From Agrobacterium cucumeris (GTDB lineage: Bacteria > Pseudomonadota > Alphaproteobacteria > Rhizobiales > Rhizobiaceae), in assembly GCF_030036535.1 (NCBI RefSeq), contig NZ_CP080387.1, positions 992,001 through 1,056,000 of the forward strand: DNA of 64,000 nt. The letters are read 5' to 3'. Of this stretch, positions 1 through 64,000 are shown piece after piece; positions within the stretch are counted from its first letter, which is position 1; the number at the start of each line of letters is the position of its first letter. The translations under genes and the position numbers were made by a program. A model generated the notes under the pieces. The model did not search any database, was not told where the DNA came from, and worked only from the letters and a program-made list of their open reading frames with translations.

Positions 1-1
1 A

Positions 2-313
2 TTGTCGAAGGGTTACTGGGTGTTTCCGGTTAATCCCGGCCAGGCGGGCAAGGAGATACTGGGGCAGAAAGTTTATGCCCGGCTTGCCGATATTCCCGAA
101 CCCGTGGACATGGTTGATGTCTTCAGGGCGCTCGAATATCTCTCAGCGATCGTCGAGGAGGCGATATTGCTGCCGCAGCGCCCGAAAGTGATCTGGGGCC
201 AGTTATCCGTGCGCGATGACAATGCCGCCGCCAAGGCCGAAGCCTATGGCATGAACGTGGTGATGGACCGTTGCCCCGCAATTGAGTATCGGCGTCTCAA
301 TATTGTGCGATAG
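2..313 (+). CDS. CoA-binding domain protein, 3' part (cut by window start)
   Basis: The frame is open to the left edge, so this is the C-terminal ~103 residues of a gene that starts outside the window; the TTG at position 2 is not a real start. The motif VFPVNPGQAG, followed by alternating strand/helix segments and the segment KVIWGQLSVRD, fits the small CoA_binding_2 (YccU-like) Rossmann family of about 140 residues. Such proteins bind CoA through a Rossmann fold, but their cellular role is not known. A metY gene follows 74 bp downstream on the same strand with its own strong ribosome binding site. Confidence 0.75.
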   Translation: MSKGYWVFPVNPGQAGKEILGQKVYARLADIPEPVDMVDVFRALEYLSAIVEEAILLPQRPKVIWGQLSVRDDNAAAKAEAYGMNVVMDRCPAIEYRRLNIVR

Positions 314-387
314 TTGGTACAGATCGGACTTATCATTTCGCCGCAAGGCATTATGATCCCTCCAAAATTGTATGTGGAGGAAATATC

Positions 388-1671
388 ATGTCGAGCAGCA
401 ATCCCGGTTTTTCAACACTGGCCGTCCACGCGGGCGCACAGCCAGATCCAACCACCGGCGCACGCGCGACGCCCATCTATCAGACGACCGCTTACGCTTT
501 CCGTGATGCCGATCATGCCGCCGCGCTGTTCGGGCTGAAGGAATTCGGCAATATCTATACGCGCATCATGAACCCCACCCAGGCGGTTCTGGAGGAGCGT
601 GTCGCAGCGCTTGAAGGTGGCACGGCGGCGCTCGCGGTCGCATCCGGTCACGCCGCGCAATTGCTGGTCTTCCACACGCTTTTGCAGCACGGCGACAATT
701 TCGTTGCCGCCCGCCAGCTTTATGGCGGCTCCATCAACCAGTTCGGCCACGCCTTCAAGGGTTTCGACTGGCAGGTACGCTGGGCCGATGCGACCGATCC
801 GGCCAGTTTCGAGGCGCAGATCGATGACCGCACCCGCGCCATCTTCATCGAAAGCCTCGCCAATCCCGGCGGCACCTTCGTGGACATCGCTGCAATTGCC
901 GATGTCGCCCACCGCCACGGCCTGCCGCTGATCGTCGACAACACCATGGCGAGCCCCTATCTGCTGCGACCGCTGGAACATGGCGCGGATATCGTGCTGC
1001 ATTCACTGACGAAATTTCTCGGTGGCCACGGTAATTCCATGGGCGGCATCATCGTCGATGGCGGCACCTTCGACTGGTCGGCGACGGACAGATATCCGGC
1101 GCTGTCGCAACCCCGGCCGGAATATTCGGGTGTCGTGCTGCACCAGACCTTCGGCAATTTCGCCTTCGCAATCGCCTGCCGTGTCCTTGGCCTGCGCGAT
1201 CTCGGCCCGGCCATCTCGCCCTTCAACGCCTTCCTCATCCTCACCGGCATCGAAACCCTGCCGCTGCGCGTTCAACGCCATTCCGACAATGCGCTCGCCG
1301 TCGCCAAATGGCTGAAGGCGCATCCGAAAGTTGGCTGGGTGCATTATGCCGGGCTGGAGGACAGCGATAACTACGCCATTCAGCAGCAGTATTCGCCAAA
1401 GGGGGCAGGCTCCGTGTTCACCTTCGGCGTCAAGGGCGGTTATGCCGCTGGCAAGGCGCTGGTGGAAGGGCTGCAGCTTTTCTCGCATCTCGCCAATATC
1501 GGCGATACGCGCTCGCTCGTCATCCATCCGGCCTCTACCACCCATGCGCAGCTGACGCCGGAACAGCAGACGGCCGCCGGCGCCGGGCCGGATGTGGTGC
1601 GTCTTTCCATCGGTATCGAGGACGTCAAGGACATCATCGCCGATCTTGAACAATCGCTTGCGAAAATCTGA
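388..1671 (+). CDS. metY: O-acetylhomoserine sulfhydrylase (aminocarboxypropyltransferase)
   Basis: A 427-residue fold-type I PLP enzyme of the Cys/Met metabolism family, the normal length for MetY. It is expected to make homocysteine (or methionine) from O-acetylhomoserine and sulfide (or methanethiol) in the cytoplasm. Visible family marks are SVxxG-type N terminus [21 protein letters not shown] near residue 57, [10 protein letters not shown] (Asp184 pairing with the PLP ring nitrogen) and [11 protein letters not shown] with the Schiff-base Lys209. The ATG at 388 follows a clear TGGAGGA Shine-Dalgarno sequence. The 74-bp gap upstream is too short for, and does not resemble, the SAM-II riboswitch often found before alphaproteobacterial met genes. 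A cupin gene follows 14 bp later and is probably cotranscribed. Confidence 0.93.
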
Positions 1672-1685
1672 GAGGGCGGCCCGCC

Positions 1686-2027
1686 ATGACGAACTTGCTG
1701 ACATTTGATGTTTCGGTCGAAGCGGAGCATGGCGCGCCTGCGCCGGAACGGTTGATTTCCGGCGATCCCAGATTCACCACGTGGAATCTGGAGGAAGCGC
1801 TGGGCGGCATCTATGCCGGCATCTGGCAATCCACGCCGGGCAAATGGCGGGTGGTCTATGATGAATGGGAATATTTCAACATTCTCGAAGGCCACTCCAT
1901 CCTGACGGAAGATGGCGGGGCGCCGCGCCACCTGAAGCGGGGCGACCGGCTCGTCCTGCAGCCCGGCTTCACGGGCACCTGGGAGGTCGTTGAAACGACA
2001 AGGAAGGATTACGTCATCCGGCTTTGA
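1686..2027 (+). CDS. Cupin domain protein (DUF861/cupin_3 type)
   Basis: A 113-residue protein with a single cupin barrel. The pattern GIYAGIWQSTPGKWRV, EWEYFNILEGHSILTEDGG and LKRGDRLVLQPGFTGTWEV matches the EutQ/cupin_3 class, in which an aromatic-rich W..Y.F..LEG segment replaces the usual metal-binding histidine cluster. Function is unassigned. The gene starts 14 bp after metY, so the two probably form one transcript. It ends in a short perfect hairpin shared with the convergent P450 gene. Confidence 0.8.
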   Translation: MTNLLTFDVSVEAEHGAPAPERLISGDPRFTTWNLEEALGGIYAGIWQSTPGKWRVVYDEWEYFNILEGHSILTEDGGAPRHLKRGDRLVLQPGFTGTWEVVETTRKDYVIRL

Positions 2028-2035
2028 GGCCGGAT
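2016..2035. terminator. Hairpin between convergent cupin and P450 genes
   Basis: Perfect 7-bp inverted repeat (2016-2022 with 2029-2035, loop of 6) spanning the cupin stop codon. There is no T-tract on either side, so it may only protect the 3' end or act as a weak bidirectional terminator. Confidence 0.35.
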
Positions 2036-2062
2036 GATCCCTGCGGACACCTCAGCCACATC

Positions 2063-3310
2063 TCACCACGCCAGATCAAGCCGCTCCAGACCATGGAAAT
2101 GATAGACGTCCTTGACCTTCGGCGGCTGGGCAATACTGAGACCCGGCAGGCGTCTGAACAGCAGCGGCAGGGCAAGATTAAGCTCAAGCCTTGCCAGCGG
2201 TGCACCGATGCAGAAATGGATGCCGGCGCCGAAGGAGACGTTGGCGCCCTCGTTCCGGTCCGGCTTGAAGGCCAGAGGGTTGGAGAATTTTGCTGGGTCG
2301 AGATTGGCCGCGGCCAGAATGAGGCTGACCTTGTCGCCGCGTTTGAATGTCACACCGTCAATCTCGACCGGTTCCAGCACCCAGCGCTGGAAAATATGGA
2401 CTGGCGCGCAGATACGCAGCGTCTCTTCAATCGTGCGTTCCGTGGTCGTCTCGTCGCTGAACAGCGTATCAGGCGAGATGCCGCTTTCCAGAATGATGCG
2501 CACGGAATTGCCGATCTGGTGCACGGTCGCCTCGTGTCCGGCGTTCAGCAGCACGATGGTGGTGGAAATCAGCTCGTCATCGGTCAGGTACTGGCCCTTA
2601 TGCTCCGTGTGGATCATATGGCTCAAGAGATCGTCTTGCGGTTCCGCCCGCCGTTCCGCGATCACGCTGCGCACATAATCCGAAAACTCCCTGGCTGCCT
2701 TGTCGGCAAGAAGCTCGTCCTCGGCAGTGCGTTTGAACATGTACATGCCGACATAGGCATGTGACCATTTCAGAAGCTGCGGCCCCATTTCTTCGGGAAT
2801 GCCGATCATGCGGGCAATCATCGTCACCGGAATGATATCGGCATAGGTTGAGAGCAGTTCTGTCTTGCCATCGGCTTCGAAGGCGTCGATCAGGCGGTTG
2901 GCGAGTTCCTCGATTTCCGGCTTCATCTTGTCGACATGCCGCGAAACGAAGGCGCGGTTGATGAGCGTGCGCAGCCGCGTATGTTCCGGCGGCTCCAGTT
3001 CCAGCAACGAATGTTGCTCGGCGGCATCGAAGTGCTTCACATGTTCGAGTGGTTCGGCGAGACCGATTTCCTCACGGCTGGCCACATGCAGGATCTGTCT
3101 GCCGAAACGACGGTCACGTAAAAGCGCGCTGACATGGTCATATTCGGTGAAGAACCATTGCCGCTGCTCTTCCCAGTAAAAGGTGGGACATTGCGCGTGA
3201 AGCGCCGCATAGACCGGGTTCGGATCATTATAGAAGGCCGGGTCGCGGGCATCAAGTGAAACGCGGCGCGTGGCGGGGTCGATGGTGAGGAAGGGAAATG
3301 TGTCTGTCAT
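2063..3310 (-). CDS. Cytochrome P450 monooxygenase
   Basis: A 415-residue soluble bacterial P450. Numbering from the ATG at 3310, the haem-thiolate loop is FGAGIHFCIGAPLARLE with Cys367. The I-helix oxygen-activation motif is NAGHEAT (256-262), the K-helix ExxR is E296-R299, and LEPPEHTRLR near residue 105 is typical of the family. There is no membrane anchor and no fused reductase, so it needs separate ferredoxin and ferredoxin-reductase partners; none is adjacent. The substrate cannot be read from sequence. A TTG two codons upstream is an alternative start; no good Shine-Dalgarno sequence supports either. The gene lies 89 bp downstream of a diguanylate cyclase on the same strand. Confidence 0.92.
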   Translation of the reverse strand: MTDTFPFLTIDPATRRVSLDARDPAFYNDPNPVYAALHAQCPTFYWEEQRQWFFTEYDHVSALLRDRRFGRQILHVASREEIGLAEPLEHVKHFDAAEQHSLLELEPPEHTRLRTLINRAFVSRHVDKMKPEIEELANRLIDAFEADGKTELLSTYADIIPVTMIARMIGIPEEMGPQLLKWSHAYVGMYMFKRTAEDELLADKAAREFSDYVRSVIAERRAEPQDDLLSHMIHTEHKGQYLTDDELISTTIVLLNAGHEATVHQIGNSVRIILESGISPDTLFSDETTTERTIEETLRICAPVHIFQRWVLEPVEIDGVTFKRGDKVSLILAAANLDPAKFSNPLAFKPDRNEGANVSFGAGIHFCIGAPLARLELNLALPLLFRRLPGLSIAQPPKVKDVYHFHGLERLDLAW

Positions 3311-3399
3311 GCTCAAGGTTTAGTCCGCGTCTTGTGCTTTGAAAAGGGTGGGGAAAAACCGCTGCCTGTTTTTCCGCCTGTCATCGCATTGGCATCATG

Positions 3400-4647
3400 T
3401 CACCGGCTGGCGATGGCCGATATGCGGTTCAGCGCCGCAACCTGTCGGTCGGCATTATTGTCCATCGGATTTTCGTCCCGGTCCGGGGAGGGGACGACGA
3501 CATTGGCCGAATTGACGTGGATGACGGTCCTGTTGCGGCCGGCTTTTTTCGCTGCATAGAGCGCACGGTCGGCTTCCGTCATCATCACGCTCAGGTCGGC
3601 ATCCTTGATCATGGCTTCCGATATGCCGACGCTGGTGGTGACTTCGATACCTTCGCCGCGTGAACTGATCTTGGAAAGACGCAGATTACTGCGGATGGCT
3701 TCCGCCAGCGTCACCGTGCTGGACGGGCTTTCGACTTCGGCGACCAGCGCGAATTCTTCGCCGCCCATTCTGACGAACAGGCCGCGATCGCCAATGACGC
3801 GTTGCGCCATGTTGCAAAAGTGCACGAGCACCGCATCGCCGGACTGGTGGCCATATTTGTCGTTGATTTTCTTGAAATGGTCGATGTCGAACAGCACCAG
3901 CGCCACATAACGGCTGGAAGCCGGCGACCGCTTCTTGATGCGCTCGAACTCCTCGAGAAGACCGCGCCGGTTGAGGACACCGGTGAGGTGGTCGGTCATC
4001 GCCAGCCGGTGCAGGCGGGCTTCCGAATCTTCCATGATGATCTTGGCGCTGATCATGATGATGACGGTGAAGCCGAGAATGCCTGAAAAGGCGAGCGGCG
4101 ACGTCAGCGCGACGGCACTGGGGGACGTGATATCACCGGGAATGATGACCGATGCGATGATGGCGCCGAAAAAGGCCTGCAAAATGAAAATAGCGGCAAG
4201 AACCTTGCGGCTAAGCGATGCCCGGCTCCTGTTTGCCAGAACGACGCCGGCCAGCATGAAATAAGCGACGGCGGCACAGGCATGGTAAAGCAGGATACGC
4301 GAAACCATGCTGTCCCGCACCGGCGGGATGAGCATGCCGGCCACCCACAAAAGCGCGGGAATGGCGATCCAGCCGGCAAGCTTGCGCTGTTCGAAGGAGA
4401 GGAGGCCGGCCAGCCAGAAACCGAAAGCTGAAAGCGCCAGCGTATTGCCGACGTCAATCGACAGGTAGTTGGGAATGTCGCCGCGCATGGCGACAAGAAT
4501 GGCGCCGATGCCGGTCGAAAGAAAACCGGCGGCGAAATAGAGATTGTGCTGGCGGGCAGGGCGGTGCAGCCACAGGGTTCCCAAAAGGACGGCAAGGGTG
4601 AACGTCTCCGACGCCCAAAGCAGCATGCCCGTTTTTGCATCCAGCAT
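3400..4647 (-). CDS. Membrane-bound diguanylate cyclase (GGDEF)
   Basis: A 415-residue protein whose first ~205 residues hold about six or seven hydrophobic segments (an integral membrane sensor domain), followed by a GGDEF domain at roughly 212-375. The active-site motif is GGEEF (295-299), with LFDIDHFKKIND supplying the metal-binding aspartates, so it should make c-di-GMP from GTP. The primary inhibitory RxxD site normally found just before GGDEF is absent (the segment reads VIGDRGLFVRM), suggesting no classic product inhibition. A ~40-residue Asn/Arg/Asp-rich tail follows. The ATG at 4647 has an AGGA 8 nt upstream. Confidence 0.92.
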   Translation of the reverse strand: MLDAKTGMLLWASETFTLAVLLGTLWLHRPARQHNLYFAAGFLSTGIGAILVAMRGDIPNYLSIDVGNTLALSAFGFWLAGLLSFEQRKLAGWIAIPALLWVAGMLIPPVRDSMVSRILLYHACAAVAYFMLAGVVLANRSRASLSRKVLAAIFILQAFFGAIIASVIIPGDITSPSAVALTSPLAFSGILGFTVIIMISAKIIMEDSEARLHRLAMTDHLTGVLNRRGLLEEFERIKKRSPASSRYVALVLFDIDHFKKINDKYGHQSGDAVLVHFCNMAQRVIGDRGLFVRMGGEEFALVAEVESPSSTVTLAEAIRSNLRLSKISSRGEGIEVTTSVGISEAMIKDADLSVMMTEADRALYAAKKAGRNRTVIHVNSANVVVPSPDRDENPMDNNADRQVAALNRISAIASR

Positions 4648-5001
4648 TGCAAAATCCTATCTGCGCTATCATGCCGTGAAAGCGGGATCTGCGGCACGAT
4701 GTGCGCAATACCCGCCGGAATTGTTGAGATGCCATTTCGCCCGAATGGGGCGCCCGCTTCCTGACGGAAACCGGAAATTCGCCGCGCAGTATCAGCAGTA
4801 AATCCCTAACGAGTTCTTGCCGGTGAGAAGTTATATCTGTGCATGGCCATGGGTTTTTGCATTTGCGGCTCACTTCGATGGAAAATAATGCCGGCAAGGG
4901 CACCCGGTTCCAGACGCGCCCGATGGTTTCAAGCCGTTGCCGTCAGAGGCTTCAAACGCCTGTAATCGCTGTTGAGCCGTTAAGGATATGCGGCTTCGTG
5001 T

Positions 5002-5031
5002 CTTGAAGTACGGGGCAGGGACACTCTATGT
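5002..5031 (+). promoter_or_regulatory. Candidate heat-shock (sigma-32-like) promoter of clpP
   Basis: CTTGAAG at 5002-5008, a 15-bp spacer, then CTCTATGT at 5024-5031. The sigma-32 consensus is CTTGAAA and CCCCATNT; here 6 of 7 and 6 of 8 positions agree. It is also readable as a sigma-70 pair TTGAAG-N18-TATGTA. The rest of the 454-bp gap between the diguanylate cyclase and clpP shows no other gene. Confidence 0.45.
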
Positions 5032-5101
5032 AGGGAGAATGAAGGTTAGAAGTGATTCCGGAGCGGCTTTCCGCGAAGGGCAGAGTTGACAAAGGACGGA
5101 C

Positions 5102-5734
5102 ATGAAAAATCCAGTTGATACCGCCATGGCTCTGGTGCCGATGGTCGTAGAGCAGACCAATCGCGGCGAACGCTCCTATGACATATTTTCCCGTCTTCTC
5201 AAGGAACGCATCATTTTCCTCACCGGTCCGGTGGAAGACCAGATGGCTTCGCTCGTCTGCGCGCAGCTGCTTTTCCTCGAGGCTGAAAACCCGAAGAAGG
5301 AAATCGCGCTTTACATCAATTCGCCAGGTGGCGTCGTGACCGCCGGCATGGCGATCTACGATACGATGCAGTTCATCCGCCCTGCGGTCTCGACGCTCTG
5401 CGTTGGCCAGGCCGCATCGATGGGTTCGCTGCTCCTGGCCGCCGGTGAAAAGGGAATGCGCTTTGCAACCCCGAACGCCCGCATCATGGTGCACCAGCCT
5501 TCCGGCGGTTTCCAGGGGCAGGCATCGGATATCGAGCGTCATGCCCGTGACATCATCAAGATGAAGCGTCGTCTCAATGAAGTCTACGTGAAGCACACGG
5601 GCCGCACGCTCGAAGAGGTTGAAAAAACCCTTGATCGCGACCACTTCATGGATGCGGACGAAGCGCAGAATTGGGGTGTGATCGACAAGATCCTCACCTC
5701 GCGCCAGGAAATGGAAGGCGCCGCCGCGAATTGA
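5102..5734 (+). CDS. clpP: ATP-dependent Clp protease proteolytic subunit
   Basis: A 210-residue ClpP, normal length for a proteobacterial housekeeping copy. The catalytic triad is visible as Ser106 in [11 protein letters not shown], His131 in IMVHQPSGG and Asp180 in [12 protein letters not shown]. It forms the tetradecameric peptidase chamber that works with ClpX (next gene, 292 bp downstream on the same strand) or ClpA. An AAAGGACGG ribosome binding site precedes the ATG. A heat-shock-like promoter lies about 70 bp upstream. Start and length agree with the family. Confidence 0.97.
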
Positions 5735-5927
5735 GGCGCGCCGCTTTTTGACGTTTGTTTGATCCCGCAAAAGTAATTTCGGGGCTTTCAACCGCAACAG
5801 AAAGCGATATTAGTATATATTAAGGCTGTGTTGAATTTTTATGACGTGGCCTTTGGTTTGATGGGGAATTCGTTGCAGCCGGTTGTCAGCTCCTGTATCT
5901 GACACGGCTAGTACCCCGGGAAACGAG

Positions 5928-5966
5928 GCGGATACGGCAATGCACCCCAAGGCGAGCCGTATCTGC
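5928..5966 (+). promoter_or_regulatory. Hairpin in the clpX upstream region
   Basis: GCGGATACGGC (5928-5938) pairs with GCCGTATCTGC (5956-5966), 10 of 11 positions, across a 17-nt loop, about 60 bp before the clpX start. It could be a 5' leader structure or an operator. No T-tract follows, so it is not a clpP terminator. Confidence 0.3.
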
Positions 5967-6026
5967 GGGCGGTAAGTTGACCGCGATCCGTTTGGCGGAC
6001 CTGCGGCGTGCTGGAAGGAAAGAGAT

Positions 6027-7304
6027 ATGAGCAAAGTCAGCGGCAGCAACGGCGGCGACTCTAAAAATACACTCTATTGTTCATTCTGCGGCAAGAGCCA
6101 GCACGAAGTCCGGAAACTCATTGCCGGGCCGACAGTATTCATCTGCGATGAATGCGTCGAATTGTGCATGGACATCATCCGCGAGGAGAACAAGACGTCT
6201 ATGGTGAAGTCGCGCGAGGGTGTTCCCACCCCGCAGGATATCATCAAGATTCTCGACGAATATGTCATCGGTCAGAAGCAGGCGAAGAAAATCCTGTCGG
6301 TGGCCGTTCACAACCATTACAAGCGCCTCGCGCACGCCTCCAAGAACGGCGATGTCGAGCTGGCGAAGTCGAACATCATGCTCGTCGGTCCGACGGGTTG
6401 CGGCAAGACCTATCTTGCCCAGACGCTCGCCCGCATCATCGACGTTCCCTTCACCATGGCGGACGCAACGACGCTGACCGAAGCCGGTTATGTCGGCGAG
6501 GACGTGGAAAACATCATCCTGAAGCTGTTGCAGGCTGCGGATTACAATGTCGAGCGCGCCCAGCGCGGCATCGTCTATATCGACGAAGTCGACAAGATTT
6601 CCCGCAAGTCGGACAACCCGTCCATCACGCGCGACGTGTCGGGCGAGGGCGTCCAGCAGGCGCTTCTGAAGATCATGGAAGGCACGGTCGCTTCCGTTCC
6701 GCCGCAGGGTGGCCGCAAGCATCCGCAGCAGGAATTCCTGCAGGTGGATACGACCAACATCCTGTTCATCTGCGGCGGTGCGTTTGCCGGCCTCGACAAG
6801 ATCATCTCCGCCCGTGGTGAAAAGACCTCGATCGGCTTCGGTGCGACCGTCAAGGCGGAAGACGATCGCCGTGTGGGCGAGGTGCTGCGCGAGCTGGAGC
6901 CGGAAGATCTGGTGAAGTTCGGTCTCATCCCGGAATTCATCGGCCGTCTGCCCGTTCTGGCAACGCTGGAAGACCTTGATGAAGATGCGCTGATCCAGAT
7001 CCTGTCCGAGCCGAAGAACGCGCTCGTTAAGCAGTATCAGCGCCTGTTCGAGATGGAAGATGTGGAACTGACCTTCCACGAGGACGCCCTGCGCGAGATT
7101 GCCCGCAAGGCGATCACCCGAAAGACCGGTGCCCGCGGCCTGCGTTCGATCATGGAAAAGATCCTGCTGGATACCATGTTCGAACTGCCGACTCTGGAAG
7201 GCGTTCGCGAAGTGGTTATCTCCAACGACGTCGTCAGCGGTGTCGCCCGTCCGCTCTACATCTACGCGGATCGCCAGGAAGAAAAGACCAACGTTTCGGC
7301 CTGA
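6027..7304 (+). CDS. clpX: ATP-dependent Clp protease ATP-binding subunit ClpX
   Basis: A 425-residue AAA+ unfoldase. The N-terminal C4 zinc-binding domain has Cys18, Cys21, Cys40 and Cys43. Walker A is GPTGCGKT (122-129), Walker [11 protein letters not shown] near 181-190, and a TSIGFGA segment is the ClpP-contacting IGF loop. The C-terminal AAA small domain ([19 protein letters not shown]) is intact. It delivers substrates to ClpP encoded upstream. The ATG at 6027 follows GGAAGGAAAGAG. A strong intrinsic terminator ends the unit. In alphaproteobacteria ClpXP is essential for cell-cycle proteolysis (for example CtrA in Caulobacter), which suits the presence of divK and pleD in this window. 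Confidence 0.98.
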
Positions 7305-7321
7305 TCGGTTCCAGAAGAATA

Positions 7322-7356
7322 AAGCCCCTCGCAGCAACGGCTGCGGGGGGCTTTTC
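7322..7356 (+). terminator. Intrinsic terminator of clpX
   Basis: A GC-rich stem (AGCCCCTCGCAGC pairing with GCTGCGGGGGGCT, small mismatch) around an AACG loop, followed by TTTTCTTTG. It starts 17 bp after the clpX stop codon. Confidence 0.85.
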
Positions 7357-7501
7357 TTTGTGTGATGCCTGCCCGGTATTCGAAGCATTTGCGGGGATGG
7401 CGTAAGCGCCTTTTACCTGAATAATAACTAGAAACTAAGAGGCGACGCGTCTTCGCTTTTCGTGGAGAAGCGGATATGCCCCTGAAATATCGGGTATCCT
7501 G

Positions 7502-7870
7502 ATGAATCCTGTAACCGCAATCCTCATTCACGTGTCCGATCCCGCCGAAGGATTGCTTTGGTACGGGAAAGCGTTTCCGGAGGCGGTTGCATCGGTCAGC
7601 CTTCCCTCCGGCTTCGAGTACCTGCGGATCGGCGATATCCAGCTGGAAATCGTTCCCGCTGATCAAAAGGTTTCAAGCGGGGCGGCAGGGTCTGTCGTCT
7701 ATTGGTGGACGGATGATTTCGGCCGGTCACTCGCGCATCTGCGGGACGCGGGCGCTGTTCTTTATCGCGGCCCGATGAAAATCGATCAGGAACTCTGGAT
7801 GTGCCAGTTCCGTGACCCCTGGGGCAACTGTATCGGCGTTCGCGGACCCATGGCCGCGGATATGCCGTAA
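7502..7870 (+). CDS. Glyoxalase/bleomycin-resistance-like protein
   Basis: A 122-residue single-domain member of the vicinal oxygen chelate superfamily. The pattern AILIHVSDPAEGLLWYGKAFPEA at the start and WMCQFRDPWGNCIGVRGP at the end matches the beta-alpha-beta-beta-beta halves of this fold. The RDPWGN motif is the common C-terminal signature. The usual metal ligands are not all obvious, so enzymatic activity is uncertain. It stands alone between the clpX terminator and the lon promoter region. The ATG lacks a strong ribosome binding site. Confidence 0.75.
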   Translation: MNPVTAILIHVSDPAEGLLWYGKAFPEAVASVSLPSGFEYLRIGDIQLEIVPADQKVSSGAAGSVVYWWTDDFGRSLAHLRDAGAVLYRGPMKIDQELWMCQFRDPWGNCIGVRGPMAADMP

Positions 7871-8141
7871 CGCTCTTCGCCGCTTGAGGCGTCCCTGCCT
7901 TGCATCCCGACAATCAGGTGGAGGAAAGCTTCGTCTGCCATTTTGCGTTTGGAGCGGATTGCGCTTTGCTGATAAAGTCTTACAACTGATTTGCAGCGCG
8001 ATGTGACGGAAATGTGAATTGCCGTCGGCGACCCGGTTCCTGATCCCTTGGGATAACCGGAAATGTCGGGAGTAATAGCCGGCGCTGGGTTTTGTTGAAT
8101 TTCACGGTTCTGCCGGTGCGCGGGGCCGTCTCTTCCGGCGA

Positions 8142-8170
8142 CTTGAAATCGGTGTTTCGAAACTCCACTT
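8142..8170 (+). promoter_or_regulatory. Candidate heat-shock (sigma-32-like) promoter of lon
   Basis: CTTGAAA at 8142-8148 is a perfect sigma-32 -35 element. After a 14-bp spacer comes CTCCACTT at 8163-8170, matching 6 of 8 positions of CCCCATNT. This would put the transcription start about 75 bp before the lon ATG at 8253. Lon is a classic heat-shock gene, so sequence and biology agree. The remainder of the 382-bp gap 7871-8252 holds no other recognised feature. Confidence 0.55.
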
Positions 8171-8252
8171 TCAGTCTCGAGAAATGAATATGCCGGACGC
8201 CCCCAAGACGTTCGGCAAAGTGTCCCGAAAGGGACCATGGAAAGGAAATGAT

Positions 8253-10670
8253 ATGACGAACATCACGTCTGCGGCATCTGGCGGTACCTATCCGGTACTT
8301 CCTCTGCGCGACATTGTCGTTTTCCCGCATATGATCGTTCCCCTGTTCGTCGGGCGGGAAAAATCCATTCGTGCGCTCGAAGAGGTCATGGGTTCGGACA
8401 AGCAGATCATGCTCGTCACCCAGATCAATGCCAGCGATGACGATCCGACGCCGGATGCCATCCACAAGGTCGGCACCGTCGCCAACGTTCTCCAGCTTCT
8501 GAAGCTGCCGGACGGTACCGTGAAGGTGCTGGTGGAAGGCAAGGGCCGCGCCCAGATCGACGAATACACCGGCCGTGAGGATTTTTACGAAGCCTCCGCG
8601 ACGCCGTTGCAGGAGCCTGCGGAAGACCCGGTCGAGATCGAGGCGCTGTCGCGTTCCGTCGTTTCGGAATTCGAGAGCTATGTGAAGCTCAACAAGAAGA
8701 TTTCGCCCGAGGTTGTCGGCGCTGCCGGTCAGATCGACGATTATTCGAAGCTTGCCGATACGGTCGCTTCGCACCTGTCGATCAAGATCACCGAAAAGCA
8801 GGAAATGCTGGAAACCGTCAGCGTGAAGCAGCGGCTTGAAAAGGCGCTCGGCTTCATGGAAGGCGAGATTTCGGTGCTGCAGGTCGAAAAGCGCATCCGC
8901 TCGCGCGTCAAGCGCCAGATGGAAAAGACCCAGCGCGAATATTATCTGAATGAACAGATGAAGGCGATCCAGAAGGAACTCGGCGACGGCGAAGATGGCC
9001 GTGACGAGATGGCCGAGCTGGAAGAGCGTATCGCCAAGACCAAGCTTTCCAAGGAGGCTAAGGAAAAGGCCGAGGCGGAAATGAAGAAGCTTCGCCAGAT
9101 GAGCCCGATGTCCGCGGAAGCGACCGTCGTGCGCAACTATCTGGACTGGCTGTTGAGCCTGCCCTGGGGCAAGAAGTCGAAGGTCAAGACCGACCTCAAC
9201 AGCGCCGAGACGATCCTCGATCAGGATCATTTCGGTCTGGACAAGGTCAAGGAACGCATCGTCGAATATCTGGCCGTGCAGGCGCGTGCTACCAAGATTC
9301 GCGGACCCATCCTGTGCCTCGTTGGTCCTCCCGGCGTCGGCAAGACCTCGCTCGCCAAGTCGATCGCCAAGGCGACCGGCCGCGAATATGTGCGCATGGC
9401 GCTTGGTGGCGTGCGTGACGAGGCGGAAATCCGCGGTCATCGCCGCACCTATATCGGCTCCATGCCGGGCAAGATCGTCCAGTCGATGAAGAAAGCAAAG
9501 AAGGCGAACCCGCTGTTTCTGCTCGACGAAATCGACAAGATGGGCATGGATTTCCGTGGCGACCCGTCATCCGCATTGCTGGAGGTTCTCGATCCGGAAC
9601 AGAACTCCACCTTCATGGATCACTACCTTGAAGTGGAATACGATCTGTCCGACGTGATGTTCGTGACCACGGCCAACACGCTGAACATTCCAGGCCCGCT
9701 GATGGACCGTATGGAAGTGATCCGCATCGCCGGTTATACGGAAGACGAGAAGCGCGAAATCGCCAAGCGTCACCTGTTGCCGAAGGCGATCAAGGAACAT
9801 GCCCTGCGTCCGGAAGAATTCTCGGTTACCGATGACGCTCTGATGATCGTCATCCAGCAGTACACCCGCGAGGCGGGCGTGCGCAGCTTTGAACGCGAGC
9901 TGATGAAGCTGGCGCGCAAGGCTGTCACCGAGATCATCAAGGGCAAGGTCAAGTCCGTCGAGGTTACCGCTGCCAACGTTCCGGATTATCTGGGCGTTCC
10001 GCGGTTCCGCCACGGTGAGGCCGAGCGCGAGGATCAGGTCGGTGTCGTCACCGGTCTTGCCTGGACGGAAGTTGGCGGTGAGCTGCTCACCATCGAAGGC
10101 GTGATGATGCCGGGCAAGGGCCGCATGACGGTTACCGGCAACCTCAAGGAAGTGATGAAGGAATCCATTTCGGCAGCGGCATCTTATGTCCGCTCGCGCG
10201 CCGTGGACTTCGGCATCGAGCCGCCGCGCTTCGACAAGAGCGACATCCACGTTCACGTTCCCGAAGGTGCGACCCCGAAGGACGGACCGTCCGCCGGTGT
10301 TGCCATGGCCACTGCCATCGTCTCCATCATGACCGGTATTCCGGTTTCGAAGGATGTGGCGATGACGGGCGAGATCACCCTGCGTGGTCGCGTGCTGCCA
10401 ATCGGCGGCCTGAAGGAAAAGCTGCTTGCGGCATTGCGCGGCGGCATCAAGAAGGTGCTGATCCCGGAAGAAAACGCCAAGGATCTGGCGGAGATTCCGG
10501 ACAATGTGAAGAACGAGATGGAAATCATCCCGGTTTCGCGCATGGGCGAGGTCATCGAACACGCGCTGCTTCGCAAGCCGGAGCCCATCGAGTGGGACGG
10601 CAGCATCGAGACGCCCGTGATCGCGACGGTTGAAGGCGTTGACGACGGCGGTCAGACGATCGCGCATTGA
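8253..10670 (+). CDS. lon: ATP-dependent protease Lon (LonA type)
   Basis: Cytoplasmic AAA+ serine protease that degrades damaged and regulatory proteins. I place the start at ATG 8253 (805 residues), preceded by AAAGGAA; an in-frame ATG at 8184 would add 23 residues unlike any Lon N terminus. The N-terminal substrate-binding domain begins [15 protein letters not shown], followed by a coiled-coil region near 180-300. Walker A is GPPGVGKT (358-365), and the protease domain has catalytic Ser680 (PKDGPSAG) and Lys723 (LKEKLLA), spaced as in E. coli Lon. The HU gene follows downstream, as in many proteobacteria. Confidence 0.98.
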
Positions 10671-10672
10671 TA

Positions 10673-10721
10673 CATGCATCGGCGCGGAAGCCGGAATCGG
10701 TTTTCGCAAAGCGCGATGCAT
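10673..10721. repeat. Imperfect palindrome downstream of lon
   Basis: ATGCATCGGCGC near 10674 is mirrored by GCGCGATGCAT at 10710-10720, with GGAATCGGTTTTCGCAAA between them. Similar GATGC/GCATC-bounded palindromes with an AATCGGTTTTC core recur between genes in Rhizobiaceae genomes (from memory), so this may be one copy of a dispersed element. It lies 3 bp after the lon stop and could also stabilise the 3' end. Confidence 0.4.
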
Positions 10722-10802
10722 AGAATCAATGTGTTAGGTATCGGAAGACAGCTGCGGTGCTTCGGCCCGCGCAAGTGATGCCAAATTGGCACGAATATGG
10801 GG

Positions 10803-10830
10803 AAGGCCGGCAGAAATGTCGGCCTTTTTT
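10803..10830 (+). terminator. Intrinsic terminator between lon and HU gene
   Basis: AAGGCCG at 10803-10809 pairs with CGGCCTT at 10820-10826, extended by G-T and C-G pairs, loop of about 6, followed by six T residues. It is well placed to end the lon transcript before the HU promoter. Confidence 0.75.
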
Positions 10831-10882
10831 GTGAAAAAACCCGTAGACCCCTTGTTTTTCAGGCGATTCCAGCGCTTTTGAG

Positions 10883-10910
10883 TTGCTGCGCGCGGATGCG
10901 AATGTATTCT
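10883..10910 (+). promoter_or_regulatory. Candidate sigma-70 promoter of the HU gene
   Basis: TTGCTG (10883-10888), 16-bp spacer, TATTCT (10905-10910), about 48 bp before the HU start codon. Moderate match only. Confidence 0.35.
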
Positions 10911-10958
10911 GCGCCGGCTTAATTTTAGTCGTTTCAAACCATTGAAAGGGGTGGAAAC

Positions 10959-11234
10959 ATGAACAAGAACGAGCTCGTCTCTGCTGTTGCCGAAAAGGCT
11001 GGTCTCACGAAGGCAGATGCTGCTTCCGCTGTTGATGCCGTATTCGAAACCGTACAGAACGAACTGAAGAGCGGTGGCGACATCCGCCTCGCTGGCTTCG
11101 GCAGCTTCTCCGTTAGCCGCCGTGAAGCCTCCAAGGGTCGTAACCCTTCCACGGGTGCTGAAGTCGATATCCCGGCTCGCAACGTACCGAAGTTTTCCGC
11201 AGGCAAGGGCCTGAAGGACGCTGTTAACTCGTAA
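10959..11234 (+). CDS. hupB: DNA-binding protein HU
   Basis: A 91-residue nucleoid protein, typical HU length. It starts MNKNELVSAVAEKAGLTKAD, contains the conserved GFGSFSVSRREASKGRNP arm region, and ends KFSAGKGLKDAVN. HU dimers bend and compact DNA without sequence specificity. A very good ribosome binding site (GAAAGGGGTGG) precedes the ATG, consistent with high expression. It follows lon, separated by a terminator and its own promoter-like sequence, and has a terminator-like hairpin downstream. Confidence 0.97.
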   Translation: MNKNELVSAVAEKAGLTKADAASAVDAVFETVQNELKSGGDIRLAGFGSFSVSRREASKGRNPSTGAEVDIPARNVPKFSAGKGLKDAVNS

Positions 11235-11252
11235 GGTTTCCGGAAGGCCGTG

Positions 11253-11279
11253 ATGCCCGGCGGCGGGCATGCGGTTTTT
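11253..11279 (+). terminator. Terminator-like hairpin after the HU gene
   Basis: ATGCCCG (11253-11259) pairs with CGGGCAT (11264-11270), 4-nt loop, followed by GCGGTTTTT. It is 18 bp past the HU stop. Confidence 0.65.
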
Positions 11280-11470
11280 CAGGTTCACGAGGAAGCATGT
11301 TTTGACGCGCTCACACCATCAGCAGGCATGAAGAGGGCAGCCTTTCGGAAGTCTCTTTCGGACAGGCCAGTCTCTCGGTCAGTATGGTGTGGATTGAAAG
11401 TGTCGATGCGTGGCTGTGTAGCTTCCATCCGGACACACGGCGTTTCGATACACGATGCGCATAAACACGA

Positions 11471-11498
11471 AAGCCCGGCCTTCATGGCCGGGCTTTTT
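11471..11498 (+). terminator. Strong intrinsic terminator with no gene immediately upstream
   Basis: A perfect 10-bp stem (11471-11480 with 11486-11495), 5-nt loop TTCAT, and TTTTT. The 190 bp between the HU hairpin and this terminator contain no convincing open reading frame, so it either catches HU read-through, serves a short noncoding transcript, or blocks transcription into the next gene. Confidence 0.8.
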
Positions 11499-11583
11499 GA
11501 TTCTCCCGACAGGAAATGTCATCCCACTGTCATGTCTTTGACGCAGAAGCCATGGGGTATTTCTGGACCCAAGGGGGATTATA

Positions 11584-13782
11584 ATGGCGTTCCGATTTTC
11601 TCATATGGCCTTGACTGCTGCGCTGCTGACATCCGCAGCTTTCCCGGCCGCTGCCGAGCCGGTTTTCAACCGCATCGCATCTTTCCCGGTGGCGAAAAAC
11701 CTGCCCGCAGACAAGGACGCCAAGTCCGTCACGTCGGCTGAAATCGTCACCGCCAGCGAAGATGGCAAGACGCTGATCTATTCGGACAGCCCGCTTGGTG
11801 GCATCGGCTTCATCGACATCACCGATGCCAAGGCCCCGAAGGCCGGCGGTGCGCTGCTGCTTGAAGGCGAGCCGACGTCGGTCGCCGTTGCTGGCCTCAA
11901 GGTTCTCGCCGGCGTCAACACCTCTGAAAGCTTCGTCAAGCCGTCAGGCAAGCTGGTAACGGTCGATATCGCCACCAAGAAGATCGAGGCAAGCTGTGAT
12001 CTCGGCGGCCAGCCCGATTCGGTTGCCGTCTCTCCGGACAAGACCTTTGCCGCCATCGCAATCGAGAATGAGCGCGACGAAGAGGTGAACGAAGGCGCCC
12101 TGCCGCAGATGCCCGCCGGTTATCTGGTAACGGTTGGCCTGAAGAACGGCGTTGCCGATTGTGCGACGCTGAAGAAGATCGAGCTCACCGGTCTGGCCGA
12201 AATCGCCCCGGAAGATCCGGAGCCGGAATTTGTTTCGATCAACGCCAATGGCGAAATCGCGCTCACGCTGCAGGAAAACAACCATATCGTTATCATCGAC
12301 GGCAAGACCGGCACGGTGAAGACGCATTTCTCCGCCGGCACGGTTGACCTCGAAGGCATCGACACGAAGTCGGACGGCCAGCTGAAGTTCACCGACAAGC
12401 AGGAAGGCCGCAAGCGCGAGCCGGACGCCGTGAAGTGGCTGGACAATGATCGTATCGTCATCGCCAATGAAGGTGACTGGCAGGGCGGATCGCGCGGCTT
12501 CACCATCTTCGACAAGACCGGCAAGCTTCTCTATGAAGCTGGCGCTTCGCTCGAGCATGCGGTTGCGGCCATCGGCCACTATCCGGAAAAGCGCTCCAAG
12601 GCCAAGGGCATCGAGCCGGAAGGTCTGGAAGCAGCAACATTCGGCGATCAGAAATATTTCTTCGTGCTTGCCGAGCGCGCCTCCGTCGTCGCTGTCTACA
12701 AGGACACCGGCAAGGAGCCGGAACTGACCCAGCTCCTGCCTTCAGGCGTTTCACCGGAAGGCGCAGTCGCCATCCCGTCGCGTAATCTTCTTGTTACGGC
12801 GAACGAGGTGGATCTGGTCGAAGACGGCGGCGTTCGCTCGCACGTCATGATCTATGAGCGCGCTGAAGGTGAAGCAGCCTATCCGCAGCTGGTTTCCGCC
12901 ACTGTCGACGGTGCACCGATCGGCTGGGGCGCTCTTTCGGGCCTGGTCGGCGATGCCGAGAAGCCCGGCATTCTTTATGCGGTTTCCGACTCGGTTTATG
13001 GCAACCAGCCGTCGATCTACACGATCGACGCAACGAAGAAGCCCGCAACCATCACCAGCGTGCTGCGCATCAAGCGTGACGGTATCGCTGCCCAGAAACT
13101 CGATATCGAAGGTATCACGCTGGACGGCAAGGGCGGCTTCTGGCTGGCCTCGGAAGGCGACAGCGCCAAGCTCGTCCCGCACGCGCTCTACAACGTCAAT
13201 GCCAAGGGTGAAATCAAGGCTGAGATCGCCCTGCCGAAGGAACTGCTTGCCGGCGACACCCGCTTCGGTTTCGAAGGCGTGACCATGATCGGCAAGGGCG
13301 ACGACGCGACGCTGTGGATGGCTGTGCAGCGCGAATGGGGTACGGACGAGAAGGGCTTCGTCAAGCTCGTCTCCTATAATCCGAAGTCCAAGGAATGGGG
13401 CGCCGTGCGTTACCCGCTCGACAAGACCGAGGCAGGCTGGATCGGCCTTTCTGAAATCACTGCCCAGGGCGAATATGTCTATATCGTCGAGCGTGACAAC
13501 CAGATCGGCGACAAGGCCAAGATCAAGAAGCTCTACCGCGTGGCGATCGCAGATCTGAAGCCGGGCAAGATCGGTGGCGAGCTGCCGCTGGTGGCCAAGC
13601 AGGAAGCGCATGACTTTCTGCCTGACCTGAAGGCCCAGACCAACGGTTACGTCGTCGACAAGCTGGAAGGCTTCACCTTCGACAAGGCCGGAACGGCCTA
13701 TGCCGTGACCGACAATGACGGCGTGGACGATTCTTCCGGTGAGACGCTGTTCTTCAAGGTTGATATGAAGGCAATCAACTGA
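11584..13782 (+). CDS. Exported phytase-like esterase, two beta-propeller-like regions
   Basis: A 732-residue secreted protein. Residues 1-24 form a signal peptide (hydrophobic MALTAALLTSAAFPAAA, cleavage after AEP-type AAA). Residues ~30-420 resemble a repeat-blade domain like the choice-of-anchor I/YncE propellers (QPDSVAVSPDKTFAAIAIENERDE, LDNDRIVIANEGDWQGG). Residues ~430-730 match the esterase-like activity of phytase family (GWGALSGLVGD, LDIEGITLDGKGGFWLASEGD, GFEGVTMIGKG, KLEGFTFDKAGTAYAVTDNDG). It probably acts in the periplasm on phosphoesters, but the substrate is unknown. AGGGGGATT precedes the ATG, and a strong bidirectional terminator follows. Confidence 0.82.
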   Translation: MAFRFSHMALTAALLTSAAFPAAAEPVFNRIASFPVAKNLPADKDAKSVTSAEIVTASEDGKTLIYSDSPLGGIGFIDITDAKAPKAGGALLLEGEPTSVAVAGLKVLAGVNTSESFVKPSGKLVTVDIATKKIEASCDLGGQPDSVAVSPDKTFAAIAIENERDEEVNEGALPQMPAGYLVTVGLKNGVADCATLKKIELTGLAEIAPEDPEPEFVSINANGEIALTLQENNHIVIIDGKTGTVKTHFSAGTVDLEGIDTKSDGQLKFTDKQEGRKREPDAVKWLDNDRIVIANEGDWQGGSRGFTIFDKTGKLLYEAGASLEHAVAAIGHYPEKRSKAKGIEPEGLEAATFGDQKYFFVLAERASVVAVYKDTGKEPELTQLLPSGVSPEGAVAIPSRNLLVTANEVDLVEDGGVRSHVMIYERAEGEAAYPQLVSATVDGAPIGWGALSGLVGDAEKPGILYAVSDSVYGNQPSIYTIDATKKPATITSVLRIKRDGIAAQKLDIEGITLDGKGGFWLASEGDSAKLVPHALYNVNAKGEIKAEIALPKELLAGDTRFGFEGVTMIGKGDDATLWMAVQREWGTDEKGFVKLVSYNPKSKEWGAVRYPLDKTEAGWIGLSEITAQGEYVYIVERDNQIGDKAKIKKLYRVAIADLKPGKIGGELPLVAKQEAHDFLPDLKAQTNGYVVDKLEGFTFDKAGTAYAVTDNDGVDDSSGETLFFKVDMKAIN

Positions 13783-13810
13783 TCGTACCGATTGGCTTCG
13801 CAAATGAGAA

Positions 13811-13836
13811 AAGCCGGGCACAGCCCGGCTTTTTTT
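13811..13836. terminator. Bidirectional intrinsic terminator
   Basis: Perfect 9-bp stem AAGCCGGGC / GCCCGGCTT around a 3-nt loop, with a T-run on the plus side (13831-13836) and a short A/T run on the minus side. It ends the phytase-like gene and could also end the small minus-strand gene at 13986-14120. Confidence 0.85.
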
Positions 13837-13985
13837 GTCGCTGAAGGCCCCCGGTGCGGCGGCGCGGTTTGCACGGCGTGTCGCAGCGCAGGCCCTCAAG
13901 GCTGGCGTTGTCGCGTCGGGGATGGCTCAGAGAGAGACTTGTCGGGGGCTATTGGGGGGAAAAGCTGCGGACCGATGATAAAGGA

Positions 13986-14120
13986 TCACCGCCCCATGGA
14001 GTTCTTGCTTTTCGGAGTATCGCTTTTTTCCGAGTCCTGCTGGACCCAACGGAAGAAAATATAAACAGGCAGCGCAATAAGCGCGAGTGTTACAAACGCG
14101 TCGATCATGGTTTCATCCAT
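13986..14120 (-). CDS. Small single-pass membrane protein (44 residues), hypothetical
   Basis: Too short for usual gene calls, but coding-like: MDETMIDAFVTLALIALPVY begins an N-terminal segment with one hydrophobic helix (residues ~6-23), then a short positively charged juncture RWVQQ and a hydrophilic Lys/Ser tail ending at a TGA. The alternative start at the second Met (14108) is possible. The ribosome binding site is weak. It sits in an otherwise gene-free 648-bp stretch (13783-14430) between the phytase-like gene and tRNA-Val, and the minus-strand side of the terminator at 13811-13836 lies downstream. No function can be assigned. Confidence 0.45.
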   Translation of the reverse strand: MDETMIDAFVTLALIALPVYIFFRWVQQDSEKSDTPKSKNSMGR

Positions 14121-14430
14121 TATTTCTACCGTTCATCATGAAACGGCTCGAAAACAATGCCCGAAATCTGTTTAAAAAGTCTGAATCTGCTTATTTTTCG
14201 GTATGTTGCGGGGTGATACAGGGACTGGGAGAAGCTGTCGGAATCTGAAACAGGAGTACCGATTTGGCATGGGAAAAATCGCAAGACGATTCCATCCGCC
14301 TGAAACGCAGCCCCGACATCCATTGATGAGTGGGGCAGGGGGCGATTCCCTCTGCGAAGAATTTACGGAAAATAGAAATCGCATCCGATTGACATTCGGC
14401 TTCAAGCTTAAAAATTGATAGGCTTGGGAA

Positions 14431-14506
14431 TGGTGGGCGATGAGAGACTCGAACTCCCGACATCCTCGGTGTAAACGAGGCGCTCTACCAACTGAGCTAA
14501 TCGCCC
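14431..14506 (-). tRNA. tRNA-Val (anticodon UAC)
   Basis: Read on the minus strand, 76 nt with encoded CCA. Acceptor arms GGGCGAT and ATCGCCC pair fully. The D arm contains AGCTCAGTTGGTAGAGC, the anticodon stem CCTCG/CGAGG encloses TTTACAC with anticodon TAC, and the T loop reads GTTCGAGTC. All invariant positions look normal. Confidence 0.97.
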
Positions 14507-14546
14507 TTCGCGTGTCTCGGATCATGTCCGCCGCGTCGGTGGCCGT

Positions 14547-14575
14547 GATGTATTCGGATCGGAAAAAAACCGCAA
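14547..14575 (-). promoter_or_regulatory. Candidate sigma-70 promoter of tRNA-Val
   Basis: On the minus strand TTGCGG (14575-14570), 17-bp spacer containing a T-run, then TACATC (14552-14547), about 40 bp before the mature tRNA 5' end. Confidence 0.45.
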
Positions 14576-14859
14576 GGGCTTTTGTGAAGTTTTTTTGTTT
14601 TTTTTGCCGACAGCTTTTCCCTTCATCGAGGGTTGCCGGCGAAAAGCCGGGAACTGCGGGCTTTCCGGTAAAAACGAATCCGCAGTGACCTTCAGATACA
14701 GGCGGAAATCTTGCCTGAGACGCCCATGGCTGTGGACAAGTTTTTTGTTTTCGTTGGGAAAAGCCTGCAGAACAGGGCATTTGCGCCAGCGCCTGTCAAA
14801 GGCCTCTCAGTTTTTCCCGATCAAAATGCAGAAGCTTATTCTTTTGTCGTGAAACCTGC

Positions 14860-14888
14860 TTGACACCCCCGCACGAACGCCGTAGTTA
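14860..14888 (+). promoter_or_regulatory. Strong sigma-70 promoter of the tRNA-Asp pair
   Basis: Consensus TTGACA (14860-14865), exactly 17 bp, then TAGTTA (14883-14888), about 63 bp before the first tRNA-Asp. The rest of the 445-bp gap 14507-14951 shows nothing else recognisable. Confidence 0.75.
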
Positions 14889-14951
14889 GCCGCTCAACGA
14901 ACAGCCGAGGCTGGTTCGTACGGCGGGACAAGGTCCTGTCCGTCAGGAGAT

Positions 14952-15028
14952 GCGGGTGTAGCTCAGTTGGTTAGAGTGCCGGCCTGTCACGCCGGAGGTC
15001 GCGGGTTCGAGCCCCGTCACTCGCGCCA
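14952..15028 (+). tRNA. tRNA-Asp (anticodon GUC), copy 1
   Basis: 77 nt with encoded CCA. Acceptor GCGGGTG pairs with CACTCGC allowing a G-T pair. Anticodon arm CCGGC-CTGTCAC-GCCGG carries GTC. T arm CGGGTTCGAGCCCCG is standard. A second copy follows after 42 bp. Confidence 0.97.
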
Positions 15029-15070
15029 TCCTGTTCCTCGGAAATAAACGCAGATGAATATCTGCGATGC

Positions 15071-15147
15071 GCGGGTGTAGCTCAGTCGGTTAGAGTGCCG
15101 GCCTGTCACGCCGGAGGTCGCGGGTTCGAGCCCCGTCACTCGCGCCA
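15071..15147 (+). tRNA. tRNA-Asp (anticodon GUC), copy 2
   Basis: 77 nt with encoded CCA, identical to copy 1 except for one T-to-C change in the D loop (AGTTGG versus AGTCGG). No separate promoter is evident in the 42-bp spacer, so both are probably processed from one transcript. Confidence 0.97.
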
Positions 15148-15422
15148 TTTCTCTTCCTGAAATGACTCCCAGAAAAAGCCATCCGAAGCGCCAGCCAGGC
15201 GCCTTTGCATGAGCGATTTCACCGCCTGATTCCGCCCCGCGCAAGCACGATTTTTCCTGCCTTTTTCACTCAAGTTTCGATTTCTGAAAATCGTCACTTC
15301 GGTGCCTTTTTGACATAAAATTCGTGTGACTTTTTTGCGGTTGCGTCCTTCAATCGATTATTATTGTATTTGAGGGGCTTAGGTCGGAATTGTGGCCCAA
15401 ATTTGCGTCAATTCGGGCAATA

Positions 15423-15436
15423 TTGTTGCCAATCAA
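15423..15436 (+). promoter_or_regulatory. Candidate FNR/FixK box upstream of nuoA
   Basis: TTGTT-GCCA-ATCAA matches the FNR/FixK/FnrN consensus TTGAT-N4-ATCAA at 9 of 10 defined positions. It lies 148 bp before the nuoA ATG. A perfect 12-bp palindrome GACTTATAAGTC (15531-15542), containing a TATAAG -10-like element, lies between box and gene. The rest of the 436-bp gap 15148-15583 has no gene. Confidence 0.4.
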
Positions 15437-15583
15437 TGCGGCAGGTGTCTTGAAATGGTGCCTAAACTCTTGCAGAGAGGGCGCGGCTGCGCTAACCACT
15501 TTGGCGTTGCAACATATTTGTGCGCCTTGAGACTTATAAGTCGCAAAGGCAGGTCCGGCACCCGGCCGGGCAAGGAAGAGACC

Positions 15584-15949
15584 ATGACTGAACTCCTCAG
15601 TTCCTACATTCCGATCGCAATATTCATCGGTATCGCTCTTGTCATTGGCCTGGCGCTTCTCATTGCGCCGTTTGCTGTCGCTTACAAGGCGCCGGACCCG
15701 GAAAAGCTTTCCGCTTTCGAGTGCGGTTTCAATGCCTTCGACGACGCCCGCATGAAGTTTGATATCCGCTTTTACCTGGTGTCGATCCTCTTCATCATCT
15801 TCGATCTGGAAGTGGCCTTCCTGTTCCCGTGGGCGGTGTCCTTCGGTGACATGGGCTGGTTCGGTTTCTGGTCGATGATGGTGTTTCTTGGCGTCCTCAC
15901 CATTGGCTTTATCTATGAGTGGAAGAAGGGAGCGCTGGAATGGGCATGA
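15584..15949 (+). CDS. nuoA: NADH-quinone oxidoreductase subunit A
   Basis: A 121-residue membrane subunit of complex I with three hydrophobic helices and the conserved loop [27 protein letters not shown] use ATG 15584, preceded by AAGGAAGAG; the longer upstream frame lacks homology. NuoA helps link the peripheral and membrane arms near the quinone site. It overlaps the start of nuoB and is the first gene of the nuoA-N cluster, preceded by a long intergenic region with promoter-like and FNR-like sequences. Confidence 0.97.
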
Positions 15950-16524
15950 GCCAGAACAACAGCACGCTCGTTGCGCCGCAGCCGAAGGGGATCATCGATC
16001 CCTCGACCGGCAAGCCGGTTGGCAGCAACGATGCCTACTTCACGGAAATCAATGACGAGCTGGCCGACAAGGGCTTCCTCGTCACATCGACCGACGAGCT
16101 GATCACCTGGGCGCGTACCGGCTCCCTTATGTGGATGCAGTTCGGTCTCGCCTGCTGCGCCGTTGAAGGCCTGATGCAGGCTTCCGGTCCGCGTTATGAC
16201 ATGGAGCGCTTCGGTGTCGCCCCGCGCGCTTCGCCGCGCCAGTCTGACGTGATGATCGTTGCCGGCACGCTGACCAACAAGATGGCGCCCGCGCTGCGCA
16301 AGGTCTATGACCAGATGCCTGAGCCGCGTTACGTCATTTCCATGGGCTCCTGCGCCAATGGCGGCGGTTATTACCACTATTCCTACGCCGTGGTGCGCGG
16401 TTGCGACCGTGTCGTGCCGGTGGATATTTACGTTCCGGGCTGTCCCCCCACGGCGGAAGCGCTGCTTTACGGCGTTCTTCTGCTGCAGAAGAAGATCCGG
16501 CGTACCGGTACGATCGAGCGCTAA
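15940..16524 (+). CDS. nuoB: NADH-quinone oxidoreductase subunit B
   Basis: A 194-residue PSST-type subunit that holds the terminal 4Fe-4S cluster N2, the electron donor to quinone. The ligands are visible: Cys72-Cys73 (GLACCAVE), Cys138 (GSCANGG) and Cys168 (VPGCPPTAE). The start is ATG 15940, 10 bp inside nuoA, with AAGAAGGGA upstream; ATG 15946 is nearly as plausible. The overlap suggests translational coupling to nuoA. Confidence 0.96.
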
Positions 16525-16544
16525 GGGCAAAGGACGGATAGATA

Positions 16545-17147
16545 ATGAGCGAAGCTCTCAACGATCTTGCTGCTTACGTTAAGGAAGCGCGCGGTTCTCT
16601 CGTGGTATCTGCCGATATCGCCTATGGCGAGCTGACGCTGAACACGACAACTGAAAGCGTGATTGCGCTTTTGACCTTCCTGCGCGACGACGTGCAGTGC
16701 GGTTTCGTCAACATCATCGATATTTGCGGCGTTGACTGGCCGCAGCGCGAAAAGCGTTTCGATGTCGTCTACCATCTTCTGTCGCCGCGCCAGAATCTGC
16801 GCGTGCGCATCAAGCTGCAGGTGGCGGAAGACGAGGGCGTTCCTTCATCGACCTCCGTCTACATGGGCGCGGAATGGTTCGAGCGCGAAGCCTGGGATAT
16901 GTATGGCATTCCTTTCGAGGGCCATAAGGACCTGCGCCGCATCCTCACGGATTACGGTTTTGAAGGCCATCCGCTGCGCAAGGATTTTCCGGTTACCGGC
17001 TTTGTGGAAGTGCGTTACGATGACGTTCTGAAGCGGGTTCTTTATGAACCGGTCGAACTGAAGCAGGAATTCCGTAACTTCGACTTCCTTTCCCCTTGGG
17101 AAGGAACCGAATATGTTCTCCCGGGTGACGAAAAGGCCAAGCAATGA
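16545..17147 (+). CDS. nuoC: NADH-quinone oxidoreductase subunit C
   Basis: A 200-residue peripheral-arm subunit of the 30-kDa family, not fused to NuoD. The family signature [15 protein letters not shown], followed by [20 protein letters not shown], is intact. It lies 20 bp after nuoB. Its stop overlaps the next start by 4 bp (ATGA), but that next gene is not nuoD: a GFA-family gene intervenes. Confidence 0.97.
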
Positions 17148-17572
17148 GCCAAGCCCCCGCGACAGAGCATGGACAATGTCTTTGCGGCGCCGTTGGCTTT
17201 AATGCCGGCATTGGCGCCCGCGAATTCGGCGTTTGCCATTGCTCCATGTGCCGCCGCTGGTCCGGCGGTGCGTTCATGGCTGTCGAATGCACCGGCGTTT
17301 CCTTTGAAAACGAAGAACAGCTTGGCGTCTTTTCCTCCTCGGAATGGGGCGAGCGTTGCTTCTGCACGAATTGCGGCAGCACCTTGATGTGGCGTTCCAA
17401 GGATGGCCAACACCTGGCCGTGTCGCTGCAGGCTTTCGACAACCCTTCCAGTTTCACGTTCGCGTCGCAGATTTTCACGGATGAAAAGCCTTCGAGCTAT
17501 TCTTTCGCAGAAACCACGCAGAACATGACCGGCCCCGAATTCATCGCCATGATCACCTCGGCGGAGCACTAG
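17144..17572 (+). CDS. GFA-family zinc protein embedded in the nuo operon
   Basis: A 142-residue protein of the Gfa/centromere protein V family (Mss4-like fold). Zinc-binding cysteine groups are [15 protein letters not shown] and CFCTNCGS. The founding member was named for glutathione-dependent formaldehyde activation, but most members have no proven activity. The gene overlaps nuoC by 4 bp (ATGA) and ends 1 bp before the nuoD ATG, so it is translated as part of the complex I message. A role in complex I assembly or cysteine/cluster chemistry is only an inference from position. Confidence 0.88.
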
Positions 17573-17573
17573 A

Positions 17574-18764
17574 ATGACTGAGCATAACGTCCGCAATTTC
17601 ACGATCAACTTCGGTCCGGAACACCCGTCCGCGCACGGCGTGCTGCGTCTGGTTCTGGAACTGGACGGCGAAATCGTCGAGCGCGTCGATCCGCATATCG
17701 GTCTTCTGCATCGCGGCACCGAAAAGCTGATCGAGACCAAGACCTATCTGCAGGCAGTTCCCTATTTCGACCGTCTCGATTACGTCGCGCCGATGAACCA
17801 GGAACACGCTTTCGCGCTCGCCGTCGAAAAGCTGCTCGGCCTCGAAATCCCGATGCGCGGCCAGCTGATCCGCGTGCTTTATTCGGAAATCGGCCGCATC
17901 CTGTCGCACATCATGAACGTCACGACGCAGGCCATGGACGTTGGCGCGATGACGCCCCCGGTCTGGGGTTTCGAAGAGCGCGAAAAGCTTATGGTGTTCT
18001 ATGAGCGCGCCTGTGGCGCCCGCATGCACTCGGCTTACGTTCGTCCGGGCGGTGTGCATCAGGACCTGCCGCCGGAGCTGGTGGACGATATCGGCAAGTG
18101 GTGCGATCCGTTCCTCACCGTTCTCGACAATATCGAAGGCCTGTTGACCGACAACCGCATCTACAAGCAGCGTAACGTCGATATCGGCGTCGTCTCGCTT
18201 GAAGACGCCTTTGCTTGGGGTTTCACTGGCGTGATGGTGCGTGGCTCGGGCGCTGCCTGGGATTTGCGTCGTTCGCAGCCTTACGAGTGCTATTCCGATC
18301 TGGAATTCGACATCCCCGTCGGCAAGAACGGTGATTGCTATGATCGCTACCTGATCCGCATGCAGGAAATGCGCGAATCGGTAAAGATCATGAAGCAGTG
18401 CGTTGATCTTCTCTCCGGCAAGCATCGCATCGGCCCTGTCTCCTCGCTTGACGGCAAGGTAGTCCCGCCCAAGCGCGGCGAGATGAAGCGGTCGATGGAA
18501 GCTTTGATCCACCACTTCAAGCTTTACACCGAAGGTTACCACGTTCCAGCCGGCGAAGTTTACGCCGCCGTCGAAGCGCCGAAGGGCGAGTTCGGCGTCT
18601 ATGTGGTCGCCGATGGCTCTAACAAGCCTTACCGCTGCAAGATCCGCGCTCCGGGTTATGCGCATCTGCAGGCGATGGATTTCCTGTGCAAGGGCCATCA
18701 GCTTGCTGACGTTACAGCCGTGCTCGGCTCCCTCGACATCGTGTTCGGGGAGGTCGATCGCTGA
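17574..18764 (+). CDS. nuoD: NADH-quinone oxidoreductase subunit D
   Basis: A 396-residue 49-kDa-type subunit forming the quinone pocket with NuoB. It begins with [19 protein letters not shown], has [12 protein letters not shown], and ends [28 protein letters not shown], all family hallmarks; full length. It starts 1 bp after the GFA-family gene and its TGA overlaps the ATG of a small exported protein gene (TGATG). Cysteines of the ancestral hydrogenase active site are absent, as expected. Confidence 0.98.
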
Positions 18765-19024
18765 TGCGTCTGCCGCTGGCCATATTGGCTCTTCTTGCTG
18801 CGATGTCTGCCCCCGTTCTCGCCCAGACGGCGACGGATGAGGGCGGCGTGTCGCTGTCAAGCGGCGGCGGTTCAACCATCAAGCAGCTTCTGTCGTCGGG
18901 ATACGAGATCAAGGCCTCGGTTCCGAATGGCAGTAAGTTCATTGTGTTCATGCAAAAAGACAAGGCGGCTTACGCCTGCGAATTCGTCACGGTGGCGAGA
19001 TCGCGTTGTGAGACGTTAAACTGA
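18764..19024 (+). CDS. Small exported protein embedded in the nuo operon, hypothetical
   Basis: An 86-residue protein with a clear signal peptide ([20 protein letters not shown], cleavage after residue ~20). The mature part is about 65 residues with a Ser/Gly stretch (VSLSSGGGSTIKQLL), a short beta-rich region (YEIKASVPNGSKFIVFMQKDKAAYACEFV) and two cysteines near the C terminus that could form a periplasmic disulfide. GGGGAGG lies 9 bp before its ATG, and it overlaps nuoD by one base, so it is a real operon member. nuoE follows 16 bp later. I do not recognise a function. Confidence 0.8.
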   Translation: MRLPLAILALLAAMSAPVLAQTATDEGGVSLSSGGGSTIKQLLSSGYEIKASVPNGSKFIVFMQKDKAAYACEFVTVARSRCETLN

Positions 19025-19040
19025 AAAGGCGTGAGGAAGT

Positions 19041-20147
19041 ATGTCCGTTCGTCGACTAGCCGAAGATCAGTTCCAGCCCGTGGCGTTTGCCTTCAACGCG
19101 GATAATACCGCATGGGCGGAAAAGACGATCAAGAAATATCCCGAGGGACGCCAGCAATCGGCTGTCATCCCGCTGCTCATGCGTGCGCAGGAGCAGGACG
19201 GCTGGGTTACCCGCGCCGCCATCGAAAAGATCGCCGACATGCTGGATATGGCCTATATCCGCGTCATGGAAGTGGCGACCTTCTATACCCAGTTCCAGCT
19301 GAAGCCGGTCGGCACGCGCGCCCACGTTCAGGTCTGCGGCACCACGCCCTGCATGCTGCGCGGTTCCGAAGCGCTGATGGATGTCTGCCGCAAGAAGATC
19401 AACCACGATCCGCTGCACACCAATGAGAGCGGCACGCTCTCCTGGGAAGAGGTGGAATGTCAGGGCGCCTGCGTCAACGCGCCGATGGTCATCATCTTCA
19501 AGGATGCCTATGAGGACCTGACGCCCGAGCGCCTGGAAGAAATCATCGACACGTTCGAGGCAGGCAAGGGTGACACGGTCAAGACCGGCCCGCAGATCGA
19601 CCGTCACGAGTCGGTTCCAGTCGGTGGATTGACGACGCTGACGGAAGAGATCAAGCCTGACCGTTCCAATCTCGACAAGCCGGCCGAAGTGCCTGCGGAT
19701 GCCGCACCGGTTCCGCCGTCCAATGCCGCCAAGCCGAAGACGGACGCGCCGGAAACCGATCCGAAGCTGAAGACGCCGGCCAATGAGCCGAAGGCTGCGG
19801 AAGCCAATGTAAAGACCGTCGAAAAGGAAGCTTCCGGAACGGCTGCGGCGGCAAAGCCGTCGCTCGACTCCAAGGATCGTCCGGCCGGCATCGAACGCCC
19901 GGCGACGCCTGACGACCTGAAGCTCATTTCCGGCGTTGGTCCGAAGATCGAAGGCACGCTGCACGAGCTCGGCATCTTCACCTTTGCGCAGGTCGCCGGC
20001 TGGAAAAAGGCCGAATGCGACTGGGTCGACGGTTATCTGAATTTCAAGGGCCGCATCGAACGCGACGAGTGGATCAAGCAGGCCGAGGCGCTCGCCAAGG
20101 GTGGCGAAGCCGAGTATATCAGGGTCTTCGGCAAGAAGCCGCGGTAA
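19041..20147 (+). CDS. nuoE: NADH-quinone oxidoreductase subunit E with long C-terminal extension
   Basis: Residues 1-~185 are a complete 24-kDa thioredoxin-like subunit with 2Fe-2S ligands Cys99, Cys104, Cys140 and Cys144. Most NuoE proteins end near 160-240 residues; this one has 368. Residues ~190-285 are a low-complexity Ala/Pro/Lys/Asp linker. Residues ~288-355 form a small helical domain beginning PDDLKLISGVGPKIEGTLHE, a helix-hairpin-helix-like ISGVGPKIE motif, as also found in some rhizobial protein tails. Electron transfer should be normal; the tail may bind a partner or nucleic acid. Confidence 0.95.
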   Translation: MSVRRLAEDQFQPVAFAFNADNTAWAEKTIKKYPEGRQQSAVIPLLMRAQEQDGWVTRAAIEKIADMLDMAYIRVMEVATFYTQFQLKPVGTRAHVQVCGTTPCMLRGSEALMDVCRKKINHDPLHTNESGTLSWEEVECQGACVNAPMVIIFKDAYEDLTPERLEEIIDTFEAGKGDTVKTGPQIDRHESVPVGGLTTLTEEIKPDRSNLDKPAEVPADAAPVPPSNAAKPKTDAPETDPKLKTPANEPKAAEANVKTVEKEASGTAAAAKPSLDSKDRPAGIERPATPDDLKLISGVGPKIEGTLHELGIFTFAQVAGWKKAECDWVDGYLNFKGRIERDEWIKQAEALAKGGEAEYIRVFGKKPR

Positions 20148-20157
20148 GAGGTGAAGC

Positions 20158-21462
20158 ATGTTAAAAGATCAGGATCGCATCTTTACCAATCTCTACGGCC
20201 TCAAGGACAAGTCCCTGAAGGGCGTGAGAGCGCGCGGCCATTGGGATGGCACCAAGCAGATCATCGAAAAGGGTCGTGACTGGATCATCAACGAGATGAA
20301 GGCTTCCGGCCTTCGCGGTCGCGGTGGCGCTGGCTTCCCGACGGGTCTCAAATGGTCCTTCATGCCGAAGGAAAATGACGGCCGTCCGCATTATCTCGTC
20401 GTCAACGCCGACGAATCCGAACCCGGCACCTGCAAGGACCGCGAAATCCTGCGCAACGATCCGCATACGCTGATCGAAGGCTGTGTGATCGCCGGTTTCG
20501 CCATGGGCGCGCATACCGCCTATATCTACGTGCGCGGCGAATATATGCGTGAGCGTGAAGCGCTTCAGGCGGCCATCGACGAGTGCTACGATGCCGGCCT
20601 GCTCGGCAAGAACAACAAGAATGGCTGGGATTTCGACATCTACGTCCATCACGGCGCGGGTGCCTATATCTGCGGCGAAGAGACGGCTCTGCTCGAAAGC
20701 CTTGAAGGCAAGAAGGGCCAGCCGCGCCTCAAGCCGCCGTTCCCGGCCAATATGGGTCTTTACGGCTGCCCGACGACCGTCAACAACGTTGAATCAATCG
20801 CCGTTGCGCCGACCATCCTGCGCCGTGGCGCTGCCTGGTTCTCGGGGATCGGCCGTCCGAACAATGTCGGCACCAAGCTGTTCATGGTGTCAGGCCATGT
20901 CGAGCGTCCGTGCACCTTCGAAGATGCACTGGGCCTGTCCTTCCGTGAGCTGATCGAACACCATTGCGGTGGCATTCGCGGCGGCTGGGACAATCTGCTC
21001 GGCGTCATCCCCGGCGGCGCATCCTGCCCCATCGTGCGCGGTGAGGACATGAAGGACGCCATCATGGACTTTGACGGCATGCGCGAAGTGAAGTCTTCCT
21101 TCGGCACCGGCGGCATGATCGTCATGGACAAGTCCACCGACGTCATCAAGGCGATTGCCCGCATCGCGGCCTTCTTCAAGCATGAAAGCTGCGGCCAGTG
21201 CACGCCGTGCCGCGAAGGCACCGGCTGGATGTGGCGCGTGCTGGAACGCATGGTCAAGGGTAACGCGCAGAAGCGCGAAATCGACATGCTGTTTGAAGTG
21301 ACCAAGCAGATCGAAGGCCACACCATCTGTGCGCTCGGCGACGCCGCCGCATGGCCGGTACAGGCGCTGATCCGCAATTTCCGTCCGGAAATCGAAAAGC
21401 GTATCGACCAATATACCTACAGGGCCATGGATGATGGCGCTGTTCTGGAAGCCGCTGAATAA
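20158..21462 (+). CDS. nuoF: NADH-quinone oxidoreductase subunit F
   Basis: A 434-residue 51-kDa subunit that oxidises NADH. The FMN/NADH glycine-rich site reads [10 protein letters not shown] (54-63). The N3 4Fe-4S ligands are Cys345, Cys348 and Cys351 ([14 protein letters not shown]) plus Cys391 (HTICALGD). It lies 10 bp after nuoE. A 149-bp gap with a palindrome separates it from nuoG. Confidence 0.98.
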
Positions 21463-21483
21463 GCATCAAGGGCTTCGAGCGGA

Positions 21484-21499
21484 GCCGGAAATTTCCGGC
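21484..21499. promoter_or_regulatory. Perfect 16-bp palindrome between nuoF and nuoG
   Basis: GCCGGAAATTTCCGGC is perfectly self-complementary and lies 21 bp past the nuoF stop. It has no T-tract. It may be an mRNA processing/stability structure or a protein binding site. Confidence 0.35.
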
Positions 21500-21611
21500 C
21501 CCGCAGCACCATGAAACGTCTGGCAAACCTTCGGATGCCGGGCGCGATTAAGGATTTGTTGCGGACCGTGTGAGACATGGGACGAACAGGCAACAGGACG
21601 TAAGTAGAACC

Positions 21612-23693
21612 ATGGCAAAGCTCAAGGTTGACGGTAAAGAGATCGAGGTTCCGGATCATTTCACGCTGTTGCAGGCGTGCGAGGAGGCTGGTGCCGAAGT
21701 TCCGCGCTTTTGTTTTCATGAGCGCTTGTCGGTCGCGGGTAACTGCCGCATGTGTCTCATCGAGGTGAAGGGCGGACCGCCCAAGCCGGCCGCCTCCTGC
21801 GCCATGGGCGTGCGCGATGTTCGCGGCGGCCCGAACGGCGAATTGCCTGAGGTTTTCACCAATACGCCGATGGTCAAGAAGGCCCGCGAAGGCGTGATGG
21901 AGTTCCTGCTCATCAACCATCCGCTGGATTGCCCGATCTGCGACCAGGGCGGCGAATGCGACCTGCAGGACCAGGCCATGGCCTTCGGTATCGCCGGTTC
22001 GCGTTATGCGGAAAACAAGCGCGCGGTTGAAGACAAATATATCGGACCGCTCGTCAAGACGGTCATGAACCGTTGCATCCACTGCACGCGCTGCGTCCGT
22101 TTCACCACGGAAGTGGCTGGTATCGCCGAACTGGGCCTTATCGGCCGCGGCGAAGATGCCGAAATCACCACCTATCTCGAGCAGGCCATGACCTCGGAGC
22201 TGCAGGGCAACGTTGTTGACCTCTGCCCGGTCGGCGCGCTCACCTCCAAGCCTTTCGCCTTCACCGCCCGTCCGTGGGAACTGAACAAGACCGAAACCAT
22301 CGACGTGATGGACGCGCTCGGTTCGGCCATCCGCGTCGATACCCGTGGCCGCGAAGTCATGCGCGTCATGCCGCGCGTCAACGAGGCGATCAACGAAGAG
22401 TGGATTTCCGACAAGAGTCGCTTCATCTGGGACGGCCTGAAGACGCAGCGCCTTGACCGGCCTTACGTCCGCAAGGATGGCCGTCTGCAGCCCGCCACCT
22501 GGGGCGAAGCCTTCGGTGCGATCAAGCAGGCTGTTGCCGCAACATCCGGCAACAAGATCGGCGCGATCGCCGGCGATCTGTCTTCCGTTGAAGAAATGTT
22601 CGCGCTGAAGTCGCTTCTCGCCTCGCTCGGTTCGGCCAATGTCGATTGCCGTCAGGATGGCGCAGCGCTTGATCCGTCTTTGGGTCGCGCCAGCTATATC
22701 TTCAATTCCACCATTGAAGGCATCGAGCAGGCGGACGCACTGCTGATCGTTGGCGCTAACCCGCGTTTCGAAGCGGCTGTCCTCAACGCCCGCATCCGCA
22801 AGCGCTGGCGTCGTGGCGGTTTCCCGATCGGCGTGATCGGCGAAGCTGGTGAACTGCGCTACAATTATGAATATCTCGGCTCGGGTGCTGAAACGCTCTC
22901 CGATCTGGCCAATGGCTCGCACAGCTTCGTTGACAAGCTGAAGTCCGCCAAGAACCCACTGATCATCATCGGTCAGGGCGCTCTTGCCCGCGCCGATGGT
23001 GCCGCCGTGCTCACTGCTGCTGCCAAGCTCGCCGTTTCGGTCGGTGCTGTCAGCGAAGAGTGGAACGGTTTCTCCGTTCTGCACACTGCAGCTGCCCGCG
23101 TTGGCGGTCTCGATATCGGCTTCGTGCCGGGCGAGGGCGGTGTTGCCGCCGCTGAAATGGTCGCCTCCATGGATGTTCTTTTCCTGCTCGGCGCCGATGA
23201 ACTCGATCTGTCGAACAAGGGCGCCAAGTTCACCGTTTATATCGGCAGCCATGGCGATCAGGGCGCGATGAACGCCGACGTCATCCTTCCGGGTGCGGCC
23301 TATACCGAAAAATCCGGTATCTGGGTCAACACCGAAGGCCGTGTGCAGGTGGGCAACCGCGCCGGTTTCGCACCGGGCGAAGCTCGCGAAGACTGGGCGA
23401 TCCTGCGTGCGCTGTCCGACGTTCTCGGCAAGAAGCTGCCGTTCGATTCGCTGTCGGCGCTGCGCGGTCAGCTTTATGTCGCGCATCCGCATCTGGCGGA
23501 AACCGACGAGATCGTCGCCGGCAAGGCTACGGATATCGAGGCTTTGGCCGGAAAGACCGGCTCGCTCAACAAGTCGGCGTTTGCTTCGCCGGTAAAAGAC
23601 TTTTATTTGACGAACCCGATTGCGCGTGCATCCGCCGTCATGGCCGAGTGTTCCGCATTGGCCCGCAACAATTTCCAGGCTGCGGCAGAGTAA
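21612..23693 (+). CDS. nuoG: NADH-quinone oxidoreductase subunit G
   Basis: A 693-residue 75-kDa subunit. The start is ATG 21612 ([14 protein letters not shown]); the frame extends 14 codons upstream without family resemblance. The N-terminal ferredoxin domain holds 2Fe-2S ligands Cys34, Cys45, Cys48 and Cys63. Then come [18 protein letters not shown] and [10 protein letters not shown] with 4Fe-4S ligands, followed by a molybdopterin-oxidoreductase-like domain (~220-690) that no longer carries cofactor. It passes electrons from NuoF/NuoE into the chain towards NuoI. Confidence 0.97.
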
Positions 23694-23706
23694 GGGTAGG
23701 GGATTT

Positions 23707-24753
23707 ATGGAACAGTTTTTCTGGAGCTACGTCTGGCCCGCGCTGATCATGGTCGGCCAGTCCCTGCTGCTTCTCGTTTGCCTTCTGGTGGCCATCGCCT
23801 TCCTTCTGCTTGCCGACCGCAAGGTCTGGGCAGCCGTGCAGCTGCGCCGTGGTCCGAACGTTGTTGGTCCCTTCGGTCTCTTCCAGTCCTTCGCCGACCT
23901 TTTGAAGTTCATCCTCAAGGAACCGGTCATTCCCGCCGGCGCCAACAAGGCGGTTTTCCTTCTGGCGCCGCTGGTTGCCGTGACGCTGGCGCTCGCCACC
24001 TACGCGGTCATTCCCTTCGCCGATGGCTGGGTCGTCGCCAATATCAATGTCGGCATTCTCTACATCTTCGCGATTTCTTCGCTTGAAGTGTACGGCATCA
24101 TCATGGGCGGCTGGGCTTCGAACTCGAAGTATCCGTTCCTCGGCGCGCTGCGTTCGGCAGCGCAGATGGTGTCCTATGAAGTGTCGATCGGTCTCGTCAT
24201 CGTCACGGTTCTACTCTGCGTCGGCTCGCTGAACCTGACGGATATCGTTCTTGCCCAGCGTACCGGGCTTGGCACGATGATCGGCCTGCCGGCATCGTTC
24301 CTCGACTGGCACTGGCTGTCGCTGTTCCCGATGTTCATCGTGTTCTTCATTTCGGGCCTTGCCGAAACCAACCGTCCGCCCTTCGATCTTCCGGAAGCGG
24401 AATCGGAGCTTGTCGCCGGTCACATGGTCGAATATGGCTCGACGCCTTACATGATGTTCATGCTCGGCGAATATGCTGCGATCGTTCTGATCTGCTGCCT
24501 GACGACGATCCTGTTCCTTGGCGGCTGGCTGCCGATCGTGGATGTGTGGTTCCTGAACTGGGTGCCGGGCATTGTCTGGTTCGCGCTGAAGGGCTGCATG
24601 GTCTTCTTCATGATCGCGCTCACCAAGGCCTTCGTTCCGCGTTACCGTTATGACCAACTCATGCGCCTTGGCTGGAAGGTTTTCCTGCCGCTGTCGCTCG
24701 CGATGGTCGTGATCGTTGCATTCGTATTGAAGCTGACGGGGTGGGCCGGTTGA
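23707..24753 (+). CDS. nuoH: NADH-quinone oxidoreductase subunit H
   Basis: A 348-residue polytopic subunit (about 8-9 helices) that forms the membrane entrance of the quinone site. Family marks are [20 protein letters not shown] and [21 protein letters not shown]. The start is ATG 23707, 13 bp after the nuoG stop with a GGGG-type ribosome site; the longer frame overlaps nuoG and is rejected. Confidence 0.97.
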
Positions 24754-24789
24754 TGTCCAAACTCCTCGCTCAAAGATCTGGAGACTGAG

Positions 24790-25281
24790 ATGGCAAGCCT
24801 CTCCCAAGCCGTCAATTCACTGTTCCTCAAGGAGTTCGTCGGCGCGATCCTGCTGACGATGCGCCATTTCTTCAAGCAGAAGGCGACGGTGAACTATCCT
24901 TTCGAAAAGGGCCCGGTCTCTCCGCGCTTCCGTGGTGAACATGCGCTGCGCCGTTATCCGAACGGTGAAGAACGCTGCATCGCCTGCAAGCTGTGTGAAG
25001 CCATCTGTCCCGCTCAGGCGATCACCATCGAAGCCGGTCCGCGCCGTAATGACGGCACCCGCCGCACGGTGCGTTACGATATCGACATGGTGAAGTGCAT
25101 CTATTGCGGCTTCTGCCAGGAAGCCTGCCCGGTGGATGCCATCGTCGAAGGCCCGAACTTCGAATTCGCGACGGAAACCCGCGAGGAGCTTTATTTCGAC
25201 AAGCAGAGGCTTCTCGACAATGGCGACCGCTGGGAGCGTGAAATCGCGCGCAACCTCGCACTGGATGCACCTTACCGTTAA
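24790..25281 (+). CDS. nuoI: NADH-quinone oxidoreductase subunit I
   Basis: A 163-residue 8Fe ferredoxin-like subunit with two 4Fe-4S clusters: Cys63, 66, 69, 73 ([12 protein letters not shown]) and Cys103, 106, 109, 113 ([12 protein letters not shown]). It carries electrons to cluster N2 in NuoB. It lies 36 bp after nuoH. The N-terminal amphipathic segment contacts the membrane. Confidence 0.98.
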
Positions 25282-25292
25282 GGTGCAACCGT

Positions 25293-25316
25293 CTTTCCGG
25301 GGGAGACCCCGGAAAG
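25293..25316 (+). promoter_or_regulatory. Stable hairpin with GNRA-type loop between nuoI and nuoJ
   Basis: CTTTCCGGGG (25293-25302) and CCCCGGAAAG (25307-25316) form a perfect 10-bp stem closed by GAGA, a GNRA tetraloop. No T-tract follows, so it is more likely an mRNA stability or processing element inside the operon than a terminator. The remaining 137-bp gap has no gene. Confidence 0.5.
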
Positions 25317-25418
25317 CGATGAAAAAGTAAAATGCCTGCGCGGTTTTCGCCGGCGGGGACGAAACGGGTGAGGGGGCTTGAAGCCATCTTCTCCCGATGA
25401 GGACAAGAAGGCACCAAG

Positions 25419-26033
25419 ATGGGTCTGCACGCTGTATTCTTTTATATATTCGCTTTCGTCGCCGTGGCGTCTGCGTTCATGGTCATCGCATCGAAGAACC
25501 CTGTTCATTCGGTGCTCTTCCTGATTTTGACCTTCTTCAACGCAGCCGCGCTGTTCCTGCTGACGGGGGCCGAGTTCCTCGCCATGATCCTGCTGGTGGT
25601 CTATGTCGGCGCGGTCGCGGTGCTCTTCCTCTTCGTCGTCATGATGCTGGATGTGGATTTTGCCGAGCTCCGCTCCGGTGTGCTGCAATATGCGCCTGTC
25701 GGTGCGCTGATCGGTGTCATTCTGGCTGCCGAGCTGATCGTCGTGGTCGGCGGCAGCGTTCTGAACCCGGTTGCGGCAAAATCGATCACCATGCCGATCC
25801 CGCCGGCCGCAGAGCGCACCAATACTGCCGCGCTCGGTGATGTGCTCTATACGAATTATGTCTACTTCTTCCAGCTCGCCGGTCTCGTGCTGCTGGTGGC
25901 CATGATCGGCGCCATCGTGCTGACCCTGCGTCATCGCACCGACATCAAGCGGCAGGATATCTCCACGCAGGTCGGCCGGGACCCGAAGACCGCCGTCACC
26001 ACGGTCAAGGTCAAGCCGGGCCAGGGCATCTGA
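25419..26033 (+). CDS. nuoJ: NADH-quinone oxidoreductase subunit J
   Basis: A 204-residue membrane subunit with about five helices. HSVLFLILTFFNAAALFLL and MILLVVYVGAVAVLFLFVVMML are the conserved helices near the quinone-chamber end, the latter including the pi-bulge helix. A GGCACCAAG ribosome site precedes the ATG. It is separated from nuoI by 137 bp containing a stable hairpin. Confidence 0.96.
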   Translation: MGLHAVFFYIFAFVAVASAFMVIASKNPVHSVLFLILTFFNAAALFLLTGAEFLAMILLVVYVGAVAVLFLFVVMMLDVDFAELRSGVLQYAPVGALIGVILAAELIVVVGGSVLNPVAAKSITMPIPPAAERTNTAALGDVLYTNYVYFFQLAGLVLLVAMIGAIVLTLRHRTDIKRQDISTQVGRDPKTAVTTVKVKPGQGI

Positions 26034-26060
26034 AGGCGAACGGATCCAAGGAAACAGAAT

Positions 26061-26369
26061 ATGGAAATCGGTCTTTCCCACTACCTGACGGTCAGCGCCA
26101 TCCTCTTCACGATCGGCGTGTTCGGCATCTTCCTCAACCGGAAGAACGTCATCGTCATCCTCATGTCGATCGAGCTTATCCTTCTGGCGGTCAACATCAA
26201 CATGGTGGCCTTCTCGGCCTTCCTGAACGATATCGTCGGCCAGGTCTTCGCTTTGTTCATTCTGACCGTCGCAGCTGCCGAAGCGGCCATCGGTCTTGCA
26301 ATACTCGTTGTCTTCTACCGCAACCGCGGATCGATCGCCGTCGAAGACGTCAATATGATGAAGGGCTGA
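26061..26369 (+). CDS. nuoK: NADH-quinone oxidoreductase subunit K
   Basis: A 102-residue three-helix membrane subunit. The acidic residues within [17 protein letters not shown] and [17 protein letters not shown] belong to the proton half-channel and match the family. Preceded by AAGGAAACAG, 27 bp after nuoJ. Confidence 0.97.
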
Positions 26370-26376
26370 TAAGGCT

Positions 26377-28374
26377 ATGATCTACAAGGCTATCGTCTTT
26401 CTTCCACTGATCGGCTTCCTGATCGCCGGCCTGTTCGGCCGCTCGATCGGCGCCAAGGCGTCGGAATATGTCACCACCGGTCTGATGATCGTGGTCGCCA
26501 TCCTGTCGTGGATCGTCTTCTTCACCGTGGCACTCGCCCATGGCGAGCCGGGCGAGGTGATCAAGGTTACTGTCTTGCGCTGGATCCAGTCCGGCGGCAT
26601 CGACGTCGAATGGGCTTTCCGCATCGATACGCTGACGGCCGTCATGTTCGTCGTGGTCAACACGGTCTCGACGCTCGTGCACCTTTATTCGATCGGATAC
26701 ATGCACCACGATCCGCATCGTCCGCGCTTCTTTGCCTATCTGTCGCTCTTCACCTTCGCCATGCTGATGCTGGTGACCTCTGACAACCTGCTGCAGATGT
26801 TCTTCGGCTGGGAAGGCGTGGGTCTGGCGTCCTATCTGCTGATCGGCTTCTGGTTCAAGAAACCTTCGGCTTCTGCAGCCGCCATGAAGGCCTTCATCGT
26901 CAACCGCGTCGGTGACTTCGGCTTCATCCTCGGCATTTCCGGCGTCTTCGTGCTGTTCGGTTCGATCAATCTCGAAACCGTCTTTGCTGCCGCCAGCACC
27001 TATCTGCCGGCCGAAGGTGCTGCTTCCAGCGAAACCGTCATCAACCTGTTCGGCATGCAGCTGGACAAGGCCAATGCTATAACGGGCGTCTGCCTGCTGC
27101 TCTTCATGGGCGCCATGGGTAAATCGGCGCAGTTCCTGCTGCACACCTGGCTGCCGGACGCGATGGAAGGCCCGACCCCGGTGTCTGCCCTCATTCACGC
27201 CGCAACCATGGTCACGGCCGGCGTCTTCCTCGTCGCCCGCATGTCGCCGCTGTTTGAGCTGTCGCCGGATGCGCTGACCGTCGTGACGCTGATCGGTGCG
27301 ATCACCGCCTTCTTCGCGGCAACCGTCGGCCTCGTGCAGAACGACATCAAGCGCGTGATTGCCTATTCGACCTGCTCGCAGCTCGGTTACATGTTCGTGG
27401 CGCTCGGCGTCGGCGCTTATGGCGCTGCCGTATTCCACCTCTTCACGCACGCCTTCTTCAAGGCCCTGCTGTTCTTGTGCGCCGGCTCGGTCATCCATGC
27501 CGTCGATGGCGAGCAGGACATGCGTTACATGGGTGGCCTGCGCAAGCATATCCCCATCACCTTCTGGACCATGACCGTTGGCACTCTGGCGCTGACCGGC
27601 GTCGGTATTCCGGGCACGATGATCGGTTTTGCCGGCTTCTTCTCGAAGGACGTCATCATCGAATCCGCTTACGCGTCCCATTCGGTTCTGTCCGGTTTCG
27701 CCTTCACGCTGCTGGTCATCGCCGCGCTGTTCACCAGCTTCTATTCCTGGCGTCTGGCTTTCATGACCTTCTTCGGCAAGCCGCGCGCATCTGCCGACGT
27801 CATGCACCATGTGCATGAATCGCCGATGGTCATGCTGATCCCGCTTTTCATCCTCACGGTTGGCGCGATCTTTGCCGGTGTTGCCTTCGAAGGTTATTTC
27901 TTCGGCCACGAATATGCCGAGTTCTGGAAGGGCGCTCTGTTCACGCTTCCGGAAAATGAAATCCTCGAGGAATTCCACCACGTGCCGCTGTGGGTGAAGT
28001 GGAGCCCGTTCTTCGCCATGGCTCTTGGTTTCGTGACCGCCTGGTACATGTACATCAAGTCGCCGGAGACGCCAAAGCGTCTGGCAGCGACCCATCGCGG
28101 CCTCTACCAGTTCCTCTTGAACAAGTGGTACTTCGACGAACTCTATGACTTCCTCTTCGTACGTTCCGCAAAGGCGCTCGGCCGCTTCCTGTGGAAGAAG
28201 GGCGACGTCGCCGTCATCGACCATTATGGACCGAACGGCATTGCAGCGCGTGTGGTTGACGTGACCAACCGCATGGTCCGCCTGCAATCCGGTTACCTCT
28301 ATCATTATGCCTTTGCGATGCTGATCGGCATCGCGGCGCTTGTCACCTGGATGATGCTCGGGAGTGCCCTCTGA
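26377..28374 (+). CDS. nuoL: NADH-quinone oxidoreductase subunit L
   Basis: A 665-residue antiporter-like proton-pumping subunit, including the long C-terminal lateral helix. Key elements are [16 protein letters not shown], the discontinuous-helix region [21 protein letters not shown] and SKDVIIE. It starts 7 bp after nuoK and its TGA overlaps the nuoM ATG (TGATG). Confidence 0.98.
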
Positions 28375-29885
28375 TGACCGATTGGCCTATTCTTTCAACG
28401 GTCACCTTTCTGCCGCTCGTCGGCGTGGTGCTCCTGCTGCTGACAAATGAGAACGGTCCTTATGGTCGCCGCAACATTCTCAATGTCTCGCTGCTGACGA
28501 CCGTTTTCACCTTCCTCGTGTCGCTGTTCATCTGGATCGGTTTCGACAATTCGAATCCCGGTTTCCAGATGGTCGAAAAACACGCCTGGTTCGGCAACAT
28601 CGCCGCCTATCATCTGGGTGTCGACGGCATCTCCATGCTGTTCGTCATCCTCACCACCTTCCTCATGCCCTTCTGCGTGCTGGCAAGCTGGGAATCGATC
28701 GAGAAGCGCGTCAAGGAATACATGATCGCCTTCCTGCTTCTGGAAGTCGTCATGATCGGCGTCTTCGTGGCGCTGGATACGGTTCTCTTCTACGTCTTCT
28801 TCGAAGCGACGCTGATCCCGATGTTCATCATCATCGGCGTCTGGGGCGGCAAGGATCGCGTTTACGCATCCTACAAATTCTTCCTCTACACGCTGCTCGG
28901 CTCGGTTCTGACCATGCTTGCCATCATGGCGATGTACTGGCAGTCCGGCACGACCGACATGACCGAACTGTTGAAATACGGCTTCCCCGCCGGCATGCAG
29001 ACCTGGCTTTGGCTTGCCTGTTTTGCAGCCTTCTCGGTGAAGATGCCGATGTGGCCGGTACACACCTGGCTGCCCGACGCCCACGTTCAGGCGCCGACCG
29101 CTGGCTCCGTCATTCTTGCCGGCGTCATGCTGAAGCTCGGCGGTTACGGTTTCATCCGCTTCTCGCTGTCGATGTTCCCGCTGGCTTCGGATTATTTCGC
29201 TCCCTTCGTCTTCACGCTGTCGGTTCTCGCCATCATCTACACCTCGCTGGTGGCGATGATGCAGGACGACATCAAGAAGCTGATCGCCTATTCTTCCGTC
29301 GCCCACATGGGTTACGTGACAATGGGCATCTTTGCCGCCAACGTTCAGGGCGTGCAGGGCGCGATCTTCCAGATGCTGTCGCACGGTATCGTGTCTGGCG
29401 CGCTCTTCCTCTGCGTCGGCGTTGTCTATGACCGGCTGCATACCCGCGAGATTTCCGCCTATGGTGGTCTCGTCAACAACATGCCGAAATATGCCGTCGC
29501 CTTCATGATCTTCACCATGGCCAATGTCGGTCTGCCCGGCACCTCCGGCTTCGTTGGTGAATTCCTGACCCTGGTCGGCGTCTTCCGTGCCAACACGCTG
29601 GTCGCACTGTTTGCGGCAACCGGTGTCATCCTCTCGGCAGCCTATGCGCTGTGGCTTTACCGCCGCGTGATCTTCGGTGCGCTCGAGAAGGAAAGCCTGA
29701 AGTCGATGCTCGATCTGTCAACCCGCGAAAAGGTCATCCTTTATCCGCTGGTTGCGCTGACGATCTTCTTCGGTGTCTATCCGGCACCGGTGTTCGATGC
29801 GACAGCCGCATCGGTCGATCTTCTGGTAAACAACTATTCGGCTGCATTGCAGGCGGCGCAAAATGTTGCGCTCTCTATGAATTGA
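28374..29885 (+). CDS. nuoM: NADH-quinone oxidoreductase subunit M
   Basis: A 503-residue antiporter-like proton pump. Marks include [18 protein letters not shown] with the conserved transmembrane glutamate and [21 protein letters not shown]. It overlaps nuoL by one base. About 14 hydrophobic segments. Confidence 0.98.
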
Positions 29886-29903
29886 CGACAGGACCCGTTG
29901 GAC

Positions 29904-31346
29904 ATGACCGCTGAAATCCTTTTTGCCAGTCTGCACATTGCGACGCCCGAGCTGATCCTTGCGGTCGGCGCGCTGGCGCTGCTCATGATTGGCGTCTTCT
30001 CGGGCGACAAGTCGACAACGACGGTAACCGGCCTTGCCGTTGCCCTCCTGCTCGTCGTCGGTCTCTGGATCATTTTCGCCCCGGCGTCGGGCGTTGCCTT
30101 CGGCGGTGTCTACATCGCCGATTCCTTCGGCAATTTCATGAAGGTGCTGGCGCTGATCGGCTCCATCACCGCCATGATCCTCGCTGTCGGCCAGGGCCGC
30201 TTCGAGCCGATCGGTCGTTTCGAATATCCGGTGCTTCTGGTTCTCGCGACGCTGGGCATCCTGCTGATGATCTCGGCCAACAACCTGATCTCGCTCTACA
30301 TGGCGCTGGAACTGCAGTCGCTGGCGCTTTACGTCGTCTGCGCCATCAACCGTGAAAGCCTGCGCTCCACGGAAGCTGGCCTGAAGTACTTCGTTCTCGG
30401 CGCGCTGTCCTCCGGCATGCTGCTTTACGGTATGTCGCTGGTCTATGGTTTCACCGGCAATACCGGCTTTAGTGAAATCGCCCAGGTTCTGGCGTCGGAA
30501 ACCCGTTCGCTCGGCCTCGTCTTCGGTCTGGTCTTTGTTCTCGCCGGCCTTGCATTCAAGATTTCGGCCGTGCCGTTCCACATGTGGACGCCGGATGTTT
30601 ATGAAGGTGCGCCGACCCCGGTCACCGCCTTCCTCTCGGCGGCACCCAAGATCGGCGCCATGGCGATCTTCGTGCGCATCGTCGTTGACGCTTTCCAGCC
30701 GGTCTTTGCCGACTGGCAGCAGATCGTCGTTTTCATCTCCATCGCTTCGATGCTGCTCGGCTCGTTTGCCGCGATCGGCCAGAAGAACATCAAGCGCCTG
30801 ATGGCCTATTCCTCCATCGGTCACATGGGTTATGCGCTGGTCGGTCTTGCCGCTGGCACGCAGGCAGGCATTTCGGGCGTCATTCTCTACATGACCATCT
30901 ACATGGTCATGACGCTCGGCACCTTCGCCTGCATTCTCTCCATGCGCCGCAAGGAAATCGGCAATGTCGAAAATGTCGAGGATCTGGCCGGGCTTTCGTC
31001 CACCAACCCCTTCATGGCGGTGGTTCTGACGATCCTGATGTTCTCGCTTGCCGGCATTCCGCCGCTCGCCGGCTTCTTCGGCAAATATTACGTCTTCCTT
31101 GCTGCGATCGAAGCCAAGCTCTATCCGCTGGCCGTCATCGGTGTGATCGGCTCGGTGGTCGGCGCTTATTATTATATCCGCATTGTCAAGGTCATGTGGT
31201 TTGATGAAGCCAAGGGCAGCTTCGAGCGTCCGGCGGGCGAACTGAAGGTGGTTTATGCGCTTTCGGGTCTGTTCGTTGTCGCTTTCGTCGTCTTTGGCGG
31301 TGCGCTTGGCAATGCCGTCACGGTTGCAGCAAAGACGTTCTTTTGA
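29904..31346 (+). CDS. nuoN: NADH-quinone oxidoreductase subunit N
   Basis: A 480-residue antiporter-like subunit, last of the nuo cluster. [19 protein letters not shown] carries the conserved glutamate, and [20 protein letters not shown] is the discontinuous helix signature. I prefer ATG 29904 over a TTG two codons upstream because it follows ACAGGACCC spacing. Its stop overlaps the possible TTG start of birA. Confidence 0.97.
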
Positions 31347-32113
31347 TCGATACGCCGCGGCATACGGGCCGGATGTCCATCGATGACTTCCGGCACGAGG
31401 CGATGGCGGAAACGCCATCGACCAACATCGAATGTTTCGCCCGTGCAAGGGCGGGCGATGGCGGCAATCTGTGGGTTACCGCCATCCGCCAGACCGGCGG
31501 GCGCGGGCGTCGCGGCCGGCCATGGGTCTCCGAACCCGGTAATCTCTACGCCTCGCTCCTCCTCATCGATCCTGCGCCGATGGACCGTATCGGCTCTTTG
31601 CCGCTTGCCTTTGCACTGGCTGTCTATCGCGCCATCCGCGCGGTCTTGCCGACAGGCGGCGCGCCGCTTGAGATCAAATGGCCGAACGACGTGCTGATTG
31701 GCCGTCAGAAAACCTGCGGCATTTTGATGGAAGCGGAGCTTCTGCCGGATGGGCGGCGGGCAATCGTCATCGGCATCGGTATCAATATCGCCCATAAGCC
31801 GGATAATCCGCTTTATCCCGTCACCATGCTGTCCGAACACGGCGCTTCCTGCTCTGCCGATGAGCTTTTCGCGCATCTCTTTCGGGAAACGGCGGATGTG
31901 CTGCGAGATTGGGATGAGGGCAGGGGCGTCGCCGGTGTCATGGCTGGCTGGCGGGAGGCTGCCTGCGGTATCGGCGAACATATCACCGTCAATTTCCCGG
32001 ATCGTTCGATCGGCGGGCGTTTCGTCGGAATTGATGATAATGGTTATCTGCTGCTGGACGAGGACGAGGGCGCAAGGCGCTCCATTGCAGCCGGCGACGT
32101 GTTTTTTGGATGA
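31343..32113 (+). CDS. birA: Biotin--[acetyl-CoA-carboxylase] ligase, monofunctional
   Basis: A 246-256-residue biotin protein ligase that attaches biotin to the carboxylase carrier protein. The biotin/ATP loop [20 protein letters not shown] and the lysine motif [18 protein letters not shown] are intact. The N-terminal helix-turn-helix of E. coli BirA is missing, so it does not itself repress the bio operon. The start is uncertain: TTG 31343 overlaps the nuoN stop by two bases; ATG 31373 would give 246 residues. It is likely transcribed with nuo. Confidence 0.93.
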
Positions 32114-32129
32114 GGTGAACGGTGCGGCT

Positions 32130-32261
32130 TTATAAAATGCCGCGCCGAACCCGATCCCACAGGTTGGAGTTTTCCTGCAGCTCATAAAAAGCAGGATGGC
32201 AGACCGGCTCCGCATCGGCCCGGTCGATCAGATGGTTCAACAGGTCCGATGCTGCAAACAT
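32130..32261 (-). CDS. Possible 43-residue protein opposite the rnj leader
   Basis: A minus-strand frame from ATG 32261 to TAA with natural-looking codon use. It begins MFAASDLLNHLIDRADAEPV and ends LWDRVRRGIL, a helical, charged, soluble-looking sequence. It could be a small gene or the remnant of a longer one (the frame stays open a further 20 codons upstream). It lies antisense in the 207-bp gap between birA and rnj. No family recognised, and no clear ribosome binding site. Confidence 0.25.
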   Translation of the reverse strand: MFAASDLLNHLIDRADAEPVCHPAFYELQENSNLWDRVRRGIL

Positions 32262-32320
32262 GCGCGGGGCGCGGCAAAGTGCCGTCGTCCACACGCGCTC
32301 GTGAATGGATAAAAAGAACA

Positions 32321-33988
32321 ATGGCTAAACAGGACGAACTGGTCTTCCTGCCGCTTGGCGGCGTCGGTGAAATCGGCATGAATCTGGCGCTTTACGGATA
32401 CGGTCCGGCAGGCAAGCGCGAATGGATCATGGTGGATTGCGGCGTGACCTTTGCCGGTCTCGATCTGCCGGGTGTCGATCTGGTGTTGCCTGACATCACG
32501 TATATCGCCGAGCAGAAGAAAAACCTCAAAGGCATCATCATCACCCACGCCCATGAGGATCACTACGGCGCGCTGAACGATCTGTGGCCGGGCCTCAACG
32601 TGCCGGTCTATGCCTCGGGTTTCACCGCCGGCATGCTGGAAGCCAAGCGCGCCTATGAAGGCAGCCGCGCCGAAATTCCGATCACTCCCTTCAAGGCGGG
32701 CGACCGCATCAATGTTGGTCCGTTCGAAATCGAGGCCGTCGGCGTCAATCACTCCATCCCGGAGCCAATGTCGCTGGTCATCCGCACGCCGCTCGGCAAT
32801 CTCATCCATACCGGCGACTGGAAAATCGATGAGGCTCCGTCGCTCGGGCCGTTGACGGATGAGGCCCGTTTCCGCGCCATCGGCGAAGAGGGCGTGCTGG
32901 CGCTGATGTGCGACAGCACCAACTCGGTACGCGATGGCGTGTCGCCTTCCGAACACGAGGTTTCCGAAGGCCTGCGCCAGATCATTGAAAATGCCGAGGG
33001 CCGTGTCGCCGTTACCACCTTCTCCTCCAATGTCGGGCGTATCCGCTCGATTGCCCAGGCGGCAGAGGCGGCGGGCCGTGAGGTGCTGCTGCTTGGCTCG
33101 TCGCTGAAGCGCGTTGTCAACGTCTCGCAGGACCTCGGCATCATGGAAGGCATCCAGCCATTTCTGGCCGAAGACGAATATGGCTATATTCCACGCGACA
33201 AGGTGGTGCTGATTCTGACCGGTTCGCAGGGTGAACCGCGTGCCGCGCTTGCCAAGCTTTCGCGTGACGAGATGCGCAATGTGGCGCTCGCTTCCGGTGA
33301 CACGGTGGTGTTTTCCTCTCGCGCCATTCCCGGCAATGAAAAGGCCATCATCGATATCAAGAACGGGCTGATCGAGCAGGGCGTCCATATCATCACTGAC
33401 AATGAGGCTCTGGTCCACGTTTCCGGCCATCCACGCCGCAACGAGCTTCTGAAGATGTATGAGTGGACGAAGCCGCAGATCGTTGTGCCTGTCCATGGCG
33501 AGGCGGCGCATCTGGTGGCGCAGAAGGAACTGGCCGAGCAGGCCGGCATTTCGCAGGTGCCGAAGGTGCGCAACGGTAATATTCTGCGTCTGGCCCCCGG
33601 TCCTGCGGAAGTCATCGATGATGCGCCGCATGGCCGCGTCTTCAAGGACGGCAATCTCATCGGCGATATGGATGAGATGGGCATCAGCAATCGCCGCAAG
33701 CTGTCCTTCGCCGGTCACGTCTCCGTCAACGTGGTGCTGGACAGCCGTTACGACTTCCTCGGCGATCCCGATGTCGTGCCCTTCGGCCTGCCGGAATTCG
33801 ATGACGAGGGCGAGGACATGGAGGACACGCTTTACGACGCGGTTCTCGGTGCTGTGGAAAGCATTCCCCGCGCCCGTCGCAAGGATCTGGAACTGCTGCG
33901 TGAAGCGGTGCGCCGCGCCGTTCGCGCTGCTGCCAACCAGACCTGGGGCAAGAAGCCGATCGTAACGGTTTTTGTCACCAAGGTTTGA
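32321..33988 (+). CDS. rnj: Ribonuclease J
   Basis: A 555-residue metallo-beta-lactamase/beta-CASP nuclease with 5'-3' exo- and endoribonuclease activity on mRNA and rRNA precursors. Zinc ligands are in THAHEDHYGAL (His76, His78, Asp80, His81). Further motifs are HTGDWKID and the beta-CASP region around CDSTNS and TTFSSNVGRIRSI; VSGHPRRNEL follows. The start is ATG 32321 (MAKQDELVFLPLGGVGEIGMN); a longer frame has no similarity. Alphaproteobacteria commonly carry RNase J alongside RNase E. Confidence 0.95.
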   Translation: MAKQDELVFLPLGGVGEIGMNLALYGYGPAGKREWIMVDCGVTFAGLDLPGVDLVLPDITYIAEQKKNLKGIIITHAHEDHYGALNDLWPGLNVPVYASGFTAGMLEAKRAYEGSRAEIPITPFKAGDRINVGPFEIEAVGVNHSIPEPMSLVIRTPLGNLIHTGDWKIDEAPSLGPLTDEARFRAIGEEGVLALMCDSTNSVRDGVSPSEHEVSEGLRQIIENAEGRVAVTTFSSNVGRIRSIAQAAEAAGREVLLLGSSLKRVVNVSQDLGIMEGIQPFLAEDEYGYIPRDKVVLILTGSQGEPRAALAKLSRDEMRNVALASGDTVVFSSRAIPGNEKAIIDIKNGLIEQGVHIITDNEALVHVSGHPRRNELLKMYEWTKPQIVVPVHGEAAHLVAQKELAEQAGISQVPKVRNGNILRLAPGPAEVIDDAPHGRVFKDGNLIGDMDEMGISNRRKLSFAGHVSVNVVLDSRYDFLGDPDVVPFGLPEFDDEGEDMEDTLYDAVLGAVESIPRARRKDLELLREAVRRAVRAAANQTWGKKPIVTVFVTKV

Positions 33989-34040
33989 GCCGGAGTCGCG
34001 CAAGACTGATGTGTCGGGCGATCTGTGTCATCCGCACTCC

Positions 34041-34060
34041 GTCACCCCGGGCTTGTCCCA
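34041..34060. repeat. Fragment of an intergenic repeat
   Basis: GTCACCCCGGGCTTGTCCCA looks like one arm of the palindromic intergenic repeats common in Rhizobiales; the matching arm is not present, so it would be a decayed or truncated copy. A separate 7-bp hairpin (TGTCCGG/CCGGACA, 34065-34087) follows. Confidence 0.35.
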
Positions 34061-34139
34061 CTGCTGTCCGGTTTGAATTTCCGGACAGGCTGCAATCCCC
34101 TTGAAGTCGGTGGTGAAGGGTGAACATTCACTCAACGGC

Positions 34140-34217
34140 ATCCTCGGCCATGTGCCGAGGATCTAACGGCGCCGAATAATCAATATGTTGGCGGATCCTC
34201 GGGGCAGGCCCGAGGAT
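34140..34217. repeat. Twin-palindrome intergenic repeat element (RIME/Bru-RS-like)
   Basis: Two hairpins with near-identical arms: ATCCTCGGC/GCCGAGGAT (34140-34162) and ATCCTCGGG/CCCGAGGAT (34195-34217), joined by a 32-bp spacer. The layout resembles the RIME/Bru-RS class of intergenic mosaic elements of Rhizobiales. It lies in the 385-bp rnj-DUF1467 gap, in which no gene is seen. Confidence 0.6.
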
Positions 34218-34373
34218 GACGTCGGCACAATTGGCCTGACTTTTCTTCCCATTGGACGACGTCGCCAGCGCGGTTCTGTTCCTGCTTCCAAGGCTTTTTG
34301 CACTTCTTGCCGAGAAGTGATTCCGCTTTACGGATGAATGCGTTACAAGAAGCCCATTGTGCAGGAGGATCAC

Positions 34374-34643
34374 ATGCCGCTTCTTTCGGTCTTCGCCGTT
34401 TATTTCATCGTCTGGTGGACGGTGCTTTTTGTTGTGTTGCCGATTGGACTTCGCACCCAGGCGGAAGACGGCGATGTGGCGCTTGGCACCATTGCCAGCG
34501 CGCCATCCCGCTTCCGAGGCGGCCGCATCGTCCTGTGGACAACACTGATATCGGCGCTGATCTGTGGTGTGTGGTACGCCGGATCCTGGTGGTTCGGTTT
34601 CAGCCTTGATGATCTCCCGAGAATTGTCCCGGTTTACGACTGA
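34374..34643 (+). CDS. DUF1467 family small membrane protein
   Basis: An 89-residue inner membrane protein with two hydrophobic helices (residues ~4-24 and ~55-75). The motif YFIVWWTVLFVVLPIGLRTQ with EDGDVALGTIASAP is characteristic of DUF1467, found almost only in alphaproteobacteria next to proS or rnj. The ATG at 34374 follows an ideal AGGAGG, better than an in-frame ATG 12 codons upstream. Function unknown. Confidence 0.88.
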   Translation: MPLLSVFAVYFIVWWTVLFVVLPIGLRTQAEDGDVALGTIASAPSRFRGGRIVLWTTLISALICGVWYAGSWWFGFSLDDLPRIVPVYD

Positions 34644-34903
34644 AGTATCGAAGCTTGATTCCACTGCATTCGTGACCTGGAAAACGTGGCTCCGTCACGT
34701 TTGAAACGTATCGAATGCACTCCACCTTAAAACCGGGATGACTGAGAATAGGGCAGCACTATCCGTGTCGCTGCAAGGCGTATCCGCGGCTTGTCATATG
34801 GATGTCATCTCTGTCGTGCACACAGCATAAGCATATTGGACGGTTGATTCACCGTCACGATTTTACCGGAATAGTCCGCCGGGGCGTTGCCATGTGTTGA
34901 ATC

Positions 34904-35040
34904 AAAAAAAAACAAGGCCTTTCAGCCTTGTTTTCCAGGTTTCGCGTGATCTGTAACCGTTGCCGGGGCAGCGACGAGCGCGCCTAAGATCTGATCCTCC
35001 CAAGACTGACCGCGAAAATGACAAGAATTTAAACTTCTTG
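34904..35040 (-). ncRNA. Candidate small RNA upstream of proS (minus strand)
   Basis: Read on the minus strand, a 10-bp stem (34934-34925 with 34918-34909) is followed at once by nine T residues (34912-34904), a textbook intrinsic terminator. Yet no convincing protein-coding gene precedes it on that strand anywhere up to proS. The 5' end is not defined; ~35040 is a guess. As I recall, the Rhizobiales alpha-r45 sRNA family maps between a DUF1467-type gene and proS, so this may be its local member. On the plus strand the same hairpin has only four T residues. The rest of the 702-bp gap 34644-35345 shows no gene. Confidence 0.5.
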
Positions 35041-35345
35041 CCTCTTTTGTAAGCTAAAGCTAGCTCAATCACCCATGCTTGTCATCTCATTTTTTGCATA
35101 TTTGTTACAGTCGGCAAAAAATTCTCTGTGGTGCAATTTGTCGCACCGGATCAAGAATAATATTCCGGTCAAAGCGTTTTGACGCGAATTAGCTATCTCG
35201 AAAATGCCACGAAATCGCCTTCAACGCTCTTTTCATGGCGGGTTTTCTTCTTGGCGGGAAACGGCTATATCCGGCGCCAATATCCCTTTATTCGGGGCGA
35301 TTCCCGCGCCTTTGCGCGCCGTCGTCCACATCAATGGAAGCCGTC

Positions 35346-36668
35346 ATGCGTCTCAGCCGTTATTTCATGCCCATCCTGAAGGAAAATCCCAAGGAAGCGG
35401 AGATCGTCTCCCACCGCCTGATGTTGCGCGCAGGCATGATCCGGCAGCAATCGGCTGGCATTTATTCCTGGCTGCCGCTCGGCAAGCGCGTGCTGGACAA
35501 GGTCAACAGGATCATCCGTCAGGAGCAGGACCGTTCCGGCGCCATCGAGCTTCTGATGCCGACGCTGCAGACCGCCGAGCTCTGGCAGGAAAGCGGCCGT
35601 TATGACGATTACGGCAAGGAGATGCTGCGCATCAAGGACCGCCAGGACCGCCAGATGCTGTATGGCCCCACCAATGAGGAGATGATCACCGACATCTTCC
35701 GTTCCTATGTGAAGTCCTACAAGAACCTGCCGCTGAACCTTTACCATATCCAGCTGAAGTTCCGCGATGAAGTGCGTCCGCGTTTCGGCACCATGCGTTC
35801 GCGTGAGTTCCTGATGAAGGATGCCTATTCCTTCGACCTGACCAAGGAAGACGCGATCCACTCCTATAACAAGATGTTCGTGGCTTACCTGCGCACCTTC
35901 GAGCGCCTTGGCCTGCGCGCCATTCCCATGCGCGCCGATACCGGCCCGATCGGCGGCAATCACAGCCATGAATTCATCATCCTGGCCGATACCGGTGAAT
36001 CCGAGGTCTTCTGCCACAAGAGCTTCCTCGACCGTGCCATCCCGGCCGAAAACACCGACTTTGACGATGTCGCAGCCCTTCAGGGTGTATTCGATGAGTG
36101 GACGGCCGATTATGCCGCCACCTCCGAAATGCATGAAGAAGCAGCCTATGATGCCATTCCGGATGGTGAGCGTCTTTCCGCACGCGGTATCGAAGTTGGC
36201 CACATCTTCTATTTCGGCACCAAATATTCCGAGCCGATGGGTGCGAAAGTGCAGGGCAAGGACGGCAAGGAACATCCTGTCCACATGGGTTCCTATGGCA
36301 TTGGCCCGACACGCCTTGTTCCCGCCATCATTGAAGCATCGCATGATGAGAACGGAATCATCTGGCCGGCCTCCGTCGCGCCTTTTGATGTTGTTGTCAT
36401 CAACATGAAGGCTGGCGATGCGGCCTGTGATGCGGCTTGCGAAAAGCTGTATTATCAGCTCTCCAACGCCGGCAAGGATGTTCTTTACGACGATACCGAC
36501 GACCGTGCGGGCCAGAAGTTTGCCACCGCCGATCTGATCGGTGTGCCGATGCAGATCATCGTCGGCCCGCGTTCTGTTGCGAATGGCGAAGTCGAAGTGA
36601 AGGACCGCAAGACCGGTGAACGTGAAACCGTCACAATCGAGGCGGCAATGAACAAGGCGCTTGCCTAA
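35346..36668 (+). CDS. proS: Prolyl-tRNA synthetase
   Basis: A 440-residue class II synthetase of the short alphaproteobacterial type lacking the bacterial editing insertion. Class II motif 2 lies in [30 protein letters not shown] and motif 3 near [17 protein letters not shown]. The C-terminal anticodon-binding domain is intact. ATG 35346 is used; an upstream ATG four codons earlier and a longer frame are less family-like. A terminator follows. Confidence 0.96.
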
Positions 36669-36685
36669 GCACGAACGGAAAGATG

Positions 36686-36719
36686 GGAGCGGCCTTCATG
36701 CGAAGACCGCTCCGGTTTT
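36686..36719 (+). terminator. Intrinsic terminator of proS
   Basis: A 12-bp stem with one mismatch (36686-36697 with 36702-36713), 4-nt loop, then GGTTTT. It begins 18 bp after the proS stop. Confidence 0.65.
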
Positions 36720-36795
36720 ATGGCGCAGGCGCCGTTACGATTGGGACCGATCTTTGGAAAAGACCGATCCTGCAGATTGAGATCAGGGAGACGAC

Positions 36796-38103
36796 ATGGC
36801 AAAAGCCGATGCTGACAAGGGTGCGGCTCCTTCCGCCCGGGAAAAGACCGCCCGGCCTTTTTCCGCTTTTGAACGCATGGTGGCCTGGCGCTATCTGCGG
36901 TCGCGGCGCAAGGAAGCGTTCATTTCCGTCATCGCCGGTTTTTCTTTTGTCGGCATCATGCTGGGCGTTGCGACGCTCATCATCGTCATGGCGGTCATGA
37001 ATGGTTTCCGCACCGAGCTGATTTCGCGCATTCTCGGCATTAACGGCCATATGATCGTCCAGCCGATCGACCAGCCCTTCAATAATTATGATGAGCTGGC
37101 GAAGAAGTTTTCAGCCGTGCCTGGTGTCACCATGGCCCTGCCGCTGGTGGAAGGCCAGACATTGGCCTCCGGCCGAGGCGGCGCAGGCTCCGGCGCGCTG
37201 GTGCGTGGCGTGCGCCAGGAGGATATCGACAAGATCAAGGAAGTTGCCAGCAACATCAAGACCGGCGATCTCGTCGGCTTCATGGCGGGCGACGGTGTTC
37301 TGGTCGGCTCGCGGCTTGCCGCACAGCTTGGCGTAACGGCGGGTGATGATATCACCCTCATTTCGCCGGAAGGCGACGTGACGCCGATGGGCGTCAATCC
37401 GCGCGTCAAATCCTACAAGATATCAGGCGTCTTCGAGATCGGCATGTCGGAATATGACGCGTCGATGATCTATATGCCGCTGTCTGAAGCCCAGCTTTAT
37501 TTCAATGCCGACGGCATCGTGCAATCCATCGAGCTTTATGTCAGCCGCCCCGATGACGTTGACGGCATCCGGCCGCTAGTGGAGCAGGCCGCCGAACGGC
37601 AGATCTATATCACCGACTGGCGACAGCGGAACCAGACCTTCTTTTCCGCCCTGCAGGTGGAAAGAAACGTGATGTTCATGATCCTCACCCTCATCGTTCT
37701 GGTGGCGGCGCTGAACATCATTTCCGGCCTCATCATGCTGGTGAAGGACAAGGGCAGCGATATCGCCATTCTGCGCACCATGGGTGCCAGTTCCGGCGCG
37801 GTCATGCGGATATTCTTCATGACCGGAGCGGCCATTGGCACGGTCGGCACCTTTGCCGGCGTGGCGCTCGGCGTCATCGTCTGCCTCAACGTGGAATCCA
37901 TCCGGCAATTCTTCTCCTGGATATCCGGCACGGTGCTGTTTGACCCGCAGCTTTATTTCCTCAGCCAGCTGCCGGCCGAAATGGATATCAGCGAGACCAT
38001 CACCGTCGTCATCATGGCGCTGACGCTTTCTTTCCTGGCAACGATCTTTCCAGCATGGCGGGCCTCCAAGCTCGATCCGGTGCAGGCCCTGCGTTACGAA
38101 TAA
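36796..38103 (+). CDS. lolC: Lipoprotein-releasing ABC transporter permease LolC/LolE
   Basis: A 435-residue inner membrane permease with the MacB/FtsX topology: one helix near residues 45-70, a ~210-residue periplasmic domain, then three helices at ~295-320, ~340-370 and ~395-420. It ends with FPAWRASKLDPVQALRYE, the family C-terminal signature. With LolD (15 bp downstream) it releases outer-membrane lipoproteins to LolA. Only one permease gene is present, as is usual where LolF-like single permeases form homodimers. Confidence 0.94.
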   Translation: MAKADADKGAAPSAREKTARPFSAFERMVAWRYLRSRRKEAFISVIAGFSFVGIMLGVATLIIVMAVMNGFRTELISRILGINGHMIVQPIDQPFNNYDELAKKFSAVPGVTMALPLVEGQTLASGRGGAGSGALVRGVRQEDIDKIKEVASNIKTGDLVGFMAGDGVLVGSRLAAQLGVTAGDDITLISPEGDVTPMGVNPRVKSYKISGVFEIGMSEYDASMIYMPLSEAQLYFNADGIVQSIELYVSRPDDVDGIRPLVEQAAERQIYITDWRQRNQTFFSALQVERNVMFMILTLIVLVAALNIISGLIMLVKDKGSDIAILRTMGASSGAVMRIFFMTGAAIGTVGTFAGVALGVIVCLNVESIRQFFSWISGTVLFDPQLYFLSQLPAEMDISETITVVIMALTLSFLATIFPAWRASKLDPVQALRYE

Positions 38104-38118
38104 GGACCGCTTCGCAAT

Positions 38119-38802
38119 ATGGCAAAAAAAACAGTGCTGCGGCTTACCGGTGTGGAACGGACCTATGGTCAGGGTGAAACGTCGCTTTCCATTCTGCGCA
38201 AGGCCGATCTTGAATTGAGGAGCGGTGAGATGGTGGCGCTCGTCGCCCCCTCCGGTACCGGGAAATCCACACTGCTGCATCTGGCGGGCCTTCTGGAGCA
38301 CCCTGACGCGGGTGAGGTTTTCATCAATGGCGCGCCATGCAACGGTCTGCCGGATGAAACCCGCACCGCGATCCGTCGCAGCGACATCGGTTTCGTCTAT
38401 CAGTTCCATCACCTCCTGCCGGAGTTTTCGGCGGTGGAAAATGTGATGATGCCGCAGCTTATCGCCGGTCTCACACAGGCCGAAGCGCGCAAGCGTGCCA
38501 GCGCCCTGCTGGACTACATGCGCGTCGGCCATCGCGGCGAACATCGCCCGGCCGAACTTTCCGGTGGCGAGCAGCAGCGTGTGGCGATTGCGCGCGCGGT
38601 TGCCAATGCGCCGCTTCTGCTGCTTGCGGATGAGCCGACCGGCAACCTCGATCCCGAAACCGCGCATTATGTTTTCGATGCGCTGGAGGCCTTAGTGCGC
38701 CAGTCCGGCCTTGCGGCGATGATCGCCACCCATAACCACGACCTCGCTGCCCGCATGGACCGACGTGTCACGCTTGCAGACGGCAAGATCGTCGATTTCT
38801 GA
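38119..38802 (+). CDS. lolD: Lipoprotein-releasing ABC transporter ATP-binding protein
   Basis: A 227-residue ABC ATPase. Walker A is APSGTGKST (43-51), the signature is [15 protein letters not shown], and Walker B is [16 protein letters not shown]. It pairs with the upstream permease. A strong terminator lies 100 bp downstream. Confidence 0.95.
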
Positions 38803-38902
38803 TCATCACGGTCTGAGCCGGCGATATCGTCGACGCGGCTGAGTCGCTTCGCTGCGGCTCCTCCATGGGCCGGCTCCTTCTTCCACAATTGAATTTTTTC
38901 CG

Positions 38903-38934
38903 AACCCGGAGGTGTTTTAACCTCCGGGTTTTTT
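38903..38934 (+). terminator. Intrinsic terminator after lolD
   Basis: Perfect 10-bp stem AACCCGGAGG / CCTCCGGGTT (38903-38912, 38921-38930) with an 8-nt loop and a run of six T residues. It isolates the downstream SOS-box/peptide/dnaE unit from lolCD. Confidence 0.88.
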
Positions 38935-39022
38935 CGCTTTGGAGTCAGGGGCTTGCCGATCATGGGAACGGAACCGCAGCCGATTCTGCCGCGTTAGAAA
39001 GAGGAATATCAGTAAAACCCTG

Positions 39023-39057
39023 TTGACAATCGAACAAAATGAGAACAAAGTTGGAAC
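39023..39057 (+). promoter_or_regulatory. Promoter with tandem LexA (SOS) boxes
   Basis: TTGACA at 39023-39028 is a perfect -35 element. Three GAAC words follow at 39032, 39043 and 39054, each exactly 11 bp apart, giving two overlapping GAAC-N7-GAAC boxes, the direct-repeat operator of alphaproteobacterial LexA (GTTC-N7-GTTC on the other strand). The array lies where -10 and start-site contacts would be, ideal for repression. The -10 element itself is not obvious. Genes downstream: a 28-residue membrane peptide and dnaE. Confidence 0.75.
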
Positions 39058-39078
39058 ATAACGAGTAAGGAGAGACCA

Positions 39079-39165
39079 ATGACTGATTTCATCCGTGACG
39101 TTGCCGCTTTCGCTTCCATCGCTGTCTTTGTTGCCAGCTTTTCGGTAATCCTCACTGCCCTGTGA
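39079..39165 (+). CDS. 28-residue single-pass membrane peptide under SOS-type control
   Basis: A tiny frame preceded by TAAGGAGAG, one of the best ribosome binding sites in the window, 21 bp after the last LexA half-site. It begins MTDFIRDVA and continues as one hydrophobic helix of about 20 residues (rich in Ala, Phe, Ser, Val and Ile) to the C terminus. Size, topology and apparent LexA control recall Caulobacter SidA (29 residues, SOS-induced inhibitor of division at the inner membrane); sequence homology is not claimed. dnaE begins 105 bp later with no terminator between. Confidence 0.7.
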   Translation: MTDFIRDVAAFASIAVFVASFSVILTAL

Positions 39166-39270
39166 AGGAAACACCGGCGCAGAAGCCTGTATGGAGGCCG
39201 CAAGCCTGTGGACTTTAAGCGCCGGAAATCGGAAAATCGCCCCCTCGATTCAGAATGACAGGACGACGAT

Positions 39271-42200
39271 ATGGGCGATACGGTTGTGCGTGGAGAAAAC
39301 TCTGACGAAACGCTGAAAACGCCTGGTTTCGTCCATTTGCGGGTTCATTCCGCTTACTCCCTGCTTGAGGGGGCATTACCCCTCAAGAAAATCATGTCCA
39401 AGGCCGTTGCAGATGGCCAGCCGGCAATTGCCATCACCGACACCAACAATCTTTTCGTTGCGCTGGAGTTTTCCGAAAAAGCGCGTGACGAAGGTCTGCA
39501 GCCGATCATCGGTTGCCAGGTGTCGATCGACATGCAGGATGCGGCGGAGGATCGCCGCAATCACAACAGCCACCTCGCCAAGCTCCCAGCCATCGTGCTT
39601 CTGGCTGCCAATGCCGAAGGTTACGAGCGGCTGGTGGACCTGATCAGCCGCGCCTATCTGGAAGGCGAGGGCAGTGGCGGACATTCCGTGCATGTTACCC
39701 GCGCTTGGCTGGAAGAGGCCTCCAATGCCGGGCTCATCGCATTGACGGGCGCCACTGGCGGTCCTGTCGATATGGCGTTGAAGGAAGGCCATGCCGCGCA
39801 GGCCAAAGAGCGGCTGCTGACGCTGAAGTCGCTCTTTGGTGACAGGCTCTATATCGAATTGCAGCGCCAGTCCGGTTATGACCGCTCCCACGAGCGACGC
39901 ATGATCGGCCTTGCCTATGAACATGATATCCCGCTGGTTGCCACCAATGAGGCGTTTTTCCCTTCCAAGGCAGACTATGAGGCGCATGACGCCCTGATGG
40001 CGGTGGCGCATAATGCCATCGTTTCCGATGACAGCCGCTTCCGCCTGACACCCGATCATTATCTGAAAAGCCGGCAGGAGATGACGGCGCTGTTTGCCGA
40101 CCTTCCCGAGGCGCTGGAAAATACCGTCGAGATTGCGCTGCGCTGCTCCTATGTGCTGAAAAAACGCGGGCCCATCCTGCCACGTTTCACCGGCGCCAGC
40201 GAAGATCCGGAAGCGGCCGAACATGCCGAAACAGAGGAGCTTCGCCGCCAGGCGGTGGAGGGGCTCGACCAGCGGCTTGCGGCGCTCGGCATGTCGCCCG
40301 GCTATACGGAGCAGGATTATCGCGAGAGACTGGATTTCGAACTCGGCGTCATCTCGCGCATGAAATTCCCCGGTTACTTCCTGATCGTTGCCGACTTCAT
40401 CAAATGGGCCAAGCAGCAGGACATCCCTGTTGGTCCCGGCCGCGGTTCGGGCGCCGGCTCGCTTGTGGCTTATGCACTGACCATCACCGATGTCGATCCG
40501 TTGCGCTTCTCGTTGCTGTTCGAGCGCTTCCTCAATCCCGAGCGTGTCTCGATGCCGGACTTCGACATCGACTTCTGCCAGGATCGCCGCGAAGAGGTGA
40601 TCCGTTATGTGCAGCGCAAATATGGCCGCGAGCAGGTGGCGCAGATCATCACCTTCGGTTCGCTGCAGGCGCGTGCGGCATTGCGCGATGTTGGCCGCGT
40701 GCTGGAAATGCCCTATGGGCAGGTGGACAAGATCTGCAAGCTGGTACCCAATAACCCGGCCAACCCGACGCCTTTGTCAAAGGCCATCGAGGAAGAGCCG
40801 CGCCTGCAGGAAGAGGCGGACAAGGAACCCGTCGTCGCCCGCCTCCTGGATATCGCCCAAAAGATCGAAGGGCTTTACCGCCACGCCTCCACCCACGCCG
40901 CCGGTATCGTCATCGGTGACCGGCCGCTGTCGAAGCTGGTGCCGATGTATCGCGATCCGCGCTCCGACATGCCGGTCACCCAGTTCAACATGAAATGGGT
41001 GGAAAGCGCCGGTCTCGTCAAATTCGACTTCCTCGGCCTGAAGACGCTGACGGTATTGAAGGTCGCCGTGGATTTTGTCGCCAAGCGCGGCATCAAGGTC
41101 GATCTTGCCGCCATTCCGCTGGACGACACGAAAACCTATGAGATGTTGTCGCGTGGCGAGACCATCGGCGTGTTCCAGGTGGAAAGTGCGGGCATGCGCA
41201 AGGCGCTGATCGGCATGCGCCCGGACTGCATCGAGGATATCATCGCGCTGGTGGCGCTTTATCGTCCGGGCCCGATGGAAAACATCCCGGTCTATAATGC
41301 CCGCAAACATGGCGAGGAGGAGCTGGAGTCCATCCACCCCACCATCGACCATCTGCTCAAGGAAACGCAGGGCGTTATCGTCTATCAGGAACAGGTGATG
41401 CAGATCGCCCAGGTCCTGTCAGGTTATTCGCTCGGCGAAGCCGATCTTCTGCGCCGTGCCATGGGCAAGAAGATCAAGGAGGAGATGGACAAGCAGCGCG
41501 AGCGTTTCGTCGATGGCGCCATCAAGAACGGCGTGTCGAAACCGCAGGCCGACACCATCTTCGACCTTCTGGCGAAGTTCGCCAATTACGGCTTCAACAA
41601 GAGCCATGCCGCCGCTTACGCCATCGTTTCTTACCAGACCGCCTATATGAAGGCGCATTATCCGGTGGAGTTCCTGGCGGCCTCCATGACGCTCGATATG
41701 GCGAACACGGAAAAGCTCAACGATTTCCGGCAGGATGCCGGCCGCCTCGGCATCGAGGTCGTAGCGCCTTCGGTGCAGACGTCTTTCCGCCAGTTCGAGA
41801 CCGGTGAAAACCGCATCTATTATTCGCTGGCCGCCATCAAGGGCGTCGGCGAGGGCGCGGTCGAACATATCGTCGAAGTGCGCGGCGACAAGCCGTTCAC
41901 GAGCCTTGAGGATTTCTGCCTGCGTATCGATCCCAAACAGATCAACCGGCGTGTGCTGGAAAGCCTCATCAATGCCGGCGGCTTCGACTGTTTCGGCCGC
42001 GATCGCGCCGAACTGATTGGCGGGCTCGACCGTATCATCGGTTATGCGCAGATGGCGCAGAACAACCGCACCGTCGGCCAGTCGGACATGTTCGGTTCCG
42101 GTGGTGGTAACGGCCCGGAAAAGCTGGTGCTGCCGGCCTTCCAGCCCTGGCTTGCCTCGGAAAAGCTGTTGCGGGAATATCAGGTGCTCGGTTTTTACCT

Positions 42201-42774
42201 CACCGCCCATCCGCTCGACACCTATCGCCCCGTGCTGGAAAAGTTGCGTGTGCAGAATATCGCTGATTTTTCCGCCGCCGTGAAACAGGGCGCCACCGCC
42301 GGGCGTCTGGCCGGCACCGTCACCGGCAAGCAGGAGCGCAAGACCCGCACCGGCAACAAGATGGGCATCGTCACCTTCTCGGATGCATCGGGGCAATATG
42401 AGGCGGTGCTGTTTTCCGAAGGGCTTGCTCAGTTTCGTGAGCTGCTGGAGGTCGGCAAATCGCTTGTCATCACCGTGCAGGCGGAAGAACGCCCGGAAGG
42501 CATCGGTCTGCGCATCCAGACGGCTCAGTCGCTGGAGGAGAAGTCCGTGCAGATGCAGAAGGCGCTGCGCGTTTATGTGCGCGATTCCGGCCCGTTGAAA
42601 ACAGTCGCCCGCCACCTCAATACCAAGGGTGACGGGTCTGTCTATTTCATCGTCATCAAGGATGAGGGCAGCCGCGAAATCGAAGTGGAACTGACGGAGA
42701 AATACCGCATTTCACCTGAGATCGCCGCAGCACTTCGCGCCGCCCCCGGCGTCGTTGATGTGGAACTGGTTTAA
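39271..42774 (+). CDS. dnaE: DNA polymerase III subunit alpha
   Basis: A 1167-residue replicative polymerase (DnaE1 type). An N-terminal PHP domain begins with FVHLRVHSAYSLLEGA. The catalytic aspartates are in MPDFDIDF (Asp432, Asp434), with the third in the downstream palm region. The helix-hairpin-helix region (SLAAIKGVGEGAVEHI) and an OB-fold near residues 1000-1080 are present. Length and layout fit the housekeeping enzyme rather than the SOS-inducible DnaE2, although it may share the SOS-box promoter at 39023-39057. It is convergent with the L,D-transpeptidase gene. Confidence 0.97.
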   Translation: MGDTVVRGENSDETLKTPGFVHLRVHSAYSLLEGALPLKKIMSKAVADGQPAIAITDTNNLFVALEFSEKARDEGLQPIIGCQVSIDMQDAAEDRRNHNSHLAKLPAIVLLAANAEGYERLVDLISRAYLEGEGSGGHSVHVTRAWLEEASNAGLIALTGATGGPVDMALKEGHAAQAKERLLTLKSLFGDRLYIELQRQSGYDRSHERRMIGLAYEHDIPLVATNEAFFPSKADYEAHDALMAVAHNAIVSDDSRFRLTPDHYLKSRQEMTALFADLPEALENTVEIALRCSYVLKKRGPILPRFTGASEDPEAAEHAETEELRRQAVEGLDQRLAALGMSPGYTEQDYRERLDFELGVISRMKFPGYFLIVADFIKWAKQQDIPVGPGRGSGAGSLVAYALTITDVDPLRFSLLFERFLNPERVSMPDFDIDFCQDRREEVIRYVQRKYGREQVAQIITFGSLQARAALRDVGRVLEMPYGQVDKICKLVPNNPANPTPLSKAIEEEPRLQEEADKEPVVARLLDIAQKIEGLYRHASTHAAGIVIGDRPLSKLVPMYRDPRSDMPVTQFNMKWVESAGLVKFDFLGLKTLTVLKVAVDFVAKRGIKVDLAAIPLDDTKTYEMLSRGETIGVFQVESAGMRKALIGMRPDCIEDIIALVALYRPGPMENIPVYNARKHGEEELESIHPTIDHLLKETQGVIVYQEQVMQIAQVLSGYSLGEADLLRRAMGKKIKEEMDKQRERFVDGAIKNGVSKPQADTIFDLLAKFANYGFNKSHAAAYAIVSYQTAYMKAHYPVEFLAASMTLDMANTEKLNDFRQDAGRLGIEVVAPSVQTSFRQFETGENRIYYSLAAIKGVGEGAVEHIVEVRGDKPFTSLEDFCLRIDPKQINRRVLESLINAGGFDCFGRDRAELIGGLDRIIGYAQMAQNNRTVGQSDMFGSGGGNGPEKLVLPAFQPWLASEKLLREYQVLGFYLTAHPLDTYRPVLEKLRVQNIADFSAAVKQGATAGRLAGTVTGKQERKTRTGNKMGIVTFSDASGQYEAVLFSEGLAQFRELLEVGKSLVITVQAEERPEGIGLRIQTAQSLEEKSVQMQKALRVYVRDSGPLKTVARHLNTKGDGSVYFIVIKDEGSREIEVELTEKYRISPEIAAALRAAPGVVDVELV

Positions 42775-42805
42775 GGGTTCAGACGCTCACGCGTCCCCTT
42801 AAACC
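42768..42805. terminator. Shared hairpin covering both stop codons of convergent genes
   Basis: GGTTTAAGGG (42768-42777) pairs perfectly with CCCTTAAACC (42796-42805), and inside it GACGC/GCGTC forms a second stem with loop TCAC. The TAA of dnaE lies in one arm and the TAA of the L,D-transpeptidase in the other. No T-tract, so termination is plausible but unproven. Confidence 0.45.
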
Positions 42806-44037
42806 GGCCCTTCCTTCGTCACGGTAATGAAATCGGTTCCGGTTCCTGTCTCCAGCTGGTGACTGATATCGGAAACGGTGATCGAGCTGCCGGTTGAAAG
42901 CTCCTGTTCAATGCGGGAGCGAATGTCCGCCGGTATGTCGAGACGGCCAAGTACGGCGCTCAATTGGTCGAAGCCGCCGGGTGCTTCGGCAACGGTAATG
43001 CCAAGCCGCTTGCGGGCTGCGTTCGGCAGATGGTTTTCGAGCGTCACGCCGTTCCATTCGGCGGTCCCGGCTGCACGATCCACGGAAACAGCCTCGAAGA
43101 AATGCGTTCCGAGCGCAACTTCGGGATCCTTGATATCAATGGCCGCCTCAAATAGCGGTTTGAAATCCTGCCGCACCATGATCTGGCCATTCGGTGGATG
43201 GTTTTCGCCGGCGGATTCGTAAAGCGCCGTTACGAAGGCGTCGGTGAGAAGCGGTCCGGTGGTCTTCAACCCCTTCCAGCGCTTGAAACCGTTGACGGCG
43301 CTCACCGTCATCTGTCCGGCATACCCATCCGCTGCGCCGGCGTCGAAACCAAGACGGGTCAATACGGCCTGAATATCCATCACCCTTTCCCGCTCGCCAC
43401 GCCGGGTTATGAGAATGCGCAGGGGTGAGGCGGCCTTGGCCTTCACCGCCGGTTTAAGCGCTTGCGTCTTTTCATTGACGGCAACTTCGACGGTGCCCAA
43501 AGCCGCATCGAAGGTCGCGGGGCGCAGTTCCACATCCGATAAAAGTAGCTTGCCGTCATCAGTATCGTCACGCGGTTCAAACAACGCCGGATGCTGCACG
43601 AAACGCAGGGAAACCGGGCGGTCGGTGATGATGACATGCACCCCGGTTGCGGTGTCGCCGAAAAGTGACTTGGCGAATTTCGAAGGCAGGCGCACGCAGC
43701 CATGCGAGGCTGCGTAATTCGGCACCTTGCCTTCGTGCAGCGCAATGCCGGACCATGTCAGCCGCTGCATGAAGGGCATGGGTGCAGCCGAATAGATATT
43801 CGACTCGTGGTATTTCCGCTTTTCCAGAATGGAAAATATGCCGCTCGGCGTCTCATGCCCGGCCTTGCCGGTGGAGACTTTCGAGGTGGCGATGATTTCG
43901 CCGTTTTCGTAAAGCGAAAGCGACTGGTCGCTTTTCGAAACGAGGATCTGCAGCGACCTGCTATCGGCGGCAAGCGCCGGGAAGGCGAGAATGCTGGCCG
44001 ACAGCATGCCGGTCAGAAGACGGAGGCGGAGGGACAT
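42799..44037 (-). CDS. L,D-transpeptidase (YkuD) with peptidoglycan-binding domain
   Basis: A 412-residue exported cell-wall enzyme. The ATG at 44037 gives a clean signal peptide (residues 1-24, ending FPALAA); a TTG 13 codons upstream is less likely. Residues ~27-150 form the YkuD domain with catalytic Cys114 in SHGCVRLP and His101. A peptidoglycan-binding-like domain follows at ~215-275 (IQAVLTRLGFDAGAADGYAG). The C-terminal ~110 residues look like a second small domain. It would form 3-3 cross-links or attach proteins to peptidoglycan, a strategy heavily used in Agrobacterium. Confidence 0.9.
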   Translation of the reverse strand: MSLRLRLLTGMLSASILAFPALAADSRSLQILVSKSDQSLSLYENGEIIATSKVSTGKAGHETPSGIFSILEKRKYHESNIYSAAPMPFMQRLTWSGIALHEGKVPNYAASHGCVRLPSKFAKSLFGDTATGVHVIITDRPVSLRFVQHPALFEPRDDTDDGKLLLSDVELRPATFDAALGTVEVAVNEKTQALKPAVKAKAASPLRILITRRGERERVMDIQAVLTRLGFDAGAADGYAGQMTVSAVNGFKRWKGLKTTGPLLTDAFVTALYESAGENHPPNGQIMVRQDFKPLFEAAIDIKDPEVALGTHFFEAVSVDRAAGTAEWNGVTLENHLPNAARKRLGITVAEAPGGFDQLSAVLGRLDIPADIRSRIEQELSTGSSITVSDISHQLETGTGTDFITVTKEGPV

Positions 44038-44208
44038 GACGCAATACACCACATGCACAAAACTTGCTCCACTCAACCATGCGAAGTTTAAGGAAGCTTA
44101 AGGACGGTGCGCCCGCAACATCACTAATTTGTGTAAAATCTAAAATACATTGGCATGAAGCAGTGGAACGCGGTCGATGCGCAGTTCCCGGGCCCCTAGA
44201 TCAAATCG

Positions 44209-45492
44209 CTATTTACGCGTACCAAATGTGTAGCCGGTTTCGACGCTGCCCTTGCCGAACTTGTCGCGCAGCTTGTCCATCGCCGCTTCCGCCGCCGCCC
44301 GCCGCCCGGCCTGCCTGTCGACGAGATCAGGAGGATCGGCAAGGCCCGCATCGCGCAGATCGCTGACGCCGATACCGAGCAGGCGGAATTTCGTGCCGTC
44401 GGTTTCCTTTTCCAGCATCGAAAGACCAGTGCGGAAAATCCGGTCGGCAAGCTGGGTGGGGTCATCAAGCTTGCGGTTGCGGGTACGGATCTTAAAATCA
44501 GCCGTCTTCATTTTCAGCACCACGGTCTGGCCGGCAATGCCATTCTTCTTCAACCGCCATGCGACCTTTTCGGAAAGCGAGCGCAGGATCGGCACGAGGT
44601 CCTCATGGCGGGAAATGTCGTTGAAGAAGGTGGTTTCGGAAGACACGCTTTTGACCGGGTCGTTATTGTGCACATGCCGCTCGTCGATGCCGCGTGAAAG
44701 CCGGAAAAGCCGCTGACCCATCACGCCGTAACGGCGCATCAGGTCGCCTTCTTCCATCTCCTGCAGCTGTGCGATCATGCGGATGCCATCGGCCTCCAGC
44801 GTCGCAGCAAAAGCTTTGCCCACGCCCCAGATCGTGGTTACGGGCCTCATCGCCAGAAAGGCGAGCGCCTCCGCCTCGCCAATCACCGAAAAACCGCGCG
44901 GCTTGTTGAGGTCTGATGCAACCTTGGCCAGAAACTTGCAGTAGGAAAGTCCGGCCGAGACGGTTACGCCGACCTCCTTTTCCACGCGCTTTGCAAATTT
45001 CGCCAGCACGCGCGCCGGCGGGTCATGATGCAGCCTCTCTGTGCCGGCGAGATCAAGAAAGGCTTCGTCGACGGAAAGCGGCTGCACCAGCGGCGTCAAT
45101 TCCTGCATCATGGCGCGGATTTCGCGTCCGACACGGCTGTATTTTTCCATGTCGGGTTTGATGACCACCGCGTCCGGACAGGCCTCCAGCGCCTTGAACA
45201 TCGGCATGGCGGAACGCACGCCCTGAATGCGGGCAATATAGCAGGCGGTCGAAACCACGCCCCGCTTGCCACCGCCGACGATGACAGGCTTGTCGGCCAG
45301 TTCCGGATTGTCGCGCTTTTCAACGGATGCATAAAAGGCGTCACAATCGATATGGGCGATGCTCAGATCGTAAAGCTCGTCATGATAGACGAGACGCGGG
45401 CTGCCACAGGCGCGGCAACGCCGCAAACCCGCTGGCTGGCCAGCCAGACAGTCGCGGCAGAAACCGGGATCATAGCGGTGCGACGTGGACAT
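44209..45492 (-). CDS. dinB: DNA polymerase IV (Y family) with N-terminal cysteine motif
   Basis: A 427-residue translesion polymerase. The palm motifs [12 protein letters not shown] and [10 protein letters not shown] carry the catalytic acidic residues; the little-finger domain is complete. Unlike E. coli DinB it has a ~45-residue N-terminal extension with four cysteines (FCRDCLAG and RRCRACG), a probable zinc ribbon typical of rhizobial paralogues. The ATG at 45492 is adjacent to an imperfect LexA box. The longer frame reaching 45543 lacks similarity. Confidence 0.95.
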
Positions 45493-45499
45493 GGAGCGA

Positions 45500-45514
45500 A
45501 AACAAAACCAGAAC
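45500..45514 (-). promoter_or_regulatory. Imperfect LexA box at the dinB start
   Basis: On the minus strand GTTC-N7-GTTT, 7 of 8 matches to alphaproteobacterial GTTC-N7-GTTC, 8 bp upstream of the dinB ATG. dinB is a common SOS gene in this class. Confidence 0.5.
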
Positions 45515-45561
45515 GTTGCCGACCTTACTCCGGCCGCGACCACGGCTCAAGGGGTGACCCG

Positions 45562-45870
45562 TCAATACTCCCCTGAATCCAGCCCCGGACCGGAAAAATG
45601 ATGCCAGGCGGCGGCCACCGTTTCGGGCGAGGTGTCGGTTGCCGTGCAAAACGCCATGAGGTCCGGCTCGTGGCTCATCAGAAAATCGGTGAGGCCGGCC
45701 AGAAAGCCGGGATCGTTGACGGCCTGGCGCAGCATATTGGCCTGCAGGCCGCTCAGCGCCAGGAAACGCGCCAGCATGTCCGGTTCGTTTGCCAGCCAGC
45801 CAAGTATGGCGGCCGCCGTTTCTTGCGGATCTTTGCCGGCATTGCCTTTGTTTTTCGTATCGCGCAGCAT
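45562..45870 (-). CDS. DUF3572 family protein
   Basis: A 102-residue soluble, helical protein. The pattern ETAAAILGWLANEPDMLARFLALSGL and LMSHEPDLMAFCTATDTSPETVAAAWHHF matches DUF3572, an alphaproteobacterial family usually beside divK/pleD and dinB. GGGGAAG precedes the ATG. It is upstream of dinB on the same strand and divergent from divK; no biochemical role is known. Confidence 0.85.
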   Translation of the reverse strand: MLRDTKNKGNAGKDPQETAAAILGWLANEPDMLARFLALSGLQANMLRQAVNDPGFLAGLTDFLMSHEPDLMAFCTATDTSPETVAAAWHHFSGPGLDSGEY

Positions 45871-46001
45871 TTCTTCCCCGAAGTTACCTATTTTGAAACC
45901 AAATCCCTCTAGCCTTGCGCAACAAATGGACGATGGAATCGGTTCTCTGGCAACTTATATGTCTGGGTGAAGGTTTCAAAGCGAAACGGGGACTGCCCAC
46001 C

Positions 46002-46373
46002 ATGCCCAAGCAGGTCATGATAGTCGAAGACAACGAGCTGAACATGAAGCTCTTTCGCGACCTGATCGAGGCGTCTGGTTATACGACGATCCAGACGCGC
46101 AACGGCATGGAAGCGCTGGACCTTGCCCGCAAGCATCGCCCGGACCTCATTCTCATGGATATTCAGCTGCCGGAAGTATCGGGGCTGGAGGTGACGAAGT
46201 GGCTGAAGGAAGACGACGAACTGCACGTCATCCCGGTCATCGCCGTGACGGCCTTTGCCATGAAGGGCGATGAGGAACGGATTCGTCAGGGCGGATGCGA
46301 GGCCTATGTGTCGAAGCCGATTTCCGTCCCGAAATTCATCGAAATCATCAAGACTTATCTGGGCGACGCCTAA
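46002..46373 (+). CDS. divK: Single-domain response regulator DivK
   Basis: A 123-residue CheY-like receiver with phosphoacceptor Asp53 ([13 protein letters not shown]), acidic pair Glu9-Asp10 and Lys105 (YVSKPIS). No output domain. In Caulobacter and rhizobia DivK is phosphorylated by DivJ, dephosphorylated by PleC, and controls DivL-CckA-CtrA to set polarity and cell-cycle progress. The start is ATG 46002; a longer frame from 45915 is not family-like. pleD follows 18 bp later. Confidence 0.97.
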
Positions 46374-46391
46374 GGCGGCTGGGGAACGGTT

Positions 46392-47762
46392 ATGACGGCG
46401 AGAGTTCTGGTTGTTGACGACATTCCTGCCAATGTGAAGCTTCTCGAAGCGCGGCTTGTGGCGGAATATTTCGATGTCGTGACCGCCGAGGATGGTTTTA
46501 AGGCGCTGGCGATCTGCGACGAGGAGCAGGTCGATATTATCCTGCTCGACATCATGATGCCGGGCATGGATGGTTTCGAGGTTTGCGAGAGGCTGAAGGC
46601 CAACCCGAAGACGGCGCATATTCCCGTCGTCATGGTGACCGCGCTCGATCAGCCTTCCGACCGGGTGCGTGGCCTGAAGGCCGGCGCCGATGATTTTCTG
46701 ACCAAGCCGGTCAACGACCTGCAGCTGATTGCCCGTGTCAAAAGCCTCGTGCGCCTGAAGGCCGTCAGCGACGAATTACGGCTGCGCGCTGAAACCGCAA
46801 GGCAGATCGGCATCGAGGAGATGCTGCGCGCCGATGGCCTGATGCAGACGCCCGGCCGCGTGCTGGTCGCGGATGGCCGCGCCAGCTCGCAGGAACGTAT
46901 CGTCAGGGCCCTGAAGCCGGTCGCCGAGGTCGATGCCGTCACCGATCCGCAGGCGGCGCTGCTGAAAGCGGCAAGCAGCTCCTTTGAGCTTGTCATCGTC
47001 AATTCCAATTTCGAGGATTACGATCCGCTGCGATTGTGTTCGCAGCTTCGCTCGCTGGAGCGCACCCGTTTCCTGCCGCTGCTTCTGGTGGCGGAGCAGG
47101 GGGCGGACGATATGGTGGCGCGTGCGCTCGATCTCGGGGTCAATGACTATATTCTGCGCCCGATCGATCCCAACGAACTTGTGGCCCGCTCGCTGACACA
47201 GATCAGGCGCAAGCGTTACAACGAGCACCTTCGGCTCAACATGCAGCACACGATGGAGCTTGCGATTGTCGACGCGCTGACCGGCCTCAATAATCGCCGT
47301 TATCTCGATAATCATCTCAAGATACTCTTTGACCGCGCCGCCGTGCGGGGTCGCCCGATTTCCATCTGCATGACCGACATAGACCGGTTCAAGCTGGTCA
47401 ATGATACCTATGGCCATGATGTGGGCGATGAAGTCCTGCGGGAATTTGCAGCGCGCATCCGCAGCACGGTGCGCGGCGCTGATCTTGCCTGCCGTTATGG
47501 CGGCGAAGAATTCGTCGTGGTCATGCCCGACACGCCGATAGAGATTGCCGCCGCCGTCGCCGAGCGCCTGCGGGCGATCATCGAAGACAAGCCCTTCTAC
47601 GTCCGCTCCATCGATCGTGAACTGAGCATCACCGCTTCGCTTGGTATTGCCACCAGCAGCGGCGCTTTCGGGATGCCGGACGAGCTGTTGAAACAGGCCG
47701 ACAGGGCGCTCTATGAGGCGAAACACGCCGGGCGCAACCGGGTGGTGGCTGCCGCCGCCTGA
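46392..47762 (+). CDS. pleD: Diguanylate cyclase response regulator PleD
   Basis: A 456-residue protein with two receiver domains (1-~125, Asp53 as phosphoacceptor; ~150-270, adaptor) and a GGDEF domain (~290-456). The active site GGEEF is at 370-374 and the inhibitory RGAD I-site at 361-364, positions nearly identical to Caulobacter PleD. It makes c-di-GMP at a cell pole upon phosphorylation. Cotranscribed with divK. Confidence 0.97.
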   Translation: MTARVLVVDDIPANVKLLEARLVAEYFDVVTAEDGFKALAICDEEQVDIILLDIMMPGMDGFEVCERLKANPKTAHIPVVMVTALDQPSDRVRGLKAGADDFLTKPVNDLQLIARVKSLVRLKAVSDELRLRAETARQIGIEEMLRADGLMQTPGRVLVADGRASSQERIVRALKPVAEVDAVTDPQAALLKAASSSFELVIVNSNFEDYDPLRLCSQLRSLERTRFLPLLLVAEQGADDMVARALDLGVNDYILRPIDPNELVARSLTQIRRKRYNEHLRLNMQHTMELAIVDALTGLNNRRYLDNHLKILFDRAAVRGRPISICMTDIDRFKLVNDTYGHDVGDEVLREFAARIRSTVRGADLACRYGGEEFVVVMPDTPIEIAAAVAERLRAIIEDKPFYVRSIDRELSITASLGIATSSGAFGMPDELLKQADRALYEAKHAGRNRVVAAAA

Positions 47763-48545
47763 AAACGGCGCGCAGGCGTCTGAGGCGGAGAACCATGTCG
47801 TCTTTTCGGGTTTGTCGTCGTTCGGGGAGCTGAAAAGCCACCTTGAGAGGCTCAAGCCCCTGACCTTGCCTGTATTTTATCTTATTGCAATGAATAGGCG
47901 AGATTCAGCCGCTTTAATACAGTTCAAGTTGAAAAATATATTGAATTCAATCTCGTGGGAAACTATAGTGTGCCAGCGTTGTATATTTAACCATGTTTTC
48001 CGGGTTATGTATCGCTGGCTTAAGAATTTGTTGATTTTTATTTTACTTCTGCGCACACTCATTATCGAGAATAACAGTTCTTCCGGCGGTTTTTCCGTCT
48101 TGTGATGATGGAATGATGGCGGCTCATGCCGCTGCGGTTTCGCTCGTCAGGGGCTGGTATTGCGTAGTTCGAATGCCCCATGATGCTCAGGTCCGCCGCA
48201 TCTCCTGAATCGTGGGGTCGGTCGGCTGACGATGTTCGAATCGGTTCCTCGTGCCGTAGTCACATCGTTGGCCGACCGCCTTCTCCCGAAAACGTGTCTG
48301 ACTGAGAAACAGGTTTACCCAGCGGGCCTGTGTAGCGGCTCCATGCCATTCACGGCCACGTTTCTTATGTGAGGAGGAGGGGTGAGCCGCCGGGGCGCTC
48401 TGCAAGAAGCTTTGCCGGATTTGAACAGCCTCTCGACTGCCCTCCACATCCCTGCTTACCGACTTTCGCGACGCGGAAGCGCTGCGCATTTCCCATGGAA
48501 ATGTCCTTGCCATCCACAAGAGCAAAGACTCATCGATACAAACAA
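47763..48545. other. Long intergenic region with AT-rich segment and inverted repeat
   Basis: About 780 bp without a convincing gene. 47870-48080 is visibly AT-rich compared with its surroundings and includes a short hydrophobic frame (ATG 48008, 32 codons) with poor ribosome site, and a single TTAACCAT word resembling a CtrA half-site. At 48220-48235 and 48262-48277 lies a 16-bp inverted repeat with 14 matches. 48370-48545 shows only overlapping non-coding-like frames. Confidence 0.5.
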
Positions 48546-48570
48546 AAAACGCGCCCATTGGGCGCGCTTT
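48545..48570 (-). terminator. Intrinsic terminator of rpmG
   Basis: On the minus strand CGCGCCC and GGGCGCG (48550-48556 with 48560-48566) form a tight hairpin followed by a run of T residues (48549-48545). It begins 24 bp past the rpmG stop. Confidence 0.8.
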
Positions 48571-48593
48571 TGCCGGAGAACCCGATCAAGAAA

Positions 48594-48761
48594 TTACTTG
48601 ATCTTGGTTTCCTTGAATTCAACGTGCTTGCGTACAACCGGGTCGTACTTCGTCTTCGTCATCTTATCCGTGAACGTACGGCTGTTCTTGGTGGTGACGT
48701 AGAAGGTACCGGTGTCGGCTGTCGACAGCAGCTTGATCTTGATTGTTGTAGCTTTCGCCAT
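48594..48761 (-). CDS. rpmG: 50S ribosomal protein L33
   Basis: A 55-residue ribosomal protein, zinc-independent (cysteine-free) type. [20 protein letters not shown] and [18 protein letters not shown] are the standard ends. The start is ATG 48761, preceded by AGGACG; a further ATG seven codons upstream is not family-like. Followed by a strong terminator. Confidence 0.97.
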
Positions 48762-48850
48762 GGTCGTCCTGCCTTTAAACAAAAGAGAAGCCGCAGGCGC
48801 TTCTCACCTCGGCTAAATCTGGCGCGAAACTACGTATCGCGCCTGAAAAG

Positions 48851-50026
48851 TCAAGTCTGTTTTGCCCGGAAAACAAAACGGAACCCATAAAGCACCACGT
48901 AAAGCCCGAAAAATACGGCAAGCGCCCAGGCGAAACCATCGGTGCCCGCGACATCCATGGAAATGCCGACGGCCTGCGGTCCTGCAATCGTACCCATGGC
49001 GTAACAGAAGATAAAGGCGGCATTGGCGGAGACCAGATCGGCGCCTTTCAGGCGTGATCCGAGGTGAGTGAGGCCGACGGTATACATGCCGGAGACGAGG
49101 CCGCCCCAGAACAGCAGCAGCGCCGCCACGAGGATCCAGCTGTCCACCAGCAGAGGCAGCGCCAGCGTGCCGCAAACGCCCGCAAAGGCCATCAGCGCGA
49201 GCATGGTGCGCCGATCCTTCATCCGGTCCGATAACAGGCCGATCGGTATCTGGAAGACCATGTTGCCGATGCCCATCACGGTCAGCAGCAATGCGGCCTG
49301 CGATTCGTTGAAGCCCTCACGCGTGGCATAGATGGGAAAGAGCGACAGGCCACCGGCCTGCACCGAACCGAACACGAAAGCCGCCGCCGATGCCATCGGC
49401 ACCAGCCAGACATAACGGGCGAAATGGTGGTTGGGCCGCTCGTCCAGCTCCGGACTTTCACCGCGCGCCATGAAGATAGGGATTGCGGCCAGAAGGATGA
49501 TTGCCGCTCCGACGATAAACGGCAGGATACCCTCGCTGCCGACCACGGAAAACAGCAGTGGGCCGACTGCAAAGCCGACCGCAAGGCCGGTGGCGTAGAT
49601 GCCGAGAACCATGCCGCGTTTTTTCGGCGGCGCGGTCATGTTGATCCAGTACTCGGACAGGATGAACAGCGTGGTGGTGGCGCCATGGAAAACGATTCGC
49701 AGTGGGAACCACATCCAGAAGGCGTCGGCGAAATAAAAGCCGAGCGCGCTCACCGCTGAAATAACCACCGCAAACAGCATGGTTCGCGCCACGCCGAAAT
49801 CATGGGCGATCTTGGATGTCACGGGGGCGGCCATCATCGCCGCGACGCCGGCCATGGCCGAATTCACCCCGATCATGGTGGAGGAGATGCCACGCTTCTC
49901 AAGGATGATCGATAGCAGCGGCAGGCCAAGGCCGATGGCGACACCGACCGCACTGATGGCGGAAATGGCGGCGATCAGAGAGGGCCAGTGAATGGCGTCC
50001 GCTTCTTCGCATTTCATTTGTGACAT
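48851..50026 (-). CDS. MFS transporter
   Basis: A 391-residue major facilitator with about 12 hydrophobic helices. The segments GVNSAMAGVAAMMAAPVTSKIAHDFG and LLSDRMKDRRTML match the conserved loops 2-3 and 8-9 of the family (YcaD-like group). Substrate cannot be predicted. It follows the Nudix gene by 8 bp and is probably in its operon. Confidence 0.88.
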   Translation of the reverse strand: MSQMKCEEADAIHWPSLIAAISAISAVGVAIGLGLPLLSIILEKRGISSTMIGVNSAMAGVAAMMAAPVTSKIAHDFGVARTMLFAVVISAVSALGFYFADAFWMWFPLRIVFHGATTTLFILSEYWINMTAPPKKRGMVLGIYATGLAVGFAVGPLLFSVVGSEGILPFIVGAAIILLAAIPIFMARGESPELDERPNHHFARYVWLVPMASAAAFVFGSVQAGGLSLFPIYATREGFNESQAALLLTVMGIGNMVFQIPIGLLSDRMKDRRTMLALMAFAGVCGTLALPLLVDSWILVAALLLFWGGLVSGMYTVGLTHLGSRLKGADLVSANAAFIFCYAMGTIAGPQAVGISMDVAGTDGFAWALAVFFGLYVVLYGFRFVFRAKQT

Positions 50027-50034
50027 GACGGCCT

Positions 50035-50709
50035 TTATACAAAGTCTCGAATGAATCGGCCGTGGCGCGTGACATAGAGCCGCGCGGGGCTTTCAAAGGG
50101 CAATGACGGATCACCTATCATGAATTTTGTGACATCTTCGAGAACCGTGCGTGTGATTTTCGGCATGTTCAGACTGGAAAGGTCTTTCATGTCAAGCCAT
50201 TGCACATCGTGCAACTCGTCGGAATCCCGGATTAGCCGGGTATCCAGCCGCAATTCGTCGGCATAACAGCAAAAGAATCGCGTGTCATAGCGCCTGATAT
50301 TGCCCGGCGGGGTGATGGCGCGCGCCACATAACGGAAACAGGAAAGGTCCGGACCACCATCATCCAGCCCGATATCCACCCCGGTTTCCTCGACAAGCTC
50401 GCGCGCAGCGGCGAGCGCCAGCGCTCTTGCGCCGGCAACGCTCAGGCGCCGCGGGGCGGAGGCGCTGAGGCGGTCGAGGACTGCGGGGTGCAGGTCGCCG
50501 GAAAAGGGCAGCGCGTGGTCGCGTGGATCACGTTTGCCGCCGGGAAATACGTAAGCGCCGGGCATGAAGATATGGGCATGGCTGCGCTGGCCCATTAAGA
50601 CGCGGGTCGCCGGGCCGGAACGGTCGAACAGGATGATGGAGGCGGCATCCCGCGGCCGCAGGGGCGGGCTCGCAACCTCGGCGCTCTTGCGGGGTTCGGT
50701 CACGCGCAC
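50035..50709 (-). CDS. Nudix hydrolase
   Basis: A 224-residue Nudix protein. The Nudix box is split by an insertion: GGKRDPRD...(about 30 residues)...AARELVEETGVDIG, as in the RNase-like/CoA-type Nudix family with long loop L7. It should hydrolyse a nucleoside-diphosphate-linked substrate with Mg2+. The start is GTG 50709, without a strong ribosome site. It lies between DUF983 and the MFS gene, both on the same strand with short gaps. Confidence 0.87.
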   Translation of the reverse strand: MRVTEPRKSAEVASPPLRPRDAASIILFDRSGPATRVLMGQRSHAHIFMPGAYVFPGGKRDPRDHALPFSGDLHPAVLDRLSASAPRRLSVAGARALALAAARELVEETGVDIGLDDGGPDLSCFRYVARAITPPGNIRRYDTRFFCCYADELRLDTRLIRDSDELHDVQWLDMKDLSSLNMPKITRTVLEDVTKFMIGDPSLPFESPARLYVTRHGRFIRDFV

Positions 50710-50723
50710 GTTGTCGCCTGTCG

Positions 50724-51167
50724 TCAGTGGGAGGAGCCGTCTATCTGCACTGTTGGCTGCTTTCCATCAAAGCCATGCATGCGCAGAGCCCATTGCAGGC
50801 CGATGACACCGCCCTTGATCGGCTGTAGCGTCAACAGCGCAGCCAGAATGGTGATCGGCACCCAGATGGCGAAATGCACCCACATGGGAACGGAGAACAC
50901 CATATCCGTCATCATGAAACCGCCGACGGCGATATGGCCGATAATGACGATGGAAATATAAGGCGGCAGGTCATCCGACCGGTGGTGATGCATTTCCGCG
51001 CCGCAGGCGGCACAATTGTCCACCGGCTTCAGAAAGGCACGAAACAGGCGGCCACCGCCACAGGCGGGGCAGCGGTTCGCCATGCCACGCATGATCGAAC
51101 GGCCAAGCGGCCGCTCGGCGCTATTGTCTCCGAAGGTAACTGTTTCCGAGCCCTGATGTGCACTCAT
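50724..51167 (-). CDS. DUF983 family membrane protein
   Basis: A 147-residue protein. An N-terminal zinc-ribbon-like motif (CPACGGGRLF and CAACGAEMHHH) precedes two transmembrane helices (~70-90 and ~97-115), the DUF983 layout. ATG 51167 follows AAGGACTTAAGG; a TTG start nine codons upstream is possible. The family often lies next to rnr and Nudix genes in rhizobia. Role unknown. Confidence 0.85.
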   Translation of the reverse strand: MSAHQGSETVTFGDNSAERPLGRSIMRGMANRCPACGGGRLFRAFLKPVDNCAACGAEMHHHRSDDLPPYISIVIIGHIAVGGFMMTDMVFSVPMWVHFAIWVPITILAALLTLQPIKGGVIGLQWALRMHGFDGKQPTVQIDGSSH

Positions 51168-51212
51168 CCTTAAGTCCTTCTTCCGTTCTTTCAACCGCCC
51201 GTCGCGGTGTTG

Positions 51213-53567
51213 TTAACGTCGTCCTCTGGGCGGCCTTGTTCCCGGCTTAGCGCCGGGACGCGATGTCCGCCGGCCTGCCTTGTGGAACGACCGCGAGCCG
51301 ACCGGCATCTTGCGGCCGGGGCTCAGCATTTCGAAACGCAGCGCGCCCGCCAGAGGCACTGCTTCCGCAAGCCGTACCTGAACCGTGTCGCCAAGCTGAT
51401 AACCGAGACCGGTCTTTTCCCCCGTCAGAGCCTGATGCGCCTCATCATAGAAGAAATAGTCGGTTCCGAGTGTAGATATAGGAACAAAGCCATCAGCGCC
51501 AAACTGCGGAAGCGCGACAAATAGTCCCGCCTTGGTGACACCGCCGACGCGGCCCTCGAATTCTTCACCCACCCGTTCGGAAAGATGATGCGCGATCAGC
51601 CGGTTGACGGTGTCGCGCTCGGCCGCCATGGCGCGGCGCTCGAAGGTGGAGATTTCGGCGGCGATATCGTCAAGCGTCGCCTCTTCCTGCGGGGTAATGC
51701 CGCCTTCGCCGAGCCCCAGCGACCCCACCAGCGCCCGATGCACGATCAGATCGGCATAACGGCGGATCGGCGAGGTGAAATGCGCGTATTTCATCAGGTT
51801 GAGGCCGAAATGGCCGATATTCGCGGGGCTATAGATCGCCTGGCTCTGGCTACGCAGCACCATTTCATTGACCATGATCTGGTGCGGCGTATCAAGGGCG
51901 CGCGCCAGAATGCCGTTGAAGGAATTGGCGCGCATGGCCACGCCCTTGGCCATGGAAATGCCGATCGTGCCGAGGAATTCGCGCAGCACCTCCTGCTTGG
52001 AAAGCGTCGGCGCGTCATGCACGCGGTAGACCAGCGGCTGCTTTTTCTTTTCCAGCGTCTCGGCGGCGGCGACGTTGGCCTGGATCATCATTTCTTCGAT
52101 GAGCTTATGCGCATCGAGACGTTCGGGAATGACGACCTTGTCCACCGTGCCGTCTGGCCGCAACTGAATCTTGCGCTCCGGCATGTCGAGTTCCAGCGGC
52201 TGGCGGCGGTCGCGGCCACGCTTCATCACCTCGTATGCATGCCACAATGGCTTTAGGATCGGCTCCAGCAGCGTCCCGGTCTTGTCGTCCGGGCGGCCGT
52301 CGATCGCTGCCTGCGCCTGCTGGTAGGAGAGTTTGGCCGCACTCTTCATCATGATGCGATGGAAGGTATGGCCCGCCTTGCGGCCTTCCCTGGAGAAGGT
52401 CATCCGCACCGCGAGTGCGGGGCGGTCAACGCCTTCCTTCAGCGAGCAGAGATCGTTGGAAATGCGCTCCGGCAGCATCGGCACAACCCGGTCGGGGAAA
52501 TAGACCGAGTTGCCGCGCTTCAGCGCCTCTCGGTCAAGCGGCGCGCCAGGGCGCACATACCAGGAGACATCGGCAATGGCGACGGTGACGATGACACCGT
52601 CAGGATTGTCGGGCGAGGTGTCGGGCTCGGCATAGACCGCGTCGTCATGATCCTTGGCGTCGGCCGGATCGATGGTGATGAGCGGCAGGTCGCGCCAGTC
52701 CTCGCGGTGCGACATGGTCGCTGCCTTGGCCGCATCCGCTTCCGTCAGCACATTCGGCGGGAAGATATGCGGAATACCGTGCGCATAAATGGCGATCATC
52801 GAGATCGCCTTTTCCGATGCGACGGAACCAACGACGGACAGAACCTTCGCGCGCGTCAGGCCGTAACGGCCGCTATTGCGCGAGGTTTCCACCTCGATCA
52901 GATCGCCGTCCTTGGCATCGCCGACGCCATCGGGGTCGATGACCATTTCCTCGCCGCGCCGGTCGATCGGCATCAGCCGTCCGCCGCCGCCTTCCGTCTG
53001 CTTGAACACGCCGAGCAGCGCGTTCTGGCGGCGGTCGATGAGCTTGACGACGCGGGCCGTGTAGGCCGGGCCGACACTGTCCTTGGAAGGGAAAATCTTT
53101 GCCAGAATGCGGTCACCGAGACCGGCTGCCGGCGCTTTCTTGCCACGGTCCTGCGAGGACTGGCGGATCAGCACTGCGGGTGCAGCGCCCATATCCTCAG
53201 GCCATTCCGCCGGCCGGCCGATCAATTCGCCGTCCTTGTCGCGGGTGGTAATGTCGAGAACCGTGACAGGCGGCAGACCGCCCGGCCGCGTCAGCGACTT
53301 GCGGCTCTTGTGCACCATGCCGTCGACTTCCAGTTCCTTCAGCAGCGCTTTCAGAACGATGCGGTTTTCACCCTTCAGCCCGAAAGCCTTGGCGATTTCG
53401 CGCTTGGAAGCCTGCTGCGGATGGTCGGCGATGAATTTCAGCAGCACTTCGCGGGAAGGCACCTCCCCATGGATGATGCCTTCACCTTCGCTCACTCGCT
53501 TGCCGCGCCCGGTGCGTCCGAAACCGTCGCTGGCGGAACCCTGTCTCTGACGCGGCGTCTTGCTCAC
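51213..53567 (-). CDS. rnr: Ribonuclease R
   Basis: A 784-residue 3'-5' exoribonuclease. Domain order: winged-helix N terminus (REVLLKFIADHPQQASKREIAKAFGL), cold-shock domains, RNB catalytic domain with ITIDPADAKDHDDAVY acidic residues, S1 domain (~650-735) and a basic Arg/Gly/Pro tail. The GTG start overlaps the topA stop by 4 bp (GTGA), so it is translationally coupled to topA. It degrades structured RNA. Confidence 0.95.
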   Translation of the reverse strand: MSKTPRQRQGSASDGFGRTGRGKRVSEGEGIIHGEVPSREVLLKFIADHPQQASKREIAKAFGLKGENRIVLKALLKELEVDGMVHKSRKSLTRPGGLPPVTVLDITTRDKDGELIGRPAEWPEDMGAAPAVLIRQSSQDRGKKAPAAGLGDRILAKIFPSKDSVGPAYTARVVKLIDRRQNALLGVFKQTEGGGGRLMPIDRRGEEMVIDPDGVGDAKDGDLIEVETSRNSGRYGLTRAKVLSVVGSVASEKAISMIAIYAHGIPHIFPPNVLTEADAAKAATMSHREDWRDLPLITIDPADAKDHDDAVYAEPDTSPDNPDGVIVTVAIADVSWYVRPGAPLDREALKRGNSVYFPDRVVPMLPERISNDLCSLKEGVDRPALAVRMTFSREGRKAGHTFHRIMMKSAAKLSYQQAQAAIDGRPDDKTGTLLEPILKPLWHAYEVMKRGRDRRQPLELDMPERKIQLRPDGTVDKVVIPERLDAHKLIEEMMIQANVAAAETLEKKKQPLVYRVHDAPTLSKQEVLREFLGTIGISMAKGVAMRANSFNGILARALDTPHQIMVNEMVLRSQSQAIYSPANIGHFGLNLMKYAHFTSPIRRYADLIVHRALVGSLGLGEGGITPQEEATLDDIAAEISTFERRAMAAERDTVNRLIAHHLSERVGEEFEGRVGGVTKAGLFVALPQFGADGFVPISTLGTDYFFYDEAHQALTGEKTGLGYQLGDTVQVRLAEAVPLAGALRFEMLSPGRKMPVGSRSFHKAGRRTSRPGAKPGTRPPRGRR

Positions 53568-56245
53568 TCTGCTGCCTTCTTGGGTTTGGCCGCTGCCTTC
53601 GGCTTGGCGGCCGCCTTGGTCTTGGTTGCTGCCTTGGCTTTCGTCGCCTTCGGTTTTGCAGCGGCACCATCGGCTTTCTTGGCGGCAGGTTTCTTGGCCT
53701 TGGCGGGCTTGCCGCCGGTACCGGTCTTGGCAATGCGCTCGGCAATCAGCACCAGAGACTCGTCCAGCGTCACCGAAGCCGGGTCCTGGCCCTTTGGAAT
53801 GGTGGCGTTGACCTTGCCCCAGTTGACGTAAGCGCCATAACGCCCGTCACGCACGGTGATCGGCCCGCCATCGGGGTGGTCGCCCAGTTCCTTCAGCGCT
53901 GCCGGCGTGCCGCTGCGGCCGCGTCCCGGTCCCTTGCTCTGCTTTTCGGCAATGACCGTGACGGCGCGGTTGAGACCGATCGAGAACACGTCCTCGATGC
54001 TTTCAAGGTTCGCATAGGAACCGTCATGCAGAAGGAACGGCCCATAGCGGCCAAGCCCGGCCGATATCATCTTGCCGGTTTCCGGATGTTTGCCGATATC
54101 GCGCGGCAGATTGATGAGCGCCAGTGCCTTCTCGTGGTCGATGTCCTCAGGCTTCCAGCCCTTGGGCAGCGAAGAACGCTTGGCCTCCTTGCCGTCGCCA
54201 CGCTGGATATAGGGTCCGAAGCGGCCGGAGCGCAGCGTCAACTCTTCACCGGTCATCGGATCGGCGCCGAGCGCCTTCGGCTCGTTCGAGGCTGCAGCTT
54301 CGGCTTCTGAACCGTCAGATGTGAGCTGGCGGGTGTAGTTGCATTCCGGATAGTTGGAGCAACCGACGAAAGCGCCGTATTTGCCGAGCTTGAGCGAGAG
54401 ATTGCCGGTGCCGCAAACCTGACAGATGCGCGGATCCGAACCATCCTCGCGCTTGGGGAACACCAGCGGCGCCAGAACCTCGTTCAGCGCGTCCAGAACG
54501 TTGGTGACGCGCAATTCCTTGGTATCTTCGATCTGCGCGAAGAAATCCTTCCAGAAATCGCGCAGCACCTGCTTCCAGTCCAGCTCACCAGCGGAAATAC
54601 GGTCGAGCTTTTCTTCGAGAGCGGCGGTGAAGTCGTATTCGACATATTTGGAGAAGAAGCTTTCAAGGAAAGCCGTCACCAGCCGTCCGCGTGAATGCGG
54701 GATCAGCTTGCGCTTGTCGACGATGATATATTCACGGTCGCTCAGCGTCTTCAGCGTTGCCGCATAGGTGGAAGGGCGGCCGATGCCCAGTTCTTCCATC
54801 TTCTTGATGAGCGAGGCTTCCGAATAGCGCGGCGGCGGTTCGGTGAAGTGCTGGCTGGCATTGATCTTCTGCTTGGCGAGGTTCTCGCGCGCATTGATCT
54901 GCGGCAGACGGCCTTCGTCGTCACCGTCGTCGCTCTGCTCGCCATCTTCCTTCTGGTCGGTATAGGCGGCGATGAAACCGTCAAAACGGATCACCGAGCC
55001 GACGGCACGAAGCCCGGCCTTCTCGCCGTTCTTGTCCGCGAGGATTTCGACCGTCGTACGCTCTATTTCAGCGGACGCCATCTGGCTGGCGATACCGCGC
55101 TTCCAGATCAGGTCGTAAAGACGCAACTGATCGGCATCGAGATAACGCTTCACCTGATCCGGCGTGCGGTTGAAATCGGTCGGGCGGATCGCCTCGTGCG
55201 CTTCCTGGGCGTTCTTGGCCTTGGTGGAGTAGAAGCGCGCCTTTTCCGGCACATAGCGGTCGCCGAACTGCTCGCCAATGGCCTGGCGGGCAGCATCGAT
55301 GGCTTCCGGGGCCATCTGCACGCCGTCAGTACGCATATAGGTGATCAGACCGACGGTTTCCCCACCGATGTCGATACCTTCATAAAGCTTCTGCGCCACC
55401 TGCATCGTCCGCGAAGCGCCAAAGCCCATGCGCGAAGACGCCGCCTGCTGCAAAGTCGAGGTGGTGAAGGGCGGGCCGGGATTACGCTTGACTGGCTTGG
55501 CCTCAACCGTATCCACGACATAGGTCGCGCCTTCCAGCAGTGTCTTCAGCCGGTTTGCATCGTCTCCGGTCTTGATCCCACGGCTTTGCAGCCGCTTGCC
55601 GTCGGCCGAAACCAGTTTGGCTTCGAACTCGTCACCGCGCGGTGTCTTCAAAAGCGCGCTGATGTTCCAGTATTCCTCGGAGACGAAGCGTTCGATCTCG
55701 GACTCGCGGTCGCAGACGAGACGCAGCGCAACCGACTGAACGCGGCCGGCGGAGCGCGCGCCTGGCAGCTTGCGCCACAGCACCGGCGACAGGTTGAAAC
55801 CGACGAGATAGTCGAGCGCGCGGCGGGCGAGATAGGCGTCTACCAGCGGCACGTCGATGTCGCGCGGGTTCGCCATGGCGTCCAGCACCGCCTTTTTGGT
55901 GATGGCGTTGAAGACCACGCGCTTCACCGGCTTGTCGCCGAGAACGCGCTTCTTCTTCAAAAGATCGAGAACGTGCCAGGAAATGGCTTCACCTTCGCGA
56001 TCCGGGTCGGTTGCGAGAATGAGGCCGTCGGAGGCTTTTACCGCGTCGGCAATATCCTTCATGCGCTTGGCGGATGCGCTGTCGACCTCCCAGGACATTT
56101 CGAAATCCTGGTCGGGCAGCACCGATCCGTCCTTGGCAGGAAGGTCTCTGACGTGGCCAAAGGATGCAAGAACCTTGTAGCCCGAACCAAGATACTTGTT
56201 GATTGTCTTGGCTTTGGCAGGAGATTCTACGACAACGACATTCAT
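53564..56245 (-). CDS. topA: DNA topoisomerase I
   Basis: An 893-residue type IA topoisomerase. The TOPRIM domain has Glu8 and DPDREGEA (80-87), the active-site Tyr303 is in GLITYMRTDG, and one C4 zinc finger (CQVCG...CSNYPEC) is followed by repeated C-terminal topoisomerase domains. The last ~60 residues are an almost pure Lys/Ala/Pro tail like a histone H1 tail, which probably adds DNA affinity. It relaxes negative supercoils. Followed by rnr with a 4-bp overlap. Confidence 0.97.
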   Translation of the reverse strand: MNVVVVESPAKAKTINKYLGSGYKVLASFGHVRDLPAKDGSVLPDQDFEMSWEVDSASAKRMKDIADAVKASDGLILATDPDREGEAISWHVLDLLKKKRVLGDKPVKRVVFNAITKKAVLDAMANPRDIDVPLVDAYLARRALDYLVGFNLSPVLWRKLPGARSAGRVQSVALRLVCDRESEIERFVSEEYWNISALLKTPRGDEFEAKLVSADGKRLQSRGIKTGDDANRLKTLLEGATYVVDTVEAKPVKRNPGPPFTTSTLQQAASSRMGFGASRTMQVAQKLYEGIDIGGETVGLITYMRTDGVQMAPEAIDAARQAIGEQFGDRYVPEKARFYSTKAKNAQEAHEAIRPTDFNRTPDQVKRYLDADQLRLYDLIWKRGIASQMASAEIERTTVEILADKNGEKAGLRAVGSVIRFDGFIAAYTDQKEDGEQSDDGDDEGRLPQINARENLAKQKINASQHFTEPPPRYSEASLIKKMEELGIGRPSTYAATLKTLSDREYIIVDKRKLIPHSRGRLVTAFLESFFSKYVEYDFTAALEEKLDRISAGELDWKQVLRDFWKDFFAQIEDTKELRVTNVLDALNEVLAPLVFPKREDGSDPRICQVCGTGNLSLKLGKYGAFVGCSNYPECNYTRQLTSDGSEAEAAASNEPKALGADPMTGEELTLRSGRFGPYIQRGDGKEAKRSSLPKGWKPEDIDHEKALALINLPRDIGKHPETGKMISAGLGRYGPFLLHDGSYANLESIEDVFSIGLNRAVTVIAEKQSKGPGRGRSGTPAALKELGDHPDGGPITVRDGRYGAYVNWGKVNATIPKGQDPASVTLDESLVLIAERIAKTGTGGKPAKAKKPAAKKADGAAAKPKATKAKAATKTKAAAKPKAAAKPKKAAE

Positions 56246-56503
56246 ATTGTTTTTCTCTGGAACTGGTCCGTTAACATAGCCGGATCACGGAGGAAGGCCG
56301 CAACAAGGCTTCTTTGTAATTCGACATGGACAGGTAATGCCCGCGGGTCAAGAGGCAAGCCCGATTTTATCGCTTCCGGTCGATTGCAACCTATGGATAA
56401 TCTATTGTTGTATTGCAATCTTTGGTAAATTGGTTATGATGACCAACATCATTTGAATCTACGTATTGCGCTTCGTTTCAGACGAAATTCTCAGGATAAA
56501 TAT

Positions 56504-56734
56504 ATGGTCCCGAACGCGACAAACAATAATGCCGACAACGAAGGGACCAGAGAGAACTTGGCTTACATTCGCCAGATGCTGGCAGAGCTGCGGCAGGTCG
56601 CGAACCGCGAGGGCGCCGATATGCTGTGTTATCTGATTGAGATGGCCTATGTCGAAGTCGGCGATATCCAGAGCGGGCGGCGCAAGCTGTCAATCCGCGA
56701 GGAGCGAAACCCGTCCCCCGGCATGCCGGTTTAG
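56504..56734 (+). CDS. Small conserved-looking hypothetical protein (76 residues)
   Basis: A 76-residue soluble protein with a central amphipathic helix: ENLAYIRQMLAELRQVANRE, then ADMLCYLIEMAYVEVGDI. The start ATG 56504 has AGGATAA upstream; the longer frame from 56453 is not coding-like. Its last 45 bp overlap the 3' end of dprA on the opposite strand, so the two genes converge. Similar small helical proteins occur in Rhizobiaceae, but I cannot name a family with confidence. Confidence 0.65.
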   Translation: MVPNATNNNADNEGTRENLAYIRQMLAELRQVANREGADMLCYLIEMAYVEVGDIQSGRRKLSIREERNPSPGMPV

Positions 56735-57829
56735 TCGGCCGGCGATATCGAGTTCCAAAAGCACCATATGAACGGTGGCGGCGGAAAAACCCGTGTGGCG
56801 GATGATGTCGTCTGTCTCGACGGGCGAGGGACCGAGTGCGGCGGCAATGATGCTGCGCTCATCATCTCCGGGTGGTGACATTTCTTCATCTGATCGCGGT
56901 TCCTCGATCTTGCGGTCATAGGGCAATTGCGGCTCCATGAGTGGTCGCAGCGCTTCGAGAATGTCGTCAGCGCCCGTGGTCAACATCGCGCCTTCCTTGA
57001 TCAGCCGGTTGGTGCCTTCGCAGCGCGGATCGAGCGGGGAGCCGGGTACGGCGAAAACCAGCCGCCCCGCTTCACCGGCAAGCCGGGCCGTAATCAGCGA
57101 ACCGGAACGCTCTGCCGCCTCCACGATGACAACGCCAAGCGAGACGCCTGATATCAGGCGGTTGCGGCGGGGAAAGTCCCGGGCGCGCGGTTCCCATCCA
57201 AAGGGCATCTCGCTGATCGTCGCGCCGCCTTGATCATATATATCCTGCAAAAGCCCGAAATTTTCCTGCGGATAGGGACGATCGAGACCACCCGCCAGCA
57301 TCGCCACCGTACCACTCGCAAGGCTTGCCCGGTGCGCTGCCGCATCAATGCCGCGCGCCAGCCCCGATGCGATCGTATACCCGGCCCTGCCGCAATCGCG
57401 TGCCAGCATGGCGGCGAATTTCGCGCCGTTGATGGAAGCATTGCGCGAGCCGACGATGCCGATGCAGGGGCGTGTTGCGGCGGCTGCCGATCCCTTCATG
57501 GCGATCAGCGGCGGCGCGCCGTCCAGATGTCGCAAAGCGGGTGGATAATCAGGCTCACCAATGCCGACGAAACGCGCCCCGAATTTCTCCGCAGTCTCGA
57601 TTTCACCTTCCGCTTCCGCCGGCGTGGCGATGCGCGGACTGCGCGATGACCCGCCGCGCCTTGAAAGCTCGGGCAGGGCATCCAGCGCCTTTTCAGCACT
57701 GCCGAAATGATTGATGAGTTCGCGAAAGGTAACGGGGCCGATATTGTCGCTGCGGATCAGCCGCAGCCAGGCAACCCGCTGCCGCGCAGAAAGCTCTATG
57801 CCCTGCCGTATCGTTTCCTCATGCGGCAT
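56690..57829 (-). CDS. dprA: DNA processing protein DprA
   Basis: A 379-residue ssDNA-binding RecA loader for natural transformation and recombination. The SAM-like N-terminal domain (1-~75), the extended Rossmann fold (~100-290) with GSRNASINGAKFAA, SGLARGIDAAAHRASL and GGLDRPYP, and a C-terminal winged helix (~310-379, DDIIRHTGFSAATV) are all present. Located between topA and plsY on the same strand. Transformation competence is not implied; DprA is near-universal. Confidence 0.95.
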   Translation of the reverse strand: MPHEETIRQGIELSARQRVAWLRLIRSDNIGPVTFRELINHFGSAEKALDALPELSRRGGSSRSPRIATPAEAEGEIETAEKFGARFVGIGEPDYPPALRHLDGAPPLIAMKGSAAAATRPCIGIVGSRNASINGAKFAAMLARDCGRAGYTIASGLARGIDAAAHRASLASGTVAMLAGGLDRPYPQENFGLLQDIYDQGGATISEMPFGWEPRARDFPRRNRLISGVSLGVVIVEAAERSGSLITARLAGEAGRLVFAVPGSPLDPRCEGTNRLIKEGAMLTTGADDILEALRPLMEPQLPYDRKIEEPRSDEEMSPPGDDERSIIAAALGPSPVETDDIIRHTGFSAATVHMVLLELDIAGRLNRHAGGRVSLLAD

Positions 57830-57850
57830 GGCGTATCCTCAAGATGGGGT

Positions 57851-58468
57851 TTAGCCCTTTTGACCGATCCTGCTTTCGGTGCCGGCCAGGAGCCGCGCAA
57901 TATTCTCGCGGTGCTTCCACCATGAAATCACGCTCAGCAGCGTTACCAGCATTGCCGTCTTTTCAGGACCGACTACCCAGAGAGCCACGGGAATTATCAG
58001 CATGGCCAGCAGGGCCGACAGCGAAGAGTAGCGGGTGATGAAGGCAGTTGCGAGCCAGATCAGCGCGAAGGCCAGCATCATCAGCGGTGCCGCACCGAGA
58101 AGCACGCCGATATAGACGGCCACACCCTTGCCGCCCTTGAAGCCGAGCCACACCGGAAACAGGTGGCCGAGAAAAGCGAAGAAACCGGCCACCAGCGAGG
58201 CCTCGTAACCCCAGAGCGCATTGGCGACCAGCACCGCCGCCGTGCCCTTCAACGCATCGAGCAGCAGGGTCGCTGCGGCAAGCTTCTTGTTGCCGGTGCG
58301 CAGCACGTTGGTGGCGCCAATATTGCCCGAACCGATCTTGCGCACGTCGCCCAGCCCCGCCATGCGGGTGAGAATGAGACCAAAGGGGATGGAACCGAGC
58401 AGATAGCCGATCAGCGCCGCAAGCGCGAGAAGGGCAGGCGCCGTCTGCCAGTCAGTCAAAGCACTCAT
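57851..58468 (-). CDS. plsY: Glycerol-3-phosphate acyltransferase PlsY
   Basis: A 205-residue inner membrane enzyme with about five helices. The three conserved motifs are [25 protein letters not shown] and [13 protein letters not shown]. It acylates glycerol-3-phosphate from acyl-phosphate, the first step of phospholipid synthesis. It sits 48 bp downstream of the dihydroorotase-like gene, as in many rhizobia. Confidence 0.96.
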
Positions 58469-58516
58469 TCAGATGTCCCCTCTGTCGCGCCTGCCGCGTG
58501 ATCTCTTGCCGTGATC

Positions 58517-59809
58517 TTATGCCAAGGAATGAACGGCTTTGCCAGCCACATAAGTGGCGACAGCGCGGCCGCTGAAACGGGCATCTTCGAACGGCGTATT
58601 CTTGGATTTCGACACCAGCTGCTCGCGGGTGACAAGCCACGGCTCGTCGAGATCGATCAGGGTGATATCGGCTTTCGCGCCGACTTTAAGCGTTCCCGCA
58701 TCCAGACCGAAGATTTTCGCCGGACGGGTGGAGAGCGCATCGATCAGCCGCATCAGCGGAACCTCGCCGCTGTGGTGCAGGCGCAATGCCGCCGCCAGCA
58801 TGGTTTCCAGCCCCACCGCGCCGCTCGCCGCATCCGAAAACGGCAGGCGCTTGGTGTCGACATCCTGCGGGTCGTGCGAGGAAACGATGATATCGATGGT
58901 GCCGTCCTTCAGCGCTTCCACCATGGCCTTGCGGTCGTCTTCGGCGCGCAGCGGTGGGGAAAGCTTGAAGAAGGTGCGGTATTCGCCGATATCGTTCTCG
59001 TTGAGCGTCAGATGATTGATCGAGATGCCGCAGGTGGCCTTCACGCCCCGCTGCCGGGCGACACGGATCGCCTCTGCCGATTCCGGCACGGAAATCTTGG
59101 CGGCGTGATAGATTGCCTGCGTCAGCCCGGCAATGCGCAGGTCACGTTCCAGCGGAATGATCTCGGCTTCCTTCGGAACGCCTGACAGCCCGAGCCAGCT
59201 GGCAAAAAGCCCCTCGTTCATGTCACCGCCGCCGATATATTTGTCGCGGGTCTCCAGCGTGATGACAGCACCCAGTTCGCGGGCATAGGTCATGGCGCGA
59301 CGCAGCACCAGCGTGTCGGAAAGCGCCTTGCGGCCATTGGTGAAGGCCACCGCGCCGGCTTCCTTCAGCATGCCGAATTCGGTCATTTCCTCGCCCCGCA
59401 AACCTTTGGTCAGAGCGGCTGCGGGATGCACATTGACGATCGCCTTGTCGCGCGCCGTCTTTTTCACATATTCGACCAGCGCGATGTCATCGATCACAGG
59501 ATCGGTGTCAGGCATCATGATGATACTGGTGACGCCGCCGGCCGCTGCCGCACGCGATGCGGATTCAATGGTTTCGCGGTGTTCAGCACCCGGCTCACCC
59601 ACGAAAACACGGGCATCCACCAGACCGGGAACGGCCAACAGCCCCTTGCAGTCGCGCACCGTCGCACCATCAGGCGCGCCTTGATTGTGTGCATCCTTGC
59701 CGGCTGCGAGAATGGTACCATCAGCACCGATGACTATGCTGCCGGTCTCGTCGAGACCACGGGAAGGATCGACGATGCGGAGGTTCTTGAGAACGGTCAC
59801 GGCACTCAT
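58517..59809 (-). CDS. pyrC: Dihydroorotase-like protein, catalytic metal ligands lost
   Basis: A 430-residue amidohydrolase-fold protein overlapping pyrB by 4 bp. Class I dihydroorotases have DxHVHxREPG; here the segment is [10 protein letters not shown], so both metal-binding histidines and the substrate arginine are replaced. The TDHAPH motif with the catalytic aspartate reads SSHDPQ. The fold is otherwise intact ([24 protein letters not shown]). It is therefore probably a non-catalytic partner of aspartate transcarbamoylase, like Pseudomonas PyrC' (PyrX). A working dihydroorotase must lie elsewhere. Confidence 0.88.
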
Positions 59810-60747
59810 ACGCGCTCACCCTGATTTTGCGAGACAAGCAGGGTTTCCATCACGGCCATGCGCACGGCAACCCCCATTTCCACCTGACTTTCGATCACGC
59901 TCTGCGGACCGTCGGCCACTTCGGAGGCGATTTCCACGCCGCGGTTCATCGGGCCGGGATGCATGACCAATGCATCTTCCTTTGCCGCCTTCAGCTTTTC
60001 GGCATCCAGACCGTAATAATGGAAATATTCGCGCACCGAAGGCACGAAGGAGCCGGACATGCGCTCGCGCTGCAGGCGCAGCATCATCACCACATCGGCG
60101 TTCTTCAGCCCTTCCTTCATGTCTTGGAAGACTTCCACGCTCATGTCGCGAATGCCTGAAGGAAGAAGTGTGGCGGGTGCGACGACGCGAACGCGCGCGC
60201 CCATCTGGTTGAGCAGGATGATGTTTGAGCGGGCAACGCGCGAATGCAGTACGTCGCCGCAGATCGCCACGGTGATACCTGATAGTTCGCCCTTGGCGCG
60301 GCGGATGGTCAGCGCATCGAGCAGCGCCTGTGTCGGGTGCTCGTGCTGGCCGTCGCCGGCATTGACCACGGAGCAGGCGACCTTTTGCGCCAGCAGCGCT
60401 GCCGCCCCTGCGGAGGAATGGCGCACGACAAGCACGTCCGGGCGCATGGCGTTCAGCGTCATCGCCGTATCGATCAGCGTTTCGCCCTTCTTCACCGATG
60501 AATTGCCGACCGACATGTTCATCACGTCTGCGCCAAGGCGTTTTCCGGCCAGTTCGAAGGAGGATTGCGTGCGCGTCGAGGCTTCGAAGAACAGGTTGAT
60601 CTGCGTCAGGCCCCGAAGCGTCGAGGTCTTTTTCTCGCGCTGGCGGCTGATTTTCACCGCCTCGTCAGCCTTGTCGAGAAGCAGGGTGATATCCTGATGG
60701 GAAAGCCCCTTGATGCCGAGGAGATGGCGATGGGGGAAGAAGACCAT
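59806..60747 (-). CDS. pyrB: Aspartate carbamoyltransferase catalytic subunit
   Basis: A 313-residue transcarbamoylase making carbamoyl-aspartate in pyrimidine synthesis. The carbamoyl-phosphate loop is [13 protein letters not shown] (Ser57-Thr60), and [10 protein letters not shown] and [13 protein letters not shown] complete the active site. It is first in a pyrB-dihydroorotase-like-plsY-dprA-topA-rnr series. A CAGGAGG site lies 10 bp upstream, directly against the base of a nested hairpin (60764-60803). Confidence 0.96.
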
Positions 60748-60763
60748 GCGGTTTGCCTCCTGA

Positions 60764-60803
60764 CGGGCGTCGCATTTTCCCGTGAAAATGCCCGGAACGC
60801 CCG
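60764..60803 (-). promoter_or_regulatory. Nested hairpin in the pyrB leader
   Basis: Outer stem CGGGCGT/ACGCCCG (60797-60803 with 60764-60770) encloses inner stem GCATTTTC/GAAAATGC (60784-60791 with 60772-60779), loop of 4. On the mRNA it ends 2 nt before the CAGGAGG ribosome site of pyrB, so folding could affect ribosome access. Confidence 0.5.
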
Positions 60804-60997
60804 AATGCTGATCCGTGCGCTGCCATTCGCCGTAAACACGCCTCAGGAGCGCCGCGGAATTCGGTCCTGCGCTCTATAGAGACTGCATGGTCACGGGGCA
60901 AGCGTCCGCAACCCCTGAAATGAAAACACGGCAATGTTTCCCCCAGTCTCGACAGATGAGGGAACTGGGCAAGCCGTGGTTCCGTCCTGAGCCGGCG

Positions 60998-61429
60998 TCA
61001 GAGAATGCCGTGTTTCCTCAGGAGCGCCTGCTCATCACCTGAGACCCAGCCGAAAACTTTCGGCTCGCCATTCAGCGTCTGGACGAAGTAGTGAACATCA
61101 AAATCGATCGCGACATCAGCTTGGTCCTGGCGGGCATAGGTTGCGGTCCAGGCAACGTGGGCCGTGCAATGATGGTCATCGATGGGCGAAAGGCTGATAT
61201 CGCGTATGCGCATCTCCCTGGTGCCCATCGCCCGATAGCGCTCGTAGCCCTGCGCCATCACCTGCCGCAGGTGGTCATCGTTCTTTCCGGTGATTACACC
61301 GGCCGGTGAGGCGGCGATGAAATCGGAAGCATAGAGGGACGCAGCCTCTTTCATATCCATGTCGCCACCAAGGGACTGGTTGAAAAAGCGTTCGTATCGC
61401 TCAAAGAATTTCCTGATGCTGGCTTCCAT
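60998..61429 (-). CDS. NTF2-like (SnoaL-type) protein
   Basis: A 143-residue protein with a cone-shaped alpha+beta fold inferred from MEASIRKFFERYERFFNQSL, SLYASDFIAASPAGVITG, a central MRIRDISLSPIDDHHCTAHVAWTATY strand and a final VFGWVSGDE. It resembles the polyketide cyclase/nuclear transport factor 2-like superfamily with no catalytic assignment. The start ATG 61429 follows GGGGAGGAAA, a strong ribosome site, rather than the longer open frame. Confidence 0.75.
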   Translation of the reverse strand: MEASIRKFFERYERFFNQSLGGDMDMKEAASLYASDFIAASPAGVITGKNDDHLRQVMAQGYERYRAMGTREMRIRDISLSPIDDHHCTAHVAWTATYARQDQADVAIDFDVHYFVQTLNGEPKVFGWVSGDEQALLRKHGIL

Positions 61430-61688
61430 GGTTTCCTCCCCTGGCAGCCCGGTTTTCACTTTCCTGCAAGGATAACATCCTTCAGCAATCGCGTAAGCCG
61501 AAGAACCTGCGAATGAGATTGGTCGTCCGCCGCTCATGCCGTTAGGAGAACAAAGTCCCGCTAGGTCAGGGGCTGGGAATGTTCCGTCACTTGCGTTACA
61601 TCAAGGCGCAACCCGGTGGCATCGGTCAGTTTCGGATGGAATTCGCGGCCAAACCCGGCCTGCGACGCGGTTGATCGGACATATCGCA

Positions 61689-62267
61689 ATGCATTCCTAT
61701 TCTGTTTTCGCCCTTGCCGTTCTCGCCCTGCTTTTGACGCCCGGCCCAACCAATACGCTTCTCGCCCTTTCCGGTGCCGGGCGCGGTATTCGTGCATCGC
61801 TCCCGCTGATGCTGGGCGAAATTGCCGGTTATCTGCTCGTCATCCTTGCGCTCACCGCATTGTTTTCCGACTTTCTGCAAACCCATGCCGGCCTAGCGCA
61901 AGCGATCAAGCTCTGCGCCGCGATCTGGGTTGCGTTTCTGGCGGTGCGGCTGTGGGCCCTGCCATCCTCCGCGCCGATCGGCGAGGCGATCACCTTGCGC
62001 CGGGTCTTCGTTACCACCTGCCTCAACCCGAAAGGGCTGATCGTCGGCCTCGTTCTGTTGCCGCAGGCGCCGCTCACGGAAATCTGGCCGCTTATCCTGC
62101 TGTTTTCGGTGCTGGTGGCGTTTGCGGCCCTTGCGTGGTTATCGGCAGGCGCGCTTCTCATTCGTCATGCGGGTCAGTCTTCGCCACGGCTGGTGCGCGG
62201 CACCGCCTCCGGCTTTCTGCTGGTGCTGTCGCTCGGTCTTGCCGGAAACGTGTTTGGCATTCTCTAG
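61689..62267 (+). CDS. LysE family translocator
   Basis: A 192-residue inner membrane protein with about five or six helices. The N-terminal signature LLLTPGPTNTLLALSGAGRG and the later FVTTCLNPKGLIVGLVLLP match the LysE/RhtB family of amino-acid exporters. Substrate unknown. The start ATG 61689 matches the family; the longer frame is spurious. Confidence 0.87.
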   Translation: MHSYSVFALAVLALLLTPGPTNTLLALSGAGRGIRASLPLMLGEIAGYLLVILALTALFSDFLQTHAGLAQAIKLCAAIWVAFLAVRLWALPSSAPIGEAITLRRVFVTTCLNPKGLIVGLVLLPQAPLTEIWPLILLFSVLVAFAALAWLSAGALLIRHAGQSSPRLVRGTASGFLLVLSLGLAGNVFGIL

Positions 62268-62349
62268 GTCGGATACCTAAATCGGGATACGCCCGAAAAA
62301 TACTGAAAGCGGGGGTTTAATCGTCTCAATCGCTTCCTGTGGGTGGAAT

Positions 62350-62375
62350 TATGCAATATCACCCCACTATGCAAT
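62350..62375 (+). promoter_or_regulatory. Direct-repeat candidate operator before aidB
   Basis: TATGCAAT occurs at 62350-62357 and 62368-62375, an 18-bp period, 29 bp before the aidB start. The outer GAATT and AATTC give it weak dyad symmetry. A TATAAA lies just downstream (62381-62386). It could bind a transcription factor; no regulator is adjacent. Confidence 0.35.
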
Positions 62376-62403
62376 TCCAGTATAAAACAGCTAGAAGCAG
62401 CGG

Positions 62404-64000
62404 ATGACCCAGAATTCCCGGACAGAAGAATCGCTCGCCGAACTGAACCAGCCAAGCCTCTGGTCCGGCATCAATGCCTATCGTTCCGATCCGCTGATCG
62501 TCGACCTCACCTCTGGCCTGTCACGTAACCTGAGGGATGAGTTCGATCAGCTCGGCCGCTACGTCACCTCGCATGAGGCGCAGGAACTGGCGCGCATGGC
62601 CAATCAGGGCGTGCCGCAGCTTCATACTCACGGCCCGCGTGGCGAACGTCTGGATCAGGTGGAGTTCCACCCCGCCTGGCACGCGCTGATGCGCCGTTCC
62701 ATGTCGTCAGGCCTGCATTCCAGCGTCTGGGAAAACTCTCCCGATACGCGCGGCAATGAACACAAGGCCCGCGCTACGAAATTCTACCTGACGTCTCAGC
62801 TCGAGGCGGGGCATCTCTGCCCGCTGACCATGACCAGCGCTTCCGTCGCCGCCATCATGACCTCGCCGCGGGTGCAGAAGGAATGGATGCCGAAAATCCT
62901 GTCGCGCAAATATGATTCCGCGCAGAAACCGGCCCTGCAGAAAACCGCCGTCACCATCGGCATGGGCATGACGGAAAAGCAGGGCGGCACGGATGTGCGC
63001 GCCAACCGCACGACGGCCGAGCGGGTGGGCGAGGGTATCTACCGCCTGTCCGGCCACAAGTGGTTCCTCTCCGCGCCGATGAGCGACGGTTTCGTCATGC
63101 TGGCCCAGATGGGCGACGGCATGGGCTGCTTCCTGGTGCCGCGTTATCTGGAAGACGGTTCGAAGAACGGCCTGCATTTCCAGCGCCTCAAGGACAAGCT
63201 CGGCAATCGTTCCAATGCGTCAGCCGAAGTCGAGTTCACCGATGCCTTCGGTTATCTGCTGGGCGATCCCGGCAGCGGTATCCGCACCATCCTCGACATG
63301 GTGACGCTGACGCGGCTCGATTGCGCGCTGGCATCATCTGGCATGATGCGCGCTTCGCTTGCCGAAGCCGTGCATTTCGCCCGTGGACGCTCGGTCTTCG
63401 GCAAGATGCTGGTCAGCCAGCCGATCATGACCCGTGTTCTCGCCGACATGGCGCTGGATGTGGCTGCCGCAACGGCACTTTCCTTCCGGCTGGCGACGGC
63501 CTTCGATGCGGCCCGCAACAACCCGGCAGAAGCCGCTTATGCACGGGTGATGACGCCGATCGTGAAATACTGGTGCTGCAAGATCGCGCCGGCGCTCATC
63601 TACGAGGCCATGGAATGCCTTGGCGGCAACGGTTACGTGGAAGAGCGGCCGATTGCCCGCCACTACCGCGAAGCGCCTGTTAACGCCATCTGGGAAGGAT
63701 CCGGCAACGTCATGGCGTTGGATGTGCTGCGGGTTCTCCAGCGCGGCAAGGACCTGTTCGATCTCGTCTTCCAGACGCTGGAACGCGACCTCGGGCCTGC
63801 CGGCAAGAAGACCACCGACGTGCTGCGCGCCGCGATCGCCCTTGCCGAACGCGACGAAGGAGCGGCCCGTCTGCTGGTGGAGCAGTTCGCTCTTGCGGCC
63901 GCTGCCGCCGAGCTTTGCCGCCTGGGCGCCGGCAAGATCGCCGATGCCTTCCTCGAAACCCGTCTTGCGGGCGGCTGGCGGCACACTTACGGCATGCTCG
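62404..64000 (+). CDS. aidB: AidB-type acyl-CoA dehydrogenase (cut by window end)
   Basis: 532 codons are present with no stop before the edge; E. coli AidB has 541, so only the last few residues are missing. Matches to AidB include FHPAWHALM, GHLCPLTMT, IGMGMTEKQGGTDV, RLKDKLGNRSNAS and REAPVNAIWEGSGN, covering the FAD-binding acyl-CoA dehydrogenase fold. AidB is a flavoprotein of the adaptive response to alkylation, binding DNA and protecting it from alkylating agents. Ribosome binding is weak (AGCAGCGG before ATG 62404). Confidence 0.93.
   Translation, partial: MTQNSRTEESLAELNQPSLWSGINAYRSDPLIVDLTSGLSRNLRDEFDQLGRYVTSHEAQELARMANQGVPQLHTHGPRGERLDQVEFHPAWHALMRRSMSSGLHSSVWENSPDTRGNEHKARATKFYLTSQLEAGHLCPLTMTSASVAAIMTSPRVQKEWMPKILSRKYDSAQKPALQKTAVTIGMGMTEKQGGTDVRANRTTAERVGEGIYRLSGHKWFLSAPMSDGFVMLAQMGDGMGCFLVPRYLEDGSKNGLHFQRLKDKLGNRSNASAEVEFTDAFGYLLGDPGSGIRTILDMVTLTRLDCALASSGMMRASLAEAVHFARGRSVFGKMLVSQPIMTRVLADMALDVAAATALSFRLATAFDAARNNPAEAAYARVMTPIVKYWCCKIAPALIYEAMECLGGNGYVEERPIARHYREAPVNAIWEGSGNVMALDVLRVLQRGKDLFDLVFQTLERDLGPAGKKTTDVLRAAIALAERDEGAARLLVEQFALAAAAAELCRLGAGKIADAFLETRLAGGWRHTYGML

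Follow-up and report, generated by a model that had tools for sequence, protein, structure and literature searches.

The question raised by this locus is what kind of product stands behind the SOS operator that lies close to dnaE in Agrobacterium cucumeris. The window, which is the whole 64-kb stretch of DNA that was analysed, contains a frame of 28 codons between this operator and the polymerase gene. In a preliminary description two alternatives were proposed for it, an SOS-controlled functional analogue of the Caulobacter division inhibitor SidA, or an anchor connecting the replicative polymerase with the membrane. SidA is described in the available part of its literature as an inner-membrane peptide of 29 aa, which is induced in the SOS response and acts on FtsW and division (PMC4211646).

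The ORF reaches on the forward strand from the ATG at 39079 to the TGA at 39165 and encodes MTDFIRDVAAFASIAVFVASFSVILTAL, 28 aa. All neighbouring features lie on the same strand. The left neighbours are a lolC/E lipoprotein-releasing ABC permease gene (36796–38103; NCBIfam TIGR02212, 499 bits, over the cut-off) and a lolD-like ABC ATPase gene (38119–38802; best NCBIfam match TIGR02211, 251 bits, below the 308-bit cut-off), and the right neighbour is dnaE, encoding the DNA polymerase III alpha subunit (39271–42774; NCBIfam NF004226, 1515 bits). A hairpin of 12 pairs followed by a T-rich tail, which was detected by a consensus scan only, is located after lolD at 38902–38931; this terminator-like element may separate the peptide unit from the lolD side. 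The sequence TTGACA at 39023–39028 is a putative -35 element and begins 9 nt before the first LexA box, start to start. The scan of 38800–39300 with sigma-70 consensus elements gave no -10 hexamer at the right distance and no full promoter match. The same region showed no terminator-like site in the interval from the peptide gene to dnaE, so a shared transcript may exist.

Both LexA (SOS) boxes, GAACAAAATGAGAAC at 39032–39046 and GAACAAAGTTGGAAC at 39043–39057, are exact matches to GAACN7GAAC and share one GAAC half-site, by which they overlap. The ribosome-binding site TAAGGAGAG at 39066–39074 is a strong Shine-Dalgarno match. The arrangement that had been described previously, a 28-codon frame with a good ribosome-binding site placed behind a double LexA-type operator and before the dnaE start at 39271, was thus found to be correct. 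The best 19-residue mean hydropathy of the peptide was 2.31, and its 28 residues with one predicted helix agree with the size and topology of SidA. The single hydrophobic helix of the preliminary description was retained, but not the polar start, as the nine N-terminal residues, MTDFIRDVA, are of mixed character, and D3, R6 and D7 are charged. In Pfam and NCBIfam, no families were matched at E up to 10 by two members of the peptide family.

As a chance control, ATG-initiated sORFs of 24–36 codons with a loose Shine-Dalgarno match were collected from the window. One of the resulting 61 frames combined a strong Shine-Dalgarno sequence with a mean hydropathy over 17 residues that exceeded 2.0. 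The chance expectation for an exact LexA box within 130 nt upstream, calculated from genome motif counts, was about 0.2%.

The conservation of the frame was determined in 121 Rhizobiaceae genomes. A tblastn search with the 28 residues gave matches in 62 of them at E up to 1. In the first loci retrieved, those of the own genome and 29 relatives, a frame of 25–28 codons was located before dnaE in 30 of 30 cases, and a LexA box with at least 7 of the 8 conserved letters was present in 29. A long dnaE match was obtained in 119 genomes, of which 4 had no usable front, and the remaining 115 fronts, up to 1 kb each, were read with candidates filtered on Shine-Dalgarno sequence, hydropathy and a short motif. 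The peptide was found in 68 of these fronts, with an exact LexA box within 90 nt in 62 and a start-to-start distance to dnaE ranging from 151 to 737 nt. The preliminary description had proposed an examination of length and substitution pattern across Rhizobiaceae, and its outcome supported the frame: 55 of the 68 linked copies are exactly 28 aa long, and the pN/pS, pooled over pairs differing by less than 20–35%, was 0.16–0.32 in frame compared with 0.90–1.20 in the +1 and 3.5–14.9 in the +2 frame. In the linked loci, variability was lowest at codon position 2 and highest at position 3. The 28-codon ORF before dnaE is a real, conserved protein gene.

The peptide was not detected in the other 47 fronts, and 46 of the corresponding genomes (all except G089) were searched with the broader profile A3. 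In 37 of the 46 a match was obtained elsewhere than within 1 kb before dnaE; the copy of G085 is located about 1.4 kb before dnaE. The gene is thereby present in 105 of 114 Rhizobiaceae genomes, in 68 within 1 kb before dnaE and in 37 elsewhere. The context was inspected for the best-scoring 29 of the 37 unlinked copies (L060 and L326–L354 without L337, which is dnaE-linked), and the other 8 (G007, G008, G018, G028, G040, G072, G085, G101) were identified by the profile match alone, with E of 1.7e-3 to 2.4e-6. Each of the 29 inspected copies has an exact LexA box within 130 nt, and lolC or lolD is located beside 20 of them. On the other side, an exact box is absent from all 47 peptide-less dnaE fronts. 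As the inspected unlinked copies keep the box and the peptide-less fronts are without it, box and peptide gene go together as a unit, and separation of the peptide gene from dnaE leaves dnaE without the LexA site.

Nine of the 46 genomes gave no peptide with A3. Seven of these are small genomes of 1.1–2.0 Mb (G005, G006, G044, G076, G091, G093, G111), and the other two are a 76%-complete assembly (G043) and G082. The LexA match is missing too in G006, G076 and G111 and is kept in the other four small genomes. A membrane protease candidate, presumably of the M50 type, follows the peptide in place of dnaE at L060, L332–L334, L346 and L350. A second profile match per genome was observed in G059, G008 and G025 and is possibly a paralogue of the peptide.

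The two boxes before the peptide gene are the only exact GAACN7GAAC sites on both strands of the window, and the whole genome contains 94 + 80 occurrences versus 52 + 46 of a reversed control. The motif was also found before lexA (L361; LexA assigned by TIGR00498) and between uvrA and ssb (L363), and GAACN7GAAC is therefore very likely a working SOS motif in this genome. Its reverse complement, GTTCN7GTTC, corresponds to the Caulobacter LexA consensus given in the accessible text of PMC12700426. Of the 62 dnaE-linked loci whose box is exact, 31, the window included, have TTGAC beginning 9 nt before the box, start to start. Two exact boxes are present in 16 of the 68 linked loci, and in 10 of these, again including the window, the spacing is 11 bp. 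A LexA-controlled promoter, as is characteristic of SidA, is thus predicted from the boxes in the window, the linked loci and the unlinked copies. At L026, L027, L060, L061, L066, L069 and L070, the peptide is preceded by an array of three LexA-type boxes spaced 11 bp apart, of which one or more are imperfect. Elsewhere in the own genome, exact LexA-type boxes are located 9–52 nt before the ORFs at L358, L368 and L370, which we take to resemble a winged-helix protein, a DNA methyltransferase and a radical-SAM protein, respectively; these ORFs are possible further SOS genes.

The place of sidA in Caulobacter was derived from published locus numbers. The sidA gene is CCNA_02004 (PMC10769358), dnaE and recN are CC1926 and CC1983 (PMC1839093), and recN is also CCNA_02062 (PMC12700426), as far as the available portions of these sources go. 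The two recN numbers give an offset of 79, which puts dnaE at about CCNA_02003–02005, beside sidA. CtrA as a search key in 192 genomes of the class revealed no evident Caulobacter (best match 87%), and the Caulobacter group was reached via a PopZ search, by which 80 genomes were found. The dnaE gene was searched for in 24 of them and its locus was obtained in 23; a C. vibrioides assembly (G746) gave no dnaE match. A one-helix peptide of 29–30 aa is located just before dnaE in all 23 loci, for example one of 29 aa in C. vibrioides OR37 (L211). The box counts refer to candidates filtered on the motif RE[ST]LA, with a shorter internal start beside the 29-aa one in two loci. The LexA box before the peptide was exact in 12 of the 23 loci, with the exact form missing from 11, and matched in at least 7 of 8 letters in all 23. 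Among 828 control windows taken within these dnaE genes, 7 of 8 letters were matched in 18 and all 8 in 1. A lolD match was detected upstream in 13 of the 23 loci and was not found in 10 within the stretch of about 1.45 kb. From length, operator, locus numbers and the 23 related genomes we infer, on tight grounds, that sidA of NA1000 is the ORF before dnaE. The window gene occupies this same place, flanked by dnaE on the right and by lolD on the left, the NA1000 placement being that derived from the locus numbers.

The sequence comparison pointed in the same direction. The hhalign probability of A3 against nine Caulobacter-group peptides was 73.6, with E of 2.9e-5 over 22 aligned columns; the shortness of the peptide limits this probability to about 74%. 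The A3 scores of eight Caulobacter-group peptides were reached by 0–2 of 2000 shuffles, in which the composition of head and helix was kept, and by none of 701 membrane-like windows. The narrower Rhizobiaceae profile A1 separated less well, and the Caulobacter-group scores were reached by 2–97 of 2000 shuffles and 0–12 of 701 windows. The sequence support for kinship with SidA is thus moderate, as expected for 28 residues. Both peptides have a LexA box in front, 28–29 residues, one membrane helix, the place before dnaE and the common core R-[DE]-x-x-A-[FL]-x-S-[IV]-x-x-F-V. In contrast, W19, which follows the core F-V and is invariant in the Caulobacter alignment A2, is absent from the window peptide, the C-terminal half of the rhizobial peptide is unlike that of SidA, and the rhizobial gene is parted from dnaE in part of Rhizobiaceae.

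Taken by place, operator, size, topology and sequence similarity, orthology of the rhizobial gene with sidA is well supported. Of the two alternatives in the preliminary description, the SOS-controlled SidA-like inhibitor was strengthened by these same features and the polymerase anchor lost ground. As the gene occupies the same genomic place as Caulobacter sidA, it appears to be more than a mere analogue.

An order-wide profile search gave matches in 42 of 249 genomes. Twenty-nine of these loci were read, and dnaE was located downstream in 22, of which 20 belong to other families. The peptides of the 22 dnaE-linked loci are 28–36 aa long (one is 41 aa), and an exact box is present in 18. Six further loci of the 29 represent a single Rhizobiaceae genus (g73), with no dnaE within the stretch examined, and L081 was rejected as noise. 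In the class-wide search for dnaE, fronts were read for the best-scoring 30 of 189 matching genomes, and an exact box was detected in 13 of the 29 fronts besides the own one. The ORFs behind these boxes are short and mostly one-helix, some clearly alike and some not. A class-wide search with A1 matched 13 of 385 genomes, and the 12 matches besides the own were dismissed as chance, having neither a dnaE match nor an exact box in their 3-kb loci.

In other families of the class, L083–L093, L097 and L103 combine exact LexA boxes with strongly differing short ORFs, some reaching 47 aa or more, before dnaE. The A3 scores of L083, L085, L087, L091, L097 and L103 were reached by 0–9 of 1000 shuffles and that of L088 by 13 of 1000. 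The other-order ORFs L090, L092 and L093, with scores reached by 70, 521 and 192 of 1000 shuffles, respectively, are not claimed as SidA. The ORFs of L083–L093, L097 and L103 may be fast-diverged relatives of SidA or independent inventions.

Starting from what was observed, namely a peptide gene conserved at the protein level, the sequence of its operator, the place it occupies and the resemblance of its product to the Caulobacter peptide, we consider it probable that the gene is the rhizobial orthologue of sidA and that its product is a LexA-repressed, SOS-induced inner-membrane peptide inhibiting FtsW-dependent septation. The gene would be kept off by LexA bound to the overlapping pair of boxes, which lies behind the -35-like element and ahead of the start codon. 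DNA damage would activate RecA and lead to the cleavage of LexA, whereupon the promoter and the strong ribosome-binding site would produce a burst of the 28-residue inner-membrane peptide. The single helix would then attach to the late divisome, with FtsW (together with FtsN) as the most likely target, and would keep the septal synthase FtsWI(N) inactive until repair is complete. The binding of SidA to FtsW/FtsN and the block of septation come from Caulobacter, according to the available text of PMC4211646, and AlphaFold 3 models, which are not of high confidence, place SidA on TM7 of FtsW, according to that of PMC13396833. By analogy with Caulobacter we infer for rhizobia that LexA controls the gene in vivo and that the peptide inserts into the membrane, binds FtsW and arrests division.

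Late-division action, as proposed here for the window peptide, is shared by the damage-induced small membrane proteins YneA, SosA, ChiZ and DidA in the accessible parts of the reports (PMC13396833, PMC4211646), and yneA, chiZ and sidA are unrelated genes according to the latter. Unlike the window peptide, YneA and ChiZ have LysM domains, and DidA is 71 aa long and SOS-independent. SulA of E. coli has the same checkpoint role but is an inhibitor of FtsZ. SulA (PF03846) was not detected in any of 41 genomes, the own and 40 relatives, with a positive E. coli control; the peptide is thus an obvious candidate for the division stop of the SOS response in these bacteria.

Other roles for the locus were considered together with the evidence above. 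An SOS-induced single-helix membrane peptide could instead depolarise the membrane or slow growth, in the manner of TisB or DinQ of E. coli, TisB being an example of a peptide with such an effect. The size class, the type of regulation and the hydrophobic helix all agree with this, and no interaction data for the peptide in rhizobia were found. However, the window gene shares place, operator and similarity with SidA, the target of which is the divisome, and a helix stripe of conserved residues, D7, A/S10, S13 and F17, is more in keeping with a protein partner than with a pore, giving weak support since its permutation p of 0.028 is partly forced by the motif filter on the members. Such another role therefore appears unlikely. 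That the frame arose by chance and has no function could be argued from its shortness, but its length and start, the ribosome-binding site, the selection in frame 0 and the presence throughout the family speak against it, as does the translated sORF in the dnaE1 5'-UTR of Sinorhizobium meliloti reported in the available text of PMC10117765, and the probability of a chance frame is practically negligible.

The remaining explanations make the peptide an accessory of the polymerase gene. It could be a leader peptide or uORF that controls dnaE translation or transcription, with the LexA boxes there for dnaE. The position of the S. meliloti sORF in the dnaE1 5'-UTR is in agreement with this, as uORF action is suggested for some such sORFs (PMC10117765), and dnaE is named as reported to be SOS-regulated in Caulobacter (PMC3323433), both in the accessible portions of the texts; the lack of a terminator-like site before dnaE, and hence a possibly shared transcript, fits as well. 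A leader would not explain why the peptide is away from dnaE in 37 genomes with the box kept in all inspected copies, why no peptide-less dnaE front has an exact box, why selection acts on the amino-acid sequence, or why the distance to dnaE varies so widely, and we regard it as very unlikely. The anchor or partner of the adjoining DNA polymerase, as suggested in the preliminary description, could draw on the adjacency in 68 of 115 Rhizobiaceae fronts. This adjacency is lost in the 37 further genomes, where the gene does not lie within 1 kb before dnaE and the best 29 copies keep the LexA box, and 20 of the 29 inspected copies are still beside lolC or lolD. The anchor is therefore disfavoured and deserves hardly any credence.

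The SidA-type reading of the gene can be related to an earlier observation in S. meliloti. Ribo-seq revealed a translated sORF in the dnaE1 5'-UTR (sORF25), which is listed among sORFs missing from two annotations in the available text of PMC10117765. It has the same place as the window gene and is translated, and is most likely the same gene. Its absence from the two annotations fits the preliminary suggestion that such a frame is too short for gene calling and has been overlooked. The terms LexA, SOS and SidA do not occur in the main text of PMC10117765. In the literature covered, which was incomplete, so that an earlier publication is possible, no statement of a SidA homologue in rhizobia was found; likewise, this incomplete coverage gave no account of how rhizobia stop dividing after DNA damage. 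No rhizobial experiment on the peptide was found in the literature covered.

The finding provides a function-level hypothesis for the translated but unexplained S. meliloti sORF, and the peptide offers a reason for the presence of a LexA site close to the gene of a housekeeping polymerase. The 28-residue helix exists in many natural variants, which could be used to map the docking of such a micropeptide on FtsW. We judge it an evenly balanced proposition that much of Alphaproteobacteria has, as its ancestral SOS checkpoint effector, a SidA-type micropeptide encoded between lolCD and dnaE and hidden by its size, that the LexA site assigned to 'dnaE' in reported alphaproteobacterial LexA regulons is really its own and that rhizobia possess a ready division stop. 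Rhizobia include bacteria which become filamentous, polyploid bacteroids. With a named, conserved and deletable candidate, the division stop of rhizobia after DNA damage would become directly testable.
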